Source of the DNA: Halobacteriales archaeon QS_4_69_31
Lineage (GTDB): Archaea > Halobacteriota > Halobacteria > Halobacteriales > Haloarculaceae
Direction: 5' to 3'
DNA length: 64,000 bases
Assembly: GCA_003021655.1 (NCBI GenBank)
Contig: PXRP01000010.1
Location: 1-64,000 of the forward strand
A model generated the notes under the pieces. The model was not told the DNA's origin and made no database searches. It was given only the letters and a program-made list of their open reading frames with translations. Shown piece by piece: positions 1-64,000 of the stretch. The translations under genes and the position numbers were made by a program. Within the stretch, counting starts at the first letter, position 1; every line of letters starts with the position of its first letter.

Positions 1-663
1 GATCAGCCCCCCCGGGGAGCCCTCCGCGACCAGCCGGCCGTCGTAGAGGACGCCCACGCGGTCGGCGATCTCCTCGACGACCGGGAGGATGTGCGTCGAG
101 AGGAACACGGTCGCCTCCTCGGCGGCGAGGTCGACGATCAGCTCCCGGAGCCTCTTGGCGGCGCGAGGGTCCAGTCCCGAGGTCGGCTCGTCGAGAAAGA
201 CGACCTCGGGGTCGTGCATGACCGCCTGCGCGAAGGCGGTCTTCCGGCGCATCCCCTTGGAGTAGCCGTCGATGCGGCGGTCGAGGTCGGCCGCTAGGTC
301 CAGATCCTCACAGACGCCGATGGCGCGGTCGGAAACCGCGGACCAGGGGATATCGCGGAGGTCGGCAGCGAACTGGAGCTGTTCGCGGCCCGTGAGTTCG
401 TTGTACAGCGGGGGCTCCTCCGGCATGAGACCGATGTGCTCGACCAGTTCGCGCCGGTGCCGGATGTCCGTGCCCGCGACCGTTCCCTGCCCCTCGGTCG
501 GCTCCACTAACCCGGTCAACATCCGCATCGTCGTCGTCTTGCCCGCGCCGTTCGGGCCGAGAAAGCCGTAGATCGTCCCCGCGTCGACGGACAGGTCCAG
601 CCCCCGCACCGCGGCCTGGTCACCGTAACGTTTGGTCAACCCGTCCGCCTCGATGACTCCCAC
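1..663 (-). CDS. ABC transporter ATP-binding protein (C-terminus outside window)
   Basis: ATPase subunit of an ABC transporter of the type that pairs with a separate membrane permease. Reading the minus strand shows in order a Walker A motif (GPNGAGKTT), a signature loop in the variant form YSKGM, Walker B (VVFLDEPTSGLDP) and an H-loop (STHIL). The gene runs off the window at base 1, so the last part is not seen. The GTG at 663 is chosen because a TATATC box at 684-689 lies about 25 nt upstream, as expected for a leaderless transcript; a GTG at 675 is the alternative. The substrate cannot be told; DrrA/CcmA-type exporters and gliding-type ATPases share this signature. Any permease partner would lie to the left. 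Confidence 0.85.
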   Translation of the reverse strand, partial: MGVIEADGLTKRYGDQAAVRGLDLSVDAGTIYGFLGPNGAGKTTTMRMLTGLVEPTEGQGTVAGTDIRHRRELVEHIGLMPEEPPLYNELTGREQLQFAADLRDIPWSAVSDRAIGVCEDLDLAADLDRRIDGYSKGMRRKTAFAQAVMHDPEVVFLDEPTSGLDPRAAKRLRELIVDLAAEEATVFLSTHILPVVEEIADRVGVLYDGRLVAEGSPGGLI

Positions 664-746
664 AGTGACAGCCACTACGGGGAGATATACCCCTAAGGGT
701 TCCGCTTCCCGACACGCCAGTGACACGGCCCCTCCGTGGGTCGACA

Positions 747-905
747 GGTTCCACGCGGACGGTGGGTCCGGCAGGCCTCCCGCGAGCGGTGAATCAGCAG
801 GCTCCGCTCGGAGGGTGGGCCGACAGGCTCCACGCGGTCAGTGGGTCCGGCAGGCTCCACGCGGTCAGTGGGTCCGGCAGGCTCCACGCGGTCAGTGGGT
901 CGGCA
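747..905. repeat. Six tandem 26-27-bp units running into the 3' end of the Nudix-like gene
   Basis: Six contiguous units are seen at 747-773, 774-799, 800-825, 826-852, 853-879 and 880-905. The units at 826 and 853 are identical; the one at 880 lacks one C; the three outer ones are diverged. The 880-905 unit is the 3' end of the neighbouring minus-strand gene and contains its stop codon (892-894) and last codons, so the array is made of copies of the gene terminus placed downstream of the stop. Confidence 0.9.
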
Positions 906-1374
906 GCGCCCGCTCGGGCAGCGTCGAGTGCCAGGTCGCGCCCTGGCCGGGCGTCCCGCCGGTCCGTTCGGCCGCGAAGACGACGACCAGCCGGTAGACC
1001 GGGTCCCGCTCGGGGCGGCTCTCGTCGGCGACCCCGAGGATCGTCGCGCGTTTGAGGTCGGTCAGCCGACACTCGACGCCGGTGTGCTCGGCCAGCGCCC
1101 GGCGGGTGCCCATCTCGATGGACTCGCCGACGCCCGGTCGCGCGTGCGGGACGACCCACCCCTCCTCGCCGTCGACCAGTAACACGTCGCCGACGTCATT
1201 GGAGATCTGCACGTAGACGTCCGCGAGCCCGGATTCGCACCGCTCTCTCGCGCGCTCGTAGGCGTCCGGGGAGACGCTCAGGGTCATCTGATTGACCGGG
1301 AACGACGCGTACCCCTCCTCCAGCGCACCCAGCCGTTCCGCGATCCTGTCTCCCGACAGGTCCGCAGCTGGCAT
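892..1374 (-). CDS. Nudix-like hydrolase with degenerate Nudix box
   Basis: 160-aa protein whose residues 81-100 match the Nudix box pattern in spacing (G81, E87, R92, E96, G99), but the usual REUXEE core reads RALAEH, so two of the conserved acidic residues are replaced (A93 and H97). Nudix proteins hydrolyse nucleoside diphosphates linked to another group; with the altered box the activity is uncertain. Start: ATG at 1374, about 25 nt after a TTTATTTG box (1395-1402); an upstream in-frame start at 1422 would put that promoter inside the gene. The 3' end runs into a tandem repeat made of copies of the gene's own end. It may be a haloarchaeal Nudix relative with a regulatory rather than catalytic role. 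Confidence 0.75.
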   Translation of the reverse strand: MPAADLSGDRIAERLGALEEGYASFPVNQMTLSVSPDAYERARERCESGLADVYVQISNDVGDVLLVDGEEGWVVPHARPGVGESIEMGTRRALAEHTGVECRLTDLKRATILGVADESRPERDPVYRLVVVFAAERTGGTPGQGATWHSTLPERALPTH

Positions 1375-1482
1375 TTGTCCGCATCTGCGCGTCCGAACAA
1401 ATAAATCCAGCCATTCGTTCACCCCCCGAGCCGTCCGGCGTCGGGCCGTTCGGCCGCTCGCGATCCCCTCGATGTCGCCGGG

Positions 1483-3303
1483 TTAGACGTGCTCGTCGAG
1501 GAAGTCGACGACCGCCGTGTAGGCCTCGATGCGGTTCTCCAGTTTGGTGATGCCGTGGCCCTCGTCCCCGAAGACGAGTTTCTCGACGGGGACGCCCTGC
1601 TCGCGGGCCTTGTCGGCGATCTGTTCGGCCTCGCCGACGGGCACCCGGGGGTCGTTCGCCCCGTGGAGGACGAACAGCGGCGCCTCGATGGCCTCGATGT
1701 TGTTGATAGGCGAGACGGATTCGAGGAACTCCCGGTCCTCGGCGAGCGAGCCGTACTCGGCCTCGCGGAGTTCGCGCCGCCACGACCCCGTGTTCTCCAG
1801 GAACGTGACGAAGTTGGCGATGCCGACCACGTCGACGCCTGCCGCCCAGAGGTCGGGGTACTCGGTGAGCGCCGCCAGCACCATGAACCCGCCGTACGAG
1901 CCACCCATCGCCACGATCCGGTCCGGGTCGACCGCCCCGTGGTCGGTGAGCCAGTCGACGGCCGCCGCCAGGTCGGCCACCGAGTCCATCCGCTTCTCGA
2001 CGTCGTCGAGGTGGGTGTACTCGCGGCCGTAGCCCGTCGACCCCCGGACGTTGGGCTCGAAGACGGCGTACCCCCGCGAGAGGAAGTACTGGAGGAGCCC
2101 GCCGAACGACGGGCGGCGCTGGCTCTCGGGTCCGCCGTGGACGTGGACGACCACAGGCGTCTCGCCGGCCGTCCGCTCCCGGGGCAGCGAGAAGAACCCC
2201 GGGATCGACCGGTCGTCGAAGGTCGGGTAGCGCACCAGTTCGGGTTCGACGAACGTCTCGGGTGGGATGCCGGCGGTCGAGGCGTGCGTCCAGCGTTCGG
2301 TCTCGCCGGTCGCGAACTCGACGACGTAGACGTTGGTGTTGGTCCCGCGGCCCGACGCCGAGAGCGCGTAGCGGTCGGCGCCGTCGTCGAAACTGACGCC
2401 GCCGGCGACGCCGTCGGGCAGGTCCGGCGCCGGCACCTCCTCGATCGTCGTCGGCCCGTCGAGTTCGCCCGCGGTCAGTTCGGTGTAGCCGTCGACGTTC
2501 CGCGAGTAGACCAGCCGGCCGGTCTCGTCGTCCAGCGCGACGCCGTCGACGTTCCACTCGCCGCCCTCGCGGACGGTCTCTAGGGCCGCGCCGACGTCGT
2601 CTGCTCCGGCCGCGGTCGCCAGGTCGAGCCGCGCCAGGTAGGTCGTGTCCGCTCCGTAGTCGGTGACGAGATACAGGGCGTCGCCGTCCGGGCCCCACTG
2701 CGTACTCGAAAAGCGGACGTCGCCCTCGTGGGGTGTGACGTGGGTCAGCTCGCCCGATTCCAGGTCGAGGACGGAGACGTCCTGGTCGAAGCTCCAGTGG
2801 GCCTGCGAGACGACGAGCCGGGAGTCGTCGGGCGACCAGCCCCCGACCGAGAACCAGCCGTCGCCCTCGTAGACCAGTGTCGCGTCGTCGCCGGTCTCGT
2901 CGCGTCCCTGGACGTAGACGTCGAAGACGGACTCGTCGCGGCGGTTCGAGGCAAAGGCCAGCCGGTCGCCGTCGTGTGACCAGCCGCCCCAGCGGTGTTT
3001 GGCGTCCGGACGGCGGGTGAGGTCCGTGACCGCCCCGTCGCCGGGGTCGAGCCGGAACAGCTGTGCGCGCTCGTTGCCCCCCTCGTCCATGCCGAAGACC
3101 AGCTCACTGCGCTCGGGCGACCAGGAGGCGAAACTCACCTGCTCGTCGGCGAACGTGCGCTGGACGGGCCAGGCCCCCGGTTCCTCGAGCGTCCAGACCT
3201 GCGCGACGCCGGTCGTGTCGAGCAGGAACGAGAGGTCGCCGTCCGGGGAAAAGGACGCCCCGTAGGCGCTCCGGATCGTGAGATACCGGTCGAGGTCGTA
3301 CAT
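1483..3303 (-). CDS. S9 family serine peptidase (prolyl oligopeptidase / acylaminoacyl-peptidase type)
   Basis: 606-aa protein with an N-terminal beta-propeller-like half (repeated WSPD/WSHD and FxSDR-type strands, about residues 15-340) and a C-terminal alpha/beta hydrolase. The catalytic triad is visible: Ser469 in GGSYGGFM, Asp551 in NDPRVP, His583 in DEGHG. Members cleave short peptides or acyl-amino acids in the cytoplasm; no signal peptide is seen. The start at 3303 (MYDLDRYLT) fits the family N-terminus, while the reading frame stays open upstream to 3408. It stands alone between convergent or same-strand neighbours with ordinary gaps. Confidence 0.92.
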   Translation of the reverse strand: MYDLDRYLTIRSAYGASFSPDGDLSFLLDTTGVAQVWTLEEPGAWPVQRTFADEQVSFASWSPERSELVFGMDEGGNERAQLFRLDPGDGAVTDLTRRPDAKHRWGGWSHDGDRLAFASNRRDESVFDVYVQGRDETGDDATLVYEGDGWFSVGGWSPDDSRLVVSQAHWSFDQDVSVLDLESGELTHVTPHEGDVRFSSTQWGPDGDALYLVTDYGADTTYLARLDLATAAGADDVGAALETVREGGEWNVDGVALDDETGRLVYSRNVDGYTELTAGELDGPTTIEEVPAPDLPDGVAGGVSFDDGADRYALSASGRGTNTNVYVVEFATGETERWTHASTAGIPPETFVEPELVRYPTFDDRSIPGFFSLPRERTAGETPVVVHVHGGPESQRRPSFGGLLQYFLSRGYAVFEPNVRGSTGYGREYTHLDDVEKRMDSVADLAAAVDWLTDHGAVDPDRIVAMGGSYGGFMVLAALTEYPDLWAAGVDVVGIANFVTFLENTGSWRRELREAEYGSLAEDREFLESVSPINNIEAIEAPLFVLHGANDPRVPVGEAEQIADKAREQGVPVEKLVFGDEGHGITKLENRIEAYTAVVDFLDEHV

Positions 3304-3364
3304 ACGCGGTCGAGGACCGGCGAGGTCAAAGACCCTTCGGGAAGCGACGCTCCATCCCGGCCGC

Positions 3365-4114
3365 TCACGCCCGGGCGGTCGGCGACCCGCGGAGGGCCGA
3401 GCGGGCACACGGCCCGTACCGGAGTCCGAGGCTCCGCCGCTCGCCGTCGTCCGGGTCGGGGTAGGACTCCCCGCACTGGTTGCCCGAGGAGTCGAGGTGG
3501 TCCGAGCGACCGGACTCCCAGAGGTAGCTCCCGACCATCGGGCTCGCGACGACGCGCTCGCCGTCGACGGACGCGCTGCCGTGGTCGTGCGAGAGGCCCA
3601 GCGCGTGCCCGCACTCGTGGAGCACCAGCTGGACCACCGCGTTCGTGACCGAGTAGGGGACGACCCCGGACGTCTCGGCGGCCGGCGGCGCGTCGGCGAG
3701 TTTCGCCGCGCCGGTCACCGCGGCGACGGTCGGCCGCCCGTACCCGGCCGGCTGGACCGTCGGGTCGCCGTCGGTCACGAGGAGGTTGACGCCGTCGACG
3801 GGGTCGACGTCCCGGACGCCGGTCACGCCCGCGAGGACGATCCGCGGCCAGAGGTTCGCGAGCACGGCCCGGCCGCCTTCCCGGGGCAGCGAGACGGTCC
3901 GCTCGGCGAACTGGACCTCGACGCCGCCGACCACCGGGTCCAGCGCCGCCGTCAAGTACTCCCGGACGGTCGACCGGACGCCGTCGTAGGCCGCCGCCTG
4001 CTCGCTCCGCCAGACCCGGACGACGAGCGTGTCGGTGGGCCTGCCGGCCGTCCGTCCCAGCGCGCCCAGCGAGAGAACCGTCCCGGCACTCGCCAGGAGT
4101 TCCCGTCGATTCAC
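3365..4114 (-). CDS. Tat-exported metzincin-like zinc metalloprotease
   Basis: 249 aa. The N-terminus has twin arginines followed by a hydrophobic stretch (NRRELLAS, residues 2-9, then to about 20), a Tat-type export signal. The metzincin zinc site HEXXHXXGXXHD is present at 166-177 (H166, E167, H170, H176, D177) and a SPM sequence at 191-193 could be the Met-turn. Four cysteines in the C-terminal half (C168, then two near 214-240) could form a disulphide. This points to an extracellular protease or a zinc-binding remnant of one; substrate unknown. A TTTATGC box at 4141-4147 lies about 27 nt before the ATG at 4114. Confidence 0.8.
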   Translation of the reverse strand: MNRRELLASAGTVLSLGALGRTAGRPTDTLVVRVWRSEQAAAYDGVRSTVREYLTAALDPVVGGVEVQFAERTVSLPREGGRAVLANLWPRIVLAGVTGVRDVDPVDGVNLLVTDGDPTVQPAGYGRPTVAAVTGAAKLADAPPAAETSGVVPYSVTNAVVQLVLHECGHALGLSHDHGSASVDGERVVASPMVGSYLWESGRSDHLDSSGNQCGESYPDPDDGERRSLGLRYGPCARSALRGSPTARA

Positions 4115-4296
4115 GCTCGCTGTGATCCCCGAAGCTCGGCATAAATGTTCGGCCCCGATTATACTGTTTGATTGTGGTATACGACAGGATACCAGGCCGC
4201 AACCGGCGAGGCGGAGCCAGACCGCCGGACCGCGGCGTGGGCGGCGGAGACGGTCGATGGGGTGGATTTTTGAAACCCCGCGCCGTCACGGGGTGT

Positions 4297-5355
4297 ATGC
4301 GCGTCGCGTTCGTCTCGATGGAGACGACCCACTACCGGGACCGCGACGGGTCACATCGGTTCGAACGCGTCGCCCGGCACCTGGCGGGTCGGGGCCACGA
4401 CGTGACGGTCTACTGCGCGCGGTGGTGGGACGGCTACGAGGAGGCCGTCGAGCGCGACGGCGTCACCTACCGGGCGGTGACCGTCTCGCCGGCGATCACC
4501 TCCTTCACCGCCAGGGTGCCGGCGCTTTTGGCCATGGACCGCCCGGACGTGATACACGTCCGGCCGGACCCGCCGGTCTGTGTGACCGCGGCGGCCGTCG
4601 GCGGGACGCTCGCTCGCGCGCCGCTGGTCGCCGAGTGGTACGGCGACGAGGACATCGAGGACGCCCGGTTCTACGAGCGGACCGCGACGACCCCCGACAT
4701 GGTGGTGACCCCCTCGGAACTGGTTCGGACGGTCGTCAGGGAACTCGGGGGGACCGCCGAGACGACGACGGTCATCCCCGAGAGCATCGATATGACCGCG
4801 GTCCGGACGGTCGACCCCGCCGAGGAGACCGACGTCGTCTACGCCCACCCGCTGGACGGGAGCGCCAGCGCCGAGAGCCTCCTGCTCGGGCTGGCGGAGT
4901 TGCGCGACCACGAGTGGTCGGCGACGGTCATCGGCGACGGCTCACAGCGCGCGGACTACGAGCGCCAGGCCGCCGACCTCCGCATCGACGACCGCATCAC
5001 CTTCGCCGGCGCCTGTGACCGCGAGCGGCGGGTCGCCCTCTACAAGGGCGCCCACGCGTTCGTCCAGACCGCCCGGCGGTCGTGTTTCGCCACCGAGTTC
5101 CTCTGGGCGCTGGCGTGTGGCTGTGTCGGCATCGTCGAGTACCAGGCCGAGTCCAGCGCCCACGAACTCGTCGAGAACCACGAGCGCAGTTTCCGCGTGA
5201 CCAACCCACAGCAACTGGCCGACGCCATCGTCGACGCCGGCGAGTTCGAGCGCATGACCGTCGACGAGGACTGGCGGGGGTACGACCACGACGCCGCCCT
5301 CGAACAGTATCTCCAGGTCTACCGCGACCTGCAGGCCGACCGCGGCATGCTCTGA
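4297..5355 (+). CDS. Family 4-type glycosyltransferase
   Basis: 352-aa GT-B fold enzyme. The N-terminal domain begins MRVAFVSMET and contains LAGRGHDVTVY, typical of nucleotide-sugar-dependent retaining transferases; the C-terminal part contains a second nucleotide-binding-type domain with the TEFLWALACGC and EYQAES segments in place of the classic EGFGxxxxE loop. Donor and acceptor are unknown; surface glycan or glycolipid synthesis is likely. The ATG at 4297 is chosen over the open frame from 4168 because the family N-terminus starts there and a GGATTTTTGAAA box lies about 28 nt upstream. Another glycosyltransferase of this type lies at 21233. Confidence 0.85.
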   Translation: MRVAFVSMETTHYRDRDGSHRFERVARHLAGRGHDVTVYCARWWDGYEEAVERDGVTYRAVTVSPAITSFTARVPALLAMDRPDVIHVRPDPPVCVTAAAVGGTLARAPLVAEWYGDEDIEDARFYERTATTPDMVVTPSELVRTVVRELGGTAETTTVIPESIDMTAVRTVDPAEETDVVYAHPLDGSASAESLLLGLAELRDHEWSATVIGDGSQRADYERQAADLRIDDRITFAGACDRERRVALYKGAHAFVQTARRSCFATEFLWALACGCVGIVEYQAESSAHELVENHERSFRVTNPQQLADAIVDAGEFERMTVDEDWRGYDHDAALEQYLQVYRDLQADRGML

Positions 5356-5367
5356 GGGCGAGGGTGC

Positions 5368-5721
5368 TCACGGGTCGTCGGGCAGCGGGTGGCGAAACGT
5401 CTGGCACTCGACGGTCCGCCCGTCGGGGTCGTCGGCGAAAAACTGGTAGATGTCGTACTCGGGGTTGTCCTCGGGCGCCCCCCTGGCGCGGTCAGCGAGG
5501 CAGTCGTAGACGGCGTCGACCGCCGCGCGGTCCTCGTAGTAGAAGGTGAGGATCCCGCAGTCGTCGGCCGTCGCCCGCTCGCAGAAGCCGAATTTGAACC
5601 CGTCGTGGGCGAGGATCCTGCAATCGCCCTGGTCGAGCCACACCTCGGCCCCGACGGTCTTGCGGTAGAACTCCACGATGCGGTCCAGGTCGCCCGTCCG
5701 GAAGAAGACGATCCCGCTCAT
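5368..5721 (-). CDS. VOC family (glyoxalase/bleomycin resistance-like) protein
   Basis: 117-aa protein with the beta-alpha-beta-beta-beta pattern of the vicinal oxygen chelate fold: MSGIVFFRTGDLDRIVEFYRK-type start, then FKFGFCER and the closing DPDGRTVECQTF strand. Such proteins bind a divalent metal and act as lyases, isomerases or dioxygenases, or bind ligands. Specific activity cannot be read from sequence. The ORF extends upstream in frame to 6015, but the fold begins exactly at the ATG at 5721. It is convergent with the glycosyltransferase, 12 bp away. Confidence 0.85.
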   Translation of the reverse strand: MSGIVFFRTGDLDRIVEFYRKTVGAEVWLDQGDCRILAHDGFKFGFCERATADDCGILTFYYEDRAAVDAVYDCLADRARGAPEDNPEYDIYQFFADDPDGRTVECQTFRHPLPDDP

Positions 5722-5817
5722 ACCGGTCGGTGGCGGCCCGGCCGGATAGCTGTTTCCGTGCCGATAGGCCCGCCGGGCAACCGGGACGGTTATCCGTGCC
5801 GGTCGGTGAGTGCAACT

Positions 5818-5982
5818 GTGACTGGTCCCGACGCGCCCCCTCCAACGCTGACGAGCGAGACGTACCACATCACCCTCGACGGCGGCCGCGAGTCGTTCTA
5901 CGCGCTCAGCATCGAACGCGAGGACAGCGACACCGCGTGGCTCATGTCCGACACCGCCCGCTCGCTCACCGAGATGCGCTAA
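5818..5982 (+). CDS. Small conserved haloarchaeal protein (54 aa)
   Basis: Begins with GTG at 5818 and reads through an amphipathic core containing ETYHITLDGG, RESFYALSIER and SDTAWLMSDT. The composition, acidic and with normal codon use, and the pattern of two beta strands plus a short helix look like a real small protein; small proteins of this kind are common in haloarchaea. It is divergent from the VOC gene, with starts 96 bp apart. Function unknown. Confidence 0.6.
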   Translation: MTGPDAPPPTLTSETYHITLDGGRESFYALSIEREDSDTAWLMSDTARSLTEMR

Positions 5983-6042
5983 CGACCTGGAGCGTCCGGG
6001 CCCCCGTCCGGTCACCGGGCGGTTGGTCCCGCGGCGTGACGG

Positions 6043-6183
6043 TCAGTCGACGAGTTGCCCACGTAGGAATAGCCACTCGCCGCCGCCGAGTTCGTCGCCG
6101 GCCAGCGCCTCGACGAACGGGACCTCGTCGCCGGTGTCGCGCTCGCTGTCGCAGGCCTCCGCGACGGCGTCGTGGCCCGACAT
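6043..6183 (-). CDS. Possible 46-aa acidic small protein
   Basis: Open reading frame from the ATG at 6183 to TGA at 6043, encoding an acidic peptide ending GEWLFLRGQLVD. An in-frame stop lies a few codons upstream, so the ATG is the only start. It follows the folCP gene and a second mini-ORF on the same strand. Codon use is consistent with coding, but there is no recognisable domain. Confidence 0.35.
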   Translation of the reverse strand: MSGHDAVAEACDSERDTGDEVPFVEALAGDELGGGEWLFLRGQLVD

Positions 6184-6195
6184 GGCCGTCCGGTG

Positions 6196-6318
6196 TCACT
6201 CGTTTCCGTCGCGGCCCTCGGAGTCGTCCGTGGGTCGTGACACGGCGTCGAACGCAAAGTCGGTCGGGTCGCGACCGTCGTCGGGAGCTTTCGCGACGCG
6301 GACAGCGTCGGACGTCAC
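6196..6318 (-). CDS. Possible 40-aa ORF overlapping the folCP stop; contains a copy of the folCP tail
   Basis: A GTG at 6318 overlaps the folCP stop codon and opens a 40-codon frame to 6196. The first residues (AVRVAKAPDDG) copy the FolP C-terminus (AVRVAKAADDP): bases 6277-6307 match 6336-6366 at 28 of 31 positions. It may be a translated gene-tail duplication or simply non-coding repeat. Confidence 0.3.
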   Translation of the reverse strand: MTSDAVRVAKAPDDGRDPTDFAFDAVSRPTDDSEGRDGNE

Positions 6319-8822
6319 TCTTCGAACGCGGCAGGGTCGTCGGCGGCTTTCGCGACGCGGACGGCGGCGACGTTCTCGGCGGCGTCGTGGACGCGGACCA
6401 CGTCGGCACCGCGGTCGGCGGCGACGGCCGTCGCGGCGACGGTCTCGTGGAGGGCCTCGCCGGGGTCGGCGCCGGCGAGTTCGAACATCGACTTGTGGGA
6501 GTGTCCGACGAGAACCGGACAGCCCAGTGCCCGGAGTTCGTCGATCCGGCCCAGCAACTCGAAGCTCTCGGCGGCGGACTTGCCGAAACCGAGGCCGGGG
6601 TCGACCAGTATCTGCGAGCGGTCCAGGCCTGCCTTCTCGGCCAGCAGGACCCGCTCGGTGAGGTAGTCGAGGACGTCGGTCACGACGTCGTCGTAGTGGA
6701 CCTCGCTGTCGGGGTCGACCGGCACCTCGATGCTGTGCATCACGACCACCGGGACGTCGTAGTCGGCGGCGACCAGCCGCATCTCCGGGTCTTCGAGCCC
6801 GGAGACGTCGTTGAGGAGGTCCGCGCCGGCGTCCAGGGCCGCGCGGGCCACCTCGGCTTTCCGCGTGTCGACCGAGACCATCGCATCGAGGTCCGCGATT
6901 GCCTCGATGACGGGGACGACCCGCTCTATCTCATCCTCGACCGGGACGGGGTCGGCGCCGGGCCTGGTCGACTCGCCGCCGATGTCGAGGATGTCGACCC
7001 CGGCCGCGACCATCCGCTCGGCGCGCTCGCGTGCGGCCGCGCGTTCGTTGTACTCGCCGCCGTCGTGGAAGCTGTCGGGCGTGATGTTCAGGATGCCCAT
7101 GACCGCGGTGCCGTCTGCCCAGGGGTAGCCCCGCCGGGCGGCCGCGGCGTCGGGGTCGGTCCCGACCGCCAGCGTCTCCCGGAGGTCGTCTGCCAGCGGG
7201 GCCAGTCCGTGCGCCCGGTCTTCCAGTTCGTCGGCCAGCCGCTCGTACTGGGCGAGGGTGCCCATCATCACCGCCTCGACGGTCTCCTGGCTCTGGCCGT
7301 CCAGCGCCGAGAGCGCACACTCACCGCCCAGCGAGAGCAACGCCTCCCTGAGATGGCGGGCCTGGCCTGGCCGGACGCGCGTGCGCACTACCCGGTGGAC
7401 GGCCTCGCCGCGCACCCGCCGGGCCGCCTCGTCGGTCACGTCGGCCGCCTCCAGGGCGTCGGCGGCGGCCGCGACGGAGTCGACCCGCTGGGGGACCGTC
7501 GGGCGCGCCCAGCGGGCCCGCGCCTCTGCGACGGTATGTAGCGACCCCGTCACGAGGACGGCGTCGTCGGCGCCGGCCGCCGCCAGCGCCGCCGCCAGCG
7601 CGTCGGCCACGTCGGGCCGGGTTTCGACGGCGGCGTCGGTCTCCCGTTCGAACGCGCGTGCGACCACGCGCTCGTCCTCGCTGCGGTCGTGGTCCGGGCG
7701 GGTCGCCAGCACGCGGGCCGGGTCCACCCCGCCGACGGCCGCCGCGACGCCGGGGTGGTCCTTGTCCGCCATCGCGCCGGCGACGACGTGCAGGTCGTCG
7801 TACGCGAAGCTGTCGAAGACCTCGACGGCCGTCGCGCAGCCGCCGGGGTTGTGCGCGCCGTCGAGGACGACCAGCGGCTCCCGGCCCATCACCTCGAACC
7901 GGCCCGGCCAGTGGGCATTGCGCAGGCCGCGCTCGACGGCCGTCCGGGGGTCGTCGGCCGGCGCCCCCAGGCGGTCGATGACCTGGTGGGCCAGCGTGGC
8001 CGCGACGCCGGCGTTTCGCGCCTGATGGGTCCCGAGGAGGGGCAGGCGCGTCTCGACCGTCCAGCCGCCCTCACCGTCGCTTTCCTCTGGCGATTCGACC
8101 GTGACGGCCCACTCCAGTCCCTCGCGGCCGCCGTCGGTGACCGCCACGTCCCCCTCGACGGGGCCGTCGGCGTTGACGACTCTGCGGACGGCGTCGACCT
8201 CGTCTTCGATGGCGGCGAACGCTTCGGCGTCGGCGGCGGTCACCAGGGGCGCGTCGGCCGGCGCGACGGCGGCCGCGTCGCGGGCGATCTCCTCGACGGT
8301 GTCGCCGAGGACGTCGGTGTGTTCGAGCGTCACGCTCGTGACGGCGCTCGCGACGGGGTCGACGACGCTCGTGGCGTCGAGGCTGCCGCCGATACCGACC
8401 TCCAGCACCGCGACGTCGACGTCCTGGCGGTCGAACTCCCACAGCGCCAGCGCGGTCAGCGCCTCGAAGAACGTCGGCGAGTCGCCGTCGGTCGCCCGCT
8501 CTGTGGCGTACTCGCGGGTCCGCTCGACGAACGCCGCGACGGCCTCTCTCGACACCGTCCGGCCGTCGACCCGGACCCGCTCGCGGACTTCGTCGAGGTG
8601 TGGCGAGGTGTACAGCCCCACCGAGAGTCCGGCCTCGCGGAGCGCGCGCTCGACCATCCGCGCCGTGCTCCCTTTCCCGTTCGACCCCGCGACCTGCACG
8701 CACGCCAGGTCCGCCTGGGGGTCGCCCAGGTGGGCCAGGAGGTCCCGCGTCGGGGCCAGCCCCGGCCGCGGCGCAAACCGCTTGAGGTCGAACAGGACGT
8801 TCGCGGCCTCGTGAAACTCCAT
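6315..8822 (-). CDS. folCP: Bifunctional folylpolyglutamate synthase-dihydropteroate synthase (FolC-FolP fusion)
   Basis: 835 aa. Residues 1-about 430 are a FolC/Mur-ligase domain: P-loop GSNGKGST with K50, then the family motifs CxEVGIGG-like VLEVGIGGSLDATS and LDGAHNPGG. Residues about 430-565 form a linker domain with a helical repeat-like composition. Residues about 572-835 are dihydropteroate synthase (GILNITPDSF, DIGGESTRPGA, DPGLGFGK, LVGHSHKS). FolP joins p-aminobenzoate to the pterin; FolC adds glutamate. A FolC-FolP fusion is known from Haloferax volcanii. ATG at 8822 is chosen as the family start, though the frame is open to 8936. p-Aminobenzoate comes from chorismate, fitting the aromatic neighbourhood. 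Confidence 0.93.
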   Translation of the reverse strand: MEFHEAANVLFDLKRFAPRPGLAPTRDLLAHLGDPQADLACVQVAGSNGKGSTARMVERALREAGLSVGLYTSPHLDEVRERVRVDGRTVSREAVAAFVERTREYATERATDGDSPTFFEALTALALWEFDRQDVDVAVLEVGIGGSLDATSVVDPVASAVTSVTLEHTDVLGDTVEEIARDAAAVAPADAPLVTAADAEAFAAIEDEVDAVRRVVNADGPVEGDVAVTDGGREGLEWAVTVESPEESDGEGGWTVETRLPLLGTHQARNAGVAATLAHQVIDRLGAPADDPRTAVERGLRNAHWPGRFEVMGREPLVVLDGAHNPGGCATAVEVFDSFAYDDLHVVAGAMADKDHPGVAAAVGGVDPARVLATRPDHDRSEDERVVARAFERETDAAVETRPDVADALAAALAAAGADDAVLVTGSLHTVAEARARWARPTVPQRVDSVAAAADALEAADVTDEAARRVRGEAVHRVVRTRVRPGQARHLREALLSLGGECALSALDGQSQETVEAVMMGTLAQYERLADELEDRAHGLAPLADDLRETLAVGTDPDAAAARRGYPWADGTAVMGILNITPDSFHDGGEYNERAAARERAERMVAAGVDILDIGGESTRPGADPVPVEDEIERVVPVIEAIADLDAMVSVDTRKAEVARAALDAGADLLNDVSGLEDPEMRLVAADYDVPVVVMHSIEVPVDPDSEVHYDDVVTDVLDYLTERVLLAEKAGLDRSQILVDPGLGFGKSAAESFELLGRIDELRALGCPVLVGHSHKSMFELAGADPGEALHETVAATAVAADRGADVVRVHDAAENVAAVRVAKAADDPAAFEE

Positions 8823-8925
8823 GCCTGTGCCATCCCCACCGTCGCGCTTTAGCCTGTCGGATGCCTGGACCGTCCGGGGGCGGGGAGCGCATCGGCCCCA
8901 GACCGTGCGGTCCCGTGACGCAAGC

Positions 8926-8931
8926 CTTATG
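8926..8931 (+). promoter_or_regulatory. TATA-like box of the trpCBA operon
   Basis: CTTATG centred about 30 nt before the trpC ATG (8959) in the folCP-trpC divergent region. The spacing predicts a leaderless or nearly leaderless mRNA, so there is no room for a leader-peptide attenuator. Confidence 0.55.
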
Positions 8932-8958
8932 TGCAACTCTGTCCGTTAGTGATCAGCA

Positions 8959-9762
8959 ATGGGTACTAGTGAAGAGATCGCCCCAGAAGTCAGGTCGATA
9001 CTCGACGCGGCGCGCGAGCGGTCGGGCGGCGACGGGCGAGTGAGCGTGGACGCGCGGTCGCTCCCGGCGGCGTTCGCGGCCGCGGAGGCCGACGGGCGCG
9101 TGCCGCTGGTCGCGGAGGTCAAGCCGACGAGCCCGACGACAGACGGCAAGCGCGACGACGACCCCGTGGCGCTGGCCGAGGCGATGGTCGAGGGCGGCGC
9201 CGCCGCGCTGTCGGTGCTGACCGAACCCGAGCACTTCGGCGGGTCGACGGACGCGCTCGAACGGGTCCGGGCCGCGGTGGACGCGCCTGTCCTCCGGAAG
9301 GACTTCGTCGTCCGGGAGTCCCAGCTGGACGCCGTCGCGGCCGACGCCGTCCTGCTCATCGTGCGCTTCCTGGAGGAGGAGGGCACCGACGACCTGGCGG
9401 ACCTGGTGGCGGCGGCCCGCGACCGGGGCTTCCAGGTGCTCGTCGAGACTCACACGGCCGGGGAGGTCGAGCGGGCACTGGCGGCTGGCGCCGGGATAGT
9501 CGGCGTGAACAACCGCGACCTGGCCAGGCTGGAGGTCGACCTGGGGACCTTCGAGGACGTGGCGCCGGCCGTCCCGGAGAACGTCACCCTCATTGCGGAG
9601 AGCGGCATAGCGACGGGAAGCGACGTCGCGCGGATGCGCGAGGCGGGGGCCGACGCCCTGCTCGTCGGGTCGGCGGTCATGGACGTCGGCGGCGACGACC
9701 CGGCCGACCACGGCGACGTCCGCGAGAACACGCGCCGCCTCGCGACCGGACAAGGACAATGA
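8959..9762 (+). CDS. trpC: Indole-3-glycerol phosphate synthase
   Basis: 267-aa TIM barrel that closes 1-(2-carboxyphenylamino)-1-deoxyribulose 5-phosphate to indole-3-glycerol phosphate. Visible family motifs are AEVKPTSPT with catalytic Lys55, [27 protein letters not shown] and IAESGI followed by LVGSAVM, the phosphate-binding end. First gene of trpC-trpB-trpA, the order expected in haloarchaea; trpD, F, E and G are not in the window. The next gene starts 34 bp downstream. Confidence 0.96.
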
Positions 9763-9796
9763 CACGACAGACCACGCGGCCGACCACGGAGGACCG

Positions 9797-11049
<1,253 letters not shown>

Positions 11050-11050
<1 letters not shown>

Positions 11051-11892
11051 TGGGGCTCGAACGCGTCTTCGCGGACGAACCGGCCTTCGTCCCCTACGTG
11101 GCGGCCGGCGACCCCTCCTACGAGGAGTCCCTGGAGTACGTCGAGGCCCTAGAGCGGGGCGGCGCCGACGTGATCGAACTCGGCCTGCCCTTCTCCGAAC
11201 CCATCGCCGAGGGGTCGACCATCCAGGGGGCGGTCGTCCGGTCGCTGGAGGCGGGCATGACGCCCGAGCGGTACTTCGCGTTCGTCGAGGACCTGGACGT
11301 CGGGGTCCCACTGGTCTGTATGACCTACTACAACCTGGTCTACCAGTACACCCATCCGGAGACCGGCGAGACGGGGCCGCGGGCGTTCGCCCGGCGGGCC
11401 GCCGAAGCCGGCATCGAGGGGTTCGTCGTCGTCGACCTGCCGGCCGAGGAGGCCGGGCCGCTCCGGGAGGCCTGTGACGAGTTCGGCCAGGACCTCGTTT
11501 TCATCATCGCGCCGACGACCCGTGGCGACCGCCTCGACCGGATGCGCGAGCACGTCTCCGGGTACGTCTACGTCCAGGCGCGCCTGGGTGTGACCGGCGC
11601 GCGCGACGACGTCTCCGGCCAGACGGAGGCGTCGCTGGCCCGCGTCGCCGACTGGGACGTCCCCAAGGCCGTCGGCTTCGGCATCAAGACCGGCGACCAC
11701 GCCGAACGCATCGTCGCCGCCGGGGCCGACGGGGTCATCGTCGGGTCCGCCCTCGTCGACATCGTCGCCGAGGGCCACGAGGAGGGCCAGCCCACCGCCG
11801 AGGTCGTCCAGCGCCTCGAATCGAAGGCGCGCGAACTCAAGCAGGGCGCCCTCGCCGGCGCGCGAGCACGGGCCGGGGTTGACGGCTCCTGA
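11050..11892 (+). CDS. trpA: Tryptophan synthase alpha chain
   Basis: 280-aa TIM barrel that cleaves indole-3-glycerol phosphate and channels indole to TrpB. Catalytic Glu43 sits in [11 protein letters not shown]; the YVAAGDP start, MTYYNL and [10 protein letters not shown] and GSALVD segments match the family. The ATG shares a base with the trpB TGA (ATGA-type overlap), which signals translational coupling. Ends the operon; convergent with the histidine kinase gene at 12024. Confidence 0.96.
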
Positions 11893-11919
11893 CCACTTCC
11901 GGCCGGTCGACGTTCTACA

Positions 11920-11987
11920 GACGTGGCCCGCGAGGGAGCCCGCCTCTCGGTCGGCACTTCTCGGGACGTGGCTCGCGAGGGGGCTCG
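11920..11987. repeat. Direct repeat between convergent genes
   Basis: Two 23-bp copies at 11920-11942 and 11965-11987, 20 of 23 identical, period 45. They lie between the 3' ends of trpA and the histidine kinase. No gene is seen in the 131-bp gap. Confidence 0.7.
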
Positions 11988-12023
11988 ACCGGCCCAGCCG
12001 TCGGGTGTTCTCGGCCAGCCCGG

Positions 12024-13607
12024 TCACTCGACGTCGTCCATCGTGACGCCAGAGACCTCCATGCGGGCACCGCCCTCGTCGCTGTCGCCTATCTCGACCG
12101 ACCAGTCGTGGGCGTCGACGATCCGGTCGACGATGGCCAGGCCGAGGCCGGCCCCCTCGTCGGCGGTGGTGTACCCCTGTTCGAACACTTTCGGGCGCTC
12201 GTCGGGGTCGATCCCGGGGCCGTCGTCGGCGACGTAGAAACCGTCGGCGTGGGTCGCCGCGCGGACGTGGACCTCGCCGTCGGTCGCCCCGTGGTCGACG
12301 GCGTTGGACAGGAGGTTCTCGAGCAACTGGCGGAGCCGTTCGGGGCTCGCCTCGAACCGGCCCGTCGATTCGACGGCGAGCGTAGCGCCGGTGTCGTTGA
12401 CGGACCGCCAGGCCCGCCGGACAGCGGTCTCGAACTCGACGGGTTCGGTCTCGCCGACGCGTTTGCCCTGCCGGGCAAGCTCCAGCAGGTCGTCGATCAG
12501 CCGCTGGATCCGCTCGGTCGCGTCGTAGATGTCCGACGCGTGGGACGGGTCGCCGGTCATCTCGACGAGGCGGGCCTTGTTCTCGATGGTCCCCAGCGGC
12601 GAGGCGATGTCGTGGGAGACGACGCTGGCGAACTCGTCGAGGTACTGGTTGCGGCGTTCGAGTTCCTCCTCTCGTTCCTTGCGCTCGGTGATGTCGAGGG
12701 CGGTCAGGTACACCCGCGAGTAGTCGTCTTCCTGGCCTGCGGGGACGTTCAACTCCGCGAGGACCGCCCGCTTCTCGCCGTCGAACGTCTGGGTCGTACA
12801 CTCGGTCCGGAACGTGGTCTCGCCCTCGACGATGCGCCCCCAGAGGTCCCGCCACGAGTCCAGCGCCTTGCTCGTGAAGACCTGGTTGTGCTTCTCCTTG
12901 AGGTGGCGCTTCGAGTCGGCCCCGTAGAACTCGACGGCCTTCTCGTTGACGTCGGTGACCGCCACGCCGTCGAGGACACGCAGGTGCTCGCCTGGGTGTT
13001 CGGCGAGGTAGGCGGCGAGGTCGTCGGTCTCCTCGGCGACCGCCTCCGCGCGCTCTCTCGCCGTCGAGAGGTCGAACTCCCAGAGGACGATCTGGTTGGT
13101 CTCGAACAGCGTCCGGTACCGCTCGCGACTCTCCCGGAGGGCGCGCTCGCGTTCCTTCCGCTCGGTCACGTCCGTGGCCACACAGACGAAGCCGGTCACG
13201 GCGTCGCCGTCGCGCATGACCGAGGTCGACACCTGCATCGGGACCTCCCGGCCGTCCGCGGTCTCGAAGGGCACCGCCAGGTCCGTGACGGCGTCCCCGG
13301 TGACGAGTCGTTCGACGAACTCCGGACCCGAGACCGCCCGCCCGTCCGCCGACTCCTCGGCCGCGAACAGGAACTCGACGGGTCGCCCCTCGACCGTCGA
13401 TGGCTCGTAGCCGAGTACGTCACTGACGGCCTCGTTGGCCGTCTCTATCCGCCCTTCCGTGTCCAGCGTCACCATGACGTCGGCCATCGCGTCCACGATG
13501 TCCTGGAGTTCCGACGTCCGCCGGCGGACCACCGCTTCGAGTTCTTCCCGGGGGAGAACGCGAAGCGACCCGGCGTCGGGCGCGTCCCCGAGTTCGGGGT
13601 TTTCCAT
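12024..13607 (-). CDS. PAS-domain sensor histidine kinase
   Basis: 527 aa, no membrane segment, so a soluble sensor. Coiled coil at about 20-40; PAS domain 1 at about 35-148 ending DVTERKERER; PAS domain 2 at about 160-310 ending DITERKEREE; HisKA with phospho-acceptor His332 in VVSHDIASPLG; HATPase with N-box ENLLSNAVDHG (about 430-440), G1 DDGPGID and G2 GLGLAIV. Transcribed divergently from the response regulator at 13939, which may be its partner. PAS domains bind small ligands or cofactors; the signal is unknown. A broken relative lies at 63181-63966. Confidence 0.92.
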   Translation of the reverse strand: MENPELGDAPDAGSLRVLPREELEAVVRRRTSELQDIVDAMADVMVTLDTEGRIETANEAVSDVLGYEPSTVEGRPVEFLFAAEESADGRAVSGPEFVERLVTGDAVTDLAVPFETADGREVPMQVSTSVMRDGDAVTGFVCVATDVTERKERERALRESRERYRTLFETNQIVLWEFDLSTARERAEAVAEETDDLAAYLAEHPGEHLRVLDGVAVTDVNEKAVEFYGADSKRHLKEKHNQVFTSKALDSWRDLWGRIVEGETTFRTECTTQTFDGEKRAVLAELNVPAGQEDDYSRVYLTALDITERKEREEELERRNQYLDEFASVVSHDIASPLGTIENKARLVEMTGDPSHASDIYDATERIQRLIDDLLELARQGKRVGETEPVEFETAVRRAWRSVNDTGATLAVESTGRFEASPERLRQLLENLLSNAVDHGATDGEVHVRAATHADGFYVADDGPGIDPDERPKVFEQGYTTADEGAGLGLAIVDRIVDAHDWSVEIGDSDEGGARMEVSGVTMDDVE

Positions 13608-13875
13608 GCCACGTCATCTGTGTTTTGTCCAACTTAACCGTTGCTACCGTTGGACGGGGCAAGGACCCCTCTCGCGGCCCCCGACGGGCACCCGCGCCGC
13701 GCCGGCCGGACCATCACCTTCACATGGTGGTACGTACTTTATTAGATACTGGCATGTACGAACGACTGGGTGGATTCGTGATCCGGTCGCGGGCGCGGTC
13801 GACAGACCACGACCGGAGGGTGGCAATCCGGAGCGCAGGCACCGAACACGAGCCACGACGGCGCGTCGACGGCGC

Positions 13876-13907
13876 GGGACGCCCAGGGGTGGGGACGCCC
13901 AGGGGTG
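13876..13907. repeat. 16-bp tandem repeat in the kinase-regulator intergenic region
   Basis: Two perfect 16-bp units at 13876-13891 and 13892-13907, with a partial third. They lie 30-60 bp ahead of the response regulator start. The rest of the 331-bp divergent region (13608-13938) holds a TTTATTA box near 13738-13745 but no convincing gene. Confidence 0.8.
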
Positions 13908-13938
13908 GGGACGCCAGTCGACGGGAGGGGGCGACGCC

Positions 13939-15642
13939 GTGAGTGAGACGGGACCCCCGTCGGAGCGCGACGGGGCGTCGGTCGGTGGGGACGACGTTCT
14001 GGTTTTGCTCGTCGACGACAACGAGGCGTGGGCCAGGTCGACGGCCCAGGTCCTCGAACACCAGCGGGCGGCCCTTTCCGTGCGAACGGCGACCGACCTC
14101 TCGACGGCGTCGGCGGCCTTCGCCGAGTACGACCCCGACTGCGTGGTCTGTGATTACCAGCTCGAAGCGGGAACGGGTCTGGAGTTACTCGAGGAGGTCC
14201 GCGACCGCTCGCCGGACCGGCCGTTCGTCCTCATCACCGGCGAGGGCGACGAGACGGTCGCCAGCGACGCCATCAGCCAGGAAGTGACGGACTACATCCC
14301 CAAGCGGTCGCTGGGGGGCCGGGACGACCTGCTGGCGTCCCGGGTCGAGTCGGCCGTCGACTCCTACCGGACGCGGCGGGCCCTCGACAGGGAACGACGG
14401 ACCAAGGACGCAATGCTCGACGTGTTGACCGCCACGACCGGCGAGACGGAGCTCTCCCGGCAGTTCTGCGCCCAGCTGGTCGAGCGCGGCTACGCGTGTG
14501 CGTGGATCGGTCGCGTCACCGACGACGGCGGGCCGGTTCCGCGCGCGGTCGCCGGCCGCGAGGCGTATCTCGACGCCGTGGTCGGCCCCGACCGGGTTCC
14601 GCCCCCGGGCGAACCGGCGCGGCGGGCCCTCGACGCCGACGGGGTCGTCGCCACCTCAATCGGCGAGCCCCGCGACGGGCCAGCGGCGGCCGTCCCCGGG
14701 GACATCGCCGACGGGAGCGACGGCCAGCGGGGGACGACCCCTGGGGGGATGGCGCCGGAACGGAGCGCCCACGACTGGGAGACGGTCGCCGCCGACTGCG
14801 GGTTCGAGCGGGCCGTCGCCGGGCCGGTGCGAAGCGACGGCGTCCAGTTCGGCGTCCTGGCGGTCTACGCGGACGACGCGGTCGTCGACGCCGACCGCGA
14901 GCGGTCCGCGGTTTCCGAGTACGCCGACACGGTCGGGTACGCGCTCCGGACGGCCGAACAGCAGCGGTCGCTGCTGTCGTCCCATCCCGTCTCGCTCTCG
15001 GTCGAGGTGGGCGACGGCGCGGCGCCGCTGGTCGCGGTCGCCGAGGCGCTCCCCGCGTCGGCGGCGGTCGAGGTCCGCTCTGCCCTCTCCCGGGGGGATG
15101 GGACGACACTCTACGTGGCGGCGGTCGAGGGCGTCCCGGCGTCGACGCTCGAAGAGCGCGTGACCGCCGTCGACGCCGTCGAGTCGGTGACGGTCGACGC
15201 GGACGCGTCGCCGCCCCGGTGTGAGGTCGTCGTCGCCGCGCGGACGCCCGAGGAACTCCTCGCGTCACACGGCGCACGCTTCGAGGAGACCGTCGTCGAC
15301 GACGGCGCCGCGACGCTGTCGGTCCGCGTCTCCGACGACGCCAAGCTTGCGACGCTCCGCGAGACGCTCGAGACCGAGTACGACGACGTGACGGTCTCGA
15401 CGGTCTGGACCGGCCGCGATGCGTCGGCGGCGGGCGCTGCCGGCGACCCGCTGGCCGACCTGACCGCGCGACAGCGTGACGTGCTCCGGCACGCCTTCGC
15501 GGTGGGCTACTTCGAGCGACCCCGGGGGGCGAGTGCGACCGACCTCGCCGACCACTTCGACGTCGCCCGCGCGACCGTGACACAACACCTCCGGACCGCA
15601 CAGCGGAAGGTGTTCTCGCGCCTGCTGTCCGGCGAGGACTGA
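13939..15642 (+). CDS. Response regulator with GAF-like middle and bacterio-opsin-activator type HTH
   Basis: 567 aa from GTG at 13939. Residues 20-130 are a receiver domain: acidic pair D26-D27, phospho-acceptor Asp72 in VVCDYQL, Lys in DYIPKRS. Residues about 160-340 look like a GAF-type sensor module (WIGRVTDDGG, CGFERAVAGPV, LRTAEQQRSL). The last 60 residues are an HTH_10 type DNA-binding domain (LTARQRDVLRHAFAVGYFERPR, split by FDVARATVTQHLR) as in Bat-like archaeal regulators. Divergent from the histidine kinase, so a two-component pair is likely. The start is the first GTG after the 16-bp repeat; the frame is open further upstream, so it could be longer. Confidence 0.85.
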   Translation: MSETGPPSERDGASVGGDDVLVLLVDDNEAWARSTAQVLEHQRAALSVRTATDLSTASAAFAEYDPDCVVCDYQLEAGTGLELLEEVRDRSPDRPFVLITGEGDETVASDAISQEVTDYIPKRSLGGRDDLLASRVESAVDSYRTRRALDRERRTKDAMLDVLTATTGETELSRQFCAQLVERGYACAWIGRVTDDGGPVPRAVAGREAYLDAVVGPDRVPPPGEPARRALDADGVVATSIGEPRDGPAAAVPGDIADGSDGQRGTTPGGMAPERSAHDWETVAADCGFERAVAGPVRSDGVQFGVLAVYADDAVVDADRERSAVSEYADTVGYALRTAEQQRSLLSSHPVSLSVEVGDGAAPLVAVAEALPASAAVEVRSALSRGDGTTLYVAAVEGVPASTLEERVTAVDAVESVTVDADASPPRCEVVVAARTPEELLASHGARFEETVVDDGAATLSVRVSDDAKLATLRETLETEYDDVTVSTVWTGRDASAAGAAGDPLADLTARQRDVLRHAFAVGYFERPRGASATDLADHFDVARATVTQHLRTAQRKVFSRLLSGED

Positions 15643-15749
15643 CCGTTCGGGGGCCCGATAGACTGGCCGAGACCCGGATAGGATCGGGCGGGGCGAAGTG
15701 GTGTGGGTAGCGTAGTGTGGGGTGGGCCGGAGGACCGCGGGAGCCGTGC

Positions 15750-17315
15750 TCAATCGACGGTGCCCGAGGGTGTGCGCTGGGGGTCTTCGCCCGCGATCTC
15801 GTCTGGGTCGCGTCGTCCAAGGAACGCGTACAGTGGCCCGGCCGCGAGCGCGGCGAACGCGACCGAGACGGCGAAAAAGGACTCCCCGCCGCCGGTCCCG
15901 AGGAGGCCGCGACCGGCGAGGCCGGCCCCGAGCAGCGGGGCGGGCGGATACTGGTCGGCGACGGGTTCGGAGCCGGCGACGTGGGCGTCGAGCCAGTCGT
16001 CCATCGGCCGGCCGGCCACCTCAGAGACGGTCTGGACGAACGCATCGTAGGTGACGGGCCCGTCGTGGTCGTTGAGTCGGCGGAACACGTCCTCCAGCGA
16101 GCGGTGGCCGTCGGATTCGGCGCGGATCTTCCGGTCGAGGACGGCCAGCGTGCGCGCGCCCTTCCGGCGGGGGACCGCCGGGCCCGTCCACGTCCCGGGG
16201 TCGGTCAGCGTCGCGCGCGAGGGCGGGCCGCCGAGGTGCGACCGCATCTCCCCCCGGCCGACCAGTCCCTGCTCGTAGCTCAGTCGGGCGGCGTAGTATT
16301 CGGCGCTGGCCTCCCGGAACCACCGCATCTCGGTCGCGAGCCGGAACGACTGGCGCGCGTGGACGTACTCGTGGAGCCAGACGTTCTCGGGGTCGGCAAG
16401 CCCCATCCCGGCGTGGACCCAGAACTCGTCGTGTGCGGGCAGCGCCTCCCCGCCGCGGTGGTCGGGGTCGGCCACCGCGAACGCGAGCACCGACTCGTCG
16501 GCGTCACCGACGTCGAGCCGCCAGGCGGCCTCGGCCAGCGCCGCGGCGACCGCCCCGGGCCGGGCCGCCGGCGTGACGCCGGCCGGGACGACCACCCGGA
16601 CCCGTCTGTCGCCCGCGGTCCGCTCGGTCACTTCGTGGGCGCCGACGAGCGCGTACCGGTCGCCGACCACGCCCTCCCCCGCGACGGGCCCCGTGCGGTC
16701 GAGGAGCGGCCAGGACCGCTGGACCGTCCCGCCGGCCGCCCACTGTACCTCGACGAACGGGCCGCGCCCGAAGGCCCACCCCGAGTCGGCCGCCCCGCCG
16801 CTGGCACTGGCCGGAACCGTCACCGACACCGCCGCCGGCCGCTCGCCCGTCCACCGGAGCCGTGTCGCGTTCCCGGCCGTCGCGCGCTCGAAGCCCGGGG
16901 CCTGCGCCACCGTCACCGGACCGCGGAAGACCACCAATAGTCGCTCGGTCCCGGGGGGCGCCGACAGCGACAGGTCGTACCGTACCGTCTCCGGTCCGGC
17001 CCGCGCCACGCGGACCGACACTGTCGGTTCACCATCCCCTCCGGCTGTCGGTTCCCCGTCCATTCCGGCGGTGGGTTCGCCGTCAGCTCCGGCGGTGTGC
17101 TCCCCGTCCTCCGGCGCCGGTCCACTCTCCGCGGACCGGGACAGACCGGTCCGGACCGTCGCCACCGGGACGGCGCTCGACCCGGTCGCTCCCGGGACGC
17201 CCACGGCGTGCCAGCCGCCGCCCACGGTCACGGCCGTCGCGGACGCCGAGACGGCCGACGCCGCCACGAGCGAGAGTGCGAACGCGAGAATCACTCCCGG
17301 TACCGACTCCGTCAC
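15750..17315 (-). CDS. Membrane-anchored gluzincin-type zinc protease
   Basis: 521 aa with a Sec-type signal (hydrophobic residues 7-28) and one C-terminal transmembrane segment (about 478-503), so the catalytic part lies outside the cell. HEXXH at 315-319 (HEYVH) is followed by Glu335 in WFREASAEYY, the third zinc ligand as in M1/M61-like gluzincins, although the spacing is a few residues shorter than in M1. A linker at about 76-98 repeats the unit DGEPTAG three to four times. Substrates are unknown. A short charged tail follows the last membrane segment. Confidence 0.8.
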   Translation of the reverse strand: MTESVPGVILAFALSLVAASAVSASATAVTVGGGWHAVGVPGATGSSAVPVATVRTGLSRSAESGPAPEDGEHTAGADGEPTAGMDGEPTAGGDGEPTVSVRVARAGPETVRYDLSLSAPPGTERLLVVFRGPVTVAQAPGFERATAGNATRLRWTGERPAAVSVTVPASASGGAADSGWAFGRGPFVEVQWAAGGTVQRSWPLLDRTGPVAGEGVVGDRYALVGAHEVTERTAGDRRVRVVVPAGVTPAARPGAVAAALAEAAWRLDVGDADESVLAFAVADPDHRGGEALPAHDEFWVHAGMGLADPENVWLHEYVHARQSFRLATEMRWFREASAEYYAARLSYEQGLVGRGEMRSHLGGPPSRATLTDPGTWTGPAVPRRKGARTLAVLDRKIRAESDGHRSLEDVFRRLNDHDGPVTYDAFVQTVSEVAGRPMDDWLDAHVAGSEPVADQYPPAPLLGAGLAGRGLLGTGGGESFFAVSVAFAALAAGPLYAFLGRRDPDEIAGEDPQRTPSGTVD

Positions 17316-17434
17316 GACCGGTTTTTTTCGGTTTCCGGTCTAAATTTGTACCTCCCCGGATATCGCGAGTGAAAAAGAGGGTCGGCCACGAGCCCCGCCG
17401 ACCGCGCGAGGACGGGCGCGAGGGCGGTCCGCCT

Positions 17435-17476
17435 GGTCTGCCGGGCCTGTCGGGCGGTCTGCTGGGCCTGTCGGGC
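17435..17476. repeat. 21-bp tandem repeat
   Basis: Two units at 17435-17455 and 17456-17476, differing at one base, with a partial third to 17488. It lies in the divergent region between the protease (start 17315) and the ADTH synthase (17604); no gene is seen in this 288-bp gap. A CTTATGC box at 17569-17575 precedes the synthase. Confidence 0.8.
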
Positions 17477-17603
17477 GGTCTGCCCAGCGGTGTTAGCGGC
17501 CGACGTGGAGCGGGCCGCCGTCGGGTCGACCCGGCCGTGAGGTGGCGGACGGACACGCTGTCTCGCAACGCTTATGCCCGTACTTGCCACACCCTCACAC
17601 AAC

Positions 17604-18407
17604 ATGACTGCAGGGAAAGCGGCACGCCTCGACCGAATCGGGACAGGGGGTCGTTATCTGGTCGTCCCGATGGACCACGGCATCACACTCGGCGCGGTAA
17701 CGGGCCTCGTCGACCTGGAAGCGACCGTCGACGCAGTCACGCACGGCGGCGCGGACGCGGTGCTCACCCAGCGCGGCGTCGCCGACCGCGTCCACCCCAA
17801 CACGAACGGCGCGGGTTACATCGTCCACCTCAACGGCTCGACCTCGATCGGTCCCGACGAGAACGACAAGCGCCCCACGGGCTCGGTCGAGGACGCCATC
17901 CGCGCCGGCGCGGACGCCGTCTCCTTTCACATCAACGTCGGCAGCGAGCACGAGCCCGACCAGATCACCCAGCTCGCCGAGGTGACGAGCGAGGCCGCCC
18001 GCTACGGGATACCGGTGCTGGCGATGGCCTACGCACGCGGCCACGACGTCCGCGAGCAGGGCGAGGGGTTCGCCGAGGACCTGGGCCACGCCGTCCGCCT
18101 GGCCGAGGAACTCGACGCGGACGTGGTCAAGACCGCCTACAGCGGCTCCGCGGAGACCTTCGAGCGCGTCGTCGAGTCGACGTCCCTGCCGGTGGTCATC
18201 GCCGGCGGCTCGAAGGGCACCGACCGCGAGACCCTGGAGATGGTCCGCGGGGCCGTCAACGCCGGCGCCGCGGGCGTCTCGATGGGCCGCTCTATCTTCC
18301 AGCACGACGACCCCGAGGCTATCACGCGGGCCGTCGCCGCCGTCATCCACGAGGACGCGGGCGCCGAGGAGGCACTCCGGGACGCCGGATTCGCCGTCGA
18401 GGCCTGA
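17604..18407 (+). CDS. 2-Amino-3,7-dideoxy-D-threo-hept-6-ulosonate synthase (ADTH synthase, class I aldolase fold)
   Basis: 267-aa TIM barrel of the FBA-like/ADTH synthase family. Visible segments: VPMDHGITLG (active-site Asp and His), SFHINVGS, VKTAYSG with the Schiff-base Lys, VVIAGGSKG and GVSMGRSIFQ for phosphate binding. In archaea this enzyme starts the modified shikimate route by joining a ketose phosphate with aspartate semialdehyde; the next enzyme, 3-dehydroquinate synthase II, lies at 20020 and 3-dehydroquinate dehydratase at 24126. A plain fructose-bisphosphate aldolase is the alternative reading; the context favours the shikimate role. Start at 17604 is chosen because CTTATGC at 17569 lies about 30 nt upstream. 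Confidence 0.9.
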   Translation: MTAGKAARLDRIGTGGRYLVVPMDHGITLGAVTGLVDLEATVDAVTHGGADAVLTQRGVADRVHPNTNGAGYIVHLNGSTSIGPDENDKRPTGSVEDAIRAGADAVSFHINVGSEHEPDQITQLAEVTSEAARYGIPVLAMAYARGHDVREQGEGFAEDLGHAVRLAEELDADVVKTAYSGSAETFERVVESTSLPVVIAGGSKGTDRETLEMVRGAVNAGAAGVSMGRSIFQHDDPEAITRAVAAVIHEDAGAEEALRDAGFAVEA

Positions 18408-18615
18408 GCCCGCCGACCATCGGAGGCCTCCCCGTCGAGGTCAGAGCGACTGCCGCCCCTCTCGAACTCCCGGCGACCGGCCCGTCGCCCTCCGGGCGGT
18501 TGCCCCGTCCGTCGAACGCCGGGCGGCCACACGGCGGTCGGTTCTGTTGGCACGCCTCACAGTCAGACGGGTGGCTGACGGGCGTTTTTGTGGCGTGACC
18601 GCAACGATCCGACCG

Positions 18616-19071
18616 ATGGCAACTTCGAACTCGGGGACGCTCGGACGGGAACAGCTGGGACAACTCGGGCCGCTGGTCGGCGTGATAGCGCTGTGTACGG
18701 CCGCGCTGACGGCGATGTTCGTCGGCGTCGTCGGCCTCGCGTCGGGCCAGGTGACGGCGCTGGTCTCGCGGTTGCCGCTGTACGTGCTGACCAGCGCCGT
18801 CGTCTTCGTCGGGACCCTGGTCGTCGTCGACCACGGGCGATACCACGGCCGGACCGTCCTCGCGAGCGCCTCCGTCGCGGGGCTTGCCGGGTTCGTCACG
18901 GTCTCGCTGGGCACCGAGGGCGTCGTCTACGCCGTCACCAACCCCGGCGGGGTCGTCACCTCCTACCTGTTCGTCTACCTGCTCTCGGCGGCGATCATCG
19001 CCTCCGGGATGGGTTACTGGGTCGCGTGCAACCGCCGCGAGGTCAGAAACCTCGCCCGCACCGGCCTGTAG
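18616..19071 (+). CDS. Multi-pass membrane protein of unknown function
   Basis: 151 aa with about four hydrophobic segments (roughly 18-42, 55-75, 85-105, 115-138) and a short basic C-terminus. No family motif is recognised. ATG 18616 is taken; the frame is open upstream to 18547. Its stop codon abuts a copy of the 3' end of the following HAD gene, which is on the opposite strand. Confidence 0.75.
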   Translation: MATSNSGTLGREQLGQLGPLVGVIALCTAALTAMFVGVVGLASGQVTALVSRLPLYVLTSAVVFVGTLVVVDHGRYHGRTVLASASVAGLAGFVTVSLGTEGVVYAVTNPGGVVTSYLFVYLLSAAIIASGMGYWVACNRREVRNLARTGL

Positions 19072-19182
19072 CTCACAGCACCCGCGTCAGGTCGGCCGGC
19101 GAGTCGACAGGACGTGCGCCGCCCACGGCCGCAAGCGCCGGTCGGCTCACAGCACCCGCGTCAGGTCGGCCGGCGAGTCGAC
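19071..19182. repeat. 38-bp perfect direct repeat: HAD gene tail duplicated
   Basis: Bases 19071-19108 and 19145-19182 are identical over 38 bp, period 74. The second copy is the end of the HAD gene (last codons plus TGA); the first lies just beyond the stop. The perfect identity suggests a recent duplication. Confidence 0.95.
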
Positions 19183-19836
19183 CCGGTGGGTCGGTTCGGG
19201 CTCGGGGTCGTCGGGGACCTCCCCGTGCGGGCGGTCGAGCGGCACCCAGACGGACACCATCCCGATGCGGGACGCGCCGGCGACGTCGTGGTCCAGCGAG
19301 TCGCCGACGTAGACCGTCCGCTCCGGCGTCGCGTCGAGCGCCGCCAGGGCTTCCCGGAAGGGCGCGGGATCCGGTTTCGGGGGCGTTCCGGCCTGCGGGT
19401 CACAGAAGACGGTCACGTCGAAAGCGTCGGCGATACCGAGGCGTTCGAGTTTGGCGGTCTGGGTCGCTTCGCCGCCGTTCGTGACGAGGCCGACGGCAGC
19501 GTGCTCGCGGGCGCGTGCCAGCGCCCGCTGGGCACCCTCGCGGAAGCGGACGGCGGTCTCGTCGACGACCTCGACGGTCGCCTCGGCGAGTGCCGGCGCG
19601 TGTGCGGGGTCGCCACCCACGTCGGCGGCCACGGCCCGGTAGAGGTTCTCGTAGAAGCCCCGCTGTGAATCCGCGACCGCGATGTCCTCTCCGTCGACTG
19701 CCCGGACGTCCGCCGGCGAGAAGAACGGCTCGACGTCTACGCGTTCGAAGACCGCCTCGTGGATCTCGTGGTCGCTTTGCTCGCTCACACAGAGGGTGCT
19801 GTCGAGGTCGAACAGGACGGCGTCGCGGGCGGGCAT
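19147..19836 (-). CDS. HAD family hydrolase (phosphatase)
   Basis: 229 aa. HAD motif I FDLDSTLC gives nucleophile Asp10 and Asp12; motif II is LVTNGG; motif III lysine lies in PKPDPAPF; motif IV is GDSLDHDVAGA. The cap is a small helical domain, so this is a subclass I phosphatase or phosphonatase-like enzyme acting on a small cytosolic phosphate; substrate unknown. The element at 41818-43478 carries a clear paralogue of the same length and layout (42592-43326), differing mainly in base composition and codon use. Its last codons are duplicated just past the stop (19071-19108). Confidence 0.92.
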   Translation of the reverse strand: MPARDAVLFDLDSTLCVSEQSDHEIHEAVFERVDVEPFFSPADVRAVDGEDIAVADSQRGFYENLYRAVAADVGGDPAHAPALAEATVEVVDETAVRFREGAQRALARAREHAAVGLVTNGGEATQTAKLERLGIADAFDVTVFCDPQAGTPPKPDPAPFREALAALDATPERTVYVGDSLDHDVAGASRIGMVSVWVPLDRPHGEVPDDPEPEPTHRVDSPADLTRVL

Positions 19837-20019
19837 GCCCTGGCTGTCAGCCCGCCCGCACCTCAATCTTTTCACGCTGTGTGGAACGATTCGAGGATCC
19901 CGAAATGGGGGCGAGTCCCGGACCAGGAGAACTCCGTTCCCCGCTCGCGTTTCCGAGGCCTCCCTTCGGTCGGCCTCGCCATCGTCACGTTCAAATCCGA
20001 CCCCCGCGAGCGTGAGGAT

Positions 20020-21195
20020 ATGACACGGCAAGTGTGGCTCAAGGCCGACGACGAGGTCGGCGACTGGGAGGCGCGCAAGCGCCGGATCACCGCCGGCCTC
20101 GAGGCCGGCGTCGACTGGGTGCTCGTCGACGAGGGCGACGTCGCCCGCGTCCGGGACCTTGGCACGGTCAGCGTCGCGGCGTTCTCGAACGGCGACGTCC
20201 ACGTGATGGACGCCGAGGCGAGCGAGGACACCGACCCCGACGTCGCGGTCGTCGGCAAGGACGGCGAGGGCGACGGCACGATGGACATGCCCGGCGACTT
20301 CGCCGGGTCGGCGGACCTCTCGGTGCTCCGCCAGGAGGACAAGGCCGACGCGGGCTACGTCCGCATCCTCGACGAGCGCTACGAGGAGTTCGCCGAGGCC
20401 GTCGCCGCCGACGCCGAGTACACCATCATCGTCGGCGAGGACTGGCAGATCATCCCTCTCGAAAACCTCATCGCGCGCATCGGCGACGAGACGACGCTGG
20501 TCGCCGGCGTCCAGTCCGCGGCGGAGGCCAGGACCGCCTACGAGACCCTGGAGATCGGCGCCGACGCGGTCCTGCTCGACTCGGACGACCCCGACGAGAT
20601 CCGCGAGACCGTCGCCGTCCGCGACGAACAGCGCCGCGAGGAACTGACCCTGACCCACGCAGCGGTCACCGAAATCGAACAGACAGGATCGGCCGACCGC
20701 GTCTGTATCGACACCGGGAGCCTGATGGACCACGACGAGGGGATGCTCGTCGGGTCGATGAGTCGGGGGCTCTTTTTCGTCCACGCCGAGACCGCCGAGT
20801 CGCCCTACGTCGCCTCCCGCCCGTTCCGCGTGAACGCCGGGGCCGTCCACGCCTACGTCCGCACGCCGGACGGCGGGACGAAATACCTCTCGGAACTGGA
20901 GGCGGGCGACGAGGTCCAGGTCGTCGACACCGCCGGCCACACCCGCGAGGCCATCGTCGGTCGCTCGAAGATCGAGAAACGCCCGATGTTCCGCGTCACC
21001 GCGGAGGTCGAGACCGACGACGGCGTCGACCGGATCAGCACGCTCCTCCAGAACGCAGAGACGATCACGGTCGCCACCAGCGAGGGCCGCAAGGCCGTCA
21101 CCGACGTCGAACCCGGCGACGAACTGGTCGTCTACTACGAGGACACCGCCCGCCACTTCGGCGAGGCCGTCGAGGAGTCGATCATCGAGAAGTGA
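20020..21195 (+). CDS. 3-Dehydroquinate synthase II (archaeal)
   Basis: 391 aa. Converts the ADTH synthase product to 3-dehydroquinate with NAD. The N-terminal MTRQVWLKAD, the internal IVGEDWQIIPLENLIA, VLLDSDDPDEI and the VGSMSRGLFFVHAE-type glycine-rich segment are characteristic of this family. It replaces bacterial AroB in archaea. Starting ATG at 20020 rather than the open frame from 19759; a TTCAAATC box lies at 19990-19997, about 27 nt upstream. The glycosyltransferase at 21233 follows by 37 bp with its own GGAGG sequence. Confidence 0.93.
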   Translation: MTRQVWLKADDEVGDWEARKRRITAGLEAGVDWVLVDEGDVARVRDLGTVSVAAFSNGDVHVMDAEASEDTDPDVAVVGKDGEGDGTMDMPGDFAGSADLSVLRQEDKADAGYVRILDERYEEFAEAVAADAEYTIIVGEDWQIIPLENLIARIGDETTLVAGVQSAAEARTAYETLEIGADAVLLDSDDPDEIRETVAVRDEQRREELTLTHAAVTEIEQTGSADRVCIDTGSLMDHDEGMLVGSMSRGLFFVHAETAESPYVASRPFRVNAGAVHAYVRTPDGGTKYLSELEAGDEVQVVDTAGHTREAIVGRSKIEKRPMFRVTAEVETDDGVDRISTLLQNAETITVATSEGRKAVTDVEPGDELVVYYEDTARHFGEAVEESIIEK

Positions 21196-21232
21196 CCGAC
21201 CCGGAGGTCCCGGCGGCCCGGCGGGAGGACGG

Positions 21233-22234
21233 ATGAAGGTCAGCCACTACTTCGAGTGGGAGGACGCCGTCACCGGCGGGTTCGCCCAGTCGGTCAGCAA
21301 CCAGCGAAAGATACTCGACCGCCACGGCATCGAGTACACCACCGACCCCACCACCGACGCCGACCTCCTCCATCTCAACAACACGGGCCCGCGGTCGGTC
21401 TACTGGGCGAAACGCGCCCGGCGTGCGGGGGTGCCGGTGGTGGCTCACACCCACAACACCGCGGCGGACTTCCGGGACAGTTTCGTCTTCTCGAACGTGC
21501 TCGCTTACCCCCTCAAGCCGTGGCTGGCCTACGCCTACTCCCAGGCCGACCACCTGGTCTGTCCCTCCGGGCACAACCAGGCCGTGGTCGCCGAGTACAC
21601 CGACACGCCCTCGACGGTCATCTCGAACGGCTTCGACGCCGAGCGGTTCGCGGGGTACGACGACCCCGGCCTGCGCCGGGAGTACCTCGACCGCTACGGC
21701 CTGGAGCCGCCGGTCGTGTTCATGTTCGGGCACGTCATCAAGCGCAAGGGCCTGCGGACCTTCGTCGAGACGGCCCGCGCGATGCCCGCCGTCGATTTCG
21801 CGTGGTTCGGCTACGTCAACCCCACGGGCGGCCGCCTCGACCGGTTCCTCCAGCCCCGCGAGACCCGCAAACTCGTCGCCGAGTCGCCCGACAACTGTGC
21901 GTTCACCGGCTACATCAAGGACCCGCGTGGCGCGGTGGCGGCCGGCGACGTCCTCTTCTGGCCCTCGACGAACGAGAACGAGGGGATGGCGCTCCTGGAG
22001 GCGATGCACTGCGGGAAACCGCCCGTCATCCGGTCGATCCCGACCTACGACTGGCTCGAAGACGGGGTGAACTGCCTCAAGGCCACCGACGAGTTCGTCG
22101 AGCCGCTCCAACGACTCTGTGCGGACGACCAGTTGCGCGAGCGCATCGGGAGCGCCGCCGCCGAGACCAGCGAGCAGTTCTCGCTCGAGGCCGTCGGGGA
22201 GAAGCTCGTCGCGCTCTACGAGCGACTGGTCTAG
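21233..22234 (+). CDS. Family 4-type glycosyltransferase
   Basis: 333-aa GT-B enzyme. The N-terminal domain contains HYFEWEDAVTGG and an HTHNTAAD segment; the C-terminal domain has VVFMFGHVIKRKG and the donor-binding FWPSTNENEGMALLEAM loop with the E-x7-E pattern. Donor and acceptor are unknown; membrane glycolipid or surface glycan synthesis is plausible. A GGAGG 6-8 nt before the ATG decides the start and suggests co-transcription with 3-dehydroquinate synthase II. Confidence 0.85.
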   Translation: MKVSHYFEWEDAVTGGFAQSVSNQRKILDRHGIEYTTDPTTDADLLHLNNTGPRSVYWAKRARRAGVPVVAHTHNTAADFRDSFVFSNVLAYPLKPWLAYAYSQADHLVCPSGHNQAVVAEYTDTPSTVISNGFDAERFAGYDDPGLRREYLDRYGLEPPVVFMFGHVIKRKGLRTFVETARAMPAVDFAWFGYVNPTGGRLDRFLQPRETRKLVAESPDNCAFTGYIKDPRGAVAAGDVLFWPSTNENEGMALLEAMHCGKPPVIRSIPTYDWLEDGVNCLKATDEFVEPLQRLCADDQLRERIGSAAAETSEQFSLEAVGEKLVALYERLV

Positions 22235-22383
22235 ACGACCCCGCCGGTCGCGACTGGCTTCGGTGACCCCCTCCGGGACGCTCCCGCCGCGCTACGGGCG
22301 GAGCGGGCCGGCCTCTCTGGGCCTGTCTCCGGCGGCAGTACGGGTAGGGCGGGCCGAGCACCCCGGGCTTTCCCCCGGCGGCG

Positions 22384-22998
22384 TTAGCGGTGGTCGGTGT
22401 CCCCGGAGCAATCGAGTCGCCAGCCGTCGCCGTCGCGTTCGATGCGGGTCAGCCCACAGAGGGGCGTCTCGACGCCGTCGGCCGACCCGACGAGTCCCGC
22501 GACGGCGCCGCCGACAGTAAGGCCGTGGCCGACGAGCAACACGGTCCCCGGGGTCGTCTCCGCGATACGTCTGGCGGTTTCGCCGGCCCGCGCTATGGCC
22601 TCGTCGTGGCTCTCGGGGAACTCGGGGACGACAAGCGGGTCGTGGTCGAGCACGACGGGGTCGAACCACTCGGCCAGTCGCTCGCGCGGGACGGTCTCTG
22701 GGTCGGCGTCGAACCACTCGGGGTTGCGGTGTTCGCCCAGCCCCGGTTCGAGGGCGACGTCGTCGCCGGTCTCGCGGCAGACCTCCTCGGCCGTCTCGAC
22801 GGTGCGGAGAAACGGGGACGCGTAGACGGCGTCGAACGCGACGCCGGACTCGACGAACCGGCGGCCGACCCGCCAGGCGGCCCACCGCCCCAGGTCCGTC
22901 AGCGGCGGGTCGTGGACGCGGTCGGCCCGCTGCTCCCAGTCGGGGTCTACGCTGTCCTGTCGCTGGCCGTGTCTCACGACCCAAACGGTCTCTGCCAT
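22384..22998 (-). CDS. Histidine phosphatase family protein
   Basis: 204 aa. The RHG catalytic motif is at 9-11 (VVRHGQ), with His10 as nucleophile; a second conserved His lies in LLVGHGLTVGG near residue 160. The family includes phosphoglycerate mutases, SixA and small-molecule phosphatases; substrate cannot be told. Convergent with the glycosyltransferase. The 149-bp gap holds diverged copies of a roughly 40-bp unit beginning just after the stop, a weak gene-tail repeat. Confidence 0.9.
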   Translation of the reverse strand: MAETVWVVRHGQRQDSVDPDWEQRADRVHDPPLTDLGRWAAWRVGRRFVESGVAFDAVYASPFLRTVETAEEVCRETGDDVALEPGLGEHRNPEWFDADPETVPRERLAEWFDPVVLDHDPLVVPEFPESHDEAIARAGETARRIAETTPGTVLLVGHGLTVGGAVAGLVGSADGVETPLCGLTRIERDGDGWRLDCSGDTDHR

Positions 22999-23044
22999 CG
23001 GATCTCGCTGCGCGCTCCGGCCGGAATTCGGTTACGGTCGGGAC

Positions 23045-23614
23045 CTACTCCTCCGAGGCGGCGGGGTTCTGGACCCACTTCTTCTCGACGTCGCGGTTGG
23101 CGAGGACTATCAGTGAGCCGTCGTCGGCCCGGATACGCGTCTTCCGGAGGTCGATACCCTGGACCGTTCCGGTGACCGAGGCCGTCTCCACCAGGTCCCC
23201 CTCGTGGAAGTCGGGGTCCCGGAGCAGGTAGACCCCTGCGACGGTGTCGGCGATCATCTCCTTGAGCGCGAACGCGACACCCAGGCCGATGAAGCCGGCG
23301 GCGGTCCCCAGGCTGGCCGCGACGTCGCTCATCCCGACTATCTTCAACAGCGTGAGCACGACGCCGAACCAGAGGAACACGCCGACCACGGTCACGAACA
23401 GGTCCACGATGAGCGTCTGGTCCTCGGGATAGATACGGTCGAAGACGGACCGAACGACCGCCAGGACGGCCTTGATCAGGAGGTAGGCGAGCACGAGGAA
23501 GATGATGCCCGAAACGACGTCGGGAGCGGCGTCGACCAGCCCCGCGACGACCTCCCTGATGATGGTCTCGACGACCGGCTCTCCGACCGGCTGTGGCGTA
23601 GGCTCCTGTGTCAT
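23045..23614 (-). CDS. Small mechanosensitive channel (MscS family)
   Basis: 189 aa with two to three membrane segments (about 35-60, 72-98, 100-118). The pore helix contains LGTAAGFIGLGVAFAL and is followed by the MscS beta domain (VAGVYLLRDPDFHEGDLVE). It lacks the large cytoplasmic vestibule after the beta domain, so it is a minimal form. Gated by membrane tension in hypo-osmotic shock, important for halophiles. Confidence 0.88.
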   Translation of the reverse strand: MTQEPTPQPVGEPVVETIIREVVAGLVDAAPDVVSGIIFLVLAYLLIKAVLAVVRSVFDRIYPEDQTLIVDLFVTVVGVFLWFGVVLTLLKIVGMSDVAASLGTAAGFIGLGVAFALKEMIADTVAGVYLLRDPDFHEGDLVETASVTGTVQGIDLRKTRIRADDGSLIVLANRDVEKKWVQNPAASEE

Positions 23615-23675
23615 CGCCCACGTGTACTCGCGAACGACATAAGTCGGTTCGGCCCCGCGCGCCGGCCCGGCCGCC

Positions 23676-24080
23676 TCAGGAGTCGCCGCCGGGTTCGAGG
23701 CGTTCGGTACACCAGTGACAGAAGTCGAGGTCGGGGTCGACGTCCTTCCCGCAGTGGGGGCAGGTCGTCCCCTCCACGACCGCGGACTGCTCGTTGCGGC
23801 GTTTGGCGACCCAGTAGGCGTCGACCATCGAGAAGAAGGTGATAGAGACCAGCGCCAGGGCGGCCTCCGGGGGGATCTGTTCGGCGGCGGTGACGAGTGC
23901 CTCGACCGACAGCCCCTGCGGGACGGCGCCGTCCGGGATCAGCAGCGTCGAACTCGTGACGACGAGGAAAAACCACACGAGCGCACGCAGCCACTCGCGG
24001 AGGTAGACGTGGCCCAGCCCGGGGTAGAGGAAGGCGAGCAGTGCCGCGAGCCAGGGTCGTTTGTCCGTGCGAGTGCTCAC
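23676..24080 (-). CDS. Membrane protein with C-terminal zinc ribbon
   Basis: 134 aa with hydrophobic segments around 10-27, 30-50 and 72-90, then a zinc ribbon CPHC...CHWC near the end. Membrane proteins with a terminal double-CxxC ribbon are frequent in haloarchaea and mostly uncharacterised. No function is inferred. It sits between MscS and aroD on the same strand. Confidence 0.75.
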   Translation of the reverse strand: MSTRTDKRPWLAALLAFLYPGLGHVYLREWLRALVWFFLVVTSSTLLIPDGAVPQGLSVEALVTAAEQIPPEAALALVSITFFSMVDAYWVAKRRNEQSAVVEGTTCPHCGKDVDPDLDFCHWCTERLEPGGDS

Positions 24081-24125
24081 TGTCCCGTCCTGAACGTCGT
24101 GCTCGGCGGGTTGTTAACCTTGCGA

Positions 24126-24848
24126 CTACGCCGAACGGCCGCGTTCACCGCTCTGGAGGCGTTCGACGAGGGTCGCGAGCGTCCCGAGGTCGTACTGCCC
24201 GGGGGCGGTCGCCTCCGCCGGGTCGACCGGCGCGTAGCCGATCCGCGAGCCATACAGCGGCGCGACCGCACGCGAGTGGCGGCCGGCCTCGCCCATCGCC
24301 ATCGTCGCGACCGTCTCGCCGCGCGTCGTCGCCCGCCAGGTGACCGCCAGCAGGTCGAGCACGTCGCCCGGCCCCTCGGCGGTGACGGCGAGTTTGGCCA
24401 CGTCACCCCAGGCGGCCGCCTCGGCCAGGAGCTCCCGGAGCCGGTCGCAGTGGGGCGTCCCCTCGAAGTCGTGGGTCGAGACGACCACCGCCGCCTCGCT
24501 TGCCGCGTCCTCAACGAGCGCGGCGGCCGCTTCGGGGTCGACCGCCCCCTCGATCTCGCCGGCGAGCGCGGCCAGTTCCACGTCGACCGCGGCGACGGCC
24601 TCGTGGTCGACCGCCGCCCGGAGCCTGTCGACGCGCTCGACTCCGGGGTCGGCCTCGCCACCCTCCCAGGTCGGGCGGTTGGTCGCGACCAGCGGCAACC
24701 GGCCGTCGTAGCCCGCGAGCGCGTCCAGCGGGTCGGTCGCCAGGTCCATGCGGAACTCGACGGCGTCGGCACGCCCGCGGGCCGCGGGTTCGTCCGCCAG
24801 GTCCGTCGTCGCGGCGGCGAGGACGAACGACGAGAACTCCAGGTCCAT
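24126..24848 (-). CDS. aroD: 3-Dehydroquinate dehydratase, type I
   Basis: 240-aa TIM barrel. Catalytic His in VVVSTHDFEGTP and Schiff-base Lys in GDVAKLAV are present, with MAMGEAGRHSRAVAPLYGS forming the phosphate/carboxylate end. Converts 3-dehydroquinate to 3-dehydroshikimate, step three of the pathway whose first two archaeal enzymes are at 17604 and 20020. Completes the chorismate part of the aromatic region. Confidence 0.94.
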   Translation of the reverse strand: MDLEFSSFVLAAATTDLADEPAARGRADAVEFRMDLATDPLDALAGYDGRLPLVATNRPTWEGGEADPGVERVDRLRAAVDHEAVAAVDVELAALAGEIEGAVDPEAAAALVEDAASEAAVVVSTHDFEGTPHCDRLRELLAEAAAWGDVAKLAVTAEGPGDVLDLLAVTWRATTRGETVATMAMGEAGRHSRAVAPLYGSRIGYAPVDPAEATAPGQYDLGTLATLVERLQSGERGRSA

Positions 24849-24979
24849 GGACGACGCTACTGACGAGAGCGAGAAAAAACGACCGGCTCCGGCCGGAACG
24901 GGGTCGCCGGGGGATCGATGCCGGGTCGTCGACGGGGCGGAACCGACGCCAGGTCGCGGTCGGGGACGAGCGGCCCCGC

Positions 24980-25879
24980 TCAGCGCAGGTCGCGGACGAG
25001 GTCGCGGATCTCGTTGATCTGGGCGGTCTGCCGGCGGTTGGCGGTGGCGACGCGTTCGGTCTCGTCGGCGACCTCCTGGGCGCTCTCGGCGGTCCCGTCG
25101 ACCATCGAGGCGACTTCCTCGGTGGAGGCGGCCTGTTCGTCGGTGGCGCTGGCGACCTCCTGGGCGCCTTGGACGGCCTCCTCGACGGCCTCGTCGATCC
25201 GGCGGAGGATCTCGACGGTCTCGTCGACCTGGTCGATGCCGGACTCGACCTGGTCGTTGGCGTGGTCGATGCTCTCGACGGTCTCCTCGGTATCGGACTT
25301 GATGTTCGAAACCAGTTGCTCGATCTCGGCGGCGTTCTGCTGGGACTCCTCGGCGAGGCTCTTGACCTCGTCGGCGACGACGGCAAAGCCCTCGCCGGCC
25401 TCGCCGGCGCGGGCGGCCTCGATAGAGGCGTTCAGCGCCAGCATGTTCGTCTGGTCGGCGATGTCGTTGATGACCTCGACGATCGCGTCGATCTCGTCGA
25501 TGCGGTCACGGAGCTGTGTGACGTCCGCGGAGACGTCGGAGGTGGCGTCGTCGACGGCCTCCATGGCGTCGATGGCGTCGTCGGCGACGTCCCGGCCCTC
25601 GTCGGCGAGGTCGCGGGCCTCCTCGCTGACCTGCCGAACCTGGCTGGCGCTGGAGGCGACCTCCTCGACGGTCGCGCTCAGGTTCGACATCTCGCTGGCG
25701 ACCTCGCGCATGTTCTCGGACTGCTCGTCGGCGAGGTCGCTGATCTGCTGGGTGCTGTCCGAGACGTCTTCCGACGTCTCCAGGAGTTCGTCGATAGACC
25801 GGCCCAACTCCTCGACTGTCATTTCCCCGCCCCCGGCCACGTCGAGCGTGCTGCCGGGGTCGCCCATGTCGGAAGCCAT
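24980..25879 (-). CDS. Soluble methyl-accepting chemotaxis-type transducer
   Basis: 299 aa, almost all helical coiled coil, with the signalling-domain tip sequence [21 protein letters not shown] and [12 protein letters not shown]-like [17 protein letters not shown]. There is no membrane segment and no recognisable sensor domain; only about 25 residues precede the coiled coil. Such soluble transducers dock to CheA/CheW or modulate arrays. Other in-frame starts at 25867 (MGDPGS) and 25820 (MTVEEL) are possible. No che genes are in the window. Confidence 0.85.
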
Positions 25880-25960
25880 TGACGGAATCAGCGACGGCCC
25901 GAGATTAAACGTGACCCCGCAGTTATCAGGCGTGATTTTACCGCGCGTGGCGCCTGGGGT

Positions 25961-26917
25961 TCAGGCCGCCGTGAGACCCTGCTCGGCCTCGAGGAGTTCG
26001 TGGTATCGGTTGCGGATGGTGACCTCGGAGATGTCGGCGACCTCCGAGACGACGGCCTGGGTCGTCTTCTCGTTGGTCAGGAGCGCGGCGGCGTAGACGG
26101 CGGCCGCGGCCAGGCCGACCGGCGACTTGCCCGAGTGGACGCCCTGCTCTTTGGCGTTCTGTAGCAGCGTCCGCGCGCGGTGTTCGGCCTCGTCGGACAT
26201 CTCCAGCGACGAGGCGAACCGCGGGACGTAGCTCTCGGGGTCGGCCGGCTGGACCTCCAGGCCCAGTTCGCGGATGACGTACCTGTAGGTGCGTGCGATC
26301 TCCGATTTCTCGACGCGGGAGACCTCGGTGATCTCGTCGAGGCTCCGGGGCACCCCGGCCTGGCGGGCGGCGGCGTAAACCGCCGCCGTCGAGACGCCTT
26401 CGATGGAACGGCCCGGCAGGAGGTCCTCGTCCAGCGCGCGCCGGTAGATGACGCTGGCGGTCTCGCGGACGTTCTCGGGGAGGCCGAGCGCCGAGGCCAT
26501 CCGGTCGATCTCGCCCAGTGCCTGCTTGAGGTTGCGCTCCTTGGAATCGCGGGTGCGGAACCGCTCGTTCCACTTGCGCAGGCGCTGCATCTTCTGGCGC
26601 TGGTTCGACGACAGCGAGTTGCCGTAGGCGTCCTGGTCGCGCCAGTCGATGTTCGTCGAGAGGCCCTTGTCGTGCATCATGTTCGTCGTCGGCGCGCCGA
26701 CGCGGGACTTCTCGTCTTTCTCTGCGGCGTCGAAGGCCCGCCACTCGGGGCCGCGGTCTATCTCGTCGGTCTCGACGACCAGCCCACACTCCCCACAGAC
26801 CGTCTCCCCCCGTTCCTCGTCCATCACGAGATTCCCGGCACACTCCGGGCAGGCCTCGTCGGCTCGTTCGTCGGTCGATTCGTCCGCCTCTCTCGTCCGA
26901 AGTCGTGAATCAGTCAT
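25961..26917 (-). CDS. tfb: Transcription initiation factor TFB
   Basis: 318 aa. N-terminal zinc ribbon CPEC...CGEC (about 22-45), B-reader/linker, then two cyclin-fold repeats (about 115-210 and 215-310) of the TFIIB core. Recruits RNA polymerase to TBP-bound promoters. Haloarchaea usually carry several TFBs; which one this is cannot be said. Two TATA-like boxes lie upstream (27000-27008 and 27080-27090). Confidence 0.95.
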   Translation of the reverse strand: MTDSRLRTREADESTDERADEACPECAGNLVMDEERGETVCGECGLVVETDEIDRGPEWRAFDAAEKDEKSRVGAPTTNMMHDKGLSTNIDWRDQDAYGNSLSSNQRQKMQRLRKWNERFRTRDSKERNLKQALGEIDRMASALGLPENVRETASVIYRRALDEDLLPGRSIEGVSTAAVYAAARQAGVPRSLDEITEVSRVEKSEIARTYRYVIRELGLEVQPADPESYVPRFASSLEMSDEAEHRARTLLQNAKEQGVHSGKSPVGLAAAAVYAAALLTNEKTTQAVVSEVADISEVTIRNRYHELLEAEQGLTAA

Positions 26918-26999
26918 GGCTGTGCGCGTGCTATCCGGGGTCGGCAGATCCAGGGAAAACCCGGACGCGTATTCGGTGACTTACACTGTCTCCGAAAAA

Positions 27000-27090
27000 G
27001 ATATAAGTCTTTTGGTGTTCCGACACAGACCCGCGAGAAACCGGCGAATGTCCCCGATGACGTGTGGGAACACCTCTCGTATTTATATTC
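27000..27090 (-). promoter_or_regulatory. Two TATA-like boxes upstream of tfb
   Basis: Minus-strand CTTATATC at about 27000-27008 and ATATAAAT at 27080-27090. They predict start sites about 58 and 140 nt upstream of the ATG, so the tfb mRNA would have a real 5' leader, unusual among the mostly leaderless genes here. Confidence 0.45.
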
Positions 27091-27116
27091 GACACGTCGC
27101 TGGCAGCCCGCGAGTG

Positions 27117-28961
27117 TCAGTCCTCGGTCGCGGCGGCCTCGACCTCGCCGGCGTCGCGGCTCTCCTCGACGGCCTCGGTGAGCGAGACGTTGAGCCACGC
27201 CATCGAGACGAGGCCGCCGACGATCGTGACGGCGTTTTTGACGACGTGGTCGACGACCGAGATGGCGAAGGCGACGGGGGCGGTCACGGGGGTCAGTCCG
27301 AAGACGATCAGCGTGAACGCCCCCTCGTAGAGGCCGATCCCGCCGGGCGACAGGGGGAGGACCTTCGCGAGGTTGCCGACGCTGACGGCGAAAAAGGCCA
27401 TCGCCACGAGCGCGGGCGTCACGGTCTCGCCGAAGGCCGCGAAGACGACCAGCGCGGTGGCCACGTCGACGACCCAGATCGCGAGGCTGCCGGCGCCGAC
27501 GCGGGCGAACGCCGCGCGGTCGCTGACCACCGTCTGGACGTCCCCGACGAACTGCTCGATGGCGCCCGCGACGTAGTCGGCGTAGGAGTCGTTGCTGACC
27601 GCGGTGACCGTCCGGTAGACGTAGTCGGTGTCGTACCGCGCGCCGACCAGGATCGCGGCGACGGCGACGACGGCCGCCCCCCCGACGGCCGCCGCGACCC
27701 GCAGCGCCGTCCGGGCGGCCGCGCCGGGGTTTATCGTCTCGCCGCCGATCGTCACCGGCGGGACCTCCGCGGCGACCGCCTGTACGATCTGGTCGGTCCC
27801 GCCGGTGACGACCAGTCCCACCAGCACCGTGCCCGCGAGCACCGTGATCGCGAGCAGGTCGAACACCCGTTCGACGGCCAGGGACGCGAACCCGCTGGGG
27901 TAGGGGACGCCCCGGCGGGCCTTCACGACGTAGGCGCGGACGCCGTCGCCGAGTCGCGCGGGAAAGACCAGGTTCCCCGTCTGGCTGATGAATATCGCGC
28001 CCGTCAGGAACCACGTGTCCCCCGGGAAACCCAGGCGGTCCAGGATATCGCGGTAGCGCAACCCCCGGAGCGGCCACGACAGGAGATAGACGAGCCCCGA
28101 GGCGCCCACCAGCACGGGGTCGGCATCGCTCATCGCGTCGAAGACCGCCTCCAGGTCGAAGACGACCACCACCGCCACGACGAGCGCGAGCACCACGAGC
28201 ACGGACCCGGCGGCCATACTCACCCGGCGGGTGATCCGCGGACTCACTGACAGTTGCCACCAGGTCCGCAGTATCTGGCTGCCCATCCCGAAGACGTCCC
28301 GCACGAGGTCGACTTTCGTGTCGCCTCTCGGTTCCCACTCGACGGGGAACTCCCTGACTCGCAGGCCCCGGCGCTGGGCGCGCACCAGCATCTCGGTGTC
28401 CCAGAACCAGTGTTCGTCCTCGACGGCGTCGCGCAGCTCCTCGACGGCCGCCCGCGAGAAGGCCTTGAACCCACACTGGTGGTCCTGCAGGTCCGACCGC
28501 AGGAACAGCCGCACCAGCGTGTTGTACCCCAGGCTGGAGACCGCACGCTCGGTCGGCCGCTCGGCCCTGTTCCCGGGGAGCCACCGCGACCCCGTCGCGA
28601 TATCGCACTCGCCCGAGCGGACGCTCTCGACCAGTTCCTCGAGGTGGCGCATGTCCGTCGCCATGTCGGTGTCGAAGTAGACCAGCGTGTCACCGGCCGC
28701 GCGCTCGAAAGCGAACTCCAGAGCGCCGCCCCGGCCCAACCGATCGTCGCTGTGGAGGTGTCTGACCCGCTCGTCACCGGCGGCGAGCCGTTCGGCGATC
28801 TCCGGCGTGCGGTCGGTGCAGCCGTCCTCGGCGACGACCACCTCGAAGGCGTCGTCGGGCAGAAACGAGGCGAGCGTCTCGACCGTGACCCGCACGGTCC
28901 GCTCGATGGCCTCCTCCTCGTTGTACGCGGGGAGGACGACGCTCACCTCGACGTCGCTCAT
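27117..28961 (-). CDS. aglD: AglD-type dolichol-phosphate glycosyltransferase with flippase-like membrane domain
   Basis: 614 aa. Residues 1-about 240 are a GT2 (GT-A) domain with VSVVLPAYNEEEAIE, a DTDMATD metal-binding DxD, and the CGFKAF and HWFWDTEML segments of dolichol-phosphate sugar transferases. Residues about 245-590 hold roughly eight membrane segments of the lysylphosphatidylglycerol-synthase/UPF0104 type, ending PLSPGGIGLYEGA-like. In Haloferax volcanii AglD attaches the last sugar of the S-layer glycan; this length and layout match. Sugar and partner genes cannot be seen here. Confidence 0.85.
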   Translation of the reverse strand: MSDVEVSVVLPAYNEEEAIERTVRVTVETLASFLPDDAFEVVVAEDGCTDRTPEIAERLAAGDERVRHLHSDDRLGRGGALEFAFERAAGDTLVYFDTDMATDMRHLEELVESVRSGECDIATGSRWLPGNRAERPTERAVSSLGYNTLVRLFLRSDLQDHQCGFKAFSRAAVEELRDAVEDEHWFWDTEMLVRAQRRGLRVREFPVEWEPRGDTKVDLVRDVFGMGSQILRTWWQLSVSPRITRRVSMAAGSVLVVLALVVAVVVVFDLEAVFDAMSDADPVLVGASGLVYLLSWPLRGLRYRDILDRLGFPGDTWFLTGAIFISQTGNLVFPARLGDGVRAYVVKARRGVPYPSGFASLAVERVFDLLAITVLAGTVLVGLVVTGGTDQIVQAVAAEVPPVTIGGETINPGAAARTALRVAAAVGGAAVVAVAAILVGARYDTDYVYRTVTAVSNDSYADYVAGAIEQFVGDVQTVVSDRAAFARVGAGSLAIWVVDVATALVVFAAFGETVTPALVAMAFFAVSVGNLAKVLPLSPGGIGLYEGAFTLIVFGLTPVTAPVAFAISVVDHVVKNAVTIVGGLVSMAWLNVSLTEAVEESRDAGEVEAAATED

Positions 28962-29055
28962 TGGTCACGGTAGGACCAGGAGGTCAAAAGTACCTTCTGT
29001 TCCGCTGAGCACGCGCGGAGACCCCAGAACGACACGGCGTCGGGGTCGGCCACCC

Positions 29056-29107
29056 GTCCCGTGCACCGCGTTCGGTCGCCGGTCCCGTGCACCGCGTTCA
29101 GTCGCCA
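29056..29107. repeat. 26-bp tandem repeat at the radical SAM gene end
   Basis: Units at 29056-29081 and 29082-29107, differing at two bases. The second contains the stop codon (29098-29100) and last codons of the radical SAM gene; the first is its copy past the stop, with a partial third toward 29050. Confidence 0.92.
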
Positions 29108-30843
29108 GTCCCCTGTGTCCCGGCAGTGGCGAACCGCGAGAGGCGGGCGACGCCTTCGACCTCCGCGAGGGAGTCGTACGGACGGTCGACGACGATGTTG
29201 CCCGCGGTCTGGCGGCCGACCCCCGGGACCGCCGCCAGTTCGTCCATCGACGCGGCGTTGACGTCCAGCGGGTAGGGAACCCCGGTCACCGACCGGTAGC
29301 CGTGGTCGGTGACCGCGACGTCCAGTGTCCGCCCGAGTTCGCGCTCGCCCGGCACCGCCACCAGGAGGGGGTACGTCCCAAGTTGCCGGCCGAAGGTCTT
29401 GCCGTCCTGGTGGTACTCCAGGTGGACGTCCGGGAGGACCGTCCCCGGCGGCGCGACCCGCCGGAGCATCGGGTTGTCGACCTCCTCGCGGACCGCCCGC
29501 TTGTACTCCGTGAACAGTTGCTTGTGGTCGTGGGCGAGTTCCGCGCCGGTCTCGGCCATCTCGGTCCCCTCGAAGGCCATCACCTGCCGGATGTTGATCC
29601 GCCGGACCATCAGCCCCTCTTCGAGGAGGCGGTCGAGGAAGGCCCTGTTGTGCTCGAAGGTCTCGGGGCGTTCGCCCGCCAGGCCGTGGACGAGGTTGAT
29701 CCCCGGCAGGAGTTTGGGGAGGCGCCGGGCTGCACTTTCCCCGAAGGTCGGCGCGCTATCTCTGTCGCCGCCGCGCTGGTCGCCCGGGCCGCTGGGCCGC
29801 CACCCGCCGACCTCGTTGACGACTCGGACCGCCTCCAGACACTCCTCGGCGGAGACGAGTAGGTTGTTCTCCGCCTGGACGACCGGGTCAGCCGACTCCA
29901 GGCCGAACGCGGCTGTGTCGCCGGGCGTGTTGTGTTCGGCGATGACCCGGATCCCCTCGCGGGACTTCTCCGGGTAGTCCACGATGGTGACGGGGTTCAT
30001 GTTGTCGAGGTGGAACGTCCGGAGGTCGGGGACCGTCTCGCGGATCCCGCCGTACAGGTCACGGAGCGCGTCGGGGTTGGGCGCCTCGCCGTCGCCGCCG
30101 AACGCGAGGATGTCGGCCTGGCGGCCCAGCCGGAAATCACGGACGCCGTGGTCGGCGAGGGCCTCGACCTCCGCGACCACTGAGTCGGCCGTCCGGAACG
30201 CGGGGTCGCCGTACAGCGGTTCCGTGCAGAACGAACACCGGTAGGCACACCCCCGCGAGGTCTCGAGTTCGGCGATGAGGTAGTCGGGGTGGTTGGGGTG
30301 GTCTTCGACGACGAACGCGCCCGCGCGGGCCCACCGCGAGACCTCCGCGTTGTCGCGCAGGCGGTCCGAAAAGCCCTCCAGCCCTTCGCGGACGAGGTCG
30401 TGGGCCGCCGCCTCGACGTCGCCTTTCGCCACGAAGTCGTAGTCCAGGTCGTCGCGCTCGGTCTCGATGGCGCCCTTGTTCTCGTCGCCGACGCCGAACC
30501 GGACCGGCCCGCCCAGCAGCGTCGTCCCGTCGGCCCGCCAGGCCAGGCGGCGCACCTCCTCGGGTTCGGCCGGCGCGCCACCGACGTACTTGCCGGGGAC
30601 TGTCATGCCCCCGACGTAGACCACGAGGTCGGCCCCGGCCACGTCGCGCCAGCGGTCGCGCTCGTCCCGGAGCGCGTCGATGGTGTGGTAGGTGATCCGC
30701 TCTTCTGGGACGCCCGCGTCGACGAGTGCCCCCGCGGTGTAGCGCGGGTACGTCGAGACGTAGGGCGGCACGCCGAAGTGTGCCGGCTCGTCGACGTACC
30801 CGTCGACGACCGTCACGTCGAGGGTCGCGGGGTCGACGGTCAT
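29098..30843 (-). CDS. Radical SAM protein with C-terminal helix-hairpin-helix
   Basis: 581 aa. Radical SAM cluster ligands C199, C203 and C206 in RGCAYRCSFC follow a B12-binding-like N-terminal region (DGYVDEPAHFG, VVYVGGMTVPG). The C-terminal 45 residues form a helix-hairpin-helix (VNAASMDELAAVPGVGRQTAG), suggesting a nucleic-acid target. The family is a haloarchaeal radical SAM group of unknown substrate. A DNA or RNA modification role is inferred from the HhH only. Confidence 0.85.
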   Translation of the reverse strand: MTVDPATLDVTVVDGYVDEPAHFGVPPYVSTYPRYTAGALVDAGVPEERITYHTIDALRDERDRWRDVAGADLVVYVGGMTVPGKYVGGAPAEPEEVRRLAWRADGTTLLGGPVRFGVGDENKGAIETERDDLDYDFVAKGDVEAAAHDLVREGLEGFSDRLRDNAEVSRWARAGAFVVEDHPNHPDYLIAELETSRGCAYRCSFCTEPLYGDPAFRTADSVVAEVEALADHGVRDFRLGRQADILAFGGDGEAPNPDALRDLYGGIRETVPDLRTFHLDNMNPVTIVDYPEKSREGIRVIAEHNTPGDTAAFGLESADPVVQAENNLLVSAEECLEAVRVVNEVGGWRPSGPGDQRGGDRDSAPTFGESAARRLPKLLPGINLVHGLAGERPETFEHNRAFLDRLLEEGLMVRRINIRQVMAFEGTEMAETGAELAHDHKQLFTEYKRAVREEVDNPMLRRVAPPGTVLPDVHLEYHQDGKTFGRQLGTYPLLVAVPGERELGRTLDVAVTDHGYRSVTGVPYPLDVNAASMDELAAVPGVGRQTAGNIVVDRPYDSLAEVEGVARLSRFATAGTQGTGD

Positions 30844-30944
30844 GTCACCGCGTACCCGTTCGAGCGGTAAAAACGCCGCGCGTCCGACCGGAGCACTCAG
30901 CGGTCAGCGAGTCCTGGCCGCGACGCCCGGGCACGACGGCGGGG

Positions 30945-31253
30945 CTACTCGTGTTCGACGGCCGCGGCCCGCCGGGACCCGAACGCGTCGAGTTCGTCGG
31001 CCTCGTCGAACCGTTCGACGCAGGGCACGTCGTAGGGGTGGACCGCGACGACGCGCTCACGAAGGTCGGGGTAGCGTTCGTCGGTCGTCTTCGCGAGCAG
31101 GAGTTCCTCCGTCTCGGCGTGGACGGCGCCGTCCCAGCGGTAGACCGAATCGCAGGACAGCCGGTTGACACACGCCGCGAGTCGCTCCTCGACGAGCGTG
31201 CGGGCGATGTCGGGCGCGCTGTCGGGCGGTGCCGTGATGTACACTGTCGGCAT
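30945..31253 (-). CDS. cutA: CutA1 divalent-cation tolerance protein
   Basis: 102 aa, the usual CutA1 length. Visible family core: VYITAPPDSA, LVEERLAACVNRL, SVYRWDGAVHAETEELLLAKT and HPYDVPC. CutA1 is a trimer linked to copper/divalent-cation tolerance in bacteria; its mechanism is not settled. Divergent from the alpha/beta hydrolase at 31475 with a 221-bp gap that holds no gene I can support. Confidence 0.92.
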   Translation of the reverse strand: MPTVYITAPPDSAPDIARTLVEERLAACVNRLSCDSVYRWDGAVHAETEELLLAKTTDERYPDLRERVVAVHPYDVPCVERFDEADELDAFGSRRAAAVEHE

Positions 31254-31474
31254 GACGGGGGAATCGTCGCCGGGCGGAATGAGTGTGGCGGCCCCCGCGT
31301 GGGACGAGCGTAGCGGCCACCGGGCGAGACGAGCGCGGCGGTCGCCGGGGCGGAGTCCGGTCTCGCGCCGACCGGCCCGGTGCCGGACCGTCGCGTCCCG
31401 GGCGCGGGTCCGGACGGCGCGGCGACCGTGGCCGCGACCACGCCCTCTAAGACTGTGGGCCGGCCAGGGGCCGT

Positions 31475-32185
31475 ATGGAGTTCACGGAGTTCGGCGCGGG
31501 TGGTGACAGCCGCGTCCTGTTCGTCCTGGGGTGGGGCAACCGGCCACACCACGAGCACGTCCGCTGGCTCGTCGACCAGCTGGCGGGGGCGGGCTATGTC
31601 GTTGACGTCGGTACCATCCCCGACCACGGCAGCGACTTCGCGGCCGACTACCTGGAGCCGACACAGCGGCGCCACGACGCGACCGACCCCGACCGGATCC
31701 TCTCGCACAGCACCGGCGGTCTCGTGGCCGCCCACCTCGACTCGCCGGCCCCGCGGGTCTACCTGAGCCCCTGGTGGGGGATCGCCGGCGAGCCGTCGCT
31801 CCTCCAGCGCGTGCTCGTGGCGCTGCCGACGGGTCGGCCCGTCATCCCCGTTCCCACCGACCCCGACGCGCTGGGCGAACTGGTAACCGACGAGCAACTG
31901 GCGGACGGCCCCGACCGCGCCTCGCCCGCCTTCCTCCGGGCGGTCGTCGACGCCCAGGAGCGACTCCCCCCGTTCCGCGAGGACAGCGTCGTCTTCTGCT
32001 CGCTGCGGGACCGGGTGGTCGGCGTCGACGCCATCGGCCGCCACGCCCCCGCCGAGCGGGTCGTCGTCTACGACGGCGGCCACGAGTTTTTCAGCTCCAC
32101 CGGGCGCGAGCGGACCGTCGAGTGGGTGCTCGCCACGCTCGCCGACGGCCCGGACGCGCTGTCGCCGCCGCGCTCCTCGGTCTAA
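31475..32185 (+). CDS. Alpha/beta hydrolase
   Basis: 236 aa. Nucleophile in the HSTGG loop (SHSTGGLVAAH) and a late catalytic His in YDGGHEFF, with Asp/Arg in FCSLRDRVVG; the FVLGWGN segment forms the oxyanion hole. Small serine esterase/peptidase-like enzyme of unknown substrate. ATG 31475 fits the fold start. Upstream of an AEC permease on the same strand. Confidence 0.82.
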   Translation: MEFTEFGAGGDSRVLFVLGWGNRPHHEHVRWLVDQLAGAGYVVDVGTIPDHGSDFAADYLEPTQRRHDATDPDRILSHSTGGLVAAHLDSPAPRVYLSPWWGIAGEPSLLQRVLVALPTGRPVIPVPTDPDALGELVTDEQLADGPDRASPAFLRAVVDAQERLPPFREDSVVFCSLRDRVVGVDAIGRHAPAERVVVYDGGHEFFSSTGRERTVEWVLATLADGPDALSPPRSSV

Positions 32186-32301
32186 TCGCCCCAGAGCGTC
32201 CCGTTTCCGGCCGCGTTCGCGGGTGTTCGGCTGTCGTCTTCCCGCCCTCACGGTGTGCCGGATTCGACAGCGTTGTAACGGCGCGGTCGCTTCCCACAGG
32301 C

Positions 32302-33255
32302 GTGTCGCTGGTCGACGTCCTCGTCTCGGCCGTGCTCCCGGTCGTCGTCGTCGCGGCGCTGGGCTACGGGATCGGACGCATCCAGGGAATCGACTCCGAC
32401 CCCATCGCCGCGGTGACCGTACACGTCCTCACGCCGGCGCTGGCCTTCCACAGCATCGCGACGACGGAACTGTCGGGCGGGACGCTCGCCCGGATCGTCG
32501 GCGGGCTGGTCGCGTTCATCGTCGTCATGACCGTCGTCGCCGAACTCGCGGGCCGGCTCGCCGGTATCGAGGAGCCGTTCCTCTCTGCGCTGGTCCTGCT
32601 GGCGGTCTTCCCGAACTCCGGCAACTTCGGGATCCCGCTCTCGGAGTTCGCCTTCGGGGCCGTCGGCCGGTCGGCGGCGCTCGTCTACATGACCGGGGAG
32701 GCCGTCCTGATGTACACTGTCGGCGTCTACGTCGCGGCCCGCTCGGGCGTGGCCAGCTGGACTGCCGGCGTCAGGCGCGTGGCCACTGTCCCGCTGGTCT
32801 ATGCCGTCCTCGCGGCGCTGGCCGGGCGCGCGCTGGGCCTGGTCCCGCCGGTCGACAGCACCGCGATGGGGACCGTCCAGCTGGTCGGCGACGCCGCCAT
32901 CCCGATGATGCTCCTCGTGCTCGGTATCGAGCTCGCACGCACCGACTACGGGGCGACCCTCCGGGCGGTCGGCACGGCGACGGTCCTGAAGATGGGCGTC
33001 GCGCCCGTCGTGGCCGTCGCGCTCGCGCTGGCGCTTGGCTTCGGCGACGCGACGGTCGCGCGCACCTTCGTCGTCGAATCGGCCGCGCCCTCGGCGGTGA
33101 CCTCGCTCGTGCTCCTCATCGAGTTCGGCGACACCGACCCCGTCGACGGCGTCACCGTCGCCGAGTTCGCCAGCACCGTCATCCTCGTCTCCGTGGTCCT
33201 CTCCGTGCCGATACTGACGGTGCTGATCGCTCTCCTCCAGGCGGGACTCGTCTGA
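32302..33255 (+). CDS. AEC family transporter (auxin efflux carrier-like)
   Basis: 317 aa with about ten membrane segments arranged as two five-helix repeats. Motifs include TPALAFHSIATTEL, NSGNFGIPLSEFAFG and SAAPSAVTSLVLL, all typical of the family, which exports or imports organic acids. GTG 32302 starts the first helix. It lies 116 bp after the hydrolase; co-transcription is possible. A 43-bp repeat array follows its stop but belongs to the opposite-strand 39-aa gene. Confidence 0.88.
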   Translation: MSLVDVLVSAVLPVVVVAALGYGIGRIQGIDSDPIAAVTVHVLTPALAFHSIATTELSGGTLARIVGGLVAFIVVMTVVAELAGRLAGIEEPFLSALVLLAVFPNSGNFGIPLSEFAFGAVGRSAALVYMTGEAVLMYTVGVYVAARSGVASWTAGVRRVATVPLVYAVLAALAGRALGLVPPVDSTAMGTVQLVGDAAIPMMLLVLGIELARTDYGATLRAVGTATVLKMGVAPVVAVALALALGFGDATVARTFVVESAAPSAVTSLVLLIEFGDTDPVDGVTVAEFASTVILVSVVLSVPILTVLIALLQAGLV

Positions 33256-33277
33256 GAACGGCCCCGTCGCCGCCGGC

Positions 33278-33489
33278 ACGGCCGGCGGTGGTCGCGGTCA
33301 CCGCCCCGGTCGCCGCGACCGGCCGGCACGCCTCGCAGTCACCGCTTCCGTGGCCGCCGGCCCGGCCGGCACACCCCGTGGTCACCGCTCCTGTCGCCGC
33401 CGGCCCGGCCGGCACACCCCGTGGTCACCGTTCCTGTCGCCGCCGACCCGGCCGGCACGCCTCACGCTCAGTGCTCCCGTCGCCGCTGC
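33278..33489. repeat. Five diverged 40-43-bp tandem units ending in a 39-aa gene
   Basis: Unit starts at 33278, 33318, 33361, 33404 and 33447; period 43 (first step 40). The units at 33361 and 33404 differ at two bases. The last unit (33447-33489) is the 3' end of the minus-strand 39-aa gene and contains its stop (33468-33470); the TGA position is kept in all copies. Confidence 0.92.
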
Positions 33490-33587
33490 GACCGGCCGTC
33501 GTCGCAGACGTATTCGAGCGCGTCGACGAACGTCTCGGCGTCGACCCGCCCTTCTTCGAGGCGCTCCCGGAGTTTCGTCGGCGTCAT
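33468..33587 (-). CDS. Small protein (39 aa)
   Basis: ATG 33587 to TGA 33468 encodes a charged helical peptide starting MTPTKLRERLEEG and ending RSQRRREH. Codon use, the absence of rare codons and an initial amphipathic helix with acidic and basic faces support a real gene. Function unknown. Its 3' end is repeated four more times downstream. Confidence 0.6.
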   Translation of the reverse strand: MTPTKLRERLEEGRVDAETFVDALEYVCDDGRSQRRREH

Positions 33588-33656
33588 ACCTCGTGTTATC
33601 GTACGACACAGTCCGGAGTGAGCGTTCTTCCGCGATAGCTGCCGGTCGGTTGCCGT

Positions 33657-33896
33657 TCAGCGAGACGCCGCGGCGAACTTCCCGCCGAGCACGAGCGTGG
33701 CCGCGCCGAGGGCGCCCAGCACTGTCATCGACGTGGCGGTCACGGCGACGCCGGTCGTCAGGACCACCACCCCGGTCGCCAGACCCACCAGCAGCAACGT
33801 GAGGACGGCCGCGTAGACGTCCGTGAGCGTCCCCGGCACCGCCAGTGAGAGGTCGGTCGCGTTGGGCACTCTCCAGTCTTCGTATCTGGTGGGCAT
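33657..33896 (-). CDS. Small membrane protein (79 aa)
   Basis: Two hydrophobic segments (about 22-46 and 50-72) after an acidic/aromatic N-terminus MPTRYEDWRVPN. No family recognised; small two-helix haloarchaeal membrane proteins are common. It is divergent from nothing coding within 180 bp; the following region holds short repeats at 33997-34070. Confidence 0.55.
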   Translation of the reverse strand: MPTRYEDWRVPNATDLSLAVPGTLTDVYAAVLTLLLVGLATGVVVLTTGVAVTATSMTVLGALGAATLVLGGKFAAASR

Positions 33897-33996
33897 AAGC
33901 TGTATACCAACTATGTGGGTATATGCGGCGGCCGGGGGTGGCCTGGACCCCTGTGGGGCGGCCGCCGTCGGGCCGGGACGTGTGACTGGGGCCGGC

Positions 33997-34070
33997 GGTC
34001 CGGAGTGTCCCGCGACCGGCAGTCCGGAGTGGCCAGGGGGCGGGCGGCCCGGAGCGTTCCGGGGGTGGGC
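33997..34070. repeat. Diverged 24-25-bp repeats downstream of scpA
   Basis: Three copies of a motif containing CCGGAG start near 33997, 34021 and 34046. They follow the scpA stop. The identity is moderate and GC-rich, so the link to the gene tail is weaker than at other sites. Confidence 0.5.
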
Positions 34071-34077
34071 GACTCGG

Positions 34078-35259
34078 CTAGTCGGCGACGGCTTCCCCGG
34101 AGGCCACCGCCGCGGTCGGGTCCTGGATCCAGAGGTCGCCGAACATCTCGTCTTGCTGGAGGCGGACCCGGCCGCGGTGTGAGAGAAAGAGCAGCCCCAG
34201 GTACGTCCGGACGCGCGAGCCGGCGACGGTCTCGACCTCGCGGAAGAGGACCTCCTCGCGGCCGTTCTCGTAGTGTTCGCGGACGGCGTCGTGGACGTCC
34301 GCGATGACCTCGTCGATGTCCTCGGTGTGGGTCGCGCCGGTCACGTCCGCGGCGGTCGGTTCGTCGTCCATCCGGACGTCGTCGTCGCGCCGGTAGTCCA
34401 GTTCCTGGGTGCCCCGCGCGAACCCGCCCGGCGAGTCGCTGGTGTCGTACTCGCGGGACTCCTTCCACCAGGTGTCCCGCTCGGCCTCCCGCAGGTCCCT
34501 GACGAGTTCGTCCAGCGTCTGTGGCATCCCCCGCGCCCGTTTGCGTTCGAGGCGGCGGTCCATCTCGGCCTCCAGGGCGGCGAACGGGTCGGGGTCCTCG
34601 ACCGGCGCCTCGCCGGCCATCTCGGCCTCCCACGGCTCCTCCCAGGGCTCGTCCTCCTCGTCGTCGTCGCTCAGCATCGCGTCGCCTTTCATCCGCAGGA
34701 GGACGCTCGCGTAAAACAGCGCCCGCCCCGAGGTCCGCAGGTCGCCCTCGTCTAACCGCTCGAGGAACTTGTCGGTCACCGCCACGATGTCGATGTCCCA
34801 CGGGTCTATCTCCCCGTCCTCCGCGAGCGTGACCAGCACTTCGACCGGCTCGACCGTCTCCTCGCCCGCCTCGCCGTCCACGTCCCCGGCATCGTCGACT
34901 CCGCTCGCTCCCTCGTCGGCTCCGCTCGCGTCCGCCGACCCGTCCGGGCTCTCAGTCGCCTGTCCGTCCGGGCTCTCGGTCGCCCGTCCGTCCAGACTCG
35001 TGTCCGCCCGTCTGTCCTCGCTCGCCCCTGCCGCTTCGACAGTGTCTTCCGTCCTCGCCGACTCGCTCTCGTCGGCGAGCACGCCGACCCCGCCGTCGGG
35101 GAGTCCCTCTCCGTCGTCTCCCGACTCCCCCTGCGGGTCGCGGTCCTCGTGGCCCGCGATGTCCAGCGGGATGTCCCCGGAGTCCTCGCTCTCGGGTCGT
35201 TTCGCTCCCCGCTCGCCGTCCGAGGCCTCCGGCGTCGCGCCGGAGTCCTCGCTAGTCAT
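34078..35259 (-). CDS. scpA: Segregation and condensation protein A
   Basis: 393 aa. Residues 1-about 135 are acidic and disordered, with repeated DGxATESPDG-type segments; from about 140 comes the ScpA/kleisin N-terminal domain (LVTLAEDGEIDPWDIDIVAVTDKFLERL) that binds SMC, and a C-terminal winged helix (SHRGRVRLQQ). Its start overlaps the end of smc by 8 bp, so SMC and ScpA form one operon. ScpB is not in the window. The disordered N-terminal part is longer than usual. Confidence 0.9.
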   Translation of the reverse strand: MTSEDSGATPEASDGERGAKRPESEDSGDIPLDIAGHEDRDPQGESGDDGEGLPDGGVGVLADESESARTEDTVEAAGASEDRRADTSLDGRATESPDGQATESPDGSADASGADEGASGVDDAGDVDGEAGEETVEPVEVLVTLAEDGEIDPWDIDIVAVTDKFLERLDEGDLRTSGRALFYASVLLRMKGDAMLSDDDEEDEPWEEPWEAEMAGEAPVEDPDPFAALEAEMDRRLERKRARGMPQTLDELVRDLREAERDTWWKESREYDTSDSPGGFARGTQELDYRRDDDVRMDDEPTAADVTGATHTEDIDEVIADVHDAVREHYENGREEVLFREVETVAGSRVRTYLGLLFLSHRGRVRLQQDEMFGDLWIQDPTAAVASGEAVAD

Positions 35260-38200
35260 CGGCCGGCACCCCCTCCGCGCTCAGGTCGATGCCGGTGACG
35301 GCGCTGACGTTGTCGTCCTGCATGGTGACGCCGATAGCGCGCTCGGAGCGTTCGAGCATCGCCGAGCGGTGGCTGACGACGACAAACTGGGCCTGACCGG
35401 CGAGTTCGTCGACCATCTCGCCGACCAGGTCGGCGTTCTTCGCGTCGAGGAAGGCGTCGATCTCGTCCAGCGCGTAGAAAGGCGCAGGGTTGTGCCGCTG
35501 GATGGCGAAGATGAACGCGAGCGCAGTCAGGGACTTCTCGCCGCCGCTCATCGCGTTGAGGCGCTGGACCGGCTTGTCGCCCGGCTGGGCTTTCATCGTC
35601 AGTCCGCCGTCGAAGGGGTCGTCCTCGTTCTCGAGGTGGAGCCGCCCCGTCCCGTTCGAGAGCCGCTCGAAGATGTCACGGAAGTGTCCGTCGATGGCGT
35701 CGTAGGCCTCCATGAACGTCGCCTTCTTGTTGGCCTCGTAGCGGTCGATCCGGTCGCGGATCCCCTCGGCTTCCTCGACCAGGGTCGCCTTCTTGTCCTC
35801 GAGGTCGTCGAGTTCCTCGGCGACGCGGTCGTACTCCTCGATGGCGAGCATGTTGACCGGCTCCAGCTGTTCCATCTCGCCTTCGAGCCGCCGGATCTCC
35901 GACTCGACCTCCTCGTGGTCGGGGATCGCCTCGGGGTCGTAGTCGCCGACCGCGGCCTCGAGTTCCTCGATTTCCCACTCCAGGCGGTCGCGCTCCTCGC
36001 GGGCCTCCTTGAGGTCGCTCTCGACCGCGCCGACCCGTTCTTTCTGCTCGTCGCGGGCCGCCCGTGCCTCGCGCAACTCCGCTTTCAGTTCCTCGCGCTC
36101 GTCTTTGAGGTCCGCGAGTTCCTCCTCCAGTTCGGCGACGGCCTCGCGTTTCTCCTCCAGGAGGGCCTCCTTGTCCGCGACGTCGTCTTCGAGTTCCGCG
36201 ATGCGTTCCTGCTGGTCGGCCTTGCGGTTCTGGGCCTCCTCGATGGTCTCGTGGAGTTCCTCGATGGCGTCCTCGGCGTACTCCTTTTCGAGTCGGAGCT
36301 CGTTGAGGTCGCCGTCGATGTCGTCGATGTCCCGCTCTAGGGCGTCGATCTCGGCATGGAGCTCGTCGGCCTCGCTCGTCAGGTCGGGTAGCTCGGAGTC
36401 CTCGACCTCCGCCTCGAGGTCGTCTATCTCCGCTTCGAGCGCGGCGATGGCTTCGGTGCGCTCTTCGATCTCGGCTTCGGTCTCGTCCATCTCCGCGGAG
36501 ACCTCCTCGCGCTCGGCTTCGATCTCCGCCAGGCGGTCTTCGAGGTCGGCGACCTCCTCGCGGACCTCCTCGCGTTCGGCCTCGCGGCGCTCGATGTCGG
36601 CCTCGATGTCCCGGACCTGGTCGGCGGCGTCGGACTGCTTGTCGCGGGCGTCGTCCAGGCGCTGTTCGACGTCGCGCAACTCCGAGCGGACCGACTGGCG
36701 TTCGTCTTCGAGGTCGTTGATCTGGCTCGCGATCCGTTCGAGCGTGCCCTCTCCGCCCGAAAACGAGTAGCGGGTCCCCTTCGAGGAGCCGCCGGTCATC
36801 GCGCCCGACTTCTCGACGAGGTCGCCCTCCAGCGTGACCATCCGGAACTCGCCCATGAACTCGCGGGCGGTGTCCATGTCCGCGACGACCAGCGTGTCCC
36901 CGAGGACGTACGAGAACACGCCGGCGTACTCGGGGTCGAAGTCGACCAGGTTGTACGCGAAGTCGACGACCCCGCCGTGGCCGGGGGCGCTCGGCAGCGA
37001 GCGCTGTTCCATCTCCGTGACCGGGAGGAAGGTCGCCCGGCCGGCGTTGCGCGACTTCAGGTAGTCGATACACCGCTGGCCGACGCGGTCGTCGTCGACG
37101 ACGACGTGTGCCAGGCGGCCGCCGGCGGCCGTCTCGCAGGCCACCGCGTAGTCCGGGTCGACCCCGCCCAGTTGCCCGACCGTCCCGTGGATGCCCTCGA
37201 CGTCGGCGTTCAGGACCGTCGTCACCGCGCGGCCGTACGACGAGTCGCCGTCCTGTCCCGCCTTTGCTTCGAGTTCGGCGTACTCCTGTTGTTTGGCCGT
37301 GAGTTCGTCCTCGATGTCGTCGAGGTCCGCCTGGAGCCGCTGGCGCTCCTCTGTGAGGTCCGCGACGACCGACGAGATGGTCGACTCGTTCTCTCTCGCT
37401 TTCTCCAGTTCGGCCGTCAGGTCGTCGATCTCGGCCTCGATCTCCGGGACCCGCTCCTCGAGTTGCTCGGTCTCGGCTTCGGTCTCGCGCTGTTCGTTCG
37501 AGCGCCGGCGGGCCTCGTCGAGCAGGCGGTCCTGCTCGCGCTGGAGCTCGTTTTTCTCGGCTTTCAGCTCCTCGACGGCCTCGCGTTTCTCGTCGAGTTC
37601 GGCCGTGACCTCCTCGAACTCCTCGCCGAGTTCGTCGATGCGGGCCTCGACCTCCGACAGTTCGGTCTCTTTCTCCTCCACGTCGGCTTTCAGCGACGAC
37701 TTGGCGACTTTCTTCTCGCGGATCTCCCCCTCGAGTTCGTCGATCGTCTCCTGCTTGCGGTCGATCTGGACGAACGCCTGGCGGCGCTCGTTCTCGGCGT
37801 CCTCGGTCTTCCCCTCGGCGGTCTCTATGGCGTCTTCGAGCCGGGAGATGTCGCCTTTGACCTCCTCTATCTCGCGTTTGATGGCGAGTTGCTCGTCCTC
37901 GCCCTTGCGCTCGATCTCGGCGTTGCGCTCGTCCAGCTCGTCTTCGAGGCGCATCACCCGCCCCTGGCGCTCGTCGAGTTCGACCTGGCGCTCGTCGAGT
38001 TCGGCCGCCAGGTCGTCGACCTCGGCGGCGACGTCGTCGAGTTCGTCGCGCTTGTCCTCGAGTTCGGCGGCCTTCCGGTAGCCCTCGTATTCGGCTTTCC
38101 GGTCGCGCAGTTCCTGGTACTCGAGGGCGGTCTCGCGTTCGTCCTCGAGCTGGTCGAGGCGGTCTTCTTTCTCCTCGATGCGCAGTTCGGCCTCCTCGAT

Positions 38201-38824
38201 GCGCTCCTCGACGGTCTCTAACTCCTCGAAGGCGCCCTCCTTTTTCTTGTCGAACTCGGCGACGCCGGCGATCTCGTCGATGATCTCCCGACGGGCGCGC
38301 GGTGTCATGTTGATGATCTCGGTCACGTCGCCCTGCATGACGACGTTGTACCCCTCGGGAGTGACGCCGGCCTGGGCCAGCAGGTCCTGGATGTCCCCGA
38401 GGTTGACCGAGCGACCGTTGATGTAGTAGTACGAGTAGTAGTTGTCGTCGGTCTCCTTGACGCGCCGGCGGATCGAGATCTCGTCGACGTCGCCGACCTT
38501 CTCGGTGCCGGCGGCGTTGACGACCTGCGAGCGCGAGAGGGTCCCCTCGCTGTTGTCGAGGATGACCTCGACGCTGGCTTCGCGGTCGCCGCCGGCCTCG
38601 ACGGCCTCGTCCTGGTGGCCGGGGTTGTAGATCAGGTCGGTGAGCTTCTCCGCGCGGATGCCCGAGGTGCGCGCGAGCCCCAGCGCGAAGAGGACGGCGT
38701 CGATTATATTGGACTTACCGGAGCCGTTAGGGCCGCTGACGGTGGTGAAGTCCTCGTAGAAGGGAATGCGAGTCTTCCGGCCGAAACTCTTGAAGTCGTC
38801 GAGGACGAGTTCCTTGATGTGCAT
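35252..38824 (-). CDS. smc: Chromosome segregation protein SMC
   Basis: 1190 aa. Walker A GPNGSGKSN (31-39), long coiled coil, hinge near 510-640 (VLNADVEGIHGTV, GGRLAHVVVDDD, KSRNAGRATFLP), second coiled coil, then ABC signature NAMSGGEKSLTALAF and Walker B PFYALDEIDAFLD near the C-terminus. Homodimer that extrudes DNA loops together with the adjacent ScpA. No truncation. Family length. Confidence 0.97.
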   Translation of the reverse strand: MHIKELVLDDFKSFGRKTRIPFYEDFTTVSGPNGSGKSNIIDAVLFALGLARTSGIRAEKLTDLIYNPGHQDEAVEAGGDREASVEVILDNSEGTLSRSQVVNAAGTEKVGDVDEISIRRRVKETDDNYYSYYYINGRSVNLGDIQDLLAQAGVTPEGYNVVMQGDVTEIINMTPRARREIIDEIAGVAEFDKKKEGAFEELETVEERIEEAELRIEEKEDRLDQLEDERETALEYQELRDRKAEYEGYRKAAELEDKRDELDDVAAEVDDLAAELDERQVELDERQGRVMRLEDELDERNAEIERKGEDEQLAIKREIEEVKGDISRLEDAIETAEGKTEDAENERRQAFVQIDRKQETIDELEGEIREKKVAKSSLKADVEEKETELSEVEARIDELGEEFEEVTAELDEKREAVEELKAEKNELQREQDRLLDEARRRSNEQRETEAETEQLEERVPEIEAEIDDLTAELEKARENESTISSVVADLTEERQRLQADLDDIEDELTAKQQEYAELEAKAGQDGDSSYGRAVTTVLNADVEGIHGTVGQLGGVDPDYAVACETAAGGRLAHVVVDDDRVGQRCIDYLKSRNAGRATFLPVTEMEQRSLPSAPGHGGVVDFAYNLVDFDPEYAGVFSYVLGDTLVVADMDTAREFMGEFRMVTLEGDLVEKSGAMTGGSSKGTRYSFSGGEGTLERIASQINDLEDERQSVRSELRDVEQRLDDARDKQSDAADQVRDIEADIERREAEREEVREEVADLEDRLAEIEAEREEVSAEMDETEAEIEERTEAIAALEAEIDDLEAEVEDSELPDLTSEADELHAEIDALERDIDDIDGDLNELRLEKEYAEDAIEELHETIEEAQNRKADQQERIAELEDDVADKEALLEEKREAVAELEEELADLKDEREELKAELREARAARDEQKERVGAVESDLKEAREERDRLEWEIEELEAAVGDYDPEAIPDHEEVESEIRRLEGEMEQLEPVNMLAIEEYDRVAEELDDLEDKKATLVEEAEGIRDRIDRYEANKKATFMEAYDAIDGHFRDIFERLSNGTGRLHLENEDDPFDGGLTMKAQPGDKPVQRLNAMSGGEKSLTALAFIFAIQRHNPAPFYALDEIDAFLDAKNADLVGEMVDELAGQAQFVVVSHRSAMLERSERAIGVTMQDDNVSAVTGIDLSAEGVPADD

Positions 38825-38851
38825 GGTCGCCCCGCGCCGGAGTCGCGGCCC

Positions 38852-39151
38852 CTACGCGACGATGATGTCGCCGGTCCCGGTCTCCGTGCTATCCTCTTGG
38901 TCGGTGTCCTCGGTTTTAGTACCTTCGGCCTCGTTTTCATCTGGAGATCCCGACCCGTCTGGTGTGTTCGGCGCCTCGGGCACGAACCCGAGGTCGCCGT
39001 CGACAGCGTTCTCCAGTTCGCGTAAGCGGACCTTACACTCGACGAGTTCGTCGGTCAGCCCCTCGACCGACGCCTCCAGTTCCTTGACGCGTGCTTCGAG
39101 TTCCTCGACTCGGTTGCCGCACATATCCCCACAGGCGTCTTCACCGACCAT
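38852..39151 (-). CDS. Acidic coiled-coil protein upstream of smc
   Basis: 99 aa. Residues 14-49 are a heptad coiled coil (RVEELEARVKELEASVEGL); the rest is acidic and low complexity. Two close cysteines near the start (C7 and C11, EDACGDMCGN) could bind metal. A small gene in this place is common in haloarchaeal smc operons, but the partner role is inferred only from position; 27 bp separate it from smc. Confidence 0.75.
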   Translation of the reverse strand: MVGEDACGDMCGNRVEELEARVKELEASVEGLTDELVECKVRLRELENAVDGDLGFVPEAPNTPDGSGSPDENEAEGTKTEDTDQEDSTETGTGDIIVA

Positions 39152-39267
39152 AAACGTACGTCAGACATTCACACCGATCCTGATAGGTGTCGGACCGGCG
39201 CGGACCTGCCTCTCTCCGCTGACGGACTCTACCAAAATTATTTACGGATATATACCACATCAGGGGT

Positions 39268-40515
39268 ATGAAAAGTCGGATCGCGACTGTCGTGGTTGTC
39301 GCGCTCGTGGTGGTATCGGGCTGTAACTTCGTCGTGGACAGCGGCTCCGAAACGTCGGGCCCGGAGCCGGTACCGGACACGCCCGAGCCGAACGTGGAGA
39401 CGCCGACCGCGACGGCGACGGCGACCGCCACGTCGACCGCGACGGCGGCGACACCGACGGCGACCGACGCGCCGACTGCGACGGCGGAGCCGGGCGACGG
39501 GACGCCGACGCCGGCGCCGGACCTCGACCCGGTGTCGGCCGTCGACGCACCGCCGGGACTCGACGGGAACGAACTGGCGAACCCGGGGCAACTCGTCGGG
39601 GCCCACCGACAGCGACTCGCCGGGGCGTCCTACGAGACGGACCTCCTGATCGTCAACACCTCGCGGGACAACGCGACCCTGCACGTGCGGAACGGCACCC
39701 AGGCCGTCCTGGTGAGTCTCGAAGCCCAGGACGGGCAGTTCAACAACGACTACTACCTCAGCAGTACCGAGGCCGGCGTCCGCAACCAGACCGCCGACCG
39801 GGTCAAGTACGGCAACGGACCGACCAGCGTCCAGTTCGAGGCCGGGTTCCTGGTCGGCTTCTTCGGGGCGTTCGGCCCGCAGTTCGCCGGCGCGGCCGAG
39901 TGGCACGCCGTCGGCTCCCAAACCGTCGACGGCGAGGACCAGGTCGTGTTCACGGCTGAGGACCTGGTCGCGAGCAACGAGACCGACCTGAACATCGTCT
40001 CGCCCGACGAGAACGCACGCGACGTCGAGGGACGGATGGTCGTCTCCTCGGACGGTCTCATCCGGAGTATCGAACTCACGTGGACGACCGAGCGTGCCGA
40101 CGGGACTACCTACAAGGAGGGCATCGAGTACTCGCTCTCGAACGTGGGCGAGGTGACCGTCGACCGGCCGACCTGGCTGGAGGGCGCCCCGCAACTCGAG
40201 GCCTCCGTCACCGATAGTGACAGGTTGTTCGTCCTCGACCACACGAACGGGCCGACGCTGGACGCCGGGACCAACGTCACGTTCAGTAGCTTCTTCGGAC
40301 CCGGTACGAACGTGACTCTCGACCAGCAGGTCGGCGAGGGTGACACTATCTACGTCTACAAGACCGGCTCGGGGACCGACGTCTCCTACGAGGCGAGCGT
40401 CAACAGTCGCCCGTCGCTGCCCGACGACGCGACTGCCTTCTCCGGGACCGTCATCGCCAGCGCGGCGCAAGGCAAGTACGTGACCGAAGCGGGCGTCGAG
40501 ATCGCGTCGGAGTAG
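39268..40515 (+). CDS. Secreted lipoprotein with Thr-Pro-rich linker
   Basis: 415 aa. Signal peptide with a lipobox VVSGC (Cys19), followed by a Thr/Ala/Pro repeat linker (about 45-85), typical of glycosylated stalks, and a globular domain with many NxT/NxS sites. Domain family not recognised; it resembles haloarchaeal lipoproteins of unknown role. A TATATACC box at 39246-39252 lies about 20 nt upstream. Divergent from the smc operon. Confidence 0.85.
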   Translation: MKSRIATVVVVALVVVSGCNFVVDSGSETSGPEPVPDTPEPNVETPTATATATATSTATAATPTATDAPTATAEPGDGTPTPAPDLDPVSAVDAPPGLDGNELANPGQLVGAHRQRLAGASYETDLLIVNTSRDNATLHVRNGTQAVLVSLEAQDGQFNNDYYLSSTEAGVRNQTADRVKYGNGPTSVQFEAGFLVGFFGAFGPQFAGAAEWHAVGSQTVDGEDQVVFTAEDLVASNETDLNIVSPDENARDVEGRMVVSSDGLIRSIELTWTTERADGTTYKEGIEYSLSNVGEVTVDRPTWLEGAPQLEASVTDSDRLFVLDHTNGPTLDAGTNVTFSSFFGPGTNVTLDQQVGEGDTIYVYKTGSGTDVSYEASVNSRPSLPDDATAFSGTVIASAAQGKYVTEAGVEIASE

Positions 40516-40539
40516 CCCGACCGGGGGACGTCGACGCTC

Positions 40540-41013
40540 CTACTTTTCGCGCGGACCGGCACCGTCACGGACGTGGACCGCCATTCCCGTCTCGAACGCG
40601 AGCATGCCCGCCCCGCCGAGTTCGGCGCGGCCGACGGCCAGCAGGTCGCCCCGTTCGTGGACGACCATGACCTCGTCGCCCGGCCGGATGGCGGGGTCGG
40701 CCTCGGTCACGAACTTCGCGAAGGCGTTGCGCCCCTCCCGGACGTACGGTTCGCTCTCGTCGCCGACGACCACGCGGGCGGCCGGCGGGTCAAGCGCCGC
40801 CCGCAGCCTGCGCCCGCCCGCGATACCGAGCGTGAACCGCCCGTCGGTCGCGTAGGTGGCCAGCCGCCCCTCGGGGGCCCGGACCTGCCGCGGCCGGCCG
40901 GAAGCCGTGTGGGTCACCTCCAGCTCCGTCGAGTCGAACAGCCCCCCGCCCGCACCCACCCCCCACTGGTAGTCCGCCACCCGACGCAACCGCCGTAACT
41001 CGCCGTCGTCCAT
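40540..41013 (-). CDS. PUA domain protein (archaeosine/tRNA-modification related)
   Basis: 157 aa from ATG 41013. The second half (about 75-157) is a PUA RNA-binding domain: VVVGDESEPYVREGRNAFAKFV, DEVMVVHERGDLLAVGRA and ELGGAGMLAFE-type turns. The first half resembles the pre-PUA region of TgtA2/ArcS-type proteins. It may act in tRNA or rRNA modification. An in-frame GTG at 41037 would add eight residues; an AGATACAAGG box at about 41040 favours 41013. Confidence 0.75.
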   Translation of the reverse strand: MDDGELRRLRRVADYQWGVGAGGGLFDSTELEVTHTASGRPRQVRAPEGRLATYATDGRFTLGIAGGRRLRAALDPPAARVVVGDESEPYVREGRNAFAKFVTEADPAIRPGDEVMVVHERGDLLAVGRAELGGAGMLAFETGMAVHVRDGAGPREK

Positions 41014-41238
41014 CGCCACCCGCTTCGGCGTCTCCACCCTTGTATCTGTCTCACTCCGTTGTCCGGCGCCGGCAGGGGTCCGTGCTTGCCCGGTCTCACG
41101 GGCCCCCGATAACCGTGTGCCTGCCCGGCCTCGCAGGCCCGCCGGCAGGCGTCTGTATCCGCCCGACTGTCACGATCTATCGTCGTCCACTCGTGCGATT
41201 ATGTGGATTTATATACGGCTGGTGTCAAGCGTCGACCG

Positions 41239-41424
41239 ATGGCACCTACCGATACACGGACGGTCGCCGTCGGGGTCGTCCTCCTGGCGGTCAGCACAGT
41301 GCTCGTCCTCGGCCCCGCGACGCTCGGGACGGCGCCGCCGCTCGTCCTCGTCACGCTCGGGACGCTCGGACTGGCCGCCGGTGCGCTTCTGGTCGGGACG
41401 GCCGGCGGCGGCCGCCCCGTCTGA
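41239..41424 (+). CDS. Small two-helix membrane protein (61 aa)
   Basis: Two hydrophobic segments (about 8-27 and 35-55) and little else. ATG 41239 is set by a TTTATATAC box at 41209-41217. It precedes the DUF1508 gene by 78 bp and may be co-transcribed. Family unknown. Confidence 0.6.
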   Translation: MAPTDTRTVAVGVVLLAVSTVLVLGPATLGTAPPLVLVTLGTLGLAAGALLVGTAGGGRPV

Positions 41425-41900
41425 GCGATATCTTCCGCCGGTATCCGTTCCCTACGAGACCACGACGACCGGCCCCGCTCCGGGATCGTGCGCGCATCCG
41501 GGATGGCCTCGGCGATCATCACTCTCTATGCTTTCGGACTCGTCCTCATCGCGGTCGGCGCGGCGCTCGTCCCCGTCATCAGCACGCGGGTCGTCCCGCC
41601 GAAGGGCGACGTCGAGGAGGAGGCCGCCGAACCCGATACCGAGGAGGTCCTCGAGGCGCCCGAGAGCCAGGCGCGGTTCGAACTCTACGAGGACAGGGCC
41701 GGCAAGTACCGCTGGCGACTCGTCCACCGGAACGGCCGGATCATGGGCGACAGCGGCGAAGGCTACGCCTCGCGGACCGGCGCGATAGGGGGCATCCAGA
41801 GCGTCAAGCGCAACGCCGAGGGTGTCATACAAAGGTCTCATACCCGTTCTTCGCTTCCTCGATTCGCTCAGTGTAGATTGTTTACGTTACGAGCGGGCGG

Positions 41901-42319
41901 CTACTGGACGTCGCTCGTCGAGAGTGCACTTCGAACGTTTTCATAGATACGGTCGGTTTCAGTTTCGTCGTACGAACTATCGGGCCCGAGGTCCAATTGG
42001 TCGCCTTCTCGGCGGGGTGCGATATGGACGTGAAAGTGCGGTACTGATTGTTGGGCAGCGCGGCCACTGGCGTTTAGCAGGTTACACCGTCGAAATCGCT
42101 GGAACAGAGCCGTCGGCTGATCGTCCTCACGTGTTTCATTACTGTACACAACGTTGGCTCCGGAATATCGAGTAGGCTTTCGTAGTGTTCTTTCGGGATC
42201 ACCAGCATATGGCCCTCGGAAATGTGGTCGAGAGGAGCGAACGCGAGCGTTTTGTCTGTTTCGTCGAGAATCAGAGCGTCCTCCTGGCCTCGACAGATCG
42301 AACAGAACACGCAGTCCAT
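41901..42319 (-). pseudogene. HIT family hydrolase with a one-base deletion
   Basis: The first frame (42319 down to about 42085) starts MDCVFCSICRGQE with the typical paired cysteines and keeps TLAFAPLDHISEGHMLVIPKEHY split over its middle. After SDFDGV the frame ends in TC-stop, while the other frame continues NLLNASGRAAQQ and the catalytic triad HFHVHI. Total length 419 bp, one short of 140 codons. HIT proteins are nucleotide hydrolases/transferases. Either a real pseudogene or a sequencing error near 42081-42087. Confidence 0.8.
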
Positions 42320-42447
42320 ACCGATGAGTGAGCGTTGACTGTTTTAACAGTTCTGCCAGATTGTGACGCTGTACCAAGGAGGCAATCCATTCGCACATCT
42401 ACCTACCCCCTAATTCCTAACCAGCCCCGAATTTCGAGGATAATCGC

Positions 42448-42558
42448 TCAGTATGGCCGGCGGTGCCCGTCCCACACCCACCAGACGCCGATGAGACTCC
42501 CGACGACCGAGAGCCTGATCGACTGGACCCACGTTAGGTCGATAATGGGGCAATATAC
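42448..42558 (-). pseudogene. 3' fragment of an unknown membrane protein gene
   Basis: Thirty-six codons with no start codon and a stop upstream in the same frame, encoding DLTWVQSIRLSVVG and a helical segment ending WDGHRRPY. The composition is membrane-like and the GC content is higher than the surrounding element. It probably is the end of a gene captured with the element. Confidence 0.45.
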
Positions 42559-42591
42559 TTTTTATTGAAGGGTGTTGACCAATTATTGGAT

Positions 42592-43326
42592 ATGGGGTCA
42601 GTTGACGCGATCTGCTTTGATTTGGATGAGACTCTCTGTGATTCAGAGCTGTCCGATCACGAATTCAACAACAGAGTGTTCCAGCGTGCCGGCATCGACC
42701 CAATTTTTTCTCCATGGGAGCTACGTGCCATTGATCCCGAAGATATAGAACGCGAAAACAAACGCCGTTCATCCAACGGGGACTCGATAAAGGGCATTGC
42801 CGGGTTCTATACGAACCTCTATCGGGCCACAGTCCGCTCCATCGACACTGATATCGAGGCAGAGTCGTCTTTAATTGAAGAACTTGGAAAAATAGCAGGT
42901 GAACTATATGACCCAACAGCTGTAACCTTCCGAGAAGGAGCCGAAGAAACCCTGAAATACGCTCGTGAACACTACAAGGTCGGGCTCATTACGAATGGAA
43001 AAAAAGAGACGCAAATGGCGAAACTTGAAGAACTGGGTATCACTGACGCATTCGATACGGTAGTAATCTGCGATCCGACTAAAGGAATTAGCGGTAAACC
43101 CGCCTCGGAGCCATTCGAAACGGCGTTAGCCGATCTCTCAACCAGCGCCAAGAACACAATACACGTTGGTAACAGTCATGGTGAGGATATCCTCGGAGCA
43201 CACAATGCGGGGTTCCAGACCGTTTGGGTTCCCATGAATAGAGCGCACGAAGAACTCTCATCCGAGCCCGACCCAGCTCCAACATATCGCGTGGAAATGC
43301 TTGGTGAACTCCGATCTATTCTCTGA
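42592..43326 (+). CDS. HAD family hydrolase carried by the insertion cassette
   Basis: 244 aa. HAD motif I FDLDETLC (Asp10, Asp12), motif II LITNGK, motif III lysine in GKPASEPF, motif IV GNSHGEDILGA. Closely parallel to the chromosomal HAD at 19147-19836 along the whole length (shared LSDHE/SDHE, FSPxxxRAxDxEDI, GFYxNLYRA, VTFREGAEETL/VRFREGAQRAL), with a lower GC and a loop of about 15 extra residues near 60-75. TATA-like TTTATT at 42561-42566 is 28 nt before the ATG, so it has its own promoter. A TTG at 42565 would add nine residues. Confidence 0.9.
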   Translation: MGSVDAICFDLDETLCDSELSDHEFNNRVFQRAGIDPIFSPWELRAIDPEDIERENKRRSSNGDSIKGIAGFYTNLYRATVRSIDTDIEAESSLIEELGKIAGELYDPTAVTFREGAEETLKYAREHYKVGLITNGKKETQMAKLEELGITDAFDTVVICDPTKGISGKPASEPFETALADLSTSAKNTIHVGNSHGEDILGAHNAGFQTVWVPMNRAHEELSSEPDPAPTYRVEMLGELRSIL

Positions 43327-43772
43327 CGTGGTCTGTCTGCACAGCTACCCACCAACTGATTCTCAAACAGTCTCGATTTCCGGGGTAAAGCGCTCAGTAT
43401 GCGCTTTTACTGAGCAGCCGATTCGTTTTTGATAGTCCTGAAACTAACCACCTTGCGAACTATTCTATGACACCCTGGCAACGCCCCCAATGCCGACCTC
43501 GACCTGCCCGAGGACGAGGACGACGAGTAACCGACCGCTTTTCACTCTGAGGGCCGGCACCGACGAGACAGCACTCCCGTCGGTCACTCGCCGCCGGTGT
43601 CGAACGTGTCGCCCGTTTCGGTGGTGGGTCAGAGAGGGACGGGCGGCGCTGGGTGCGGGCGGTCGGTAGCGTCGAAGCGGCTCGATGGGACGCGGTCGGT
43701 ACCGGCGCCCGGGTCCGTGGTGGGGCGGCGGCGACGGGGACAGTCCGTGTCCCGAGGCCGAGTATCGGTCGA

Positions 43773-44270
43773 TCAGAGCAGGAACCGGTCGGTGTCGTCG
43801 CTCATGTTCCGGAAGTCGTCGGCGGCATCGACGAGTTCCTCGGCGGTCGACTCGCCGAAGGCGACGACCTCGGCGCGGACGCCCTCGTGGCGGAGATGCG
43901 AGCAGAGCCGCGAGAAGTCGCCGTCGCCGGTACACAGCACCACGGCGTCGGTGTGGGAGGCAAGCGTCACCGCGTCGAGGCTCATCCCGACGTCCCAGTC
44001 GGCCTTCTGCGAGCCGTCGCCGAAGGTCTTGATGTCCTTGATGCGGGTCTCGAAGCCGATGTCGACCAGCGCCTCGAAGAACGACTCCTCCTCGGGGGCG
44101 TCGGCGCGGACGACGTAGGCGATGGCGCGGGTCAGCTGGCGGTCCTGGACGGCGGCCTCGAGCAACGCTGCGTAGTCGATGTTGCGCGAGTAGAGGCTCT
44201 GCGCGCTGTGATAGAGGTTCTGCGCGTCGGCCAGCACGGCCACGCGCTGTCCCGGATGGACGTTTTTCAT
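43773..44270 (-). CDS. NYN domain protein (LabA/PIN-like ribonuclease)
   Basis: 165 aa. The PIN-like fold shows the conserved acidic residues VLADAQNLYHSA, DVGMSLDAV and LCTGDGDFSRL; these carry the Mg-dependent nuclease site of NYN proteins. The last 20 residues form a helical, acidic tail. Likely an RNase. The 242-bp region after it (43531-43772) holds no gene that I can support. Confidence 0.88.
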   Translation of the reverse strand: MKNVHPGQRVAVLADAQNLYHSAQSLYSRNIDYAALLEAAVQDRQLTRAIAYVVRADAPEEESFFEALVDIGFETRIKDIKTFGDGSQKADWDVGMSLDAVTLASHTDAVVLCTGDGDFSRLCSHLRHEGVRAEVVAFGESTAEELVDAADDFRNMSDDTDRFLL

Positions 44271-44365
44271 ACACCCACTGGCGGGCGGGTCCCGATATCT
44301 CTTTGGCTCTCGCCCCGAGACGCCGGCGCCAGCGACGCGTGGGTGCACCTGGGCCGCGGTCACTC

Positions 44366-44415
44366 GGGACGCGCCGGCGCCACAGACATCGGGACACGCC
44401 AGCGCCACGGACTCC
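44366..44415. repeat. 25-bp tandem repeat upstream of dapA
   Basis: Units at 44366-44390 and 44391-44415 with about 20 of 25 identical, plus a weaker third near 44317. They lie between the NYN gene and the dapA leader. Confidence 0.75.
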
Positions 44416-44460
44416 GCCCAGTTCACAATCGTTAAGTTCCGGGACGTCGCTCTCCCGTGT

Positions 44461-44544
44461 ATGACCCGCGCTGCGCCCGCGGACGGTCGGAGTCCGGCCG
44501 AGCGTAGCGTGTCAGTTCGTTTCTCGAAACGCAAACGGTCGTGA
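44461..44544 (+). CDS. Possible 27-aa leader ORF ahead of dapA
   Basis: ATG 44461 to TGA 44544, encoding a basic peptide ending RFSKRKRS. The only good promoter-like box in the region, GTTAAGTTCC at 44431-44440, lies 26 nt before this ATG, which fits a leaderless start, whereas dapA begins 95 nt further on. Coding status unproven. Confidence 0.35.
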   Translation: MTRAAPADGRSPAERSVSVRFSKRKRS

Positions 44545-44639
44545 GTGGCTCGTGGCGGGCGTAGCGTCCCCGTCGCGGGCCGTCCCGGGCCGGCACCGAT
44601 TCCACGCGAACTATCACCCACCCCCACGAACACCAGCCA

Positions 44640-45566
44640 ATGCCGACGTTCGACTTCGAGGGCGTCTACCCCGCGATGTGTACGCCCTTCCACGACGACG
44701 GTAGCATCGACTTCGAGACACTCCGTGCCGACGCCCAGCGCCTCGAGGCGGCGGGCGTCGACGGGCTCGTCCCCTGTGGCTCGACCGGCGAGTCCGCGAC
44801 GCTCTCCCACGACGAACACATCGAGGTCGTCGAGGCGGTCATCGACGCGGTCGACGACGTCCCCGTCATCGCCGGGTCGGGCTCGAACAACACCCGCGAG
44901 GCGCTGTCGCTCTCCGAGCGGTCGGCCGACGCCGGCGCCGACGCGCTCTTGCTCATCTCGCCGTACTACAACAAGCCCGAGCAGGCGGGCCTCGTCGACC
45001 ACTACGAGGCGGTCGCCGACGCGGTCGACCTCCCGCAGATCGTCTACAACGTCCCCTCGCGCACGGGACGGAACATCGAGCCCGACACCATCGTCGAACT
45101 GGCCGACCACCCCAACATCCAGGGGTACAAGGCCGCCAGCGGCGACATGGGACAGATAAGCGAGGTCATCGAGCGCACGCGTGACACGGACCTCGACGTG
45201 CTCTCGGGCGACGACGGCATGACCCTGCCGATGGTCGCCGCCGGCGGGACGGGCACGATCAGCGTCGCCGGCAACGTCGAACCCGAGCGCACCTGCGCGA
45301 TGGTCGGCGCCGCGCTCGCGGGCGACTTCGAGCGGGCCCGCGCCATCCACCACCGCCTCGGCCCGCTGTTCCGCGCGCTGTTCGTCGAGACCAACCCCAT
45401 CCCGGTCAAGGAGGCCATGCGGATCCGCGGGTACGCCCCCGCTACGGTCCGCTCGCCGCTGACGCGGCTGTCCGACGAGCACACCGAACAGCTGAAGCAG
45501 GTCCTCGACGACCTTGCGGCCGAGACCTTCGATTTCGAGGACGAGTACGCCGAGATCGAACGATGA
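44640..45566 (+). CDS. dapA: 4-Hydroxy-tetrahydrodipicolinate synthase
   Basis: 308-aa TIM barrel. Conserved PCGSTGES (here VPCGSTGESATL), SPYYNKPEQAGL and the Schiff-base lysine in YKAASGDM (after NIQG). Condenses pyruvate and aspartate semialdehyde, the first committed step to lysine. First gene of dapA-dapB-dapD; the ATG of dapB overlaps its stop by 4 bp. Aspartate semialdehyde is also a substrate of the shikimate start at 17604. Confidence 0.95.
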   Translation: MPTFDFEGVYPAMCTPFHDDGSIDFETLRADAQRLEAAGVDGLVPCGSTGESATLSHDEHIEVVEAVIDAVDDVPVIAGSGSNNTREALSLSERSADAGADALLLISPYYNKPEQAGLVDHYEAVADAVDLPQIVYNVPSRTGRNIEPDTIVELADHPNIQGYKAASGDMGQISEVIERTRDTDLDVLSGDDGMTLPMVAAGGTGTISVAGNVEPERTCAMVGAALAGDFERARAIHHRLGPLFRALFVETNPIPVKEAMRIRGYAPATVRSPLTRLSDEHTEQLKQVLDDLAAETFDFEDEYAEIER

Positions 45567-46324
45567 CGCGGGTGGCAGTCAACGGCGCCGCCGGGCGCAT
45601 GGGCCGGACGGTCATCGAGACGGCCGCCGACCGTGAGGACCTGGAGGTAGTCGTCGGCGTCGACGTGGCCGACGTCGACGGGGTCGGGGGCGTCCCCGTG
45701 GTCGACGCCAGCGAGGTCGGCGCGGCCCTGGCCGAGTACGACCCCGCGGTCGTCGTCGACTTCACGGTGCCCGACTCGACGGTCGCGCTGGCCGACGCCT
45801 GCGTCGAGGCCGGCGTCGGCATGGTCGTCGGGACGACCGGCTTCGACGACGACGGCTTCGCGACGCTGGAAGCCGCGAGCGACTCGGTCCCCGTACTGAA
45901 GGCGACGAACTTCTCCCGGGGCGTCCAGGCGCTCCTCCGGACGGTGCGGGCGGCCGTCGGGGCGCTCGGGGGGTACGACCTCGAACTGACCGAGACCCAC
46001 CACAACCAGAAGGTCGACGCGCCCTCGGGGACGGCGAAGACCATCCTCGAGACCGTCCAGGAACAGCGCGACGTCGAACCGGTCTACGGTCGCGAGGGGC
46101 ACGCCCCCCGCGAGGACGACGAGATCGCCGTCTTCGCGAGCCGTGCGGGGGACATCCGCGGCGAACACGAACTCGTCCTGGCCGGCAACGACGAGGTGGT
46201 CACGCTCTCACACCGCGCCGAGGACCGCGCCGTCTTCGCGGCCGGCGCGCTGGACGCCGCGGCGTGGCTCGCCGGCCGCGACCCCGGCTGGTACGAGTTC
46301 GGTTCCGTCGTCGACGGGGAATAG
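45563..46324 (+). CDS. dapB: 4-Hydroxy-tetrahydrodipicolinate reductase
   Basis: 253 aa. Rossmann start VNGAAGRMGR, DFTVPDS, GTTGF, and the C-terminal EXHHXXKXDAPSGTA signature (ETHHNQKVDAPSGTAK). NAD(P)H-dependent reduction to tetrahydrodipicolinate. Overlaps dapA by ATGA, so translationally coupled; dapD follows after 82 bp. Confidence 0.95.
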   Translation: MTRVAVNGAAGRMGRTVIETAADREDLEVVVGVDVADVDGVGGVPVVDASEVGAALAEYDPAVVVDFTVPDSTVALADACVEAGVGMVVGTTGFDDDGFATLEAASDSVPVLKATNFSRGVQALLRTVRAAVGALGGYDLELTETHHNQKVDAPSGTAKTILETVQEQRDVEPVYGREGHAPREDDEIAVFASRAGDIRGEHELVLAGNDEVVTLSHRAEDRAVFAAGALDAAAWLAGRDPGWYEFGSVVDGE

Positions 46325-46406
46325 CGACCGCCACGGACCGTAGACGAGTCCCACGGGACCGCCGCGAGTCGCCACCGTTAACGACGGCGAGCGAGAGAGG
46401 CCGACA

Positions 46407-47237
46407 ATGACACTCCAGTCCGACGTCGAAGACCTCTGGCAGCGCAAGCAGGACGGCCTGACGGCCGCCGACGCGACCGGCGACCACCTCGCGGTTCTCG
46501 ACGAGTTCCTCGCGGCGCTCGAAGCGGGGGAGGTCCGGGCCGCCGAGAAGTCCGGCGGCAAGTGGGAGGCAAACGAGTGGGTCAAGCGGGGCATCCTTCT
46601 CAATTTCGGCCTGCGCGAGACCGACCCCCGGGAGTACGGCGGGGTCACCTACCACGACGTCCTCCCGCTCCGGGAGACCGCCGACCTGGGCGAGCGTGGC
46701 ACCCGCAACACGCCGGACGGCACCGTCATCCGCCGGGGGGCCTACGTCGGCGGCGACGCCATCCTCATGTCGCCCGCGTTCGTCAACATCGGCGCCCACG
46801 TCGGCGACGGGACGCTCGTCGACTCCTGTGACACCGTGGGCTCGTGTGCCCAGATCGGCGAGAACGTCAAACTCGGCGCGAACACGCTCATCGGGGGCGT
46901 CCTCGAACCCGTCGAGGACGCGCCGGTCGTCGTCGAGGACGGCGTCTCGCTCGGTGCGGGCTGTCGGGTCACCTCGGGCTTTGTCGTCGGCCACGATTCG
47001 GTCGTCGGCGAGAACACGCTCCTGACCCCGCGGATCCCGGTCTACGACCTCGTCGAGGCGGAGGTCCTCTACGGCCACCTCCCGCCAGAGCGACGGGCGT
47101 TCACGCGGTTCGTCGAGTCGTCCGTCTCCGAGCACGACCTGATAGAGGGCGGCGCCTACAAGCCTGCCGTCGTCGCCACCGACGTCGAAGAGGATACCCT
47201 GGAGGCGACCGAGCGCGAAGAGGCACTCCGGGAGTGA
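46407..47237 (+). CDS. dapD: 2,3,4,5-Tetrahydropyridine-2,6-dicarboxylate N-succinyltransferase
   Basis: 276 aa. Left-handed beta-helix with hexapeptide repeats (about 105-225: GAYVGGDAILMSPAFVNIG, GTLVDSCDTVGSCAQIGENV, LTPRIPVYDL) after a helical N-terminal domain. Makes N-succinyl-2-amino-6-oxopimelate; so lysine is made by the succinylase route. dapC, dapE, dapF and lysA are not in the window. Confidence 0.93.
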   Translation: MTLQSDVEDLWQRKQDGLTAADATGDHLAVLDEFLAALEAGEVRAAEKSGGKWEANEWVKRGILLNFGLRETDPREYGGVTYHDVLPLRETADLGERGTRNTPDGTVIRRGAYVGGDAILMSPAFVNIGAHVGDGTLVDSCDTVGSCAQIGENVKLGANTLIGGVLEPVEDAPVVVEDGVSLGAGCRVTSGFVVGHDSVVGENTLLTPRIPVYDLVEAEVLYGHLPPERRAFTRFVESSVSEHDLIEGGAYKPAVVATDVEEDTLEATEREEALRE

Positions 47238-47297
47238 CGGCCCTCTAATCGCCGGGTATCCGCCCGCGGCCCAGCCGTCCCCGTTCCACGGGGGCGG

Positions 47298-47819
47298 TCA
47301 ACAGGGGTCGTACCCCTTCCCGATGACGTCTTTCGATACGGTCACGAGTCGCACCGACCCCTCGGTGACGAAATACCGGGTCTCCGTTCGCCAGCCGTCG
47401 ATCGTGTAGCTCTCGTTGGTCTCACATTCGAGACCGCCGGAGTGGACGCCACGGACGCGGACGAGCACGCCGGTCTCGTTCCGGTCGAGGACCGTATACT
47501 CCGACTGAGCGACGTCACCGGTCGAGTATCAGCTGATGTTTGCCCACCCCGACAGGGTCTCGCCGATACGCCGTTCTTCGGCAGCGACCACCCGTCGACC
47601 GGCGCTTTCGTTCGAGAGTTTGCTGGCTGGAGGCGTCGCCCCCGTGGCCGTCCCCTCCCGGGAGGCCACGGGCGAGGCTGTCTCCGGGGGTCCGTCGGGG
47701 GTTGTCGTGTCGGCCGTCGGCGGGTCCCCGGCGGTCTGTCCGCCACCGGGCCCCAGACAGGCCGACAGGCCGACACAGAGAGCGAGGACCGCGAGCGTGC
47801 GGACGGGTATCTCTCGCAC
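47298..47819 (-). pseudogene. Lipoprotein gene interrupted by an in-frame TGA
   Basis: GTG 47819 opens a lipoprotein frame with lipobox LSAC, followed by a Thr/Pro/Gly linker; it runs 96 codons to TGA at 47529. The same frame continues without a break as YSTGDVAQSEYTVLDRNE and so on to a stop at 47298, ending GKGYDPC. Nonsense mutation of a probable Trp codon is the simple reading; haloarchaea have no known selenocysteine use. Total 173 codons. Confidence 0.6.
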
Positions 47820-47913
47820 GGGATCGGGTTCTGCCGTGGCCAGTAAATGCTTTCTGCGGTGTCGGCCGGCGTCCCACCGCACGCTTTTTGCCCGGGTGCG
47901 TCCATCGGGAACT

Positions 47914-48705
47914 GTGACGGTGGTCCTCTGTGGCGTGGGCGCGGACACGGGCAACGTCAGGCCGGTGCCGCGGGTCGACGCCGACGGCCGCGTCGAGTAC
48001 GTCCCCATCCCCGAGAAGGGCGCGACCAGCGAGACGGCCACCTACGGCACCATCGACCAGCGGTTCGGGGACGGCGTGCTGGCGGACCTGATCGACGGCG
48101 TCCGGCCGAACAGCGACGGGGAGTGGGTCACCGACGCCGCGGCGGTCCGCGACCAGCCGGTCCACCACGACCCGAACCTCGAAGCCCTGACCTACGGCGA
48201 GCACCGTCCCGGCTACGTCACGAAGCTCCGGGACCTGACGCCCGGGGACGTGGTCGCGTTCTACGGCGGCTTCCCGAGCGCCGACAGCGAGTACAAACAC
48301 CGGTACCTCTTTGGCTACTTCACGGTCGCCGACCGCCCCACGGTGCTCGACCCCGGGATGGACCTCGCCGAGAAGCGAGCGCGCCTCGACGACCACCCGG
48401 CGAACGCCCACGCCAGGCGGTTCGAGGGTCACGATGACCTCTACTACCACGACCCCGCGTTCACCGACCGGCCGCGCCCGGTCGTTCTCGTCGCCGGCCG
48501 CGACCCCGGCGGACTCCTCGACCGGGCGGTCCGGCTCAGCGACCGCCGGCGCGGACCCAACTACTACATGGCCGACGACGTGGCCGCAGTACTCCGCCCC
48601 CGGTCCCGGACGGAGCACGGCACCCACCTGGGCGGGTTCAAGCCCGCGCTGTGGTGTGACGTGCACGCCGACGAATTCATCAGATTCGTCTCAAAGGGTC
48701 CGTGA
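47914..48705 (+). CDS. Nmad3-like putative nucleotide-modification protein
   Basis: 263 aa from GTG 47914. The start VVLCGVGADTGNVRPV and the RVEYVPIPEKG, GDVVAFYGGF, YFTVADRP, RRGPNYYMADD and KPALWCD segments match the Nmad3 group proposed to act in DNA base modification. The mechanism is not known, and no other modification gene (glucosyltransferase, methylase) is in the window. TATA-like GCTTTTTGC at 47882-47890 sets the start. It borders the IS200/IS605-like remnant, suggesting acquisition with mobile DNA. Confidence 0.7.
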   Translation: MTVVLCGVGADTGNVRPVPRVDADGRVEYVPIPEKGATSETATYGTIDQRFGDGVLADLIDGVRPNSDGEWVTDAAAVRDQPVHHDPNLEALTYGEHRPGYVTKLRDLTPGDVVAFYGGFPSADSEYKHRYLFGYFTVADRPTVLDPGMDLAEKRARLDDHPANAHARRFEGHDDLYYHDPAFTDRPRPVVLVAGRDPGGLLDRAVRLSDRRRGPNYYMADDVAAVLRPRSRTEHGTHLGGFKPALWCDVHADEFIRFVSKGP

Positions 48706-48894
48706 TCGCGCTGCTCGCCCACGACGGCGCGCCCGTGACCGCTGTGACCGGTCGTCTGTCTCCCGCGTTCTTCCGGCTCGGCGGCGTTGGTGACACGACC
48801 GTCGAGGAACCTGCGTGGTTCGACGAAGCCGTGTCGGAAACGTCGTGAATCGGGTGGTCGGACCGCAGTCGGTTGCACGGTAGCAGTGCCGCAG

Positions 48895-49062
48895 TTGACA
48901 TCCTCCCCACGCTGAAGCGCGAGGATTCCAGCGTGGGGCGTCGGGCCGTCCGACGCAACCCCGCCGGTAACTTCCTCCCTGGAGGGAGTACCGGGTTCGT
49001 GAGCACCACGTCGGGGCGGTGGGCGCGTGACGACGCCAGTCCGTTGCGGACTCCCCCGCTTG
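48895..49062 (+). mobile_element. Array of hairpins resembling the end of an IS200/IS605-family element (TnpB/omega-RNA-like)
   Basis: The sequence GACATCCTCCCC starts the first hairpin. Stems seen: ATCCTC/GAGGAT with inner CGC-TGAA-GCG, or alternatively CCCCACGCT (48905-48913) with AGCGTGGGG (48930-48938); CGTCGG/CCGACG around 48940-48956; CTCCCT/AGGGAG near 48985-49000; AGTCCG/CGGACT near 49040-49055. The first hairpin resembles the right end of haloarchaeal IS200/IS605 (IS1341-type) elements. No tnpB gene remains: the 711-bp gap 48706-49416 contains no supported gene. Confidence 0.5.
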
Positions 49063-49416
49063 TGGCTCCACACCCGCCCGGTCGCTCAGCCGCAACAGGG
49101 GCGACCGTCCGAACGAATGTGTTCGCCCCCGTTCTTTCGCCGGGAGCGACACGGGCCGTGCCATCGACCGGACTCGGCCGCGGCCGAGTAGACAACCGCG
49201 AACGGGGCAGGTTTTGGTGTGCCGTCACCCCCTCGTGTACGCGGTCGTTGCCGACCGACTCCAGGGACGGGTAGGGGTTCTATGAGGACGGTGAGCGGTT
49301 CAGTCCCGTAGTTGTGACCCCACAGGATATGACCGCCGCGTGTCCATGTCGGCGGGGAGTGGCCCCGGCTCTCCCGGTTTGATTTTCGCGCTTGGCGTAC
49401 CGCCATGTACGACGCC

Positions 49417-49794
49417 CTAAACGTCAGCGCCGGGGGTCGCCGCTGCGGTCCCCCCGTCGGCGGCGACCGCGCCGCCGCCACCGGACGTGCTCTCGCCGGG
49501 TTCTATCTCGCCGACCCAGTGGGCGGGCCAGCTCTCGCGGGGCCCGAACTCCCACTCCTCCTCGGGGAGGAAGTAGCCGGCCCGCAGCGTCAGCGAGGTG
49601 ACCAGCAGGCCGACCATCGCGCCCAGCAGCGCGGGGAAGGTCGGCCCTAAGAAGTATGCGGTCAGCCAGTAGGGAACGGCGAACGACGCCCACGCGAAGA
49701 TAGGTGTCCTACCGAGGTGGTGCTGTCGGTCGGAACCCCTAAGCGGGTCCCGGCCGTGGCCGGAGGCATGGACGCGCTCGACCGCTTGGACCAT
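49417..49794 (-). CDS. Two-helix membrane protein, start uncertain
   Basis: 125 aa in the longest frame. Two hydrophobic segments (about 33-48 and 53-72) then an aromatic/acidic stretch EEEWEFGPRESWPAHW and a glycine-rich tail. No in-frame start exists between 49794 and the helices except this ATG, which overlaps the divergent 49768 gene, so the true start may be lost. Family not recognised. Confidence 0.5.
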   Translation of the reverse strand: MVQAVERVHASGHGRDPLRGSDRQHHLGRTPIFAWASFAVPYWLTAYFLGPTFPALLGAMVGLLVTSLTLRAGYFLPEEEWEFGPRESWPAHWVGEIEPGESTSGGGGAVAADGGTAAATPGADV

Positions 49795-49902
49795 CCGGCG
49801 TGGGTGACCGCCGGCGCGACGCTTGTCAGTTACGGCCTCGTCTTGCTCGTCCTGTTCGCGCTCCTGTTCGTCGTCCCGTATCTCGTGTTCGCGGGCCTGT
49901 GA
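49768..49902 (+). CDS. Single-helix small membrane protein (44 aa)
   Basis: ATG 49768; residues 16-40 form one hydrophobic helix (LVSYGLVLLVLFALL). Small membrane proteins of this size are frequent in haloarchaea. Its stop codon overlaps the start of the next SRPBCC fragment. Confidence 0.6.
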   Translation: MDALDRLDHPAWVTAGATLVSYGLVLLVLFALLFVVPYLVFAGL

Positions 49903-50126
49903 GTACCGGACCTCACAAGCCCGTCGAGGGGGTGTTCGCGTTCATGGACGACCCGGAGAACCACGTGACAGTGACGCCGAGTCTGGCGGCGGTCCGGAAC
50001 GTCGGACGGCTCGACAACGGCGGCAAGCGGCCGGAACACACCTTCCGGATGGCCGGCGTCTCGCTCGACGGCGAACTCGAACTGACGTTCGCGAACGTCA
50101 AGGCCCACCCGGAGACCGGGGCGTGA
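49899..50126 (+). pseudogene. Truncated SRPBCC family gene
   Basis: 75 codons from GTG 49899. The start VFAFMDDPENHVTVTPSL (with the linking PHKPVEG) and RMAGVSLDGELEL match the first third of haloarchaeal SRPBCC (START-like) ligand-binding proteins of about 145 residues; the first beta strand and the last two thirds are missing. The frame stops at 50126. Confidence 0.55.
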
Positions 50127-50138
50127 CCGCTCTGGAGT

Positions 50139-50198
50139 CGTCTCGCCCGCCTCGGGCCACGATTCCCGAAAGCCGTCTCGCCCGCCTCAGGCCACGAT
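50139..50198. repeat. 25-bp direct repeat of the DUF5800 gene tail
   Basis: Copies at 50139-50163 and 50174-50198, 24 of 25 identical, period 35. The right copy contains the stop codon of the DUF5800 gene; in the left copy the stop triplet is changed. Confidence 0.92.
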
Positions 50199-50384
50199 GT
50201 CGGCGATCCGGCGTGGCTCCCCCGAGAGTGCGGGGTTCTCCTCGACCAACTGGAGCACCTCGTGGTCGGTCACGTCGGGGTAGGGTTTCTCGACGGCTTC
50301 CTCGATGAGCGACTTTTCCAGACGGAAGTCGTGACCCTCGTAAACGACGTCGACACCCTGTTCGTCGAAAGAAAGCACCGTCAT
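50187..50384 (-). CDS. DUF5800 family small protein
   Basis: 65 aa. The pattern MTVLSFDEQGVDVVYEGHD followed by KSLIEEAV and DVTDHEVLQLVEENPAL is that of a widespread haloarchaeal small protein family of unknown function. Its own 3' end is repeated just downstream. Confidence 0.75.
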   Translation of the reverse strand: MTVLSFDEQGVDVVYEGHDFRLEKSLIEEAVEKPYPDVTDHEVLQLVEENPALSGEPRRIADIVA

Positions 50385-50589
50385 GGGCCACTCTACGCCG
50401 TCGAAGATTAAATATCCAGAGGTGCCGACCCGTCCCGCGTCCCCACTCGCTCCAGCTTCGACCGCCGGTCGCCGACCGGGGCGGGCCCGGGGCGTCGTGT
50501 GCGTGGGAGAACGGTACCGTCAGACGCGCGTCAGACGCGCGTCGTGCGCTGTGTGAGGCTTTATTACGCCGGAAATCGCTTGAAATACT

Positions 50590-51765
50590 GTGTCGATCCG
50601 TTCGGACCCACTGGACGAGCTGGCCATCCCCGACGGGACGACGGTCGAGGAACACGACCTCGTGACCGACGGCGACGTCGTCGTCGGCGGACAGAGCACC
50701 GTCGAGTTCGGGGTCCGCGGCGGGGACGTCATGGCCGGTGAGCGGGTCAGCGTCGGCGGTGGCATCGAGGCCGAGGGCGACTGCCGGCTGGACATGTGGA
50801 GCGAGGTCGCCGAGGACGTCCTCGTCGGCGGGGACGCCTACCTCGGAGAGCGCGTCAGCGTCGGCGGCCAGCTCAAGGTCGCCGGCGACGTCGACATCGG
50901 TGACGACGTCGACATCGCCGAGAGCTTCGAGGCCAGCGGCCACATCGTCATCCGGAACCCGATGCCGACCGTCGTCTTCCTGGTCATCTACCTCTCGCAA
51001 CTGCTCCGTATCGGCGAGGAGGAGGCCGCCGAGGAACTGGCGAGCCAGCTGGTCGAGGCCGAGGAGGGCGAGGCCCAGCCCGTTGTCATCCCGCGGGGCG
51101 CGACCGTCAGCGACGACGCCTGGCGCGTCTCGACGCCCGCGACCGTCGGCGACGACTGCCGGCTCCACGGCAACATCCGCGCGGAGTCGCTGTCGGTCGG
51201 CGAGGAGACGACGGTGTTCGGCAGCCTGCGCGCGAGAGAAGACGTCTCTGTCGGCGAGGACACCGAGATCAAAGGCGACGTGACGACCCGGAACGGCGAC
51301 GTGTACGTCGCCCGCGGCGCGACCGTCTGGGGCGACATCTCCGCCGAGGACGTCGAACTCCACGAGCACGCCGTCGTCGAGGGGAAGATCCGCGTCAGCG
51401 GCGAACTGACCCAGGTCCGGGACGCGCTCGGGCCCGAACCCGCCGAGGAGCCCGTGGGAGACGACGGCCCCAGACAGGAGACTCTCGACGGGGCCCTCTC
51501 CGGGGAAGGGGACGCCGAGCCCGGGACCGACGAGTCGGCGTCGGACGCGGTCCCCGGCGAGTCCGGGGACGCCGGTCGGCCACCCGACGAACCGGCAGCG
51601 GACGCGACGCCCGACGAGTCCGACGGCGGCGAGGACCCCCCGACGGTCGAGAGCCGGGAGTCCATAGAGGAGGCCCTGGACGGCGTCGTCCCGATGATGG
51701 GCGGGGCCGAAGAGAGCGAGAACGGCCACGACGAGGACGCCGAAGTGGTGTCGGACGCGGACTGA
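50590..51765 (+). CDS. Bactofilin-like polymer-forming protein
   Basis: 391 aa from GTG 50590. Residues about 15-275 consist of right-handed beta-helix turns (GDVVVGGQSTVEFGVRGGD, GERVSVGGG, GDVDIGDDVDIAES) with one hydrophobic segment near 125-140 (PTVVFLVIYLSQLL); the last 115 residues are acidic and disordered. The fold matches bactofilins; archaeal relatives (halofilins) act in cell shape. TATA-like CTTTATTAC at 50558-50566, about 28 nt upstream. Role in shape or membrane scaffolding inferred. Confidence 0.7.
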   Translation: MSIRSDPLDELAIPDGTTVEEHDLVTDGDVVVGGQSTVEFGVRGGDVMAGERVSVGGGIEAEGDCRLDMWSEVAEDVLVGGDAYLGERVSVGGQLKVAGDVDIGDDVDIAESFEASGHIVIRNPMPTVVFLVIYLSQLLRIGEEEAAEELASQLVEAEEGEAQPVVIPRGATVSDDAWRVSTPATVGDDCRLHGNIRAESLSVGEETTVFGSLRAREDVSVGEDTEIKGDVTTRNGDVYVARGATVWGDISAEDVELHEHAVVEGKIRVSGELTQVRDALGPEPAEEPVGDDGPRQETLDGALSGEGDAEPGTDESASDAVPGESGDAGRPPDEPAADATPDESDGGEDPPTVESRESIEEALDGVVPMMGGAEESENGHDEDAEVVSDAD

Positions 51766-51816
51766 GACCGGGTTTTGTACCGAAAGGCGCTTCCGGGGGA
51801 CGCGAGTAGCGACGCC

Positions 51817-52998
51817 ATGCTCTCTGTCGCGCTCGCCGGCAAGCCAAACGCCGGGAAGTCGACCTTCTACACGGCGGCGACGATGGCGGACGTGGACGTG
51901 GCCAACTACCCGTTCACGACCATCGACGCCAACCGCGGCGTGACACACGTCCGGACGGAGTGTCCCTGTCTCGACCGCGAGAAGCACTGTGGCCACGAAC
52001 ACTGCCACGACGGCAAGCGGTACGTTCCGGTGGAACTGCTGGACGTGGCCGGGCTCGTCCCCGGCGCCCACGAGGGGCGGGGGCTCGGGAACCAGTTCCT
52101 CGACGAACTCACGAACGCGGACGTCATCCTCCACGTCGTCGACGCCTCCGGCGGGACCGACGCGGAGGGCGAACCCGTCGAGGTGGGCGAACACGACCCC
52201 GTCGAGGACCTGCAGTTCATCGAGGAGGAGATGGACCTGTGGCTGGCGAGTATCGTCGAACGCAACTGGGAGTCGGTCGAGCGGGCCTCCCGCTCGCCGG
52301 ATTTCGACATCGACGAACAGCTCACGGAGATGCTCACCGGCGTCGGCGCGACGGAACTGGGTGTCGCACGCGCGCTCCGGGGTCTCGATTACCCCGAGGA
52401 CCCCATCCAGTGGACAGACGACCACCGCGAGGCGCTGGCCAGCGACGTCCGCGCCCGCACGAAACCCATCGTCGTCGTCGCGAACAAGGCCGACGTCGCG
52501 CCGCCGGAGAACGTCCAGCACCTCAAGGAGCGCAACGAGGCGACCATCCCGACGACGGCCGACGGCGAACTCGCACTCCGGAAGGGCGTCGAGGCCGGCG
52601 TCGTCGACTACGACCCCGGCGACCCGGACTTCGAGATAACGGGCGAGGTCAGCGACGACCAGCGGGCGGGCTTAGAGCGCATCCGCGAGGTGATGGCCGA
52701 GCACGGCGGGACGGGCGTCCAGGAGGCACTCGACACCGCTGTCTACGACGTGCTCGAGCACTTCACCGCCTACCCGGTCGAGGACGAGACCCACTGGACC
52801 GACGCCAGCGGGCAGGTGCTCCCGGACGCCCACCTGCTCGCGCCGGGGTCGACGCCGCGGGACCTGGCGTACGCGGTCCACTCGGACATCGGCGACGGCT
52901 ACCTCCACGCCGTCGACGCACGCGAGAACCGCCGGATCGGCGAGGACCACGAACTCTCCGAGGGCGACGTCGTCAAGGTCGTCTCGACGGCGAACTGA
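51817..52998 (+). CDS. YchF/OBG-like GTPase with TGS domain
   Basis: 393 aa. G1 GKPNAGKS at 8-15, G3 DVAGLVPGA, G4 NKAD, a cysteine cluster CPCLDREKHCGHEHC between G1 and G3, an all-helical middle, and a C-terminal TGS domain (LLAPGSTPRDLAYAVHSDIGDGY). Such universally conserved OBG GTPases bind ribosomes or act in stress. ATG 51817 is the family start; the frame is open to 51775. Downstream of the bactofilin-like gene by 51 bp. Confidence 0.9.
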   Translation: MLSVALAGKPNAGKSTFYTAATMADVDVANYPFTTIDANRGVTHVRTECPCLDREKHCGHEHCHDGKRYVPVELLDVAGLVPGAHEGRGLGNQFLDELTNADVILHVVDASGGTDAEGEPVEVGEHDPVEDLQFIEEEMDLWLASIVERNWESVERASRSPDFDIDEQLTEMLTGVGATELGVARALRGLDYPEDPIQWTDDHREALASDVRARTKPIVVVANKADVAPPENVQHLKERNEATIPTTADGELALRKGVEAGVVDYDPGDPDFEITGEVSDDQRAGLERIREVMAEHGGTGVQEALDTAVYDVLEHFTAYPVEDETHWTDASGQVLPDAHLLAPGSTPRDLAYAVHSDIGDGYLHAVDARENRRIGEDHELSEGDVVKVVSTAN

Positions 52999-53039
52999 CC
53001 GGCGGCGAGGAGATGCCCACGGACCGAGTCCCCAACGCG

Positions 53040-53289
53040 ATGACGGCCGCCGAGTTGCGGCCGACTCAACTCCTACCTCGCGGGCGTCGAGCGGGTGGCC
53101 GTCGAGTACGACGCCGACCTGGCCGCGGAACACGACCTGGCGCTCTACCGGGAGTGTGTCGAGTGGTGCGACAAGGCAGGGGTCGACCGTGTTCCCGACC
53201 TCGCGGGACGCGTACTGGCGCCCGACACCTACGAACGGGAGTGGATCGACCGGTGTCACCGGGCGGCCGAGCGCCCGGACGAGGGCTGA
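53040..53289 (+). pseudogene. Frameshifted small gene
   Basis: The ATG at 53040 (MTAAELR) and the frame LNSYLAGVERVAVEYDADL and onward to TGA 53289 lie in different frames, changing near 53060. The protein would be about 80 aa, acidic, with WCDKAGVDRVPDLAGRVL. A shortened product could start at GTG 53095. A sequencing error is also possible. Family not named. Confidence 0.45.
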
Positions 53290-53290
53290 T

Positions 53291-53486
53291 CTACTCGTCT
53301 CGGACCAGTCCCAGCAGTCGGCCGACGAGTCCGTCCGGTTCCGCCTCGCTTGCGAGTTCCCAGTCGGCCTTCTCGGCGACCGCCTCGGGGTCGCGGAACT
53401 CCCAGCCGAGGTGGTCGGCGATCCGGCGGTCCTCGACGGAGGTTCCGACGAAGGCGTGCCGCGGCGTGGCGGCCGCCGCTGCTCAT
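53291..53486 (-). pseudogene. Frameshifted small gene
   Basis: ATG 53486 to TAG 53291 is 196 bp, one base too many for a 64-aa protein. The downstream frame reads HAFVGTSVEDRRIADHLGW and ends LLGLVRDE; the start MSSGGRH is in another frame, with the extra base near 53466-53475. Convergent and 2 bp from the previous frameshifted gene. Confidence 0.45.
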
Positions 53487-53595
53487 ACCTGTCCGGTCGC
53501 CCGCCCGGGTGAAAACCTGTGGGGTGGCCTGCTTTCGAGATCCGGAGTCGGGGTCCGACCGAATATTTATCCGACACTCCGGCCTACCGTGTCCC

Positions 53596-53799
53596 ATGAG
53601 CACCGGGCGGGAAATACGCCTCATCGAAGAAGATGACGGCTGGTGGTCGGCTATCGACGAGGAGACGGGTGTCGCGAGTCAGGGGTCGACGCGAACCGAA
53701 GCCCTCGAAAACCTCGACGAAGCCGTCGAGCTAACCCGAGAAGCGCGAGCGGACGACTCGCCCGCGCCGGAACCCGACGCGCCGTGGTTTGATTCCTGA
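53596..53799 (+). CDS. hicB: HicB-type antitoxin
   Basis: 67 aa. Short HicB fold IRLIEEDDGWWSAIDEETGVASQGSTRTEALENL followed by a flexible acidic C-terminal tail; the sequence is split here only to stay short: core at residues 7-40, helix 35-55. HicB neutralises HicA and represses the operon. GAATATTTAT at 53561-53570 is about 30 nt upstream. The TGA abuts the hicA ATG. Intact although its toxin is destroyed. Confidence 0.8.
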   Translation: MSTGREIRLIEEDDGWWSAIDEETGVASQGSTRTEALENLDEAVELTREARADDSPAPEPDAPWFDS

Positions 53800-53915
53800 A
53801 TGGTCTCCCGCGACTTCTCCGGCGAGGAGATCGTCGCTGTGCTCCGGAAGTTCGGATACAGGCGTGACCGTTCCGCTCCACGACCGCGTTCGCCTCGGCA
53901 CGCTCCAGAACATCC
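53800..53915 (+). pseudogene. hicA: HicA toxin remnant with internal deletion
   Basis: Starts MVSRDFSGEEIVAVLRKFGY as in haloarchaeal HicA, then jumps into another frame at TVPLHDRVRLGTLQNI. The intervening part, which in HicA holds the catalytic His in GSH, is missing, and the end is replaced by unrelated sequence. Not a functional mRNA interferase. Confidence 0.75.
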
Positions 53916-53971
53916 AGTTCTCGGCGCCTTCGGTCGACGGCGCGAGACCGGGCAGTATCCTCTCTCCTGCG

Positions 53972-55036
53972 TCAGTCGTCGACGGTGACGGACTCCCAGT
54001 CGTGGTCGCCGTGGGCGCCCTCGCGCTCTTTGGCGGCCTGTTCGACGCGGACGAACTCGGCTTTCTCGCGGGCCTCGGGGATGGTGTGTCCGCCACAGTA
54101 TGACAGGCCCGAGCGGATGCCGGCCGCGAACTCCCCGGCGACATCGGCCAGGGGACCCTTGTACTCGGTGAGGCCCTCGACGCCCTCGTCGGCGGACGGG
54201 GCGGCCGCGTCGGCGTCCTTGTCCGAGCGCGCCTCGTTGGCGGCGGTCGTGGCCATCCCCCGCGAGCGCTTGTAGCGGGTGCCCTCGACCTCGACCACCT
54301 CGGGTGGGGCTTCCTCGGTCCCGGCGAAGAGACTGCCCATCATCACTGTGTCGGCGCCGGCCATCAGCGCCTTGACGGCGTCGCCGGACGACCGGATCCC
54401 GCCGTCGGCAATGACCGGAATCCCGAGGTCGCGCGCGGCCGTCGAGCAGTCGTCGACGGCGGTCAACTGCGGGACGCCGGCGCCGGCGACGCGGCGTGTC
54501 GTGCAGTGCGAGCCCGGGCCGATGCCGACCTTGACGGCGTCGGCGCCGGCGCGGGCGAGGTCCCGGACGCCGGCGGCGGTGGCGACGTTGCCGACGACCA
54601 GCGGCAGGTCCGGGAACCGGCCGCGGAGGCGCTCGACGGTGTCGAGACACCGTTCGAGGTGGCCGTGGGCCACGTCGACCATCACGCAGTCGGCGCCGGC
54701 CTCGACGACGGCCGCCGTGCGGCCGATGGCGTCCTCGGCGATGCCGACGGCCGCACCGGCCCGTTCGCCAGCGTCGACGACGCGCTCGACCGCCGCGGCC
54801 TGTTCGTCCGGCGTCATGAACCGGTGGACCGTGCCGAACCCGCCGGCCTTCGAGAGCGCGATAGCCGTCTCCGCGCCGGTGACGGTGTCCATCGGGGCCG
54901 ACAGCAGCGGCGTCTCCAGCCGGATCTCCGGCGTCAACCGCGTCGAGAGGTCGACGTCCGAGCGACTGTCGACCGGCGACCGCTGGGGGACGAGCAACAC
55001 GTCGCCGTAGGACAGTCCCGTTCTGAGGTCGTCCAT
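53972..55036 (-). CDS. IMP dehydrogenase/GMP reductase family protein without CBS domains
   Basis: 354-aa TIM barrel with the active-site loop [11 protein letters not shown] (Cys178), the NVATAAG and [15 protein letters not shown] segments and the flap-like C-terminus. There is no CBS insertion, so it resembles GMP reductase in size, while the family signature is shared with IMPDH. It may be the second GuaB-like protein often found in haloarchaea. Either inosine oxidation or GMP reduction fits; unresolved. Convergent with the hicBA remnant. Confidence 0.8.
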
Positions 55037-55088
55037 GCCGCCGGGAGGCTAGTCGCGCCGGCTACAAGACAGTGGCGGTCGGGGGCGC

Positions 55089-55958
55089 TCAGCCCAGCGG
55101 GCGAAACCAGACCGTCCCGACCAGCACCGCCAGGAACAGGTACGACCCGCGGATGAGCAGCATCGTCGCCAGTTCCGGGCCGGCACGCCGCGAGAGAGCC
55201 GCCACGGCCGCGAAGGCCAGCGGCGCCGCCACGGCGCTTGGGGGTACCCCGTCGACGCCGACGGCCATGCCGACGACGGCGACCATCCCCGTCGCCATGA
55301 GGGCGTAGGCCGCCCGGTAGGCCGCCCGCGGGCCGACGACGACCGCCGCCGTCCGCTTGCCGATAGTGCGGTCGTAGTCGTAGTCCTGTGTGTCGTCGAT
55401 GACCTTGATCCCCGAGAGGACGACCAGAAAGACCCCGGCCAGCGCCAGCACCGTCGCGGAGAGACCCCGCACCTGGACGTAGTGGCCACCCAGCAGGGCG
55501 AAGGCGATGCCGGTCGGGTAGCCGGCGGTCGCGCTGACCGGATGCATGTCCAGGCGCGGCGCGTGGTTGAAGCCGATGAGCCACCCCGGCAGCGTCAGGA
55601 GAGCCCCGACCGGGCCGACCAGCGCCCAGACGGCCGCCAGACACGCGAAAAACGCCGCCGACGCGCCCGCGAGCGCGACCCGACAGCCCCGGGCCGTCAG
55701 CGGGTGGTGGTCGTCCTCGTCGCGGCCGTAGAAGTCGACGTAGCCGTCCTTGACGTGGGCGGTGTAGAGGGCGAAAAACGCCGACGCGACGTGGACCGCG
55801 GCGACCCCCGGGTCGAAGGTCGCCGACCCGCCCTGCGTGGCGAGAAGGCCGCCGAACACCGACGCGGCCAGCGGCGGCAACATGAACACGGGATGGACCT
55901 GGGAGGCCAGCGCCCCCAGGGCAGCGACCGGACCGCGACCGTCCGTGGCCAGTGGCAT
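55089..55958 (-). CDS. UbiA family prenyltransferase
   Basis: 289 aa, about seven to nine membrane segments. The two Asp-rich sites are visible: DGYVDFYGRDEDD (after HVK) and IDDTQDYDYDRTIGKRT. It adds a prenyl chain to an aromatic or sugar acceptor, as in menaquinone or lipid synthesis; the substrate is not known. ATG 55958 is favoured over GTG 55970 by a TTTTTACC box about 27 nt upstream. Confidence 0.88.
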   Translation of the reverse strand: MPLATDGRGPVAALGALASQVHPVFMLPPLAASVFGGLLATQGGSATFDPGVAAVHVASAFFALYTAHVKDGYVDFYGRDEDDHHPLTARGCRVALAGASAAFFACLAAVWALVGPVGALLTLPGWLIGFNHAPRLDMHPVSATAGYPTGIAFALLGGHYVQVRGLSATVLALAGVFLVVLSGIKVIDDTQDYDYDRTIGKRTAAVVVGPRAAYRAAYALMATGMVAVVGMAVGVDGVPPSAVAAPLAFAAVAALSRRAGPELATMLLIRGSYLFLAVLVGTVWFRPLG

Positions 55959-56039
55959 GTGTACCTCCACGGACGGGGACGGTAAAAAGACGCGCCGGCA
56001 ACACGTTAGGTACCGGGCGGTGGCGCCGCCGGCGCGCCC

Positions 56040-56411
56040 TCAGACCAGGTTGTCCGCGTCGAAGACGTACGCGGACACCCGCGAAGCGAGGCGGCGCGCA
56101 CCGCGTTCGGAGTCGGCGTGGAGTTGCCCGGCGACGTGGCCGGTCTCGCCGCCGACGCCCTCGCTCTCGGAGACGGGGTCGACCTGGATGGCGTAGGACC
56201 GTTCCGACCGGACGACCGACCGGAGGTCCCGGAGCGCCCTCTCCGAGAGTTCGCGGTCGAGGTGCTGGAGGTCGTACCTGACGACGTACCCCCGGTCGCC
56301 GTCACGGACCGCGACGACGGGCTGGCCCCGGTCGGCACACCGGTCCCACAGCCGTCGCCCCTCCGCGCGCGTCTCGTAGACCGGTACGTTCGACGGTGCG
56401 AGCTGGTCCAT
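56040..56411 (-). CDS. Haloarchaeal hypothetical protein (123 aa)
   Basis: Acidic alpha/beta protein with a LWDRCADRGQPVVAVRDGDRG stretch (split here: LWDRCADRG and PVVAVRDGD) and an all-helical C-terminus. No family I can name. Between UbiA and the aminotransferase, same strand, 53 bp after the aminotransferase end. Confidence 0.6.
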   Translation of the reverse strand: MDQLAPSNVPVYETRAEGRRLWDRCADRGQPVVAVRDGDRGYVVRYDLQHLDRELSERALRDLRSVVRSERSYAIQVDPVSESEGVGGETGHVAGQLHADSERGARRLASRVSAYVFDADNLV

Positions 56412-56464
56412 CGAACCTCGCTACGGGCCGCTCCGTTATCGGCCTTTTGAACCGGGTCCCGAAC

Positions 56465-57586
56465 TCACCGGACCGCCTGGTAGGCCTCGTCCATCAGTTC
56501 GAGGGCTTCTTTCAGCGTCTCGACGGTGACGGCATAGGAGATACGGGCGTGGCCAGCGCCGTGTTCGCCGAAGGCATCGCCGGGGACGACCACGACGCCG
56601 CGGTCGATGACCTCGTCGACGAAGCCCTCTGGGACCTCGGGCATGGCGTAGAAGGCACCCTTCGGGGTGGGACAGGACAGCCCGATGTCGGCCAGGCCAT
56701 CGAGGAGGACGTCCCGTCGAGTCTCGAAGGCGGCGACCATCTCGTCGACGGCGTCCTGCGGGCCCCTCAGTGCGGCCTCAGCGGCGTGCTGGGCGGCCGC
56801 CGTCGCGCAGGCCTGGCCGTACTGGTGGACCCGGAGCATCCGCTCGATACGGCGGTTCGAGGCGGTCACCCAGCCGAGCCGCCAGCCCGTCATCGAGTAG
56901 GTCTTCGAGCACGCGCCGACGACCGCGACGTTGTCGGTCTCGGCGAACGCCATCGGCGAGCGGTGCTCGCCCTCGAAGACGATGTGCTCGTAGACCTCGT
57001 CGGAGAGACAGAGGACGTCGTGTTCGTCGGCGATGCGGGCGAACTCGCGCATGTCAGCGGGCGACTGGACGGCGCCGGTCGGGTTCGCCGGACTGTTGAC
57101 GACGAAGACGGCCGTCTCGTCGGTGATGGCGTCCTCGACGGTCGCCGGGTCCATCGTCAGGTCGTCCCGGAGCGGGACCGGCTTGGGCTCGCCGCCCGCG
57201 ATGTGTGTCAGCGCCTCGTAGGAGACGAATCCCGGGTCGGGGAAGACGACCTCCTCCCCGGGGTCGACGTGGGCCTCCAGCGCGATGTGGAGCGCCTCGC
57301 TCCCGCCGGCGGTGGCGATGACGTGGGCCGGGTCGACGTCGAACCCGGCGTCGGCGGCGTACCGGCCGGCGATGGCCTCCCGGAGCGACTCGGTTCCCTT
57401 GTTGGAGGTGTAGCCGTCGGCCTCCCCCGCGCGGACCGCCTCGATGGCCCCCTCGCGGGCGTGCTCGGGCGTCGGGAAGTCCGGCTGGCCGAGCCCGAGG
57501 TTGATCGCGTCCTCGCCCGCGGCCTCGAAGACCTCCCGGATACCGCTTATCGAAACCTGCTCGACGCGTCTGGAGAAGCCCGTCAT
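56465..57586 (-). CDS. Class I/II aminotransferase (aspartate aminotransferase-like)
   Basis: 373-aa PLP enzyme. Asp196 in LSDEVYEHI and Lys228 in ACSKTYSMTGWRLG are the cofactor residues; NSPANPTG and the C-terminal RISYA arginine are present. Acts on aspartate or aromatic amino acids; the neighbourhood (Trp, Lys synthesis further away) does not decide. Confidence 0.9.
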   Translation of the reverse strand: MTGFSRRVEQVSISGIREVFEAAGEDAINLGLGQPDFPTPEHAREGAIEAVRAGEADGYTSNKGTESLREAIAGRYAADAGFDVDPAHVIATAGGSEALHIALEAHVDPGEEVVFPDPGFVSYEALTHIAGGEPKPVPLRDDLTMDPATVEDAITDETAVFVVNSPANPTGAVQSPADMREFARIADEHDVLCLSDEVYEHIVFEGEHRSPMAFAETDNVAVVGACSKTYSMTGWRLGWVTASNRRIERMLRVHQYGQACATAAAQHAAEAALRGPQDAVDEMVAAFETRRDVLLDGLADIGLSCPTPKGAFYAMPEVPEGFVDEVIDRGVVVVPGDAFGEHGAGHARISYAVTVETLKEALELMDEAYQAVR

Positions 57587-57642
57587 ACTCTATCCCCTGG
57601 GTGGCTCCCCGATAACTGTTGAGGTTGGACCAGGTCCTGATT

Positions 57643-58398
57643 TCAGCCGATGTAGCGCAGGTCCTCGTCGGAGGGGGTGGGTGTGCCCTGTTCCATCTGC
57701 TGGATCTTGCGGACGACCTCCTCCATCTCATCGGCGCGCTCTTCCAGCGAGCCGAAGTCGACCTCGAAGCCGACCAGTTCCTGGAGGACCTCCAGGACGG
57801 CCTGGGCGCTCTTGGGGTCGACGAGGTAGCCGCTGGTCTCGCCCATCAGGCAGACGGCGTCGAAGCCGCGCCGTTCCCCGAGGCCCAGCAGGAGGCCGCT
57901 GACGCCGACGATGCCGCCCGCGGGCTCCTCGTCGCGGAACTCGACGCCGGCCGCCTCCAGCTCCTCGACGCGGTCGCCGTCTGTGACGGCGCCGACGACG
58001 CCGTACTCCTCGATGAGTTCGCCCGTGGGGACGCCGCCCAGGGCGTAGACCGACTCGACGCCGAAGTCGTCGGCCACGTCGAGGAAGGTGTCGGTCAGGC
58101 CGTAGTGGCCGGTGTTGTCCTGTGCCTGGTGGTCGCCGGTCAACACGAGCAGGTCACGACCGCCCGCGGGCGTGACGGCGTGGAACTCGGCGCTCGCGAG
58201 GGCCGTCTCGCCGTCCTCGACGGCGACCTGTGGCGGGAAGTGCGTCGAGTACACCCGCTCGACGACCTCGCTGTCGAGTTCTTCGAGCACGTGCTCGGCA
58301 GCGAGTTTGCCGACGTGGCCGACGCCGGGCAACCCCTCGACCAGTACCGGATCCGCCAGGTCGACCGCGGCGACTTCCTCGCGTTCGAATTCGTCCAT
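57643..58398 (-). CDS. Proteasome assembly chaperone (PAC2) family protein
   Basis: 251 aa. The family start DPVLVEGLPGVGHVGKLAA and the GGVPTG and CLMGETSGY segments are clear. PAC2 proteins are thought to assist proteasome assembly. Last gene of the L44e-S27e-aIF2a-Nop10-PAC2 operon, 5 bp after Nop10. Confidence 0.88.
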   Translation of the reverse strand: MDEFEREEVAAVDLADPVLVEGLPGVGHVGKLAAEHVLEELDSEVVERVYSTHFPPQVAVEDGETALASAEFHAVTPAGGRDLLVLTGDHQAQDNTGHYGLTDTFLDVADDFGVESVYALGGVPTGELIEEYGVVGAVTDGDRVEELEAAGVEFRDEEPAGGIVGVSGLLLGLGERRGFDAVCLMGETSGYLVDPKSAQAVLEVLQELVGFEVDFGSLEERADEMEEVVRKIQQMEQGTPTPSDEDLRYIG

Positions 58399-58403
58399 AC
58401 CCC

Positions 58404-58586
58404 CTACTCCATGTGGCGGCGCTTAAGAGCGCGTCGATACTCGCCGTAGGGGTCTTCGGGGGAGAAAGGCGCCGGCGCGCTGTTGACCGCCTCGCGGCCA
58501 CACGCGGGGCAGGTCTCGCCCAGCGTGTAGCGCGGGCGGTCGTGTTCCTCGCGCCAGGCCGAACAGACGCGGATGTCCGACTTCAC
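58404..58586 (-). CDS. nop10: H/ACA RNP protein Nop10
   Basis: 60 aa from GTG 58586. Zinc-ribbon start SDIRVCSAW, CPACGREAVNSAPAPFSPEDPYGEYRR-type core (split), and a basic tail. Component of pseudouridylation RNPs with Cbf5, L7Ae and Gar1. Four bases follow the aIF2-alpha stop, so the operon is tight. Confidence 0.92.
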   Translation of the reverse strand: MKSDIRVCSAWREEHDRPRYTLGETCPACGREAVNSAPAPFSPEDPYGEYRRALKRRHME

Positions 58587-58590
58587 GGCC

Positions 58591-59391
58591 CTACTCCGCG
58601 TCTTCGGCCCGGTCGCGGTGGTAGTCGGCCCGGCCGCCGGCCTCGTCGACGACCCCCGTCGCGCGGTCGGCACTGCGTTCGAGTTCGGCCTCGGCGGTCT
58701 TGTAGTCGGGTGCCCGGACCTTGATGCGGTACTCCGGCGAGCCGACGTAGGTCACCTCGAGTTCGACCTCCTCGGGGATCTCGCCGTTGCCCTCGGCGGC
58801 TTTCAGCGCCTCCTGGATGACGTCGACGCCGTCGCCAGTCGGACACTCAAGGGTGACGTAGCCGGTGACGTTGACGTACGGCACCGAGACGTTTTCGCGG
58901 GCGGTCTCGACGATGGCCCCGACCTCGTCGTCGTCGAGGTCGGTGTCGTCGAGGGCGTCCTCGCCGTGGATGGCCGCCTGCTCGAAGCCGTCGTACATCG
59001 AGCCGAAGGCCGCGAGCAGTTCGTTGGCGATGGCGGCGTACTGCTCGTCGGAGATATCCTCACCGAAGGCCAGCAGCATCCAGTTGTCGGCCTTCTGCTC
59101 GTTTTTCCACTCCTGGATCGTCTCCTTGCGCTGGTGGTCGTTGACGTCCTTGATCGAGAGGTCGATCTGCTGGGCGCTCTCGTCGACGTCGAGCACCTTG
59201 GCGACGACGGTCTGGCCCTCGTTGACGTGGTCGCGGACGTTCTTGATCCACCCGGAGGCGACCTCGCTGATGTGACAGAGGCCGCGCTTGTCCCGGTACT
59301 CCTGGAGGTCGACGAAGACGCCGAAGTCCTCGATCTCGTCGACGCGCCCGACGACGAGTTCGCCCGGTTCCGGCCAGCCGCTGTACTTCAT
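58591..59391 (-). CDS. eif2a: Translation initiation factor aIF2 alpha subunit
   Basis: 266 aa. N-terminal S1/OB domain ([23 protein letters not shown]), helical middle and C-terminal alpha/beta domain. Delivers Met-tRNAi with the beta and gamma subunits. The ATG overlaps the S27e stop. Confidence 0.96.
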
Positions 59392-59561
59392 CGTGCCTCG
59401 ACGGTCTCGACCACGTCGCTCTCGATGGTCGCCTTGCCGCCGGTCGGGGTCGCGAGCGTGTGCCCACAGACCTCGCAGGCGACCGCCGTCGCGGCCTTCT
59501 CGAAGACGACCTGTTCGTTCTCACAGTCCGGACAGACCACGGTGACGAAGGTCCCCGCCAT
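59388..59561 (-). CDS. rps27e: Small subunit ribosomal protein S27e
   Basis: 57 aa. Zinc ribbon [11 protein letters not shown] (after VTVV) and [19 protein letters not shown] 59561 starts MAGTFVTV as in the family, though the frame is open upstream. Confidence 0.95.
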
Positions 59562-59563
59562 CG

Positions 59564-59848
59564 TCAGTCCGTAAGCTCCAGTCGGCCGGCGCGCCATCCC
59601 TCGCGGAGGTGGGCTTTCCCACACTCCGAACAGCGGTACTTCAGGTCGGTCTTCTGGGTGGGCTTCTGGGCGCCCGGGACGGCGGAGAACTTCCCCGCGT
59701 TGCCGTAGCCCGACCGGGCCCGCTCGGCCTGGCGACCGTCGACTTTCGTCATGCCCGAGGCCCGGCCGCCCCGGACCTTCTCGACCTCGTGTTCGTGGTG
59801 TGCGTTGCAGTGCGGACAGTACGTATTAAACCGGCGTGGCATCTCCAT
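59564..59848 (-). CDS. rpl44e: Large subunit ribosomal protein L44e
   Basis: 94 aa. [19 protein letters not shown] start with the paired-cysteine zinc site and CSECGKAH at the end; two residues longer at the start (ME), the usual haloarchaeal form. First gene of the operon; a TTTTAAGC box upstream. Confidence 0.96.
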
Positions 59849-60064
59849 AGATATCGACCTTGCGGAGGCGTTAGATACCCCCGCTTAAAACCCGTTTGGT
59901 TCGGACCGACCGCCCGCCGGCGGCCCGTCGGTGTGTTCGAGGGCAGTCTGTCCATCGGCGGTCTGTTCGTCTTCCGGTTCGTCACCGGCGTATCCGTGGG
60001 CGGCGTGGGCGTCGGTCGGCGTGGCTTCGAAGTCGATAAATACGGCTGTTGCGAACCGGCGGGC

Positions 60065-60313
60065 ATGAAGAAGCTCATCGTCCACGGCGACCCGGGGTTC
60101 CGGAAGGACGCGGTCATCGCGGTCGACGGCGAGGAGTACGTCGTCTTCGGGGTCGCACGCCAGGGCGAGTGGCACGGGCCCGACGAGCCCCAGCTGTGGT
60201 GTACCGTCGGCACCGAGGACGAGCGCGAGACCTACGACCGCCGGGACTACATCCCGATGCACATCGACACCGAATCGGTCGACGCCGAGGCGGTCGAGAT
60301 AGTCGAGTCCTGA
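60065..60313 (+). CDS. HAH_0734-like small haloarchaeal protein
   Basis: 82 aa. MKKLIVHGDPGFRKDAVIAVDGEEY is the family start (cut short here); the function is unknown. GATAAATACG at 60033-60042, 27 nt upstream, sets ATG 60065 as a leaderless start. Divergent from L44e. Confidence 0.75.
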   Translation: MKKLIVHGDPGFRKDAVIAVDGEEYVVFGVARQGEWHGPDEPQLWCTVGTEDERETYDRRDYIPMHIDTESVDAEAVEIVES

Positions 60314-60412
60314 CCGGGCTTTTCTGGCGGGTCGACTCGCGCCGCCAGTGGTTCCTGAGACGGGTTCACAATCGACAGAAACGCTTTACTCGCCCCCGCG
60401 GGGACCGTAGGT

Positions 60413-61447
60413 ATGGACACGGCCGAGCGATTCGACCTCGCGTCCCGCAACACCGCGGAGGTCGTCGAGGAGTCGGAACTGGAGGCGCTGCTCGAGGAGG
60501 GGTCCCCGTCGGTCTACATCGGCTACGCGCCGACCGGCGAGATGCACATCGGCCACTTCACGACGATGCGCAAACTGGCCGACTTCCTGGGGGCCGGCAT
60601 GGAGGTGACGGTCCTGGTCGCGGACCTGCACGCCCACCTCGACGACGCCAAGAGCCCCTTCGACCTCCTGGAGGCGCGCTCGGCGTACTACGAGGCGGCC
60701 ATCGTGGCGATGATAGACGCCGCGGGCGCCGACGCCGAGGCCATCGAGTTCGTCCGCGGCAGCGAGTTCGAACTCGACGAGGACTACGCGCTCGAACTCC
60801 TACGGATGGCCGCAGAGACGACCATCTCGCGCGCCCAGCGGGCCGCCAGCGAGGTCGTCCGCGAGTCCGATTCGCCGAAGCTCGGCGGCCTGCTCTACCC
60901 CCTGATGCAGACGCTGGACGTCGACGCCCTTGACGCCGACGTCGCCTACGGCGGGATCGACCAGCGCGGCATCTACATGCTCTCCCGGGAGGTCCTCCCC
61001 GACCACGGCGGCGAGGCGCCGGTCTGTATCTTCGCGCCGCTCCTGTCGGGGCTCTCGGGCGGGAAGATGTCCGCCTCCGACGAGTCCTCGAAGGTGAACC
61101 TCACCGACGACCGCGAGGCGGTCGTCGAGAAACTGGAGGCCGCCTACTGCCCGGCCGGCGAGCGCGAGGACAACGGCGTCCTGGAGTATCTCGAATACCT
61201 CGTGTTCCCCGTGCTGGACGAGCGCGACGAACCGTTCGTGGTCGAACGTCCCGAGGAGTACGGCGGCGACGTCGTGTACGACTCCTACGGCGACCTGGAG
61301 GCGGACTTCCTCGCGGAGGAACTGCACGCGGCGGACCTCAAACCCGCCGCTGGCGCGGCCATCTCGGAGGTGGTCGCGCCGGTGCGCGAGCGCCTGGAGT
61401 CCCGGCCGGAGTTGCTCCGCGAGGCCTACCCCGAGAAGTACGACTGA
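60413..61447 (+). CDS. tyrS: Tyrosyl-tRNA synthetase
   Basis: 344 aa. Class I synthetase with HIGH at 45-48 (MHIGHF), the tyrosine-binding YGGIDQRG and GGKMSASDESS as the KMSKS loop. Archaeal type, without the bacterial S4-like C-terminal domain. A methyltransferase follows after 6 bp. Confidence 0.96.
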   Translation: MDTAERFDLASRNTAEVVEESELEALLEEGSPSVYIGYAPTGEMHIGHFTTMRKLADFLGAGMEVTVLVADLHAHLDDAKSPFDLLEARSAYYEAAIVAMIDAAGADAEAIEFVRGSEFELDEDYALELLRMAAETTISRAQRAASEVVRESDSPKLGGLLYPLMQTLDVDALDADVAYGGIDQRGIYMLSREVLPDHGGEAPVCIFAPLLSGLSGGKMSASDESSKVNLTDDREAVVEKLEAAYCPAGEREDNGVLEYLEYLVFPVLDERDEPFVVERPEEYGGDVVYDSYGDLEADFLAEELHAADLKPAAGAAISEVVAPVRERLESRPELLREAYPEKYD

Positions 61448-61453
61448 CCCGCG

Positions 61454-62137
61454 ATGGACGGGGATAGCCCGGGGACGGCGTCGGTCCGGGCCACTTACGA
61501 CCGGATCGCCGACCACTTCGCGAAGACGCGGGCCTACCCCTGGCCCGAGGTTGAGGCGTTCCTCGACGACCGGGCAGTCCCGCCCGGGGCTCCCGGGCCG
61601 ACGGTCGGCCTCGACGTCGGCTGTGGCAACGGCCGTCACACCGAACTCCTGGCCGAGCAGTGCGACCGGGCACTCGGCGTCGATGCGAGCCGCGCGATGC
61701 TGGCGACCGCCCGCGAGCGCGCCAACGGGGGCAGCGAGACCCCCGGAGCCCGCGGATTCGCGCTCGTTCAGGCCGGGGCCGCCGCGCTCCCGGTGGCTGA
61801 CGGGACCGTCGACGCCGGCGTCTACGTCGCCACGCTGCCCCACCTGCCGGCGAGAGAGCGCCGGCGCGCCAGTCTCGACGAACTCGCGCGCGCTCTCGCC
61901 CCGGACGGGCGGGCGCTGGTGAGCGCGTGGTCGACCGAACACGACCGGTTCGACGCCGAGTCGGGCTTCGACACGACCGTCGACTGGACGCTGCCCGGCG
62001 GCGAGACGGTCGGCCGGTTCTACCACATCTACGACCCCGACGAGTTCCGGGCCGACGTCGCGGCGAGCGCGCTCGAACTCGTCGAATTCGAGGTCTCCAG
62101 CGGCAACTGCTACGGCGTCGTCCGGCGCGCCGACTAG
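61454..62137 (+). CDS. SAM-dependent methyltransferase (Trm9/ALKBH8-like)
   Basis: 227 aa. SAM site DVGCGNGRHTELLAEQC, the WST and RFYHIYDPDEF segments resemble methyltransferases acting on the tRNA wobble carboxymethyluridine, but an identity with Trm9 is only suggestive. 6 bp after tyrS, so an operon. The stop is followed at once by three 17-bp repeat units. Confidence 0.8.
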   Translation: MDGDSPGTASVRATYDRIADHFAKTRAYPWPEVEAFLDDRAVPPGAPGPTVGLDVGCGNGRHTELLAEQCDRALGVDASRAMLATARERANGGSETPGARGFALVQAGAAALPVADGTVDAGVYVATLPHLPARERRRASLDELARALAPDGRALVSAWSTEHDRFDAESGFDTTVDWTLPGGETVGRFYHIYDPDEFRADVAASALELVEFEVSSGNCYGVVRRAD

Positions 62138-62188
62138 CCGTGACTGTCGGCCAACCGTGACTGCCGACCCGCCGTAACTGTCTACCAG
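62138..62188. repeat. Three 17-bp tandem units directly after the methyltransferase stop
   Basis: Units at 62138-62154, 62155-62171 and 62172-62188, each starting CCGT[G/A]ACTG. They start at the base after the stop codon; the gene end itself is a weaker fourth copy. Confidence 0.85.
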
Positions 62189-62223
62189 CACATGGAAACC
62201 CCGAAACCCCGAAACCGGACCAC

Positions 62224-62664
62224 TCAGAGTCGCTTGCGCATGTACGTCGCCGACGAGGGACACAGGTCCGCGAACTCCGCGGTCTTCCGGATGGCGTCGG
62301 GCGCTAGGTCCCGGGCGACCTCCTCGTATCCGCGCCGCCGGAAGAACTCCGCTGCGGTCGTCGTCAGGAGAGAGAGCGTCTCTACGCCCTGTCGTCTGGC
62401 GTGGGCCTCGACGCGCGCACAGAGCGCCGCGCCGTGGCCCTCGCCGCGATGGGGCTCCGCGACGGCCACCGAGCGCACGAGTCCCGCCGACCCATAGATT
62501 TCGACGCCGCCGACGCCGATGACCTCCCCGGCCTCGGCGACGAAAAACTGTCCCGGACTGTCCCGAACGTCCCCGGACGGCAGGTCGTTCGTCGCCAGCA
62601 ACGTCTCGATGCGGTCGAGATCGTCCTGGTCGGCCGCGCGAACGGTGACGTGCGGTTGTGACAT
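62224..62664 (-). CDS. GNAT acetyltransferase, ArsN2-like
   Basis: 146 aa from ATG 62664. The GNAT acetyl-CoA loop EPHRGEGHGAAL is present; the LLTTTAAEFFRRRGYEEVARD and CPSSATYM ends are those of the ArsN2 group of arsenic-related N-acetyltransferases. No ars genes are close, so the role is inferred only from similarity. A longer frame (62748) includes a different N-terminus. Confidence 0.8.
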   Translation of the reverse strand: MSQPHVTVRAADQDDLDRIETLLATNDLPSGDVRDSPGQFFVAEAGEVIGVGGVEIYGSAGLVRSVAVAEPHRGEGHGAALCARVEAHARRQGVETLSLLTTTAAEFFRRRGYEEVARDLAPDAIRKTAEFADLCPSSATYMRKRL

Positions 62665-62980
62665 CTCGTCTGGCCCCCAGTTTAGCTCTCGCCGCGGGAT
62701 TTCCCGCCCTCGGCCGTCCCCGGGAGGGCGGAGCCGTCGGGGTCGCACTCGCGTCCGGCGGCGTCAGTCATCGTCGACGGCCCTCGTCGCCGGCGCGGCC
62801 TTTCGTTCTCTGTCTCATTTTAGTGAGTGCTAATATACGTCGCGCTAGTATAAAAGTGATGCTGGAGAGAGACCGACCCGTCGTCGACCGGCGGTCACGG
62901 AAGCGCCGGAAGATGAACGGGTCGAGATGGTTTCGCGAAAAGGAAACGCCCATAACAGGGCTCGTTCAAAGACCGGGTGA
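62665..62980. promoter_or_regulatory. 316-bp region between the GNAT gene and tRNA-Gly
   Basis: Contains TATA-like boxes TAATATAC (about 62830-62838) and AGTATAAAAG (about 62849-62858), usable on either strand; the second could serve the GNAT gene on the minus strand with a leader of about 150 nt holding two mini-ORFs (16 and 29 codons). No gene is supported. Confidence 0.35.
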
Positions 62981-63051
62981 GCGCCGGTGGTCTAGTGGTA
63001 GGACCTGAGCCTTCCAAGCTCATGGCCCGGGTTCAAATCCCGGCCGGCGCA
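62981..63051 (+). tRNA. tRNA-Gly, anticodon UCC
   Basis: 71 nt. Acceptor GCGCCGG/CCGGCGC with discriminator A, D arm TCTAGTGGTAGGA, anticodon arm TGAGC-CTTCCAA-GCTCA with anticodon TCC, and T arm CCCGG-GTTCAAATC-CCGG. No CCA is encoded, no intron. Reads GGA/GGG. Confidence 0.95.
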
Positions 63052-63158
63052 GTGAGGAGCGCAGCGACGAGCGAGCAGGCCAGGGATTTGAACCCTGGGA
63101 GTCGCAGCCCCGGAACGGCCGAACGGAGTGAGGCCGCACACCCGGAACGTCTCCATCC

Positions 63159-63180
63159 GGTTCAGATCCCGGCCGGCGCA
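63159..63180 (+). repeat. Copy of the tRNA-Gly 3' end (att-like)
   Basis: 22 bp identical to 63030-63051 at 21 positions, 129 bp downstream. Typical of an integration site at a tRNA 3' end. Between them, around 63083-63098, lies an inverted T-arm-like sequence. Confidence 0.85.
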
Positions 63181-63966
63181 TGGCGAGGTTCGCGACGAGT
63201 TCCTTGATCAGGTCCCCGGGGAGGACACGGGGGGCCGACGCCACGTCGACTTCGACAGCCACGTCCGCGTCGGAGCGGAGTCGGTCGAGCGCGCGAACGG
63301 TGCGTATCGGTTCGGCCGCCTCGTCGACGTTAGCGAGAGCCGTTTTGAGGGATTCCCCCGTCGTCCCGAAGTCGTCGTCCAGGGCCAGTTCGATGCGGCT
63401 CCGCGCGACCTGGAGCTTGTTGCCCAGGTCGTGGCGCAACAGTGAGTTGAGGAACGCGGCGCGCTCCTCGGCGGCCTTGCGCTCGCTGATGTCCTCGGCG
63501 ACACAGGCCATCCCGTCGACGGAGCCGTCTCATCCCGCATGACAGACGCCGAGAGGCTCATCGGGATCGTGTCGCCGGCTGCCGTCTCGAAGACGACCTC
63601 CATGTCGGTCACCTGGCCGTCGGCGAGCAGGCGCCCGACGAGGTCCACCCGCGAGACCGTCGACGAAACGTCCTCGCCCGACGCGAACAGGTGGTCGACC
63701 GGCTTGCCGACCGCCGCCTCCTCGGGGTAGCCGAGGACCTCCTCGCAGGCGCGGTTGACCCTGACGACCCGCCCGTCGGGGTCGACCTCCACGAGCGCGT
63801 CCACCATCGTGTCCATCAGGTTCTCGAGGTAGTCGGTGTGTTCCCGGATCGCCCCCGCGAGGTCATCTCGGGAGAGGAGTCGAAGGTCCGGCGGGTCGTC
63901 CCCCGAGTCGTCCGTGCCCCTACAAAATGCGTCCGACAGTATATATTCTGCCTGTGGGTCGAGCAC
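63181..63966 (-). pseudogene. Truncated, frameshifted PAS histidine kinase
   Basis: The frame from 63966 codes a PAS domain (DALVEVDPDGRVVRVNRACEEVLGYP, split) ending near 63530; then the frame shifts and MACVAEDISERKAAEE and LRHDLGNKL (H box) follow. The protein breaks off after LPGDLIKELVANL at 63181, where the tRNA-derived sequence begins, before any ATPase domain. No in-frame start follows the TATA box at 63938-63950. A relative of the intact kinase at 12024. Confidence 0.75.
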
Positions 63967-63970
63967 GTAT

Positions 63971-63988
63971 GTATCTGCTATCAGATAC
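63971..63988. promoter_or_regulatory. Perfect inverted repeat upstream of the broken kinase
   Basis: GTATCTG (63971-63977) and CAGATAC (63982-63988) form a 7-bp palindrome with a 4-base spacer, just ahead of the kinase frame. Could be an operator or a terminator of a gene beyond the window. Confidence 0.4.
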
Positions 63989-64000
63989 GTCCCGGGACGG

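Follow-up and report, generated by a model that had tools for sequence, protein, structure and literature searches.

A probable transposase-less mobile insertion cassette from a large haloarchaeal family with ISH11-type ends and exchangeable cargo

An insert in a DUF1508 gene and its cargo

The window described here, i.e. the whole stretch of DNA that was analysed, comprises 64,000 nucleotides of the genome of Halobacteriales archaeon QS_4_69_31. At positions 41818-43477 it harbors an insert of 1660 bp, located inside a DUF1508 gene and bordered on both sides by an exact 8-bp duplication. The locus is composed of the following features:

41488..41817, + strand: 5' part of the DUF1508 target gene (PF07411, E 1.3e-16); the reading frame resumes beyond the insert, and uninterrupted orthologues are found in L179 and L180
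41810..41817, no strand: left copy of the target-site duplication GCAACGCC, taken from the sequence
41818..41876, + strand: left end module, consisting of an ISH11-like terminal inverted repeat of about 28 bp and a conserved subterminal part with CGATTCGCTCAGTGTAG as its last bases
41901..42319, - strand: HIT-family hydrolase gene (PF01230), frameshifted by a 1-nt deletion
42393..42455, + strand: internal 63-bp repeat, 75% identical to 43339-43401, with the boundary motif CGCTCAGTATG as its last bases
42592..43326, + strand: intact HAD-family hydrolase gene (PF13419, E 1.5e-23; PF00702), the cargo
43339..43401, + strand: the 63-bp repeat again, its end running into the right end module
43392..43477, + strand: right end module, GCTCAGTATGCG...TACTGAGCAGCCGATTC...CTGAAA...CACC followed by the terminal inverted repeat, aligned with 16 other right ends
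43478..43485, no strand: right copy of GCAACGCC, taken from the sequence
43486..43531, + strand: 3' part of the DUF1508 gene, recognized from the joined reading frame

An earlier sequence-only reading of this locus had placed the element at 41818-43478, with the correct start and an end one base too far. The other hallmarks it named were confirmed: the 8-bp duplication is exact at both borders, the imperfect terminal inverted repeats agree in 13 of 14 positions over AGGGTGTCATACAA/TTCTATGACACCCT, the GC content drops from about 0.70 outside to 0.49-0.57 within the insert, and inspection of ORFs and Pfam matches in the window revealed no transposase ORF in the insert. Joining the flanks regains the DUF1508 frame (...SVKRNAPNADLDLPEDEDDE*), in agreement with uninterrupted orthologues, the empty sites that this reading had advised to look for, one from its own genus (L180) and one from a second genus of the family (L179). 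The left end module can be aligned with 12 other left ends (model R1, 66.6 bits), its profile conservation breaking off abruptly past CGATTCGCTCAGTGTAG, and a right end in G318 shows 93% identity to the window's right end module. Since the joined flanks restore a frame that matches the orthologues and both ends recur in other genomes, the insert is not a product of chance.

The cargo had been described as a HAD phosphatase and a HIT hydrolase; the former is intact, the latter is a real member of its family but frameshifted. An intact HIT homologue at an ordinary chromosomal locus (L004) is 82% identical over element positions 74-555, and as the window gene is 1 nt short relative to it, a pseudogene or an assembly error must be assumed. 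The nearest homologues of the cassette HAD protein, from other genera, show 55% and 50% identity. A host HAD-family gene at window positions 19153-19830 encodes a protein of 47% identity; its duplication as the source of the cassette gene was rejected, as it is more distant than the homologues elsewhere. Of the promoter of its own claimed for the HAD gene, there remains a plausible TATA-like stretch, TTTTTATT, which precedes the ATG by about 25-33 nt. The 63-bp repeat at 42393-42455 likely marks a former boundary between HIT and HAD cargo, and the window copy would represent a two-cargo element in which the HIT unit has decayed and the HAD unit is intact. Capture of a third gene fragment, at 42453-42545, was considered and rejected; its matches are weak and lie in unrelated contexts.

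A family with uniform ends and unrelated cargo

When the whole insert was compared by blastn with 394 genomes of the order, many matches were limited to the first ~55 and the last ~70 bp. A left-end model built on sequence only (cut-off E<=0.001) matched 160 of the 394 sampled genomes and 51 of the 95 genera of the order; part of the weaker matches may be ISH11 ends, the terminal repeat being common to both. Among 84,980 species genomes, the terminal-repeat pattern was detected in 110 stretches, all titled haloarchaeal, MAGs included. The conserved ends encompass about 60 bp on the left and 85 bp on the right. The suggested search for cassettes with other cargo proved fruitful: pairing of left and right ends, restricted to non-nested elements, yielded 67 elements, whose lengths range from 251 to 2122 bp (median 720) and whose cargo falls into 53 clusters. 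A duplication of at least 6 bp borders 30 of the 67, and a recognizable one is missing in the other 37, which may be due to age, recombination, or mis-pairing. Of 32 pairs assembled earlier, 14 showed a duplication of at least 6 bp, compared with 0.27 expected from random re-pairing of flanks. The GC content of the cargo is below that of the flanks in 56 of 73 cases.

The genome of the window organism contains two more complete cassettes with duplications, one of 1155 bp encoding an Rce1-like membrane protein (L237) and one of 1171 bp encoding a 286-aa protein read as a membrane protein (L240), as well as a relic on contig 26. Halobacterium salinarum and a Halorhabdus tiamatea plasmid share, at 100% identity, a 374-bp member containing a 65-aa ORF (L145 2501-2874, L147 2501-2874, L107 2-375), and Halomicrobium katesii carries about ten copies of a 395-bp member that may encode a ribbon-helix-helix protein (L059, L077, L095, L098, L112, L120, L137); identity across two genera and this copy number point to recent movement of the family.

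The cargo is best explained as usually one small gene or gene pair, with some assignments coming from elements without a visible duplication. Pfam matches include toxin-antitoxin pairs (PIN and VapB, VapBC; HicA and DUF7387, HicAB), GNAT (two), cupin (three), MazG-like, MarR-like, and DUF7344 (several) proteins, an APH-type phosphotransferase, HD_4, Rce1-like and HalOD1 proteins, an AsnC-type regulator, and one PAS/histidine-kinase/response-regulator protein; the ribbon-helix-helix match is weak, and several cargo genes gave no Pfam match. As in the window, no transposase gene was detected among the ORFs and Pfam matches of the other members' cargo.

Some further observations concern the margins of the family. 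Short members of 251-301 bp (L024, L242, L244, L270) have non-coding interiors that are alike in sequence, possibly an RNA. In L283 (386-1564), a class I (W/Y) tRNA-synthetase gene adjoins a right end 93% identical to that of the window, with a weakly detected partner left end. Carriage by viruses was not supported: the terminal-repeat pattern was not found in IMG/VR, nor the left end in a phage collection; exact matches to the right-core pattern occur in seven IMG/VR contigs (L337-L343). In the open-access papers searched, no description of such a family in archaea was found. The cassettes are widespread in haloarchaea and apparently previously undescribed.

The autonomous IS with the same ends, proposed as a search target by the sequence-only reading, is represented by a 1069-bp element found in several genera. 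It combines the terminal repeat of the cassettes with a 330-aa DDE transposase (PF01609) and carries the plasmid annotation IS5-like ISH11/ISNpe17/ISHma6/ISHla6; similarity between cassettes and ISH11 ceases after the terminal ~28 bp. Duplications of 6, 8, and 9 bp are described for ISH11 insertions (PMC10264941), and those of the cassettes, 6-9 bp, show much the same spread. Haloferax elongans (L075) has a 3.25-kb unit within a single outer duplication, made up of a cassette and a reversed ISH11 copy whose inner end is mutated. Similar composites are present in L253 and L277, and in L060 an HSDR_N gene lies between two cassettes, all within one duplication. This suggests that a cassette end can form a unit with an ISH11 end or with another cassette, whereby adjacent genes might be captured. 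The ISH11 transposase is associated with strong left ends (29/59 vs 78/335 genomes, odds ratio 3.2, p 1e-4), a comparison that ignores phylogeny and overall mobilome size; it was not found in the 82% complete assembly of the window organism. Since the terminal ~28 bp match and the composites pair cassette and ISH11 ends in one duplication, an ISH11 transposase provided in trans is the likely engine of the cassettes.

Cargo replacement at identical sites

In three Haloarcula genomes, a cassette occupies exactly the same position upstream of a gene read as trm1. The left ends are nearly identical (ranks 9-13 among 1770 pairs), and the cargos are unrelated: VapBC, a 226-aa protein, and a membrane protein. 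In a close relative (L150) this site is empty, with one copy of the ACCGCCAGA-like target. At a second site (L226/L244), the left ends are identical, the right ends 85% identical, and the interiors unrelated. With site and ends shared and interiors unrelated, it follows that the ends stay and the cargo changes. Independent insertions could in principle give the same picture; they are disfavoured, since the left ends have private substitutions in common. At both chromosomal sites the swap points coincide with, or lie no more than about 10 bp from, inner motifs that are sharply conserved: over about 60 elements, conservation of the left module extends through CGCTCAGTACAG and then falls to background level, and the right module starts with GnTCAATnCGCA, followed by TACTGAGCAG.

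The architecture of a mobile insertion cassette, as claimed from the sequence, is borne out by the ends, the duplication, the empty sites, and the recurrence with unrelated cargo, and ISH11 composites and same-site replacements were seen as well. The insert very probably belongs to a large haloarchaeal family of transposase-less mobile insertion cassettes with ISH11-type ends and exchangeable cargo. Such an element would consist of two layers. The outer one, ISH11 (IS5)-type terminal inverted repeats of about 28 bp, would be processed in trans by an ISH11-family transposase, whose cutting and joining would yield the 6-9-bp target duplications. The inner one would be formed by the subterminal modules with their sharp boundaries, enclosing the exchangeable cargo, whose turnover might proceed by recombination at these modules, by the formation of composites that then lose internal DNA, or by both.

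It has close to an even chance of being right that the elements are otherwise the same and their cargo turns over by ordinary homologous recombination, different copies recombining through their end modules in halophiles that exchange DNA efficiently. The shared modules, 60-85 bp long, offer the required homology, and the right ends of L029 and L032 are closer to that of L247, at another site, than to each other, as conversion between copies predicts. Two cargos also occur outside of cassettes: L325 and L326 contain VapBC of L020 (94% and 91% identity) and L310 contains the membrane-protein gene of L032 (97%), all without the cassette transposon ends. Against such recombination, the left homology outside the cargo amounts to only about 9 bp in L020/L325 and L032/L310. 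Homologous recombination via the end modules, or composite formation plus internal deletion, would nevertheless be an adequate explanation.

The same junctions can be read in an integron-like manner, with a site-specific recombinase moving gene cassettes at TCAGTAC/TACTGAGC cores and the mobile insertion cassette acting as a transposon chassis that holds one or two of them. The inner boundaries are sharp; L325 and L310 have their left junction after the GTCAGTAC core, L326 has it at about the same place with the core missing, and the DNA further to the left is unrelated in all three. Moreover, sites with similar cores recur between small genes in L310/L331, L332, L335, L140, L346, and pNRC100 (L344), arranged in tandem as sites of ~80-190 bp in L332, L140, L335, L346, and pNRC100; an 89-base version of the site matched 23 plasmid records, in 67 places altogether, a few of these records being weak, chance-like matches. 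Individual positions are 9843, 10374, and 12105 in pNRC100, with six places in L140 and three in L346; L345 matches as well. However, no recombinase tied to the sites was found. An integrase lies near the pNRC100 sites, and its family occurs in 261 plasmid records without linkage to sites, in Halobacterium noricense far from the site; it is a doubtful candidate for the exchange enzyme. Likewise, attC-like folding was rejected, as four array sites fold no better than shuffles. The common sequence of L226/L244 runs about 10 bp beyond the core, and VapBC in L324 has a different left junction, both as ordinary recombination predicts. With no linked recombinase, poor folding of the four sites, and some junctions off the core, integron-like exchange is kept as an unlikely hypothesis. 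Equally doubtful is its extension to a haloarchaeal cassette economy without a classical integron, in which TCAGTAC/TACTGAGC-bounded units in tandem arrays would be exchanged by a putative recombinase, and half-sites captured by ISH11-type ends would make single cassettes transposable.

That the insert is merely ISH11 in decay, with its transposase gone, is highly improbable, although the matching terminal ~28 bp would speak for it: outside the terminal repeat, the conserved 60/85-bp ends are unlike ISH11, the cargo is unrelated to ISH11, and no transposase remnant was found. Hence none of the refuting cases named by the sequence-only reading came about, be it a lack of other copies, a lack of empty sites, or a deleted IS copy.

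Significance and relation to known systems

Gene gain in haloarchaea is extensive, and its small-scale vehicles are poorly known. A family present in about 40% of the sampled genomes of the order constitutes a concrete gene vehicle, whose uniform ends deliver toxin-antitoxin pairs, regulators, and enzymes. Same-site cargo replacement offers a testable route to the 'different genes at identical positions' left unexplained in a Haloquadratum study (PMC3119063). As members reside on plasmids of the model organism Halobacterium salinarum, experiments are practical.

The ends of MIC231, a mobile insertion cassette of Bacillus cereus, are those of IS231. MIC231, which is cited in PMC6542083, resembles the haloarchaeal cassettes in its IS-like ends, the lack of a transposase, the passenger gene, and the need for a transposase in trans, the last of which is a likely trait of the cassettes. 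Unlike MIC231, the latter have an archaeal host, IS5/ISH11-type ends, long conserved subterminal modules, dozens of cargo types, and same-site cargo replacement. The window element displays several defining traits of a mobile insertion cassette, namely IS-related terminal repeats without a transposase, passenger genes unrelated to transposition, a duplication, and an empty site; mobilisation in trans by the related transposase, a further trait, is indicated indirectly by the composites L075 and L253 and by co-occurrence. Such cassettes had been held to be known mainly from Bacillus; in the papers searched, the term is applied to Xanthomonas as well. The ISH11-family IS5 elements (ISH11, ISNpe17, ISHma6, ISHla6) share the terminal ~28 bp and the 6-9-bp duplications with the cassettes, whereas they possess different subterminal DNA and their own IS5-type transposase, for which the window element has no ORF.

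MITEs of Halobacterium and Haloquadratum (MITEHsal1/2, HqIRS MITEs, ISH2) (PMC10264941, PMC3119063) are likewise transposase-free, with terminal repeats related to known IS and with duplications, of 8 and 6 bp for MITEHsal2. They are mostly short and non-coding, whereas the window element spans 1660 bp with an intact gene and the interiors of its family are unrelated from copy to copy; the 395-bp and 374-bp members behave as MITEs. PATEs, also transposase-free haloarchaeal elements, have neither terminal inverted repeats nor duplications (PMC3119063), and membership of the window element, which has both, was rejected. Deletion-coupled insertions of Haloquadratum resemble the cassettes in placing unrelated DNA at exactly one position in related strains; they show no conserved border sequence, whereas the cassettes keep their end modules (PMC3119063).

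Integrons, including those described in archaea, where haloarchaea are not mentioned (PMC9668308), have in common with the haloarchaeal arrays small cassettes, toxin-antitoxin and acetyltransferase cargo, and tandem arrays with repeated sites. Unlike in integrons, no IntI could be tied to the sites of the haloarchaeal arrays, and an attC-like fold was not seen in four sites; small cassettes separated by related sites in L332, L140, L346, L344, and L335 constitute a likeness in sequence. Pack-MULEs of plants are non-autonomous elements with shared ends and captured genes, their cargo being mostly gene fragments. The haloarchaeal cassettes resemble them in the shared ends and captured genes and differ in transposase superfamily and host.

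Follow-up and report, generated by a model that had tools for sequence, protein, structure and literature searches.

The window analysed here is a stretch of 64,000 nucleotides from contig PXRP01000010.1 of Halobacteriales archaeon QS_4_69_31. Between positions 48895 and 49062 it contains a chain of hairpins, which the initial annotation compared with the right end of an IS200/IS605 element without tnpB and regarded as possibly a remnant or a still expressed guide-like RNA. This locus raises the question of which element the hairpins belong to and whether they form an RNA. In the present study, we consider it likely that they belong to a non-autonomous copy of an IS200/IS605-type element that came from an IS1341-type (tnpB) transposon, and that would have been mobilised in trans and may carry a guiding RNA. 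Such palindrome-associated transposable elements (PATEs) were described in Haloquadratum walsbyi (PMC3119063).

Limits, copies and relatives of the element

The genome that contains the window (2.74 Mb, 60 contigs, 82% complete) was searched with the minus strand of positions 48890-49062. A second copy with 96% identity was found on contig C55 (78467-78895) in flanks unrelated to those of the window, and the description of the locus as solitary was therefore abandoned. Shorter matches to the last 33-44 bases were observed elsewhere in the same genome, one of which (on contig C21) lay directly after a tnpB gene. The comparison of the two copies placed the right end exactly at 48895 (...GTCAA, minus strand), beyond which the sequences were unrelated, and showed homology up to 49416. 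These results indicated that the hairpin chain is, as judged by alignment, the right end of an IS200/IS605-type element without protein genes (PATE), located at 48895-49416 on the minus strand. Position 48895 was thus kept as the true outer end, but the feature goes past 49062, with the element reaching 49416, perhaps 49422, and the RNA reaching about 49179. It reads on the minus strand, not on the plus strand that had been implied.

The C55 copy kept its left end and lacked about 92 bp of the middle, and a copy in genome G032 (record PXRT01000012.1) was 94% identical over all 522 bases. Both copies extended about 85-90 bp further left into the palindrome GCCCCGTCCTTTAGGGCGGGG, which is missing from the window copy. 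In the window, TGACGTTTAG, which is also the start of the C55 copy, joins straight to GGCGTCGTAC, indicating that the window copy has a left-end deletion. The likely relic at 49417-49426 has the same sequence as the left end of the C55 copy, TGACGTTTAG, and places the deletion joint at 49416/49417. The limits of the element are as follows.

48895..49416, minus strand: PATE copy of 522 bp without the left-end palindrome, defined by the C55 copy and corresponding to family HMM positions 82-607
49417..49426, minus strand: likely relic of the left terminus, with target TGAC at 49423-49426 and first bases GTTTAG at 49417-49422, inferred from the left-end alignment
48895..48899, minus strand: right terminus GTCAA, the outer end, where flanks begin to differ; GTCAA ends 31 of 33 full-length relatives

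Near-terminal palindromes at both ends, which characterise PATEs, were found in the C55 copy, the G032 copy and the full-length relatives but not in the window copy. Since its left palindrome is missing, we called the window copy a defective member of the PATE family rather than an intact PATE, and it is probably immobile. PATEs also have ends in common with IS605-type elements. In accordance with this, the tnpB element on C21 (L006) matched the family model at positions 2-83 and 529-607, and further tnpB loci matched as well.

A profile built from 12 copies was searched among the collected loci and yielded 33 distinct full-length elements across Halobacteriales, mostly 590-625 bp in length (about 610 bp). 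The motif TTAC, which is the target of IS608 (PMC8612924), stood just before 27 of them, compared with 12 of 1287 background 14-mers; the remaining six targets were TGAC (three), TGAT, TTCC and CGAC (one each). DNA matches with an E value of 1e-12 or better were present in 43 of the 392 genomes of the order, our own genome counted, which is an underestimate because the search was at the DNA level. An exact search for a 22-base core motif yielded 23 stretches of the GTDB collection and no viral contig. Records with copies include Halorubrum alkaliphilum, Halogeometricum pallidum and Halopenitus persicus. Judging from the copies in unrelated flanks, the element has been mobile. No uninterrupted empty site was detected with the joined G032 flanks in 32 genomes or with the joined flanks of one G064 copy in 7 genomes. 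In the G032 search, 30 of 31 congeners other than G032 were matched, and nearly all best matches were to the left flank, ending at the target or a few bases before it; the right flank of the G032 copy is repetitive.

A tnpB gene in the middle of the element was considered and rejected, as tblastn against the full-length copies gave a best E value of 0.011, which was not above chance. None of 12 TnpB queries matched the window and C55 copies; a match of query q243 to the C55 element was discounted, because q243 is a wrong-frame ORF. The absence of tnpB in and beside the window copy, as initially described, was thus confirmed. Another coded protein was also rejected: long open frames occur on several frames because of the G+C content, but none is common to all copies.

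The same genome carries other elements of this kind. A second PATE family with the same RNA type, ending in GGATGTCAT, has seven copies (contigs C3, C8, C9, C23, C24, C42 and C46; L176, L171, L177, L174, L175, L169 and L170) that are about 96-99% identical pairwise. Of these copies, five are cut off where a contig ends and two have N gaps, indicating that this family breaks the assembly. A further element, about 56 bp long (TTATGTGATGAGCAGGCGCAAAACCTCGCGCTTYAGCGCGGGGAGGATGTCAA), consists of termini only and was found in three copies, at C15:57162, C31:6040 and C40:12103 (L181, L180 and L182), resembling the 52-bp terminal-only PATEs of Haloquadratum (PMC3119063).

The structured RNA at the right end

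The stems reported for the window are present. Perfect inverted repeats were found at 48905-48914/48929-48938 (10/10) and 48938-48944/48950-48956 (7/7), and further stems at about 48966-48994 and 49038-49053 were seen directly in the sequence. They had been described as stable; however, the fold energy gave z values of -0.27 (plus strand) and -1.26 (minus strand) against 200 dinucleotide shuffles, which is within chance for G+C-rich DNA. Since the stability of the single fold lies in the shuffled range, the case rests on comparison. Two mutually exclusive foldings of the first hairpin had also been proposed. Both exist in the window copy (ATCCTC..GAGGAT at 48900-48926 and CCCCACGCTG..CAGCGTGGGG at 48905-48938), but the 10-bp alternative is peculiar to this copy: 71.7% of its cells were paired over 30 relatives compared with 71.8% in shuffles, giving it no support. 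For the right-end hairpin at 48904-48925, 97.4% of cells were paired in the 30-element alignment.

This alignment covered the right approximately 285 bases of 26 of the 33 full-length elements together with the window, C55, G133 and one left-cut copy; two near-duplicates, four elements with long insertions and one short copy were left out. The consensus contained 59 pairs, 23 of which showed compensatory changes. Over the 30 elements, 97.2% of cells were paired (84.7% shuffled), with 206 double-change cells (69.9 shuffled) and a covariation of 0.359 (0.133 shuffled), and all measures were above every one of 500 shuffles, although such shuffle tests are inflated by relatedness. Slid controls retain the relatedness, and sliding the pairing destroyed the signal (covariation of 0.041-0.075 compared with 0.359), with the reservation that the structure was taken from this very alignment, which favours it somewhat over its slid versions. 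The fold energy was -72.4 for the sense strand and -51.0 for the antisense strand. In summary, a structured RNA is conserved over the right 285 nt, with the following parts in the window.

48897..49179, minus strand: structured RNA homologous to TnpB omega-RNA/reRNA; 58 of the 59 consensus pairs intact
48904..48925, minus strand: right-end hairpin CCTCGCGCTTCAGCGTGGGG, common to tnpB elements
48928..48967, minus strand: RNA consensus helix 9
48975..48988, minus strand: helix 8, covarying (ACUCCC/GGGAG, ACUCACC/GGUGAG and ACACUCC/GGAGUG in relatives)
49006..49065, minus strand: helices 6 and 7
49069..49148, minus strand: helices 4 and 5, with the strongest covariation (changes on both sides in 15 of 18 pairs)
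49154..49169, minus strand: conserved hairpin GGUCGAUGGCACGGCC near the RNA 5' end, matching the tnpB C-terminal coding stretch ..RPMARPV..

The upstream half of the element (26 elements) also had a conserved predicted fold (-70.2 compared with -17.7 for shuffled columns). It showed less covariation, with 81 double-change cells compared with 77 on the antisense strand, and we therefore claim no RNA there.

The likeness to an IS200/IS605 (IS1341-type) right end was borne out by L006, the tnpB element with the same end that had been looked for elsewhere and was found on C21 of the same genome. It was 91% identical over 44 bp, and its left end was common too. To extend this comparison, we used a covariance model, R1, that covers the final 120 positions and was trained on tnpB-less elements only. 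In 39 genomes, a search not selected for tnpB gave 86 matches with an E value of 1e-6 or better, 10 in our own genome and 76 elsewhere. From the latter, 70 were fetched (six at contig edges were left out) and two of less than 900 bases were set aside, leaving 68 testable matches. TnpB was encoded upstream on the same strand in 57 of the 68, placing the match at the 3' end of a tnpB gene. The other 11 included three training relatives (L193, L194 and L195) and one locus (L223) with a TnpB C-terminal remnant. These matches, together with the C21 ends, exclude that the window lacks likeness to any IS200/IS605 end. R1 also matched the 3' end at all 10 tnpB loci collected by their right end, and at one tnpB locus (L053) its match overlapped a match to sot0042 (RF02656) of 122.6 bits, with a cut-off of 88. 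sotRNAs have been equated with omega-RNAs (PMC12558985). In the comparison with omega-RNA models suggested initially, the window scored only 13.8 bits against RF02656 and is not a member of the Rfam family as curated. The tnpB elements and the PATE share only the left approximately 60 positions (about 3-62) and the right approximately 175 positions (about 432-607), not the PATE middle. The PATE core motif GATGGCACGGCCCGTG corresponds to DNA coding ..RPMARPV.. near the TnpB C-terminus. Collectively, both ends are common to tnpB elements, the ORF is gone and the RNA of the tnpB 3' end is kept as a larger covarying structure. On homology grounds, the window feature is an element that lost tnpB and retained the omega-RNA.

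Sub-threshold matches to the Rfam family HgcC were observed at right ends (window 48882-48998, L031, L053, L006, L073 and L029). The window scored 25.2 bits against RF00062 (HgcC; cut-off 50), and mainly the terminal hairpin region agreed. It may be speculated that HgcC itself is a TnpB-type RNA, a link that was not found in the open-licence literature searched.

In our own genome, R1 gave 17 matches with an E value below 1e-3, seven of them at contig ends and 10 with an examinable upstream region. Only one of these 10 (C21) lay beside tnpB, so that the proportions seen in other genomes were reversed. The nine matches without TnpB were those of the window (contig C10), C55, C46, C8, C1, two on C31, C15:57162 and C40, the C46 and C8 loci containing N gaps. 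The genome has seven TnpB-domain matches and one tnpA (C38), indicating that partners in trans exist, with the tie of this tnpA to the present element ends being that of a candidate. At five other TnpB loci of our own genome (L001-L005, with only 210 downstream bases for L005), the 3' ends were not matched significantly by R1, and thus only the C21 TnpB is an obvious partner.

Possible function and competing explanations

Most likely, the protein-free element relied on enzymes made elsewhere in the cell. By analogy with ISDra2 and IS608, TnpA acting in trans would cut and paste intact copies. The RNA would run from the left end to the right end, finishing in the flanking approximately 16 nt as a guide, and would load a TnpB encoded elsewhere. 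This TnpB would cut the empty donor joint (TTAC or TGAC plus flank), and repair would copy the element back. Transcription, TnpB binding and mobilisation in trans are thus inferred steps. The window copy, lacking its left-end palindrome, should not excise and could at most supply an omega-RNA aimed at its own right flank. The corresponding guide is given below.

48879..48894, minus strand: putative 16-nt guide CTGCGGCACTGCTACC, provided that an RNA is produced here and runs on beyond the right end; positioned by analogy with the ISDra2 reRNA

We see about an even chance that such elements are RNA satellites of TnpB, which discarded both proteins and kept and enlarged a stand-alone omega-RNA. 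Each copy would reprogram TnpB to defend its own donor site, and the PATE-specific middle (about 270 bp), for which a conserved fold is likewise predicted, may be the element's own promoter or an added RNA domain. If intact copies produced an omega-RNA that loaded TnpB in trans, a single nuclease gene would be shared by many guide loci, comparable to a CRISPR array but with guides spread over mobile elements. This could help explain the commonness of protein-free elements beside tnpB elements in haloarchaea. The question of whether TnpB helps elements other than its own would become directly testable in the named species with copies.

For the window copy, a serious competing explanation, to which we give slightly less than an even chance, is that it is the same element as a dead fossil, with no RNA made from it and no function. 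The deleted left-end palindrome agrees with this explanation, as does the decaying neighbourhood, in which the copy abuts a lactate permease fragment whose other parts are absent from the window. When the element is read in its own direction, this internal piece of the permease gene is on its left, and the continuation of the gene was not found beyond the right end; the right flank is therefore probably secondary, and the guide carried now may differ from the original. The guide CTGCGGCACTGCTACC is likewise without a convincing second target in its own genome. However, the RNA fold is intact to the extent of 58 of 59 pairs, and the R1 score of 132.1 bits is the same as in the C55 copy, although a recent deletion would leave this too. 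Of the two initial possibilities, the deleted left end fits a remnant, yet with its intact RNA fold the copy may still supply a guide-like RNA.

The permease fragment at 49492-49701 (minus strand) corresponds to residues 246-315 of a 594-aa L-lactate permease relative (80% identical, cut on both sides) and was the only match in the genome at an E value of 0.001. An identification as cytochrome oxidase was rejected, since both Pfam and alignment indicated lactate permease. On the other side, an ORF at 47536-48705 (plus strand) with an Nmad3 (nucleotide modification associated) domain (E value of 1.3e-28) ends 189 bp before the element.

It appears unlikely that the conserved folds serve solely in single-stranded DNA, as hairpins to which TnpA binds, with no RNA involved. 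TnpA does recognise IS200/IS605 ends in this form (PMC7290912, PMC8612924), and the left end of the present element forms a hairpin too. The covarying helices, however, extend 285 nt inward, far past the terminal hairpin, and match both the RNA of tnpB 3' ends and an RNA family that is transcribed. An excess of G-U over A-C cells (255 compared with 28) points the same way but is weaker evidence, because one-strand fold prediction favours G-U and the antisense fold of the upstream half has the same bias.

It is very improbable that the locus is a domesticated solitary guide RNA through which a resident TnpB is steered to, and regulates, a host gene. An immobile copy with an intact RNA fold would suit this role, but the 16-nt flank had no other match with fewer than 2 mismatches in the genome and 28 matches with up to 3 mismatches, fewer than a reversed control pattern (278), so that there is no sign of a regulatory target; moreover, the flank of the second copy is a different one. 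That the hairpins arose by chance in G+C-rich DNA, or form a transcription terminator, was suggested by a single-sequence fold energy within the shuffle range but is already refuted by the second copy, the dozens of relatives and the covariation.

Comparison with known systems

The work of Meers et al. 2023 on transposon nucleases and their guide RNAs reportedly mentions PATEs. The PATEs of H. walsbyi resemble the present family in having no transposase and IS605-type near-terminal palindromes and in being mobile, and no target duplication is reported for them in the available part of the paper (PMC3119063). Among them, HqIRS71 still has a portion of the tnpB C-terminal region, in which the ORFs are disrupted. 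The paper appeared before TnpB guide RNAs were described and, in its available part, proposes no RNA. The present family differs from them, as far as they are described there, by a full covarying omega-RNA and approximately 270 bp found only in PATEs. A PATE-like sequence of Halanaerobium hydrogeniformans consists of a left-end hairpin, the last 58 nt of tnpB and the whole right end (PMC7290912). It is a single bacterial copy of about 271 nt, and the available part of that report includes no family and no RNA analysis.

The closest expression record is that of the 489-bp PATE of the Halorubrum virus HRTV-DL1 and its host, which is also tnpB-less and strongly expressed in its right part (about 300 bp), where it underlies the most transcribed ORF (PMC10544981). 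It belongs to another PATE family, with an R1 score of only 18.5 bits. The reads are reported as mostly antisense to ORF3 (PMC10544981), and ORF3 runs in the same direction as the left-to-right axis of this PATE, which gives the opposite of the expected omega-RNA strand unless the library strand was inverted. This record counts as support for expression and counts against the expected strand. A homologue of the HRTV-DL1 PATE (L263, about 603-1091) was found in our own genome at C47:13900-15900 (L179).

The ISDra2 TnpB-reRNA is similar in that the reRNA comes from the tnpB 3' end and the right end, with a guide from the flank and a target beside the transposon motif (PMC8612924). ISDra2 differs in carrying tnpA and tnpB and in using TTGAT, whereas most relatives here use TTAC, like IS608. 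The haloarchaeal omega-RNA sot0042 (RF02656; PMC12558985) overlaps the tnpB 3' end and has the same terminal hairpin; the present element has no tnpB, and its distance from the motif to the end is about 271 nt compared with about 170 nt in L048. PATEs (PMC3119063), haloarchaeal omega-RNAs and the presence of a tnpB 3' end within a PATE (PMC7290912; HqIRS71) have all been published. No PATE family with a covarying stand-alone omega-RNA came up in the open-licence literature searched, in which the HRTV-DL1 PATE paper came nearest. What is new here is a PATE family that is widespread and in which structural constraint acts on a stand-alone omega-RNA.
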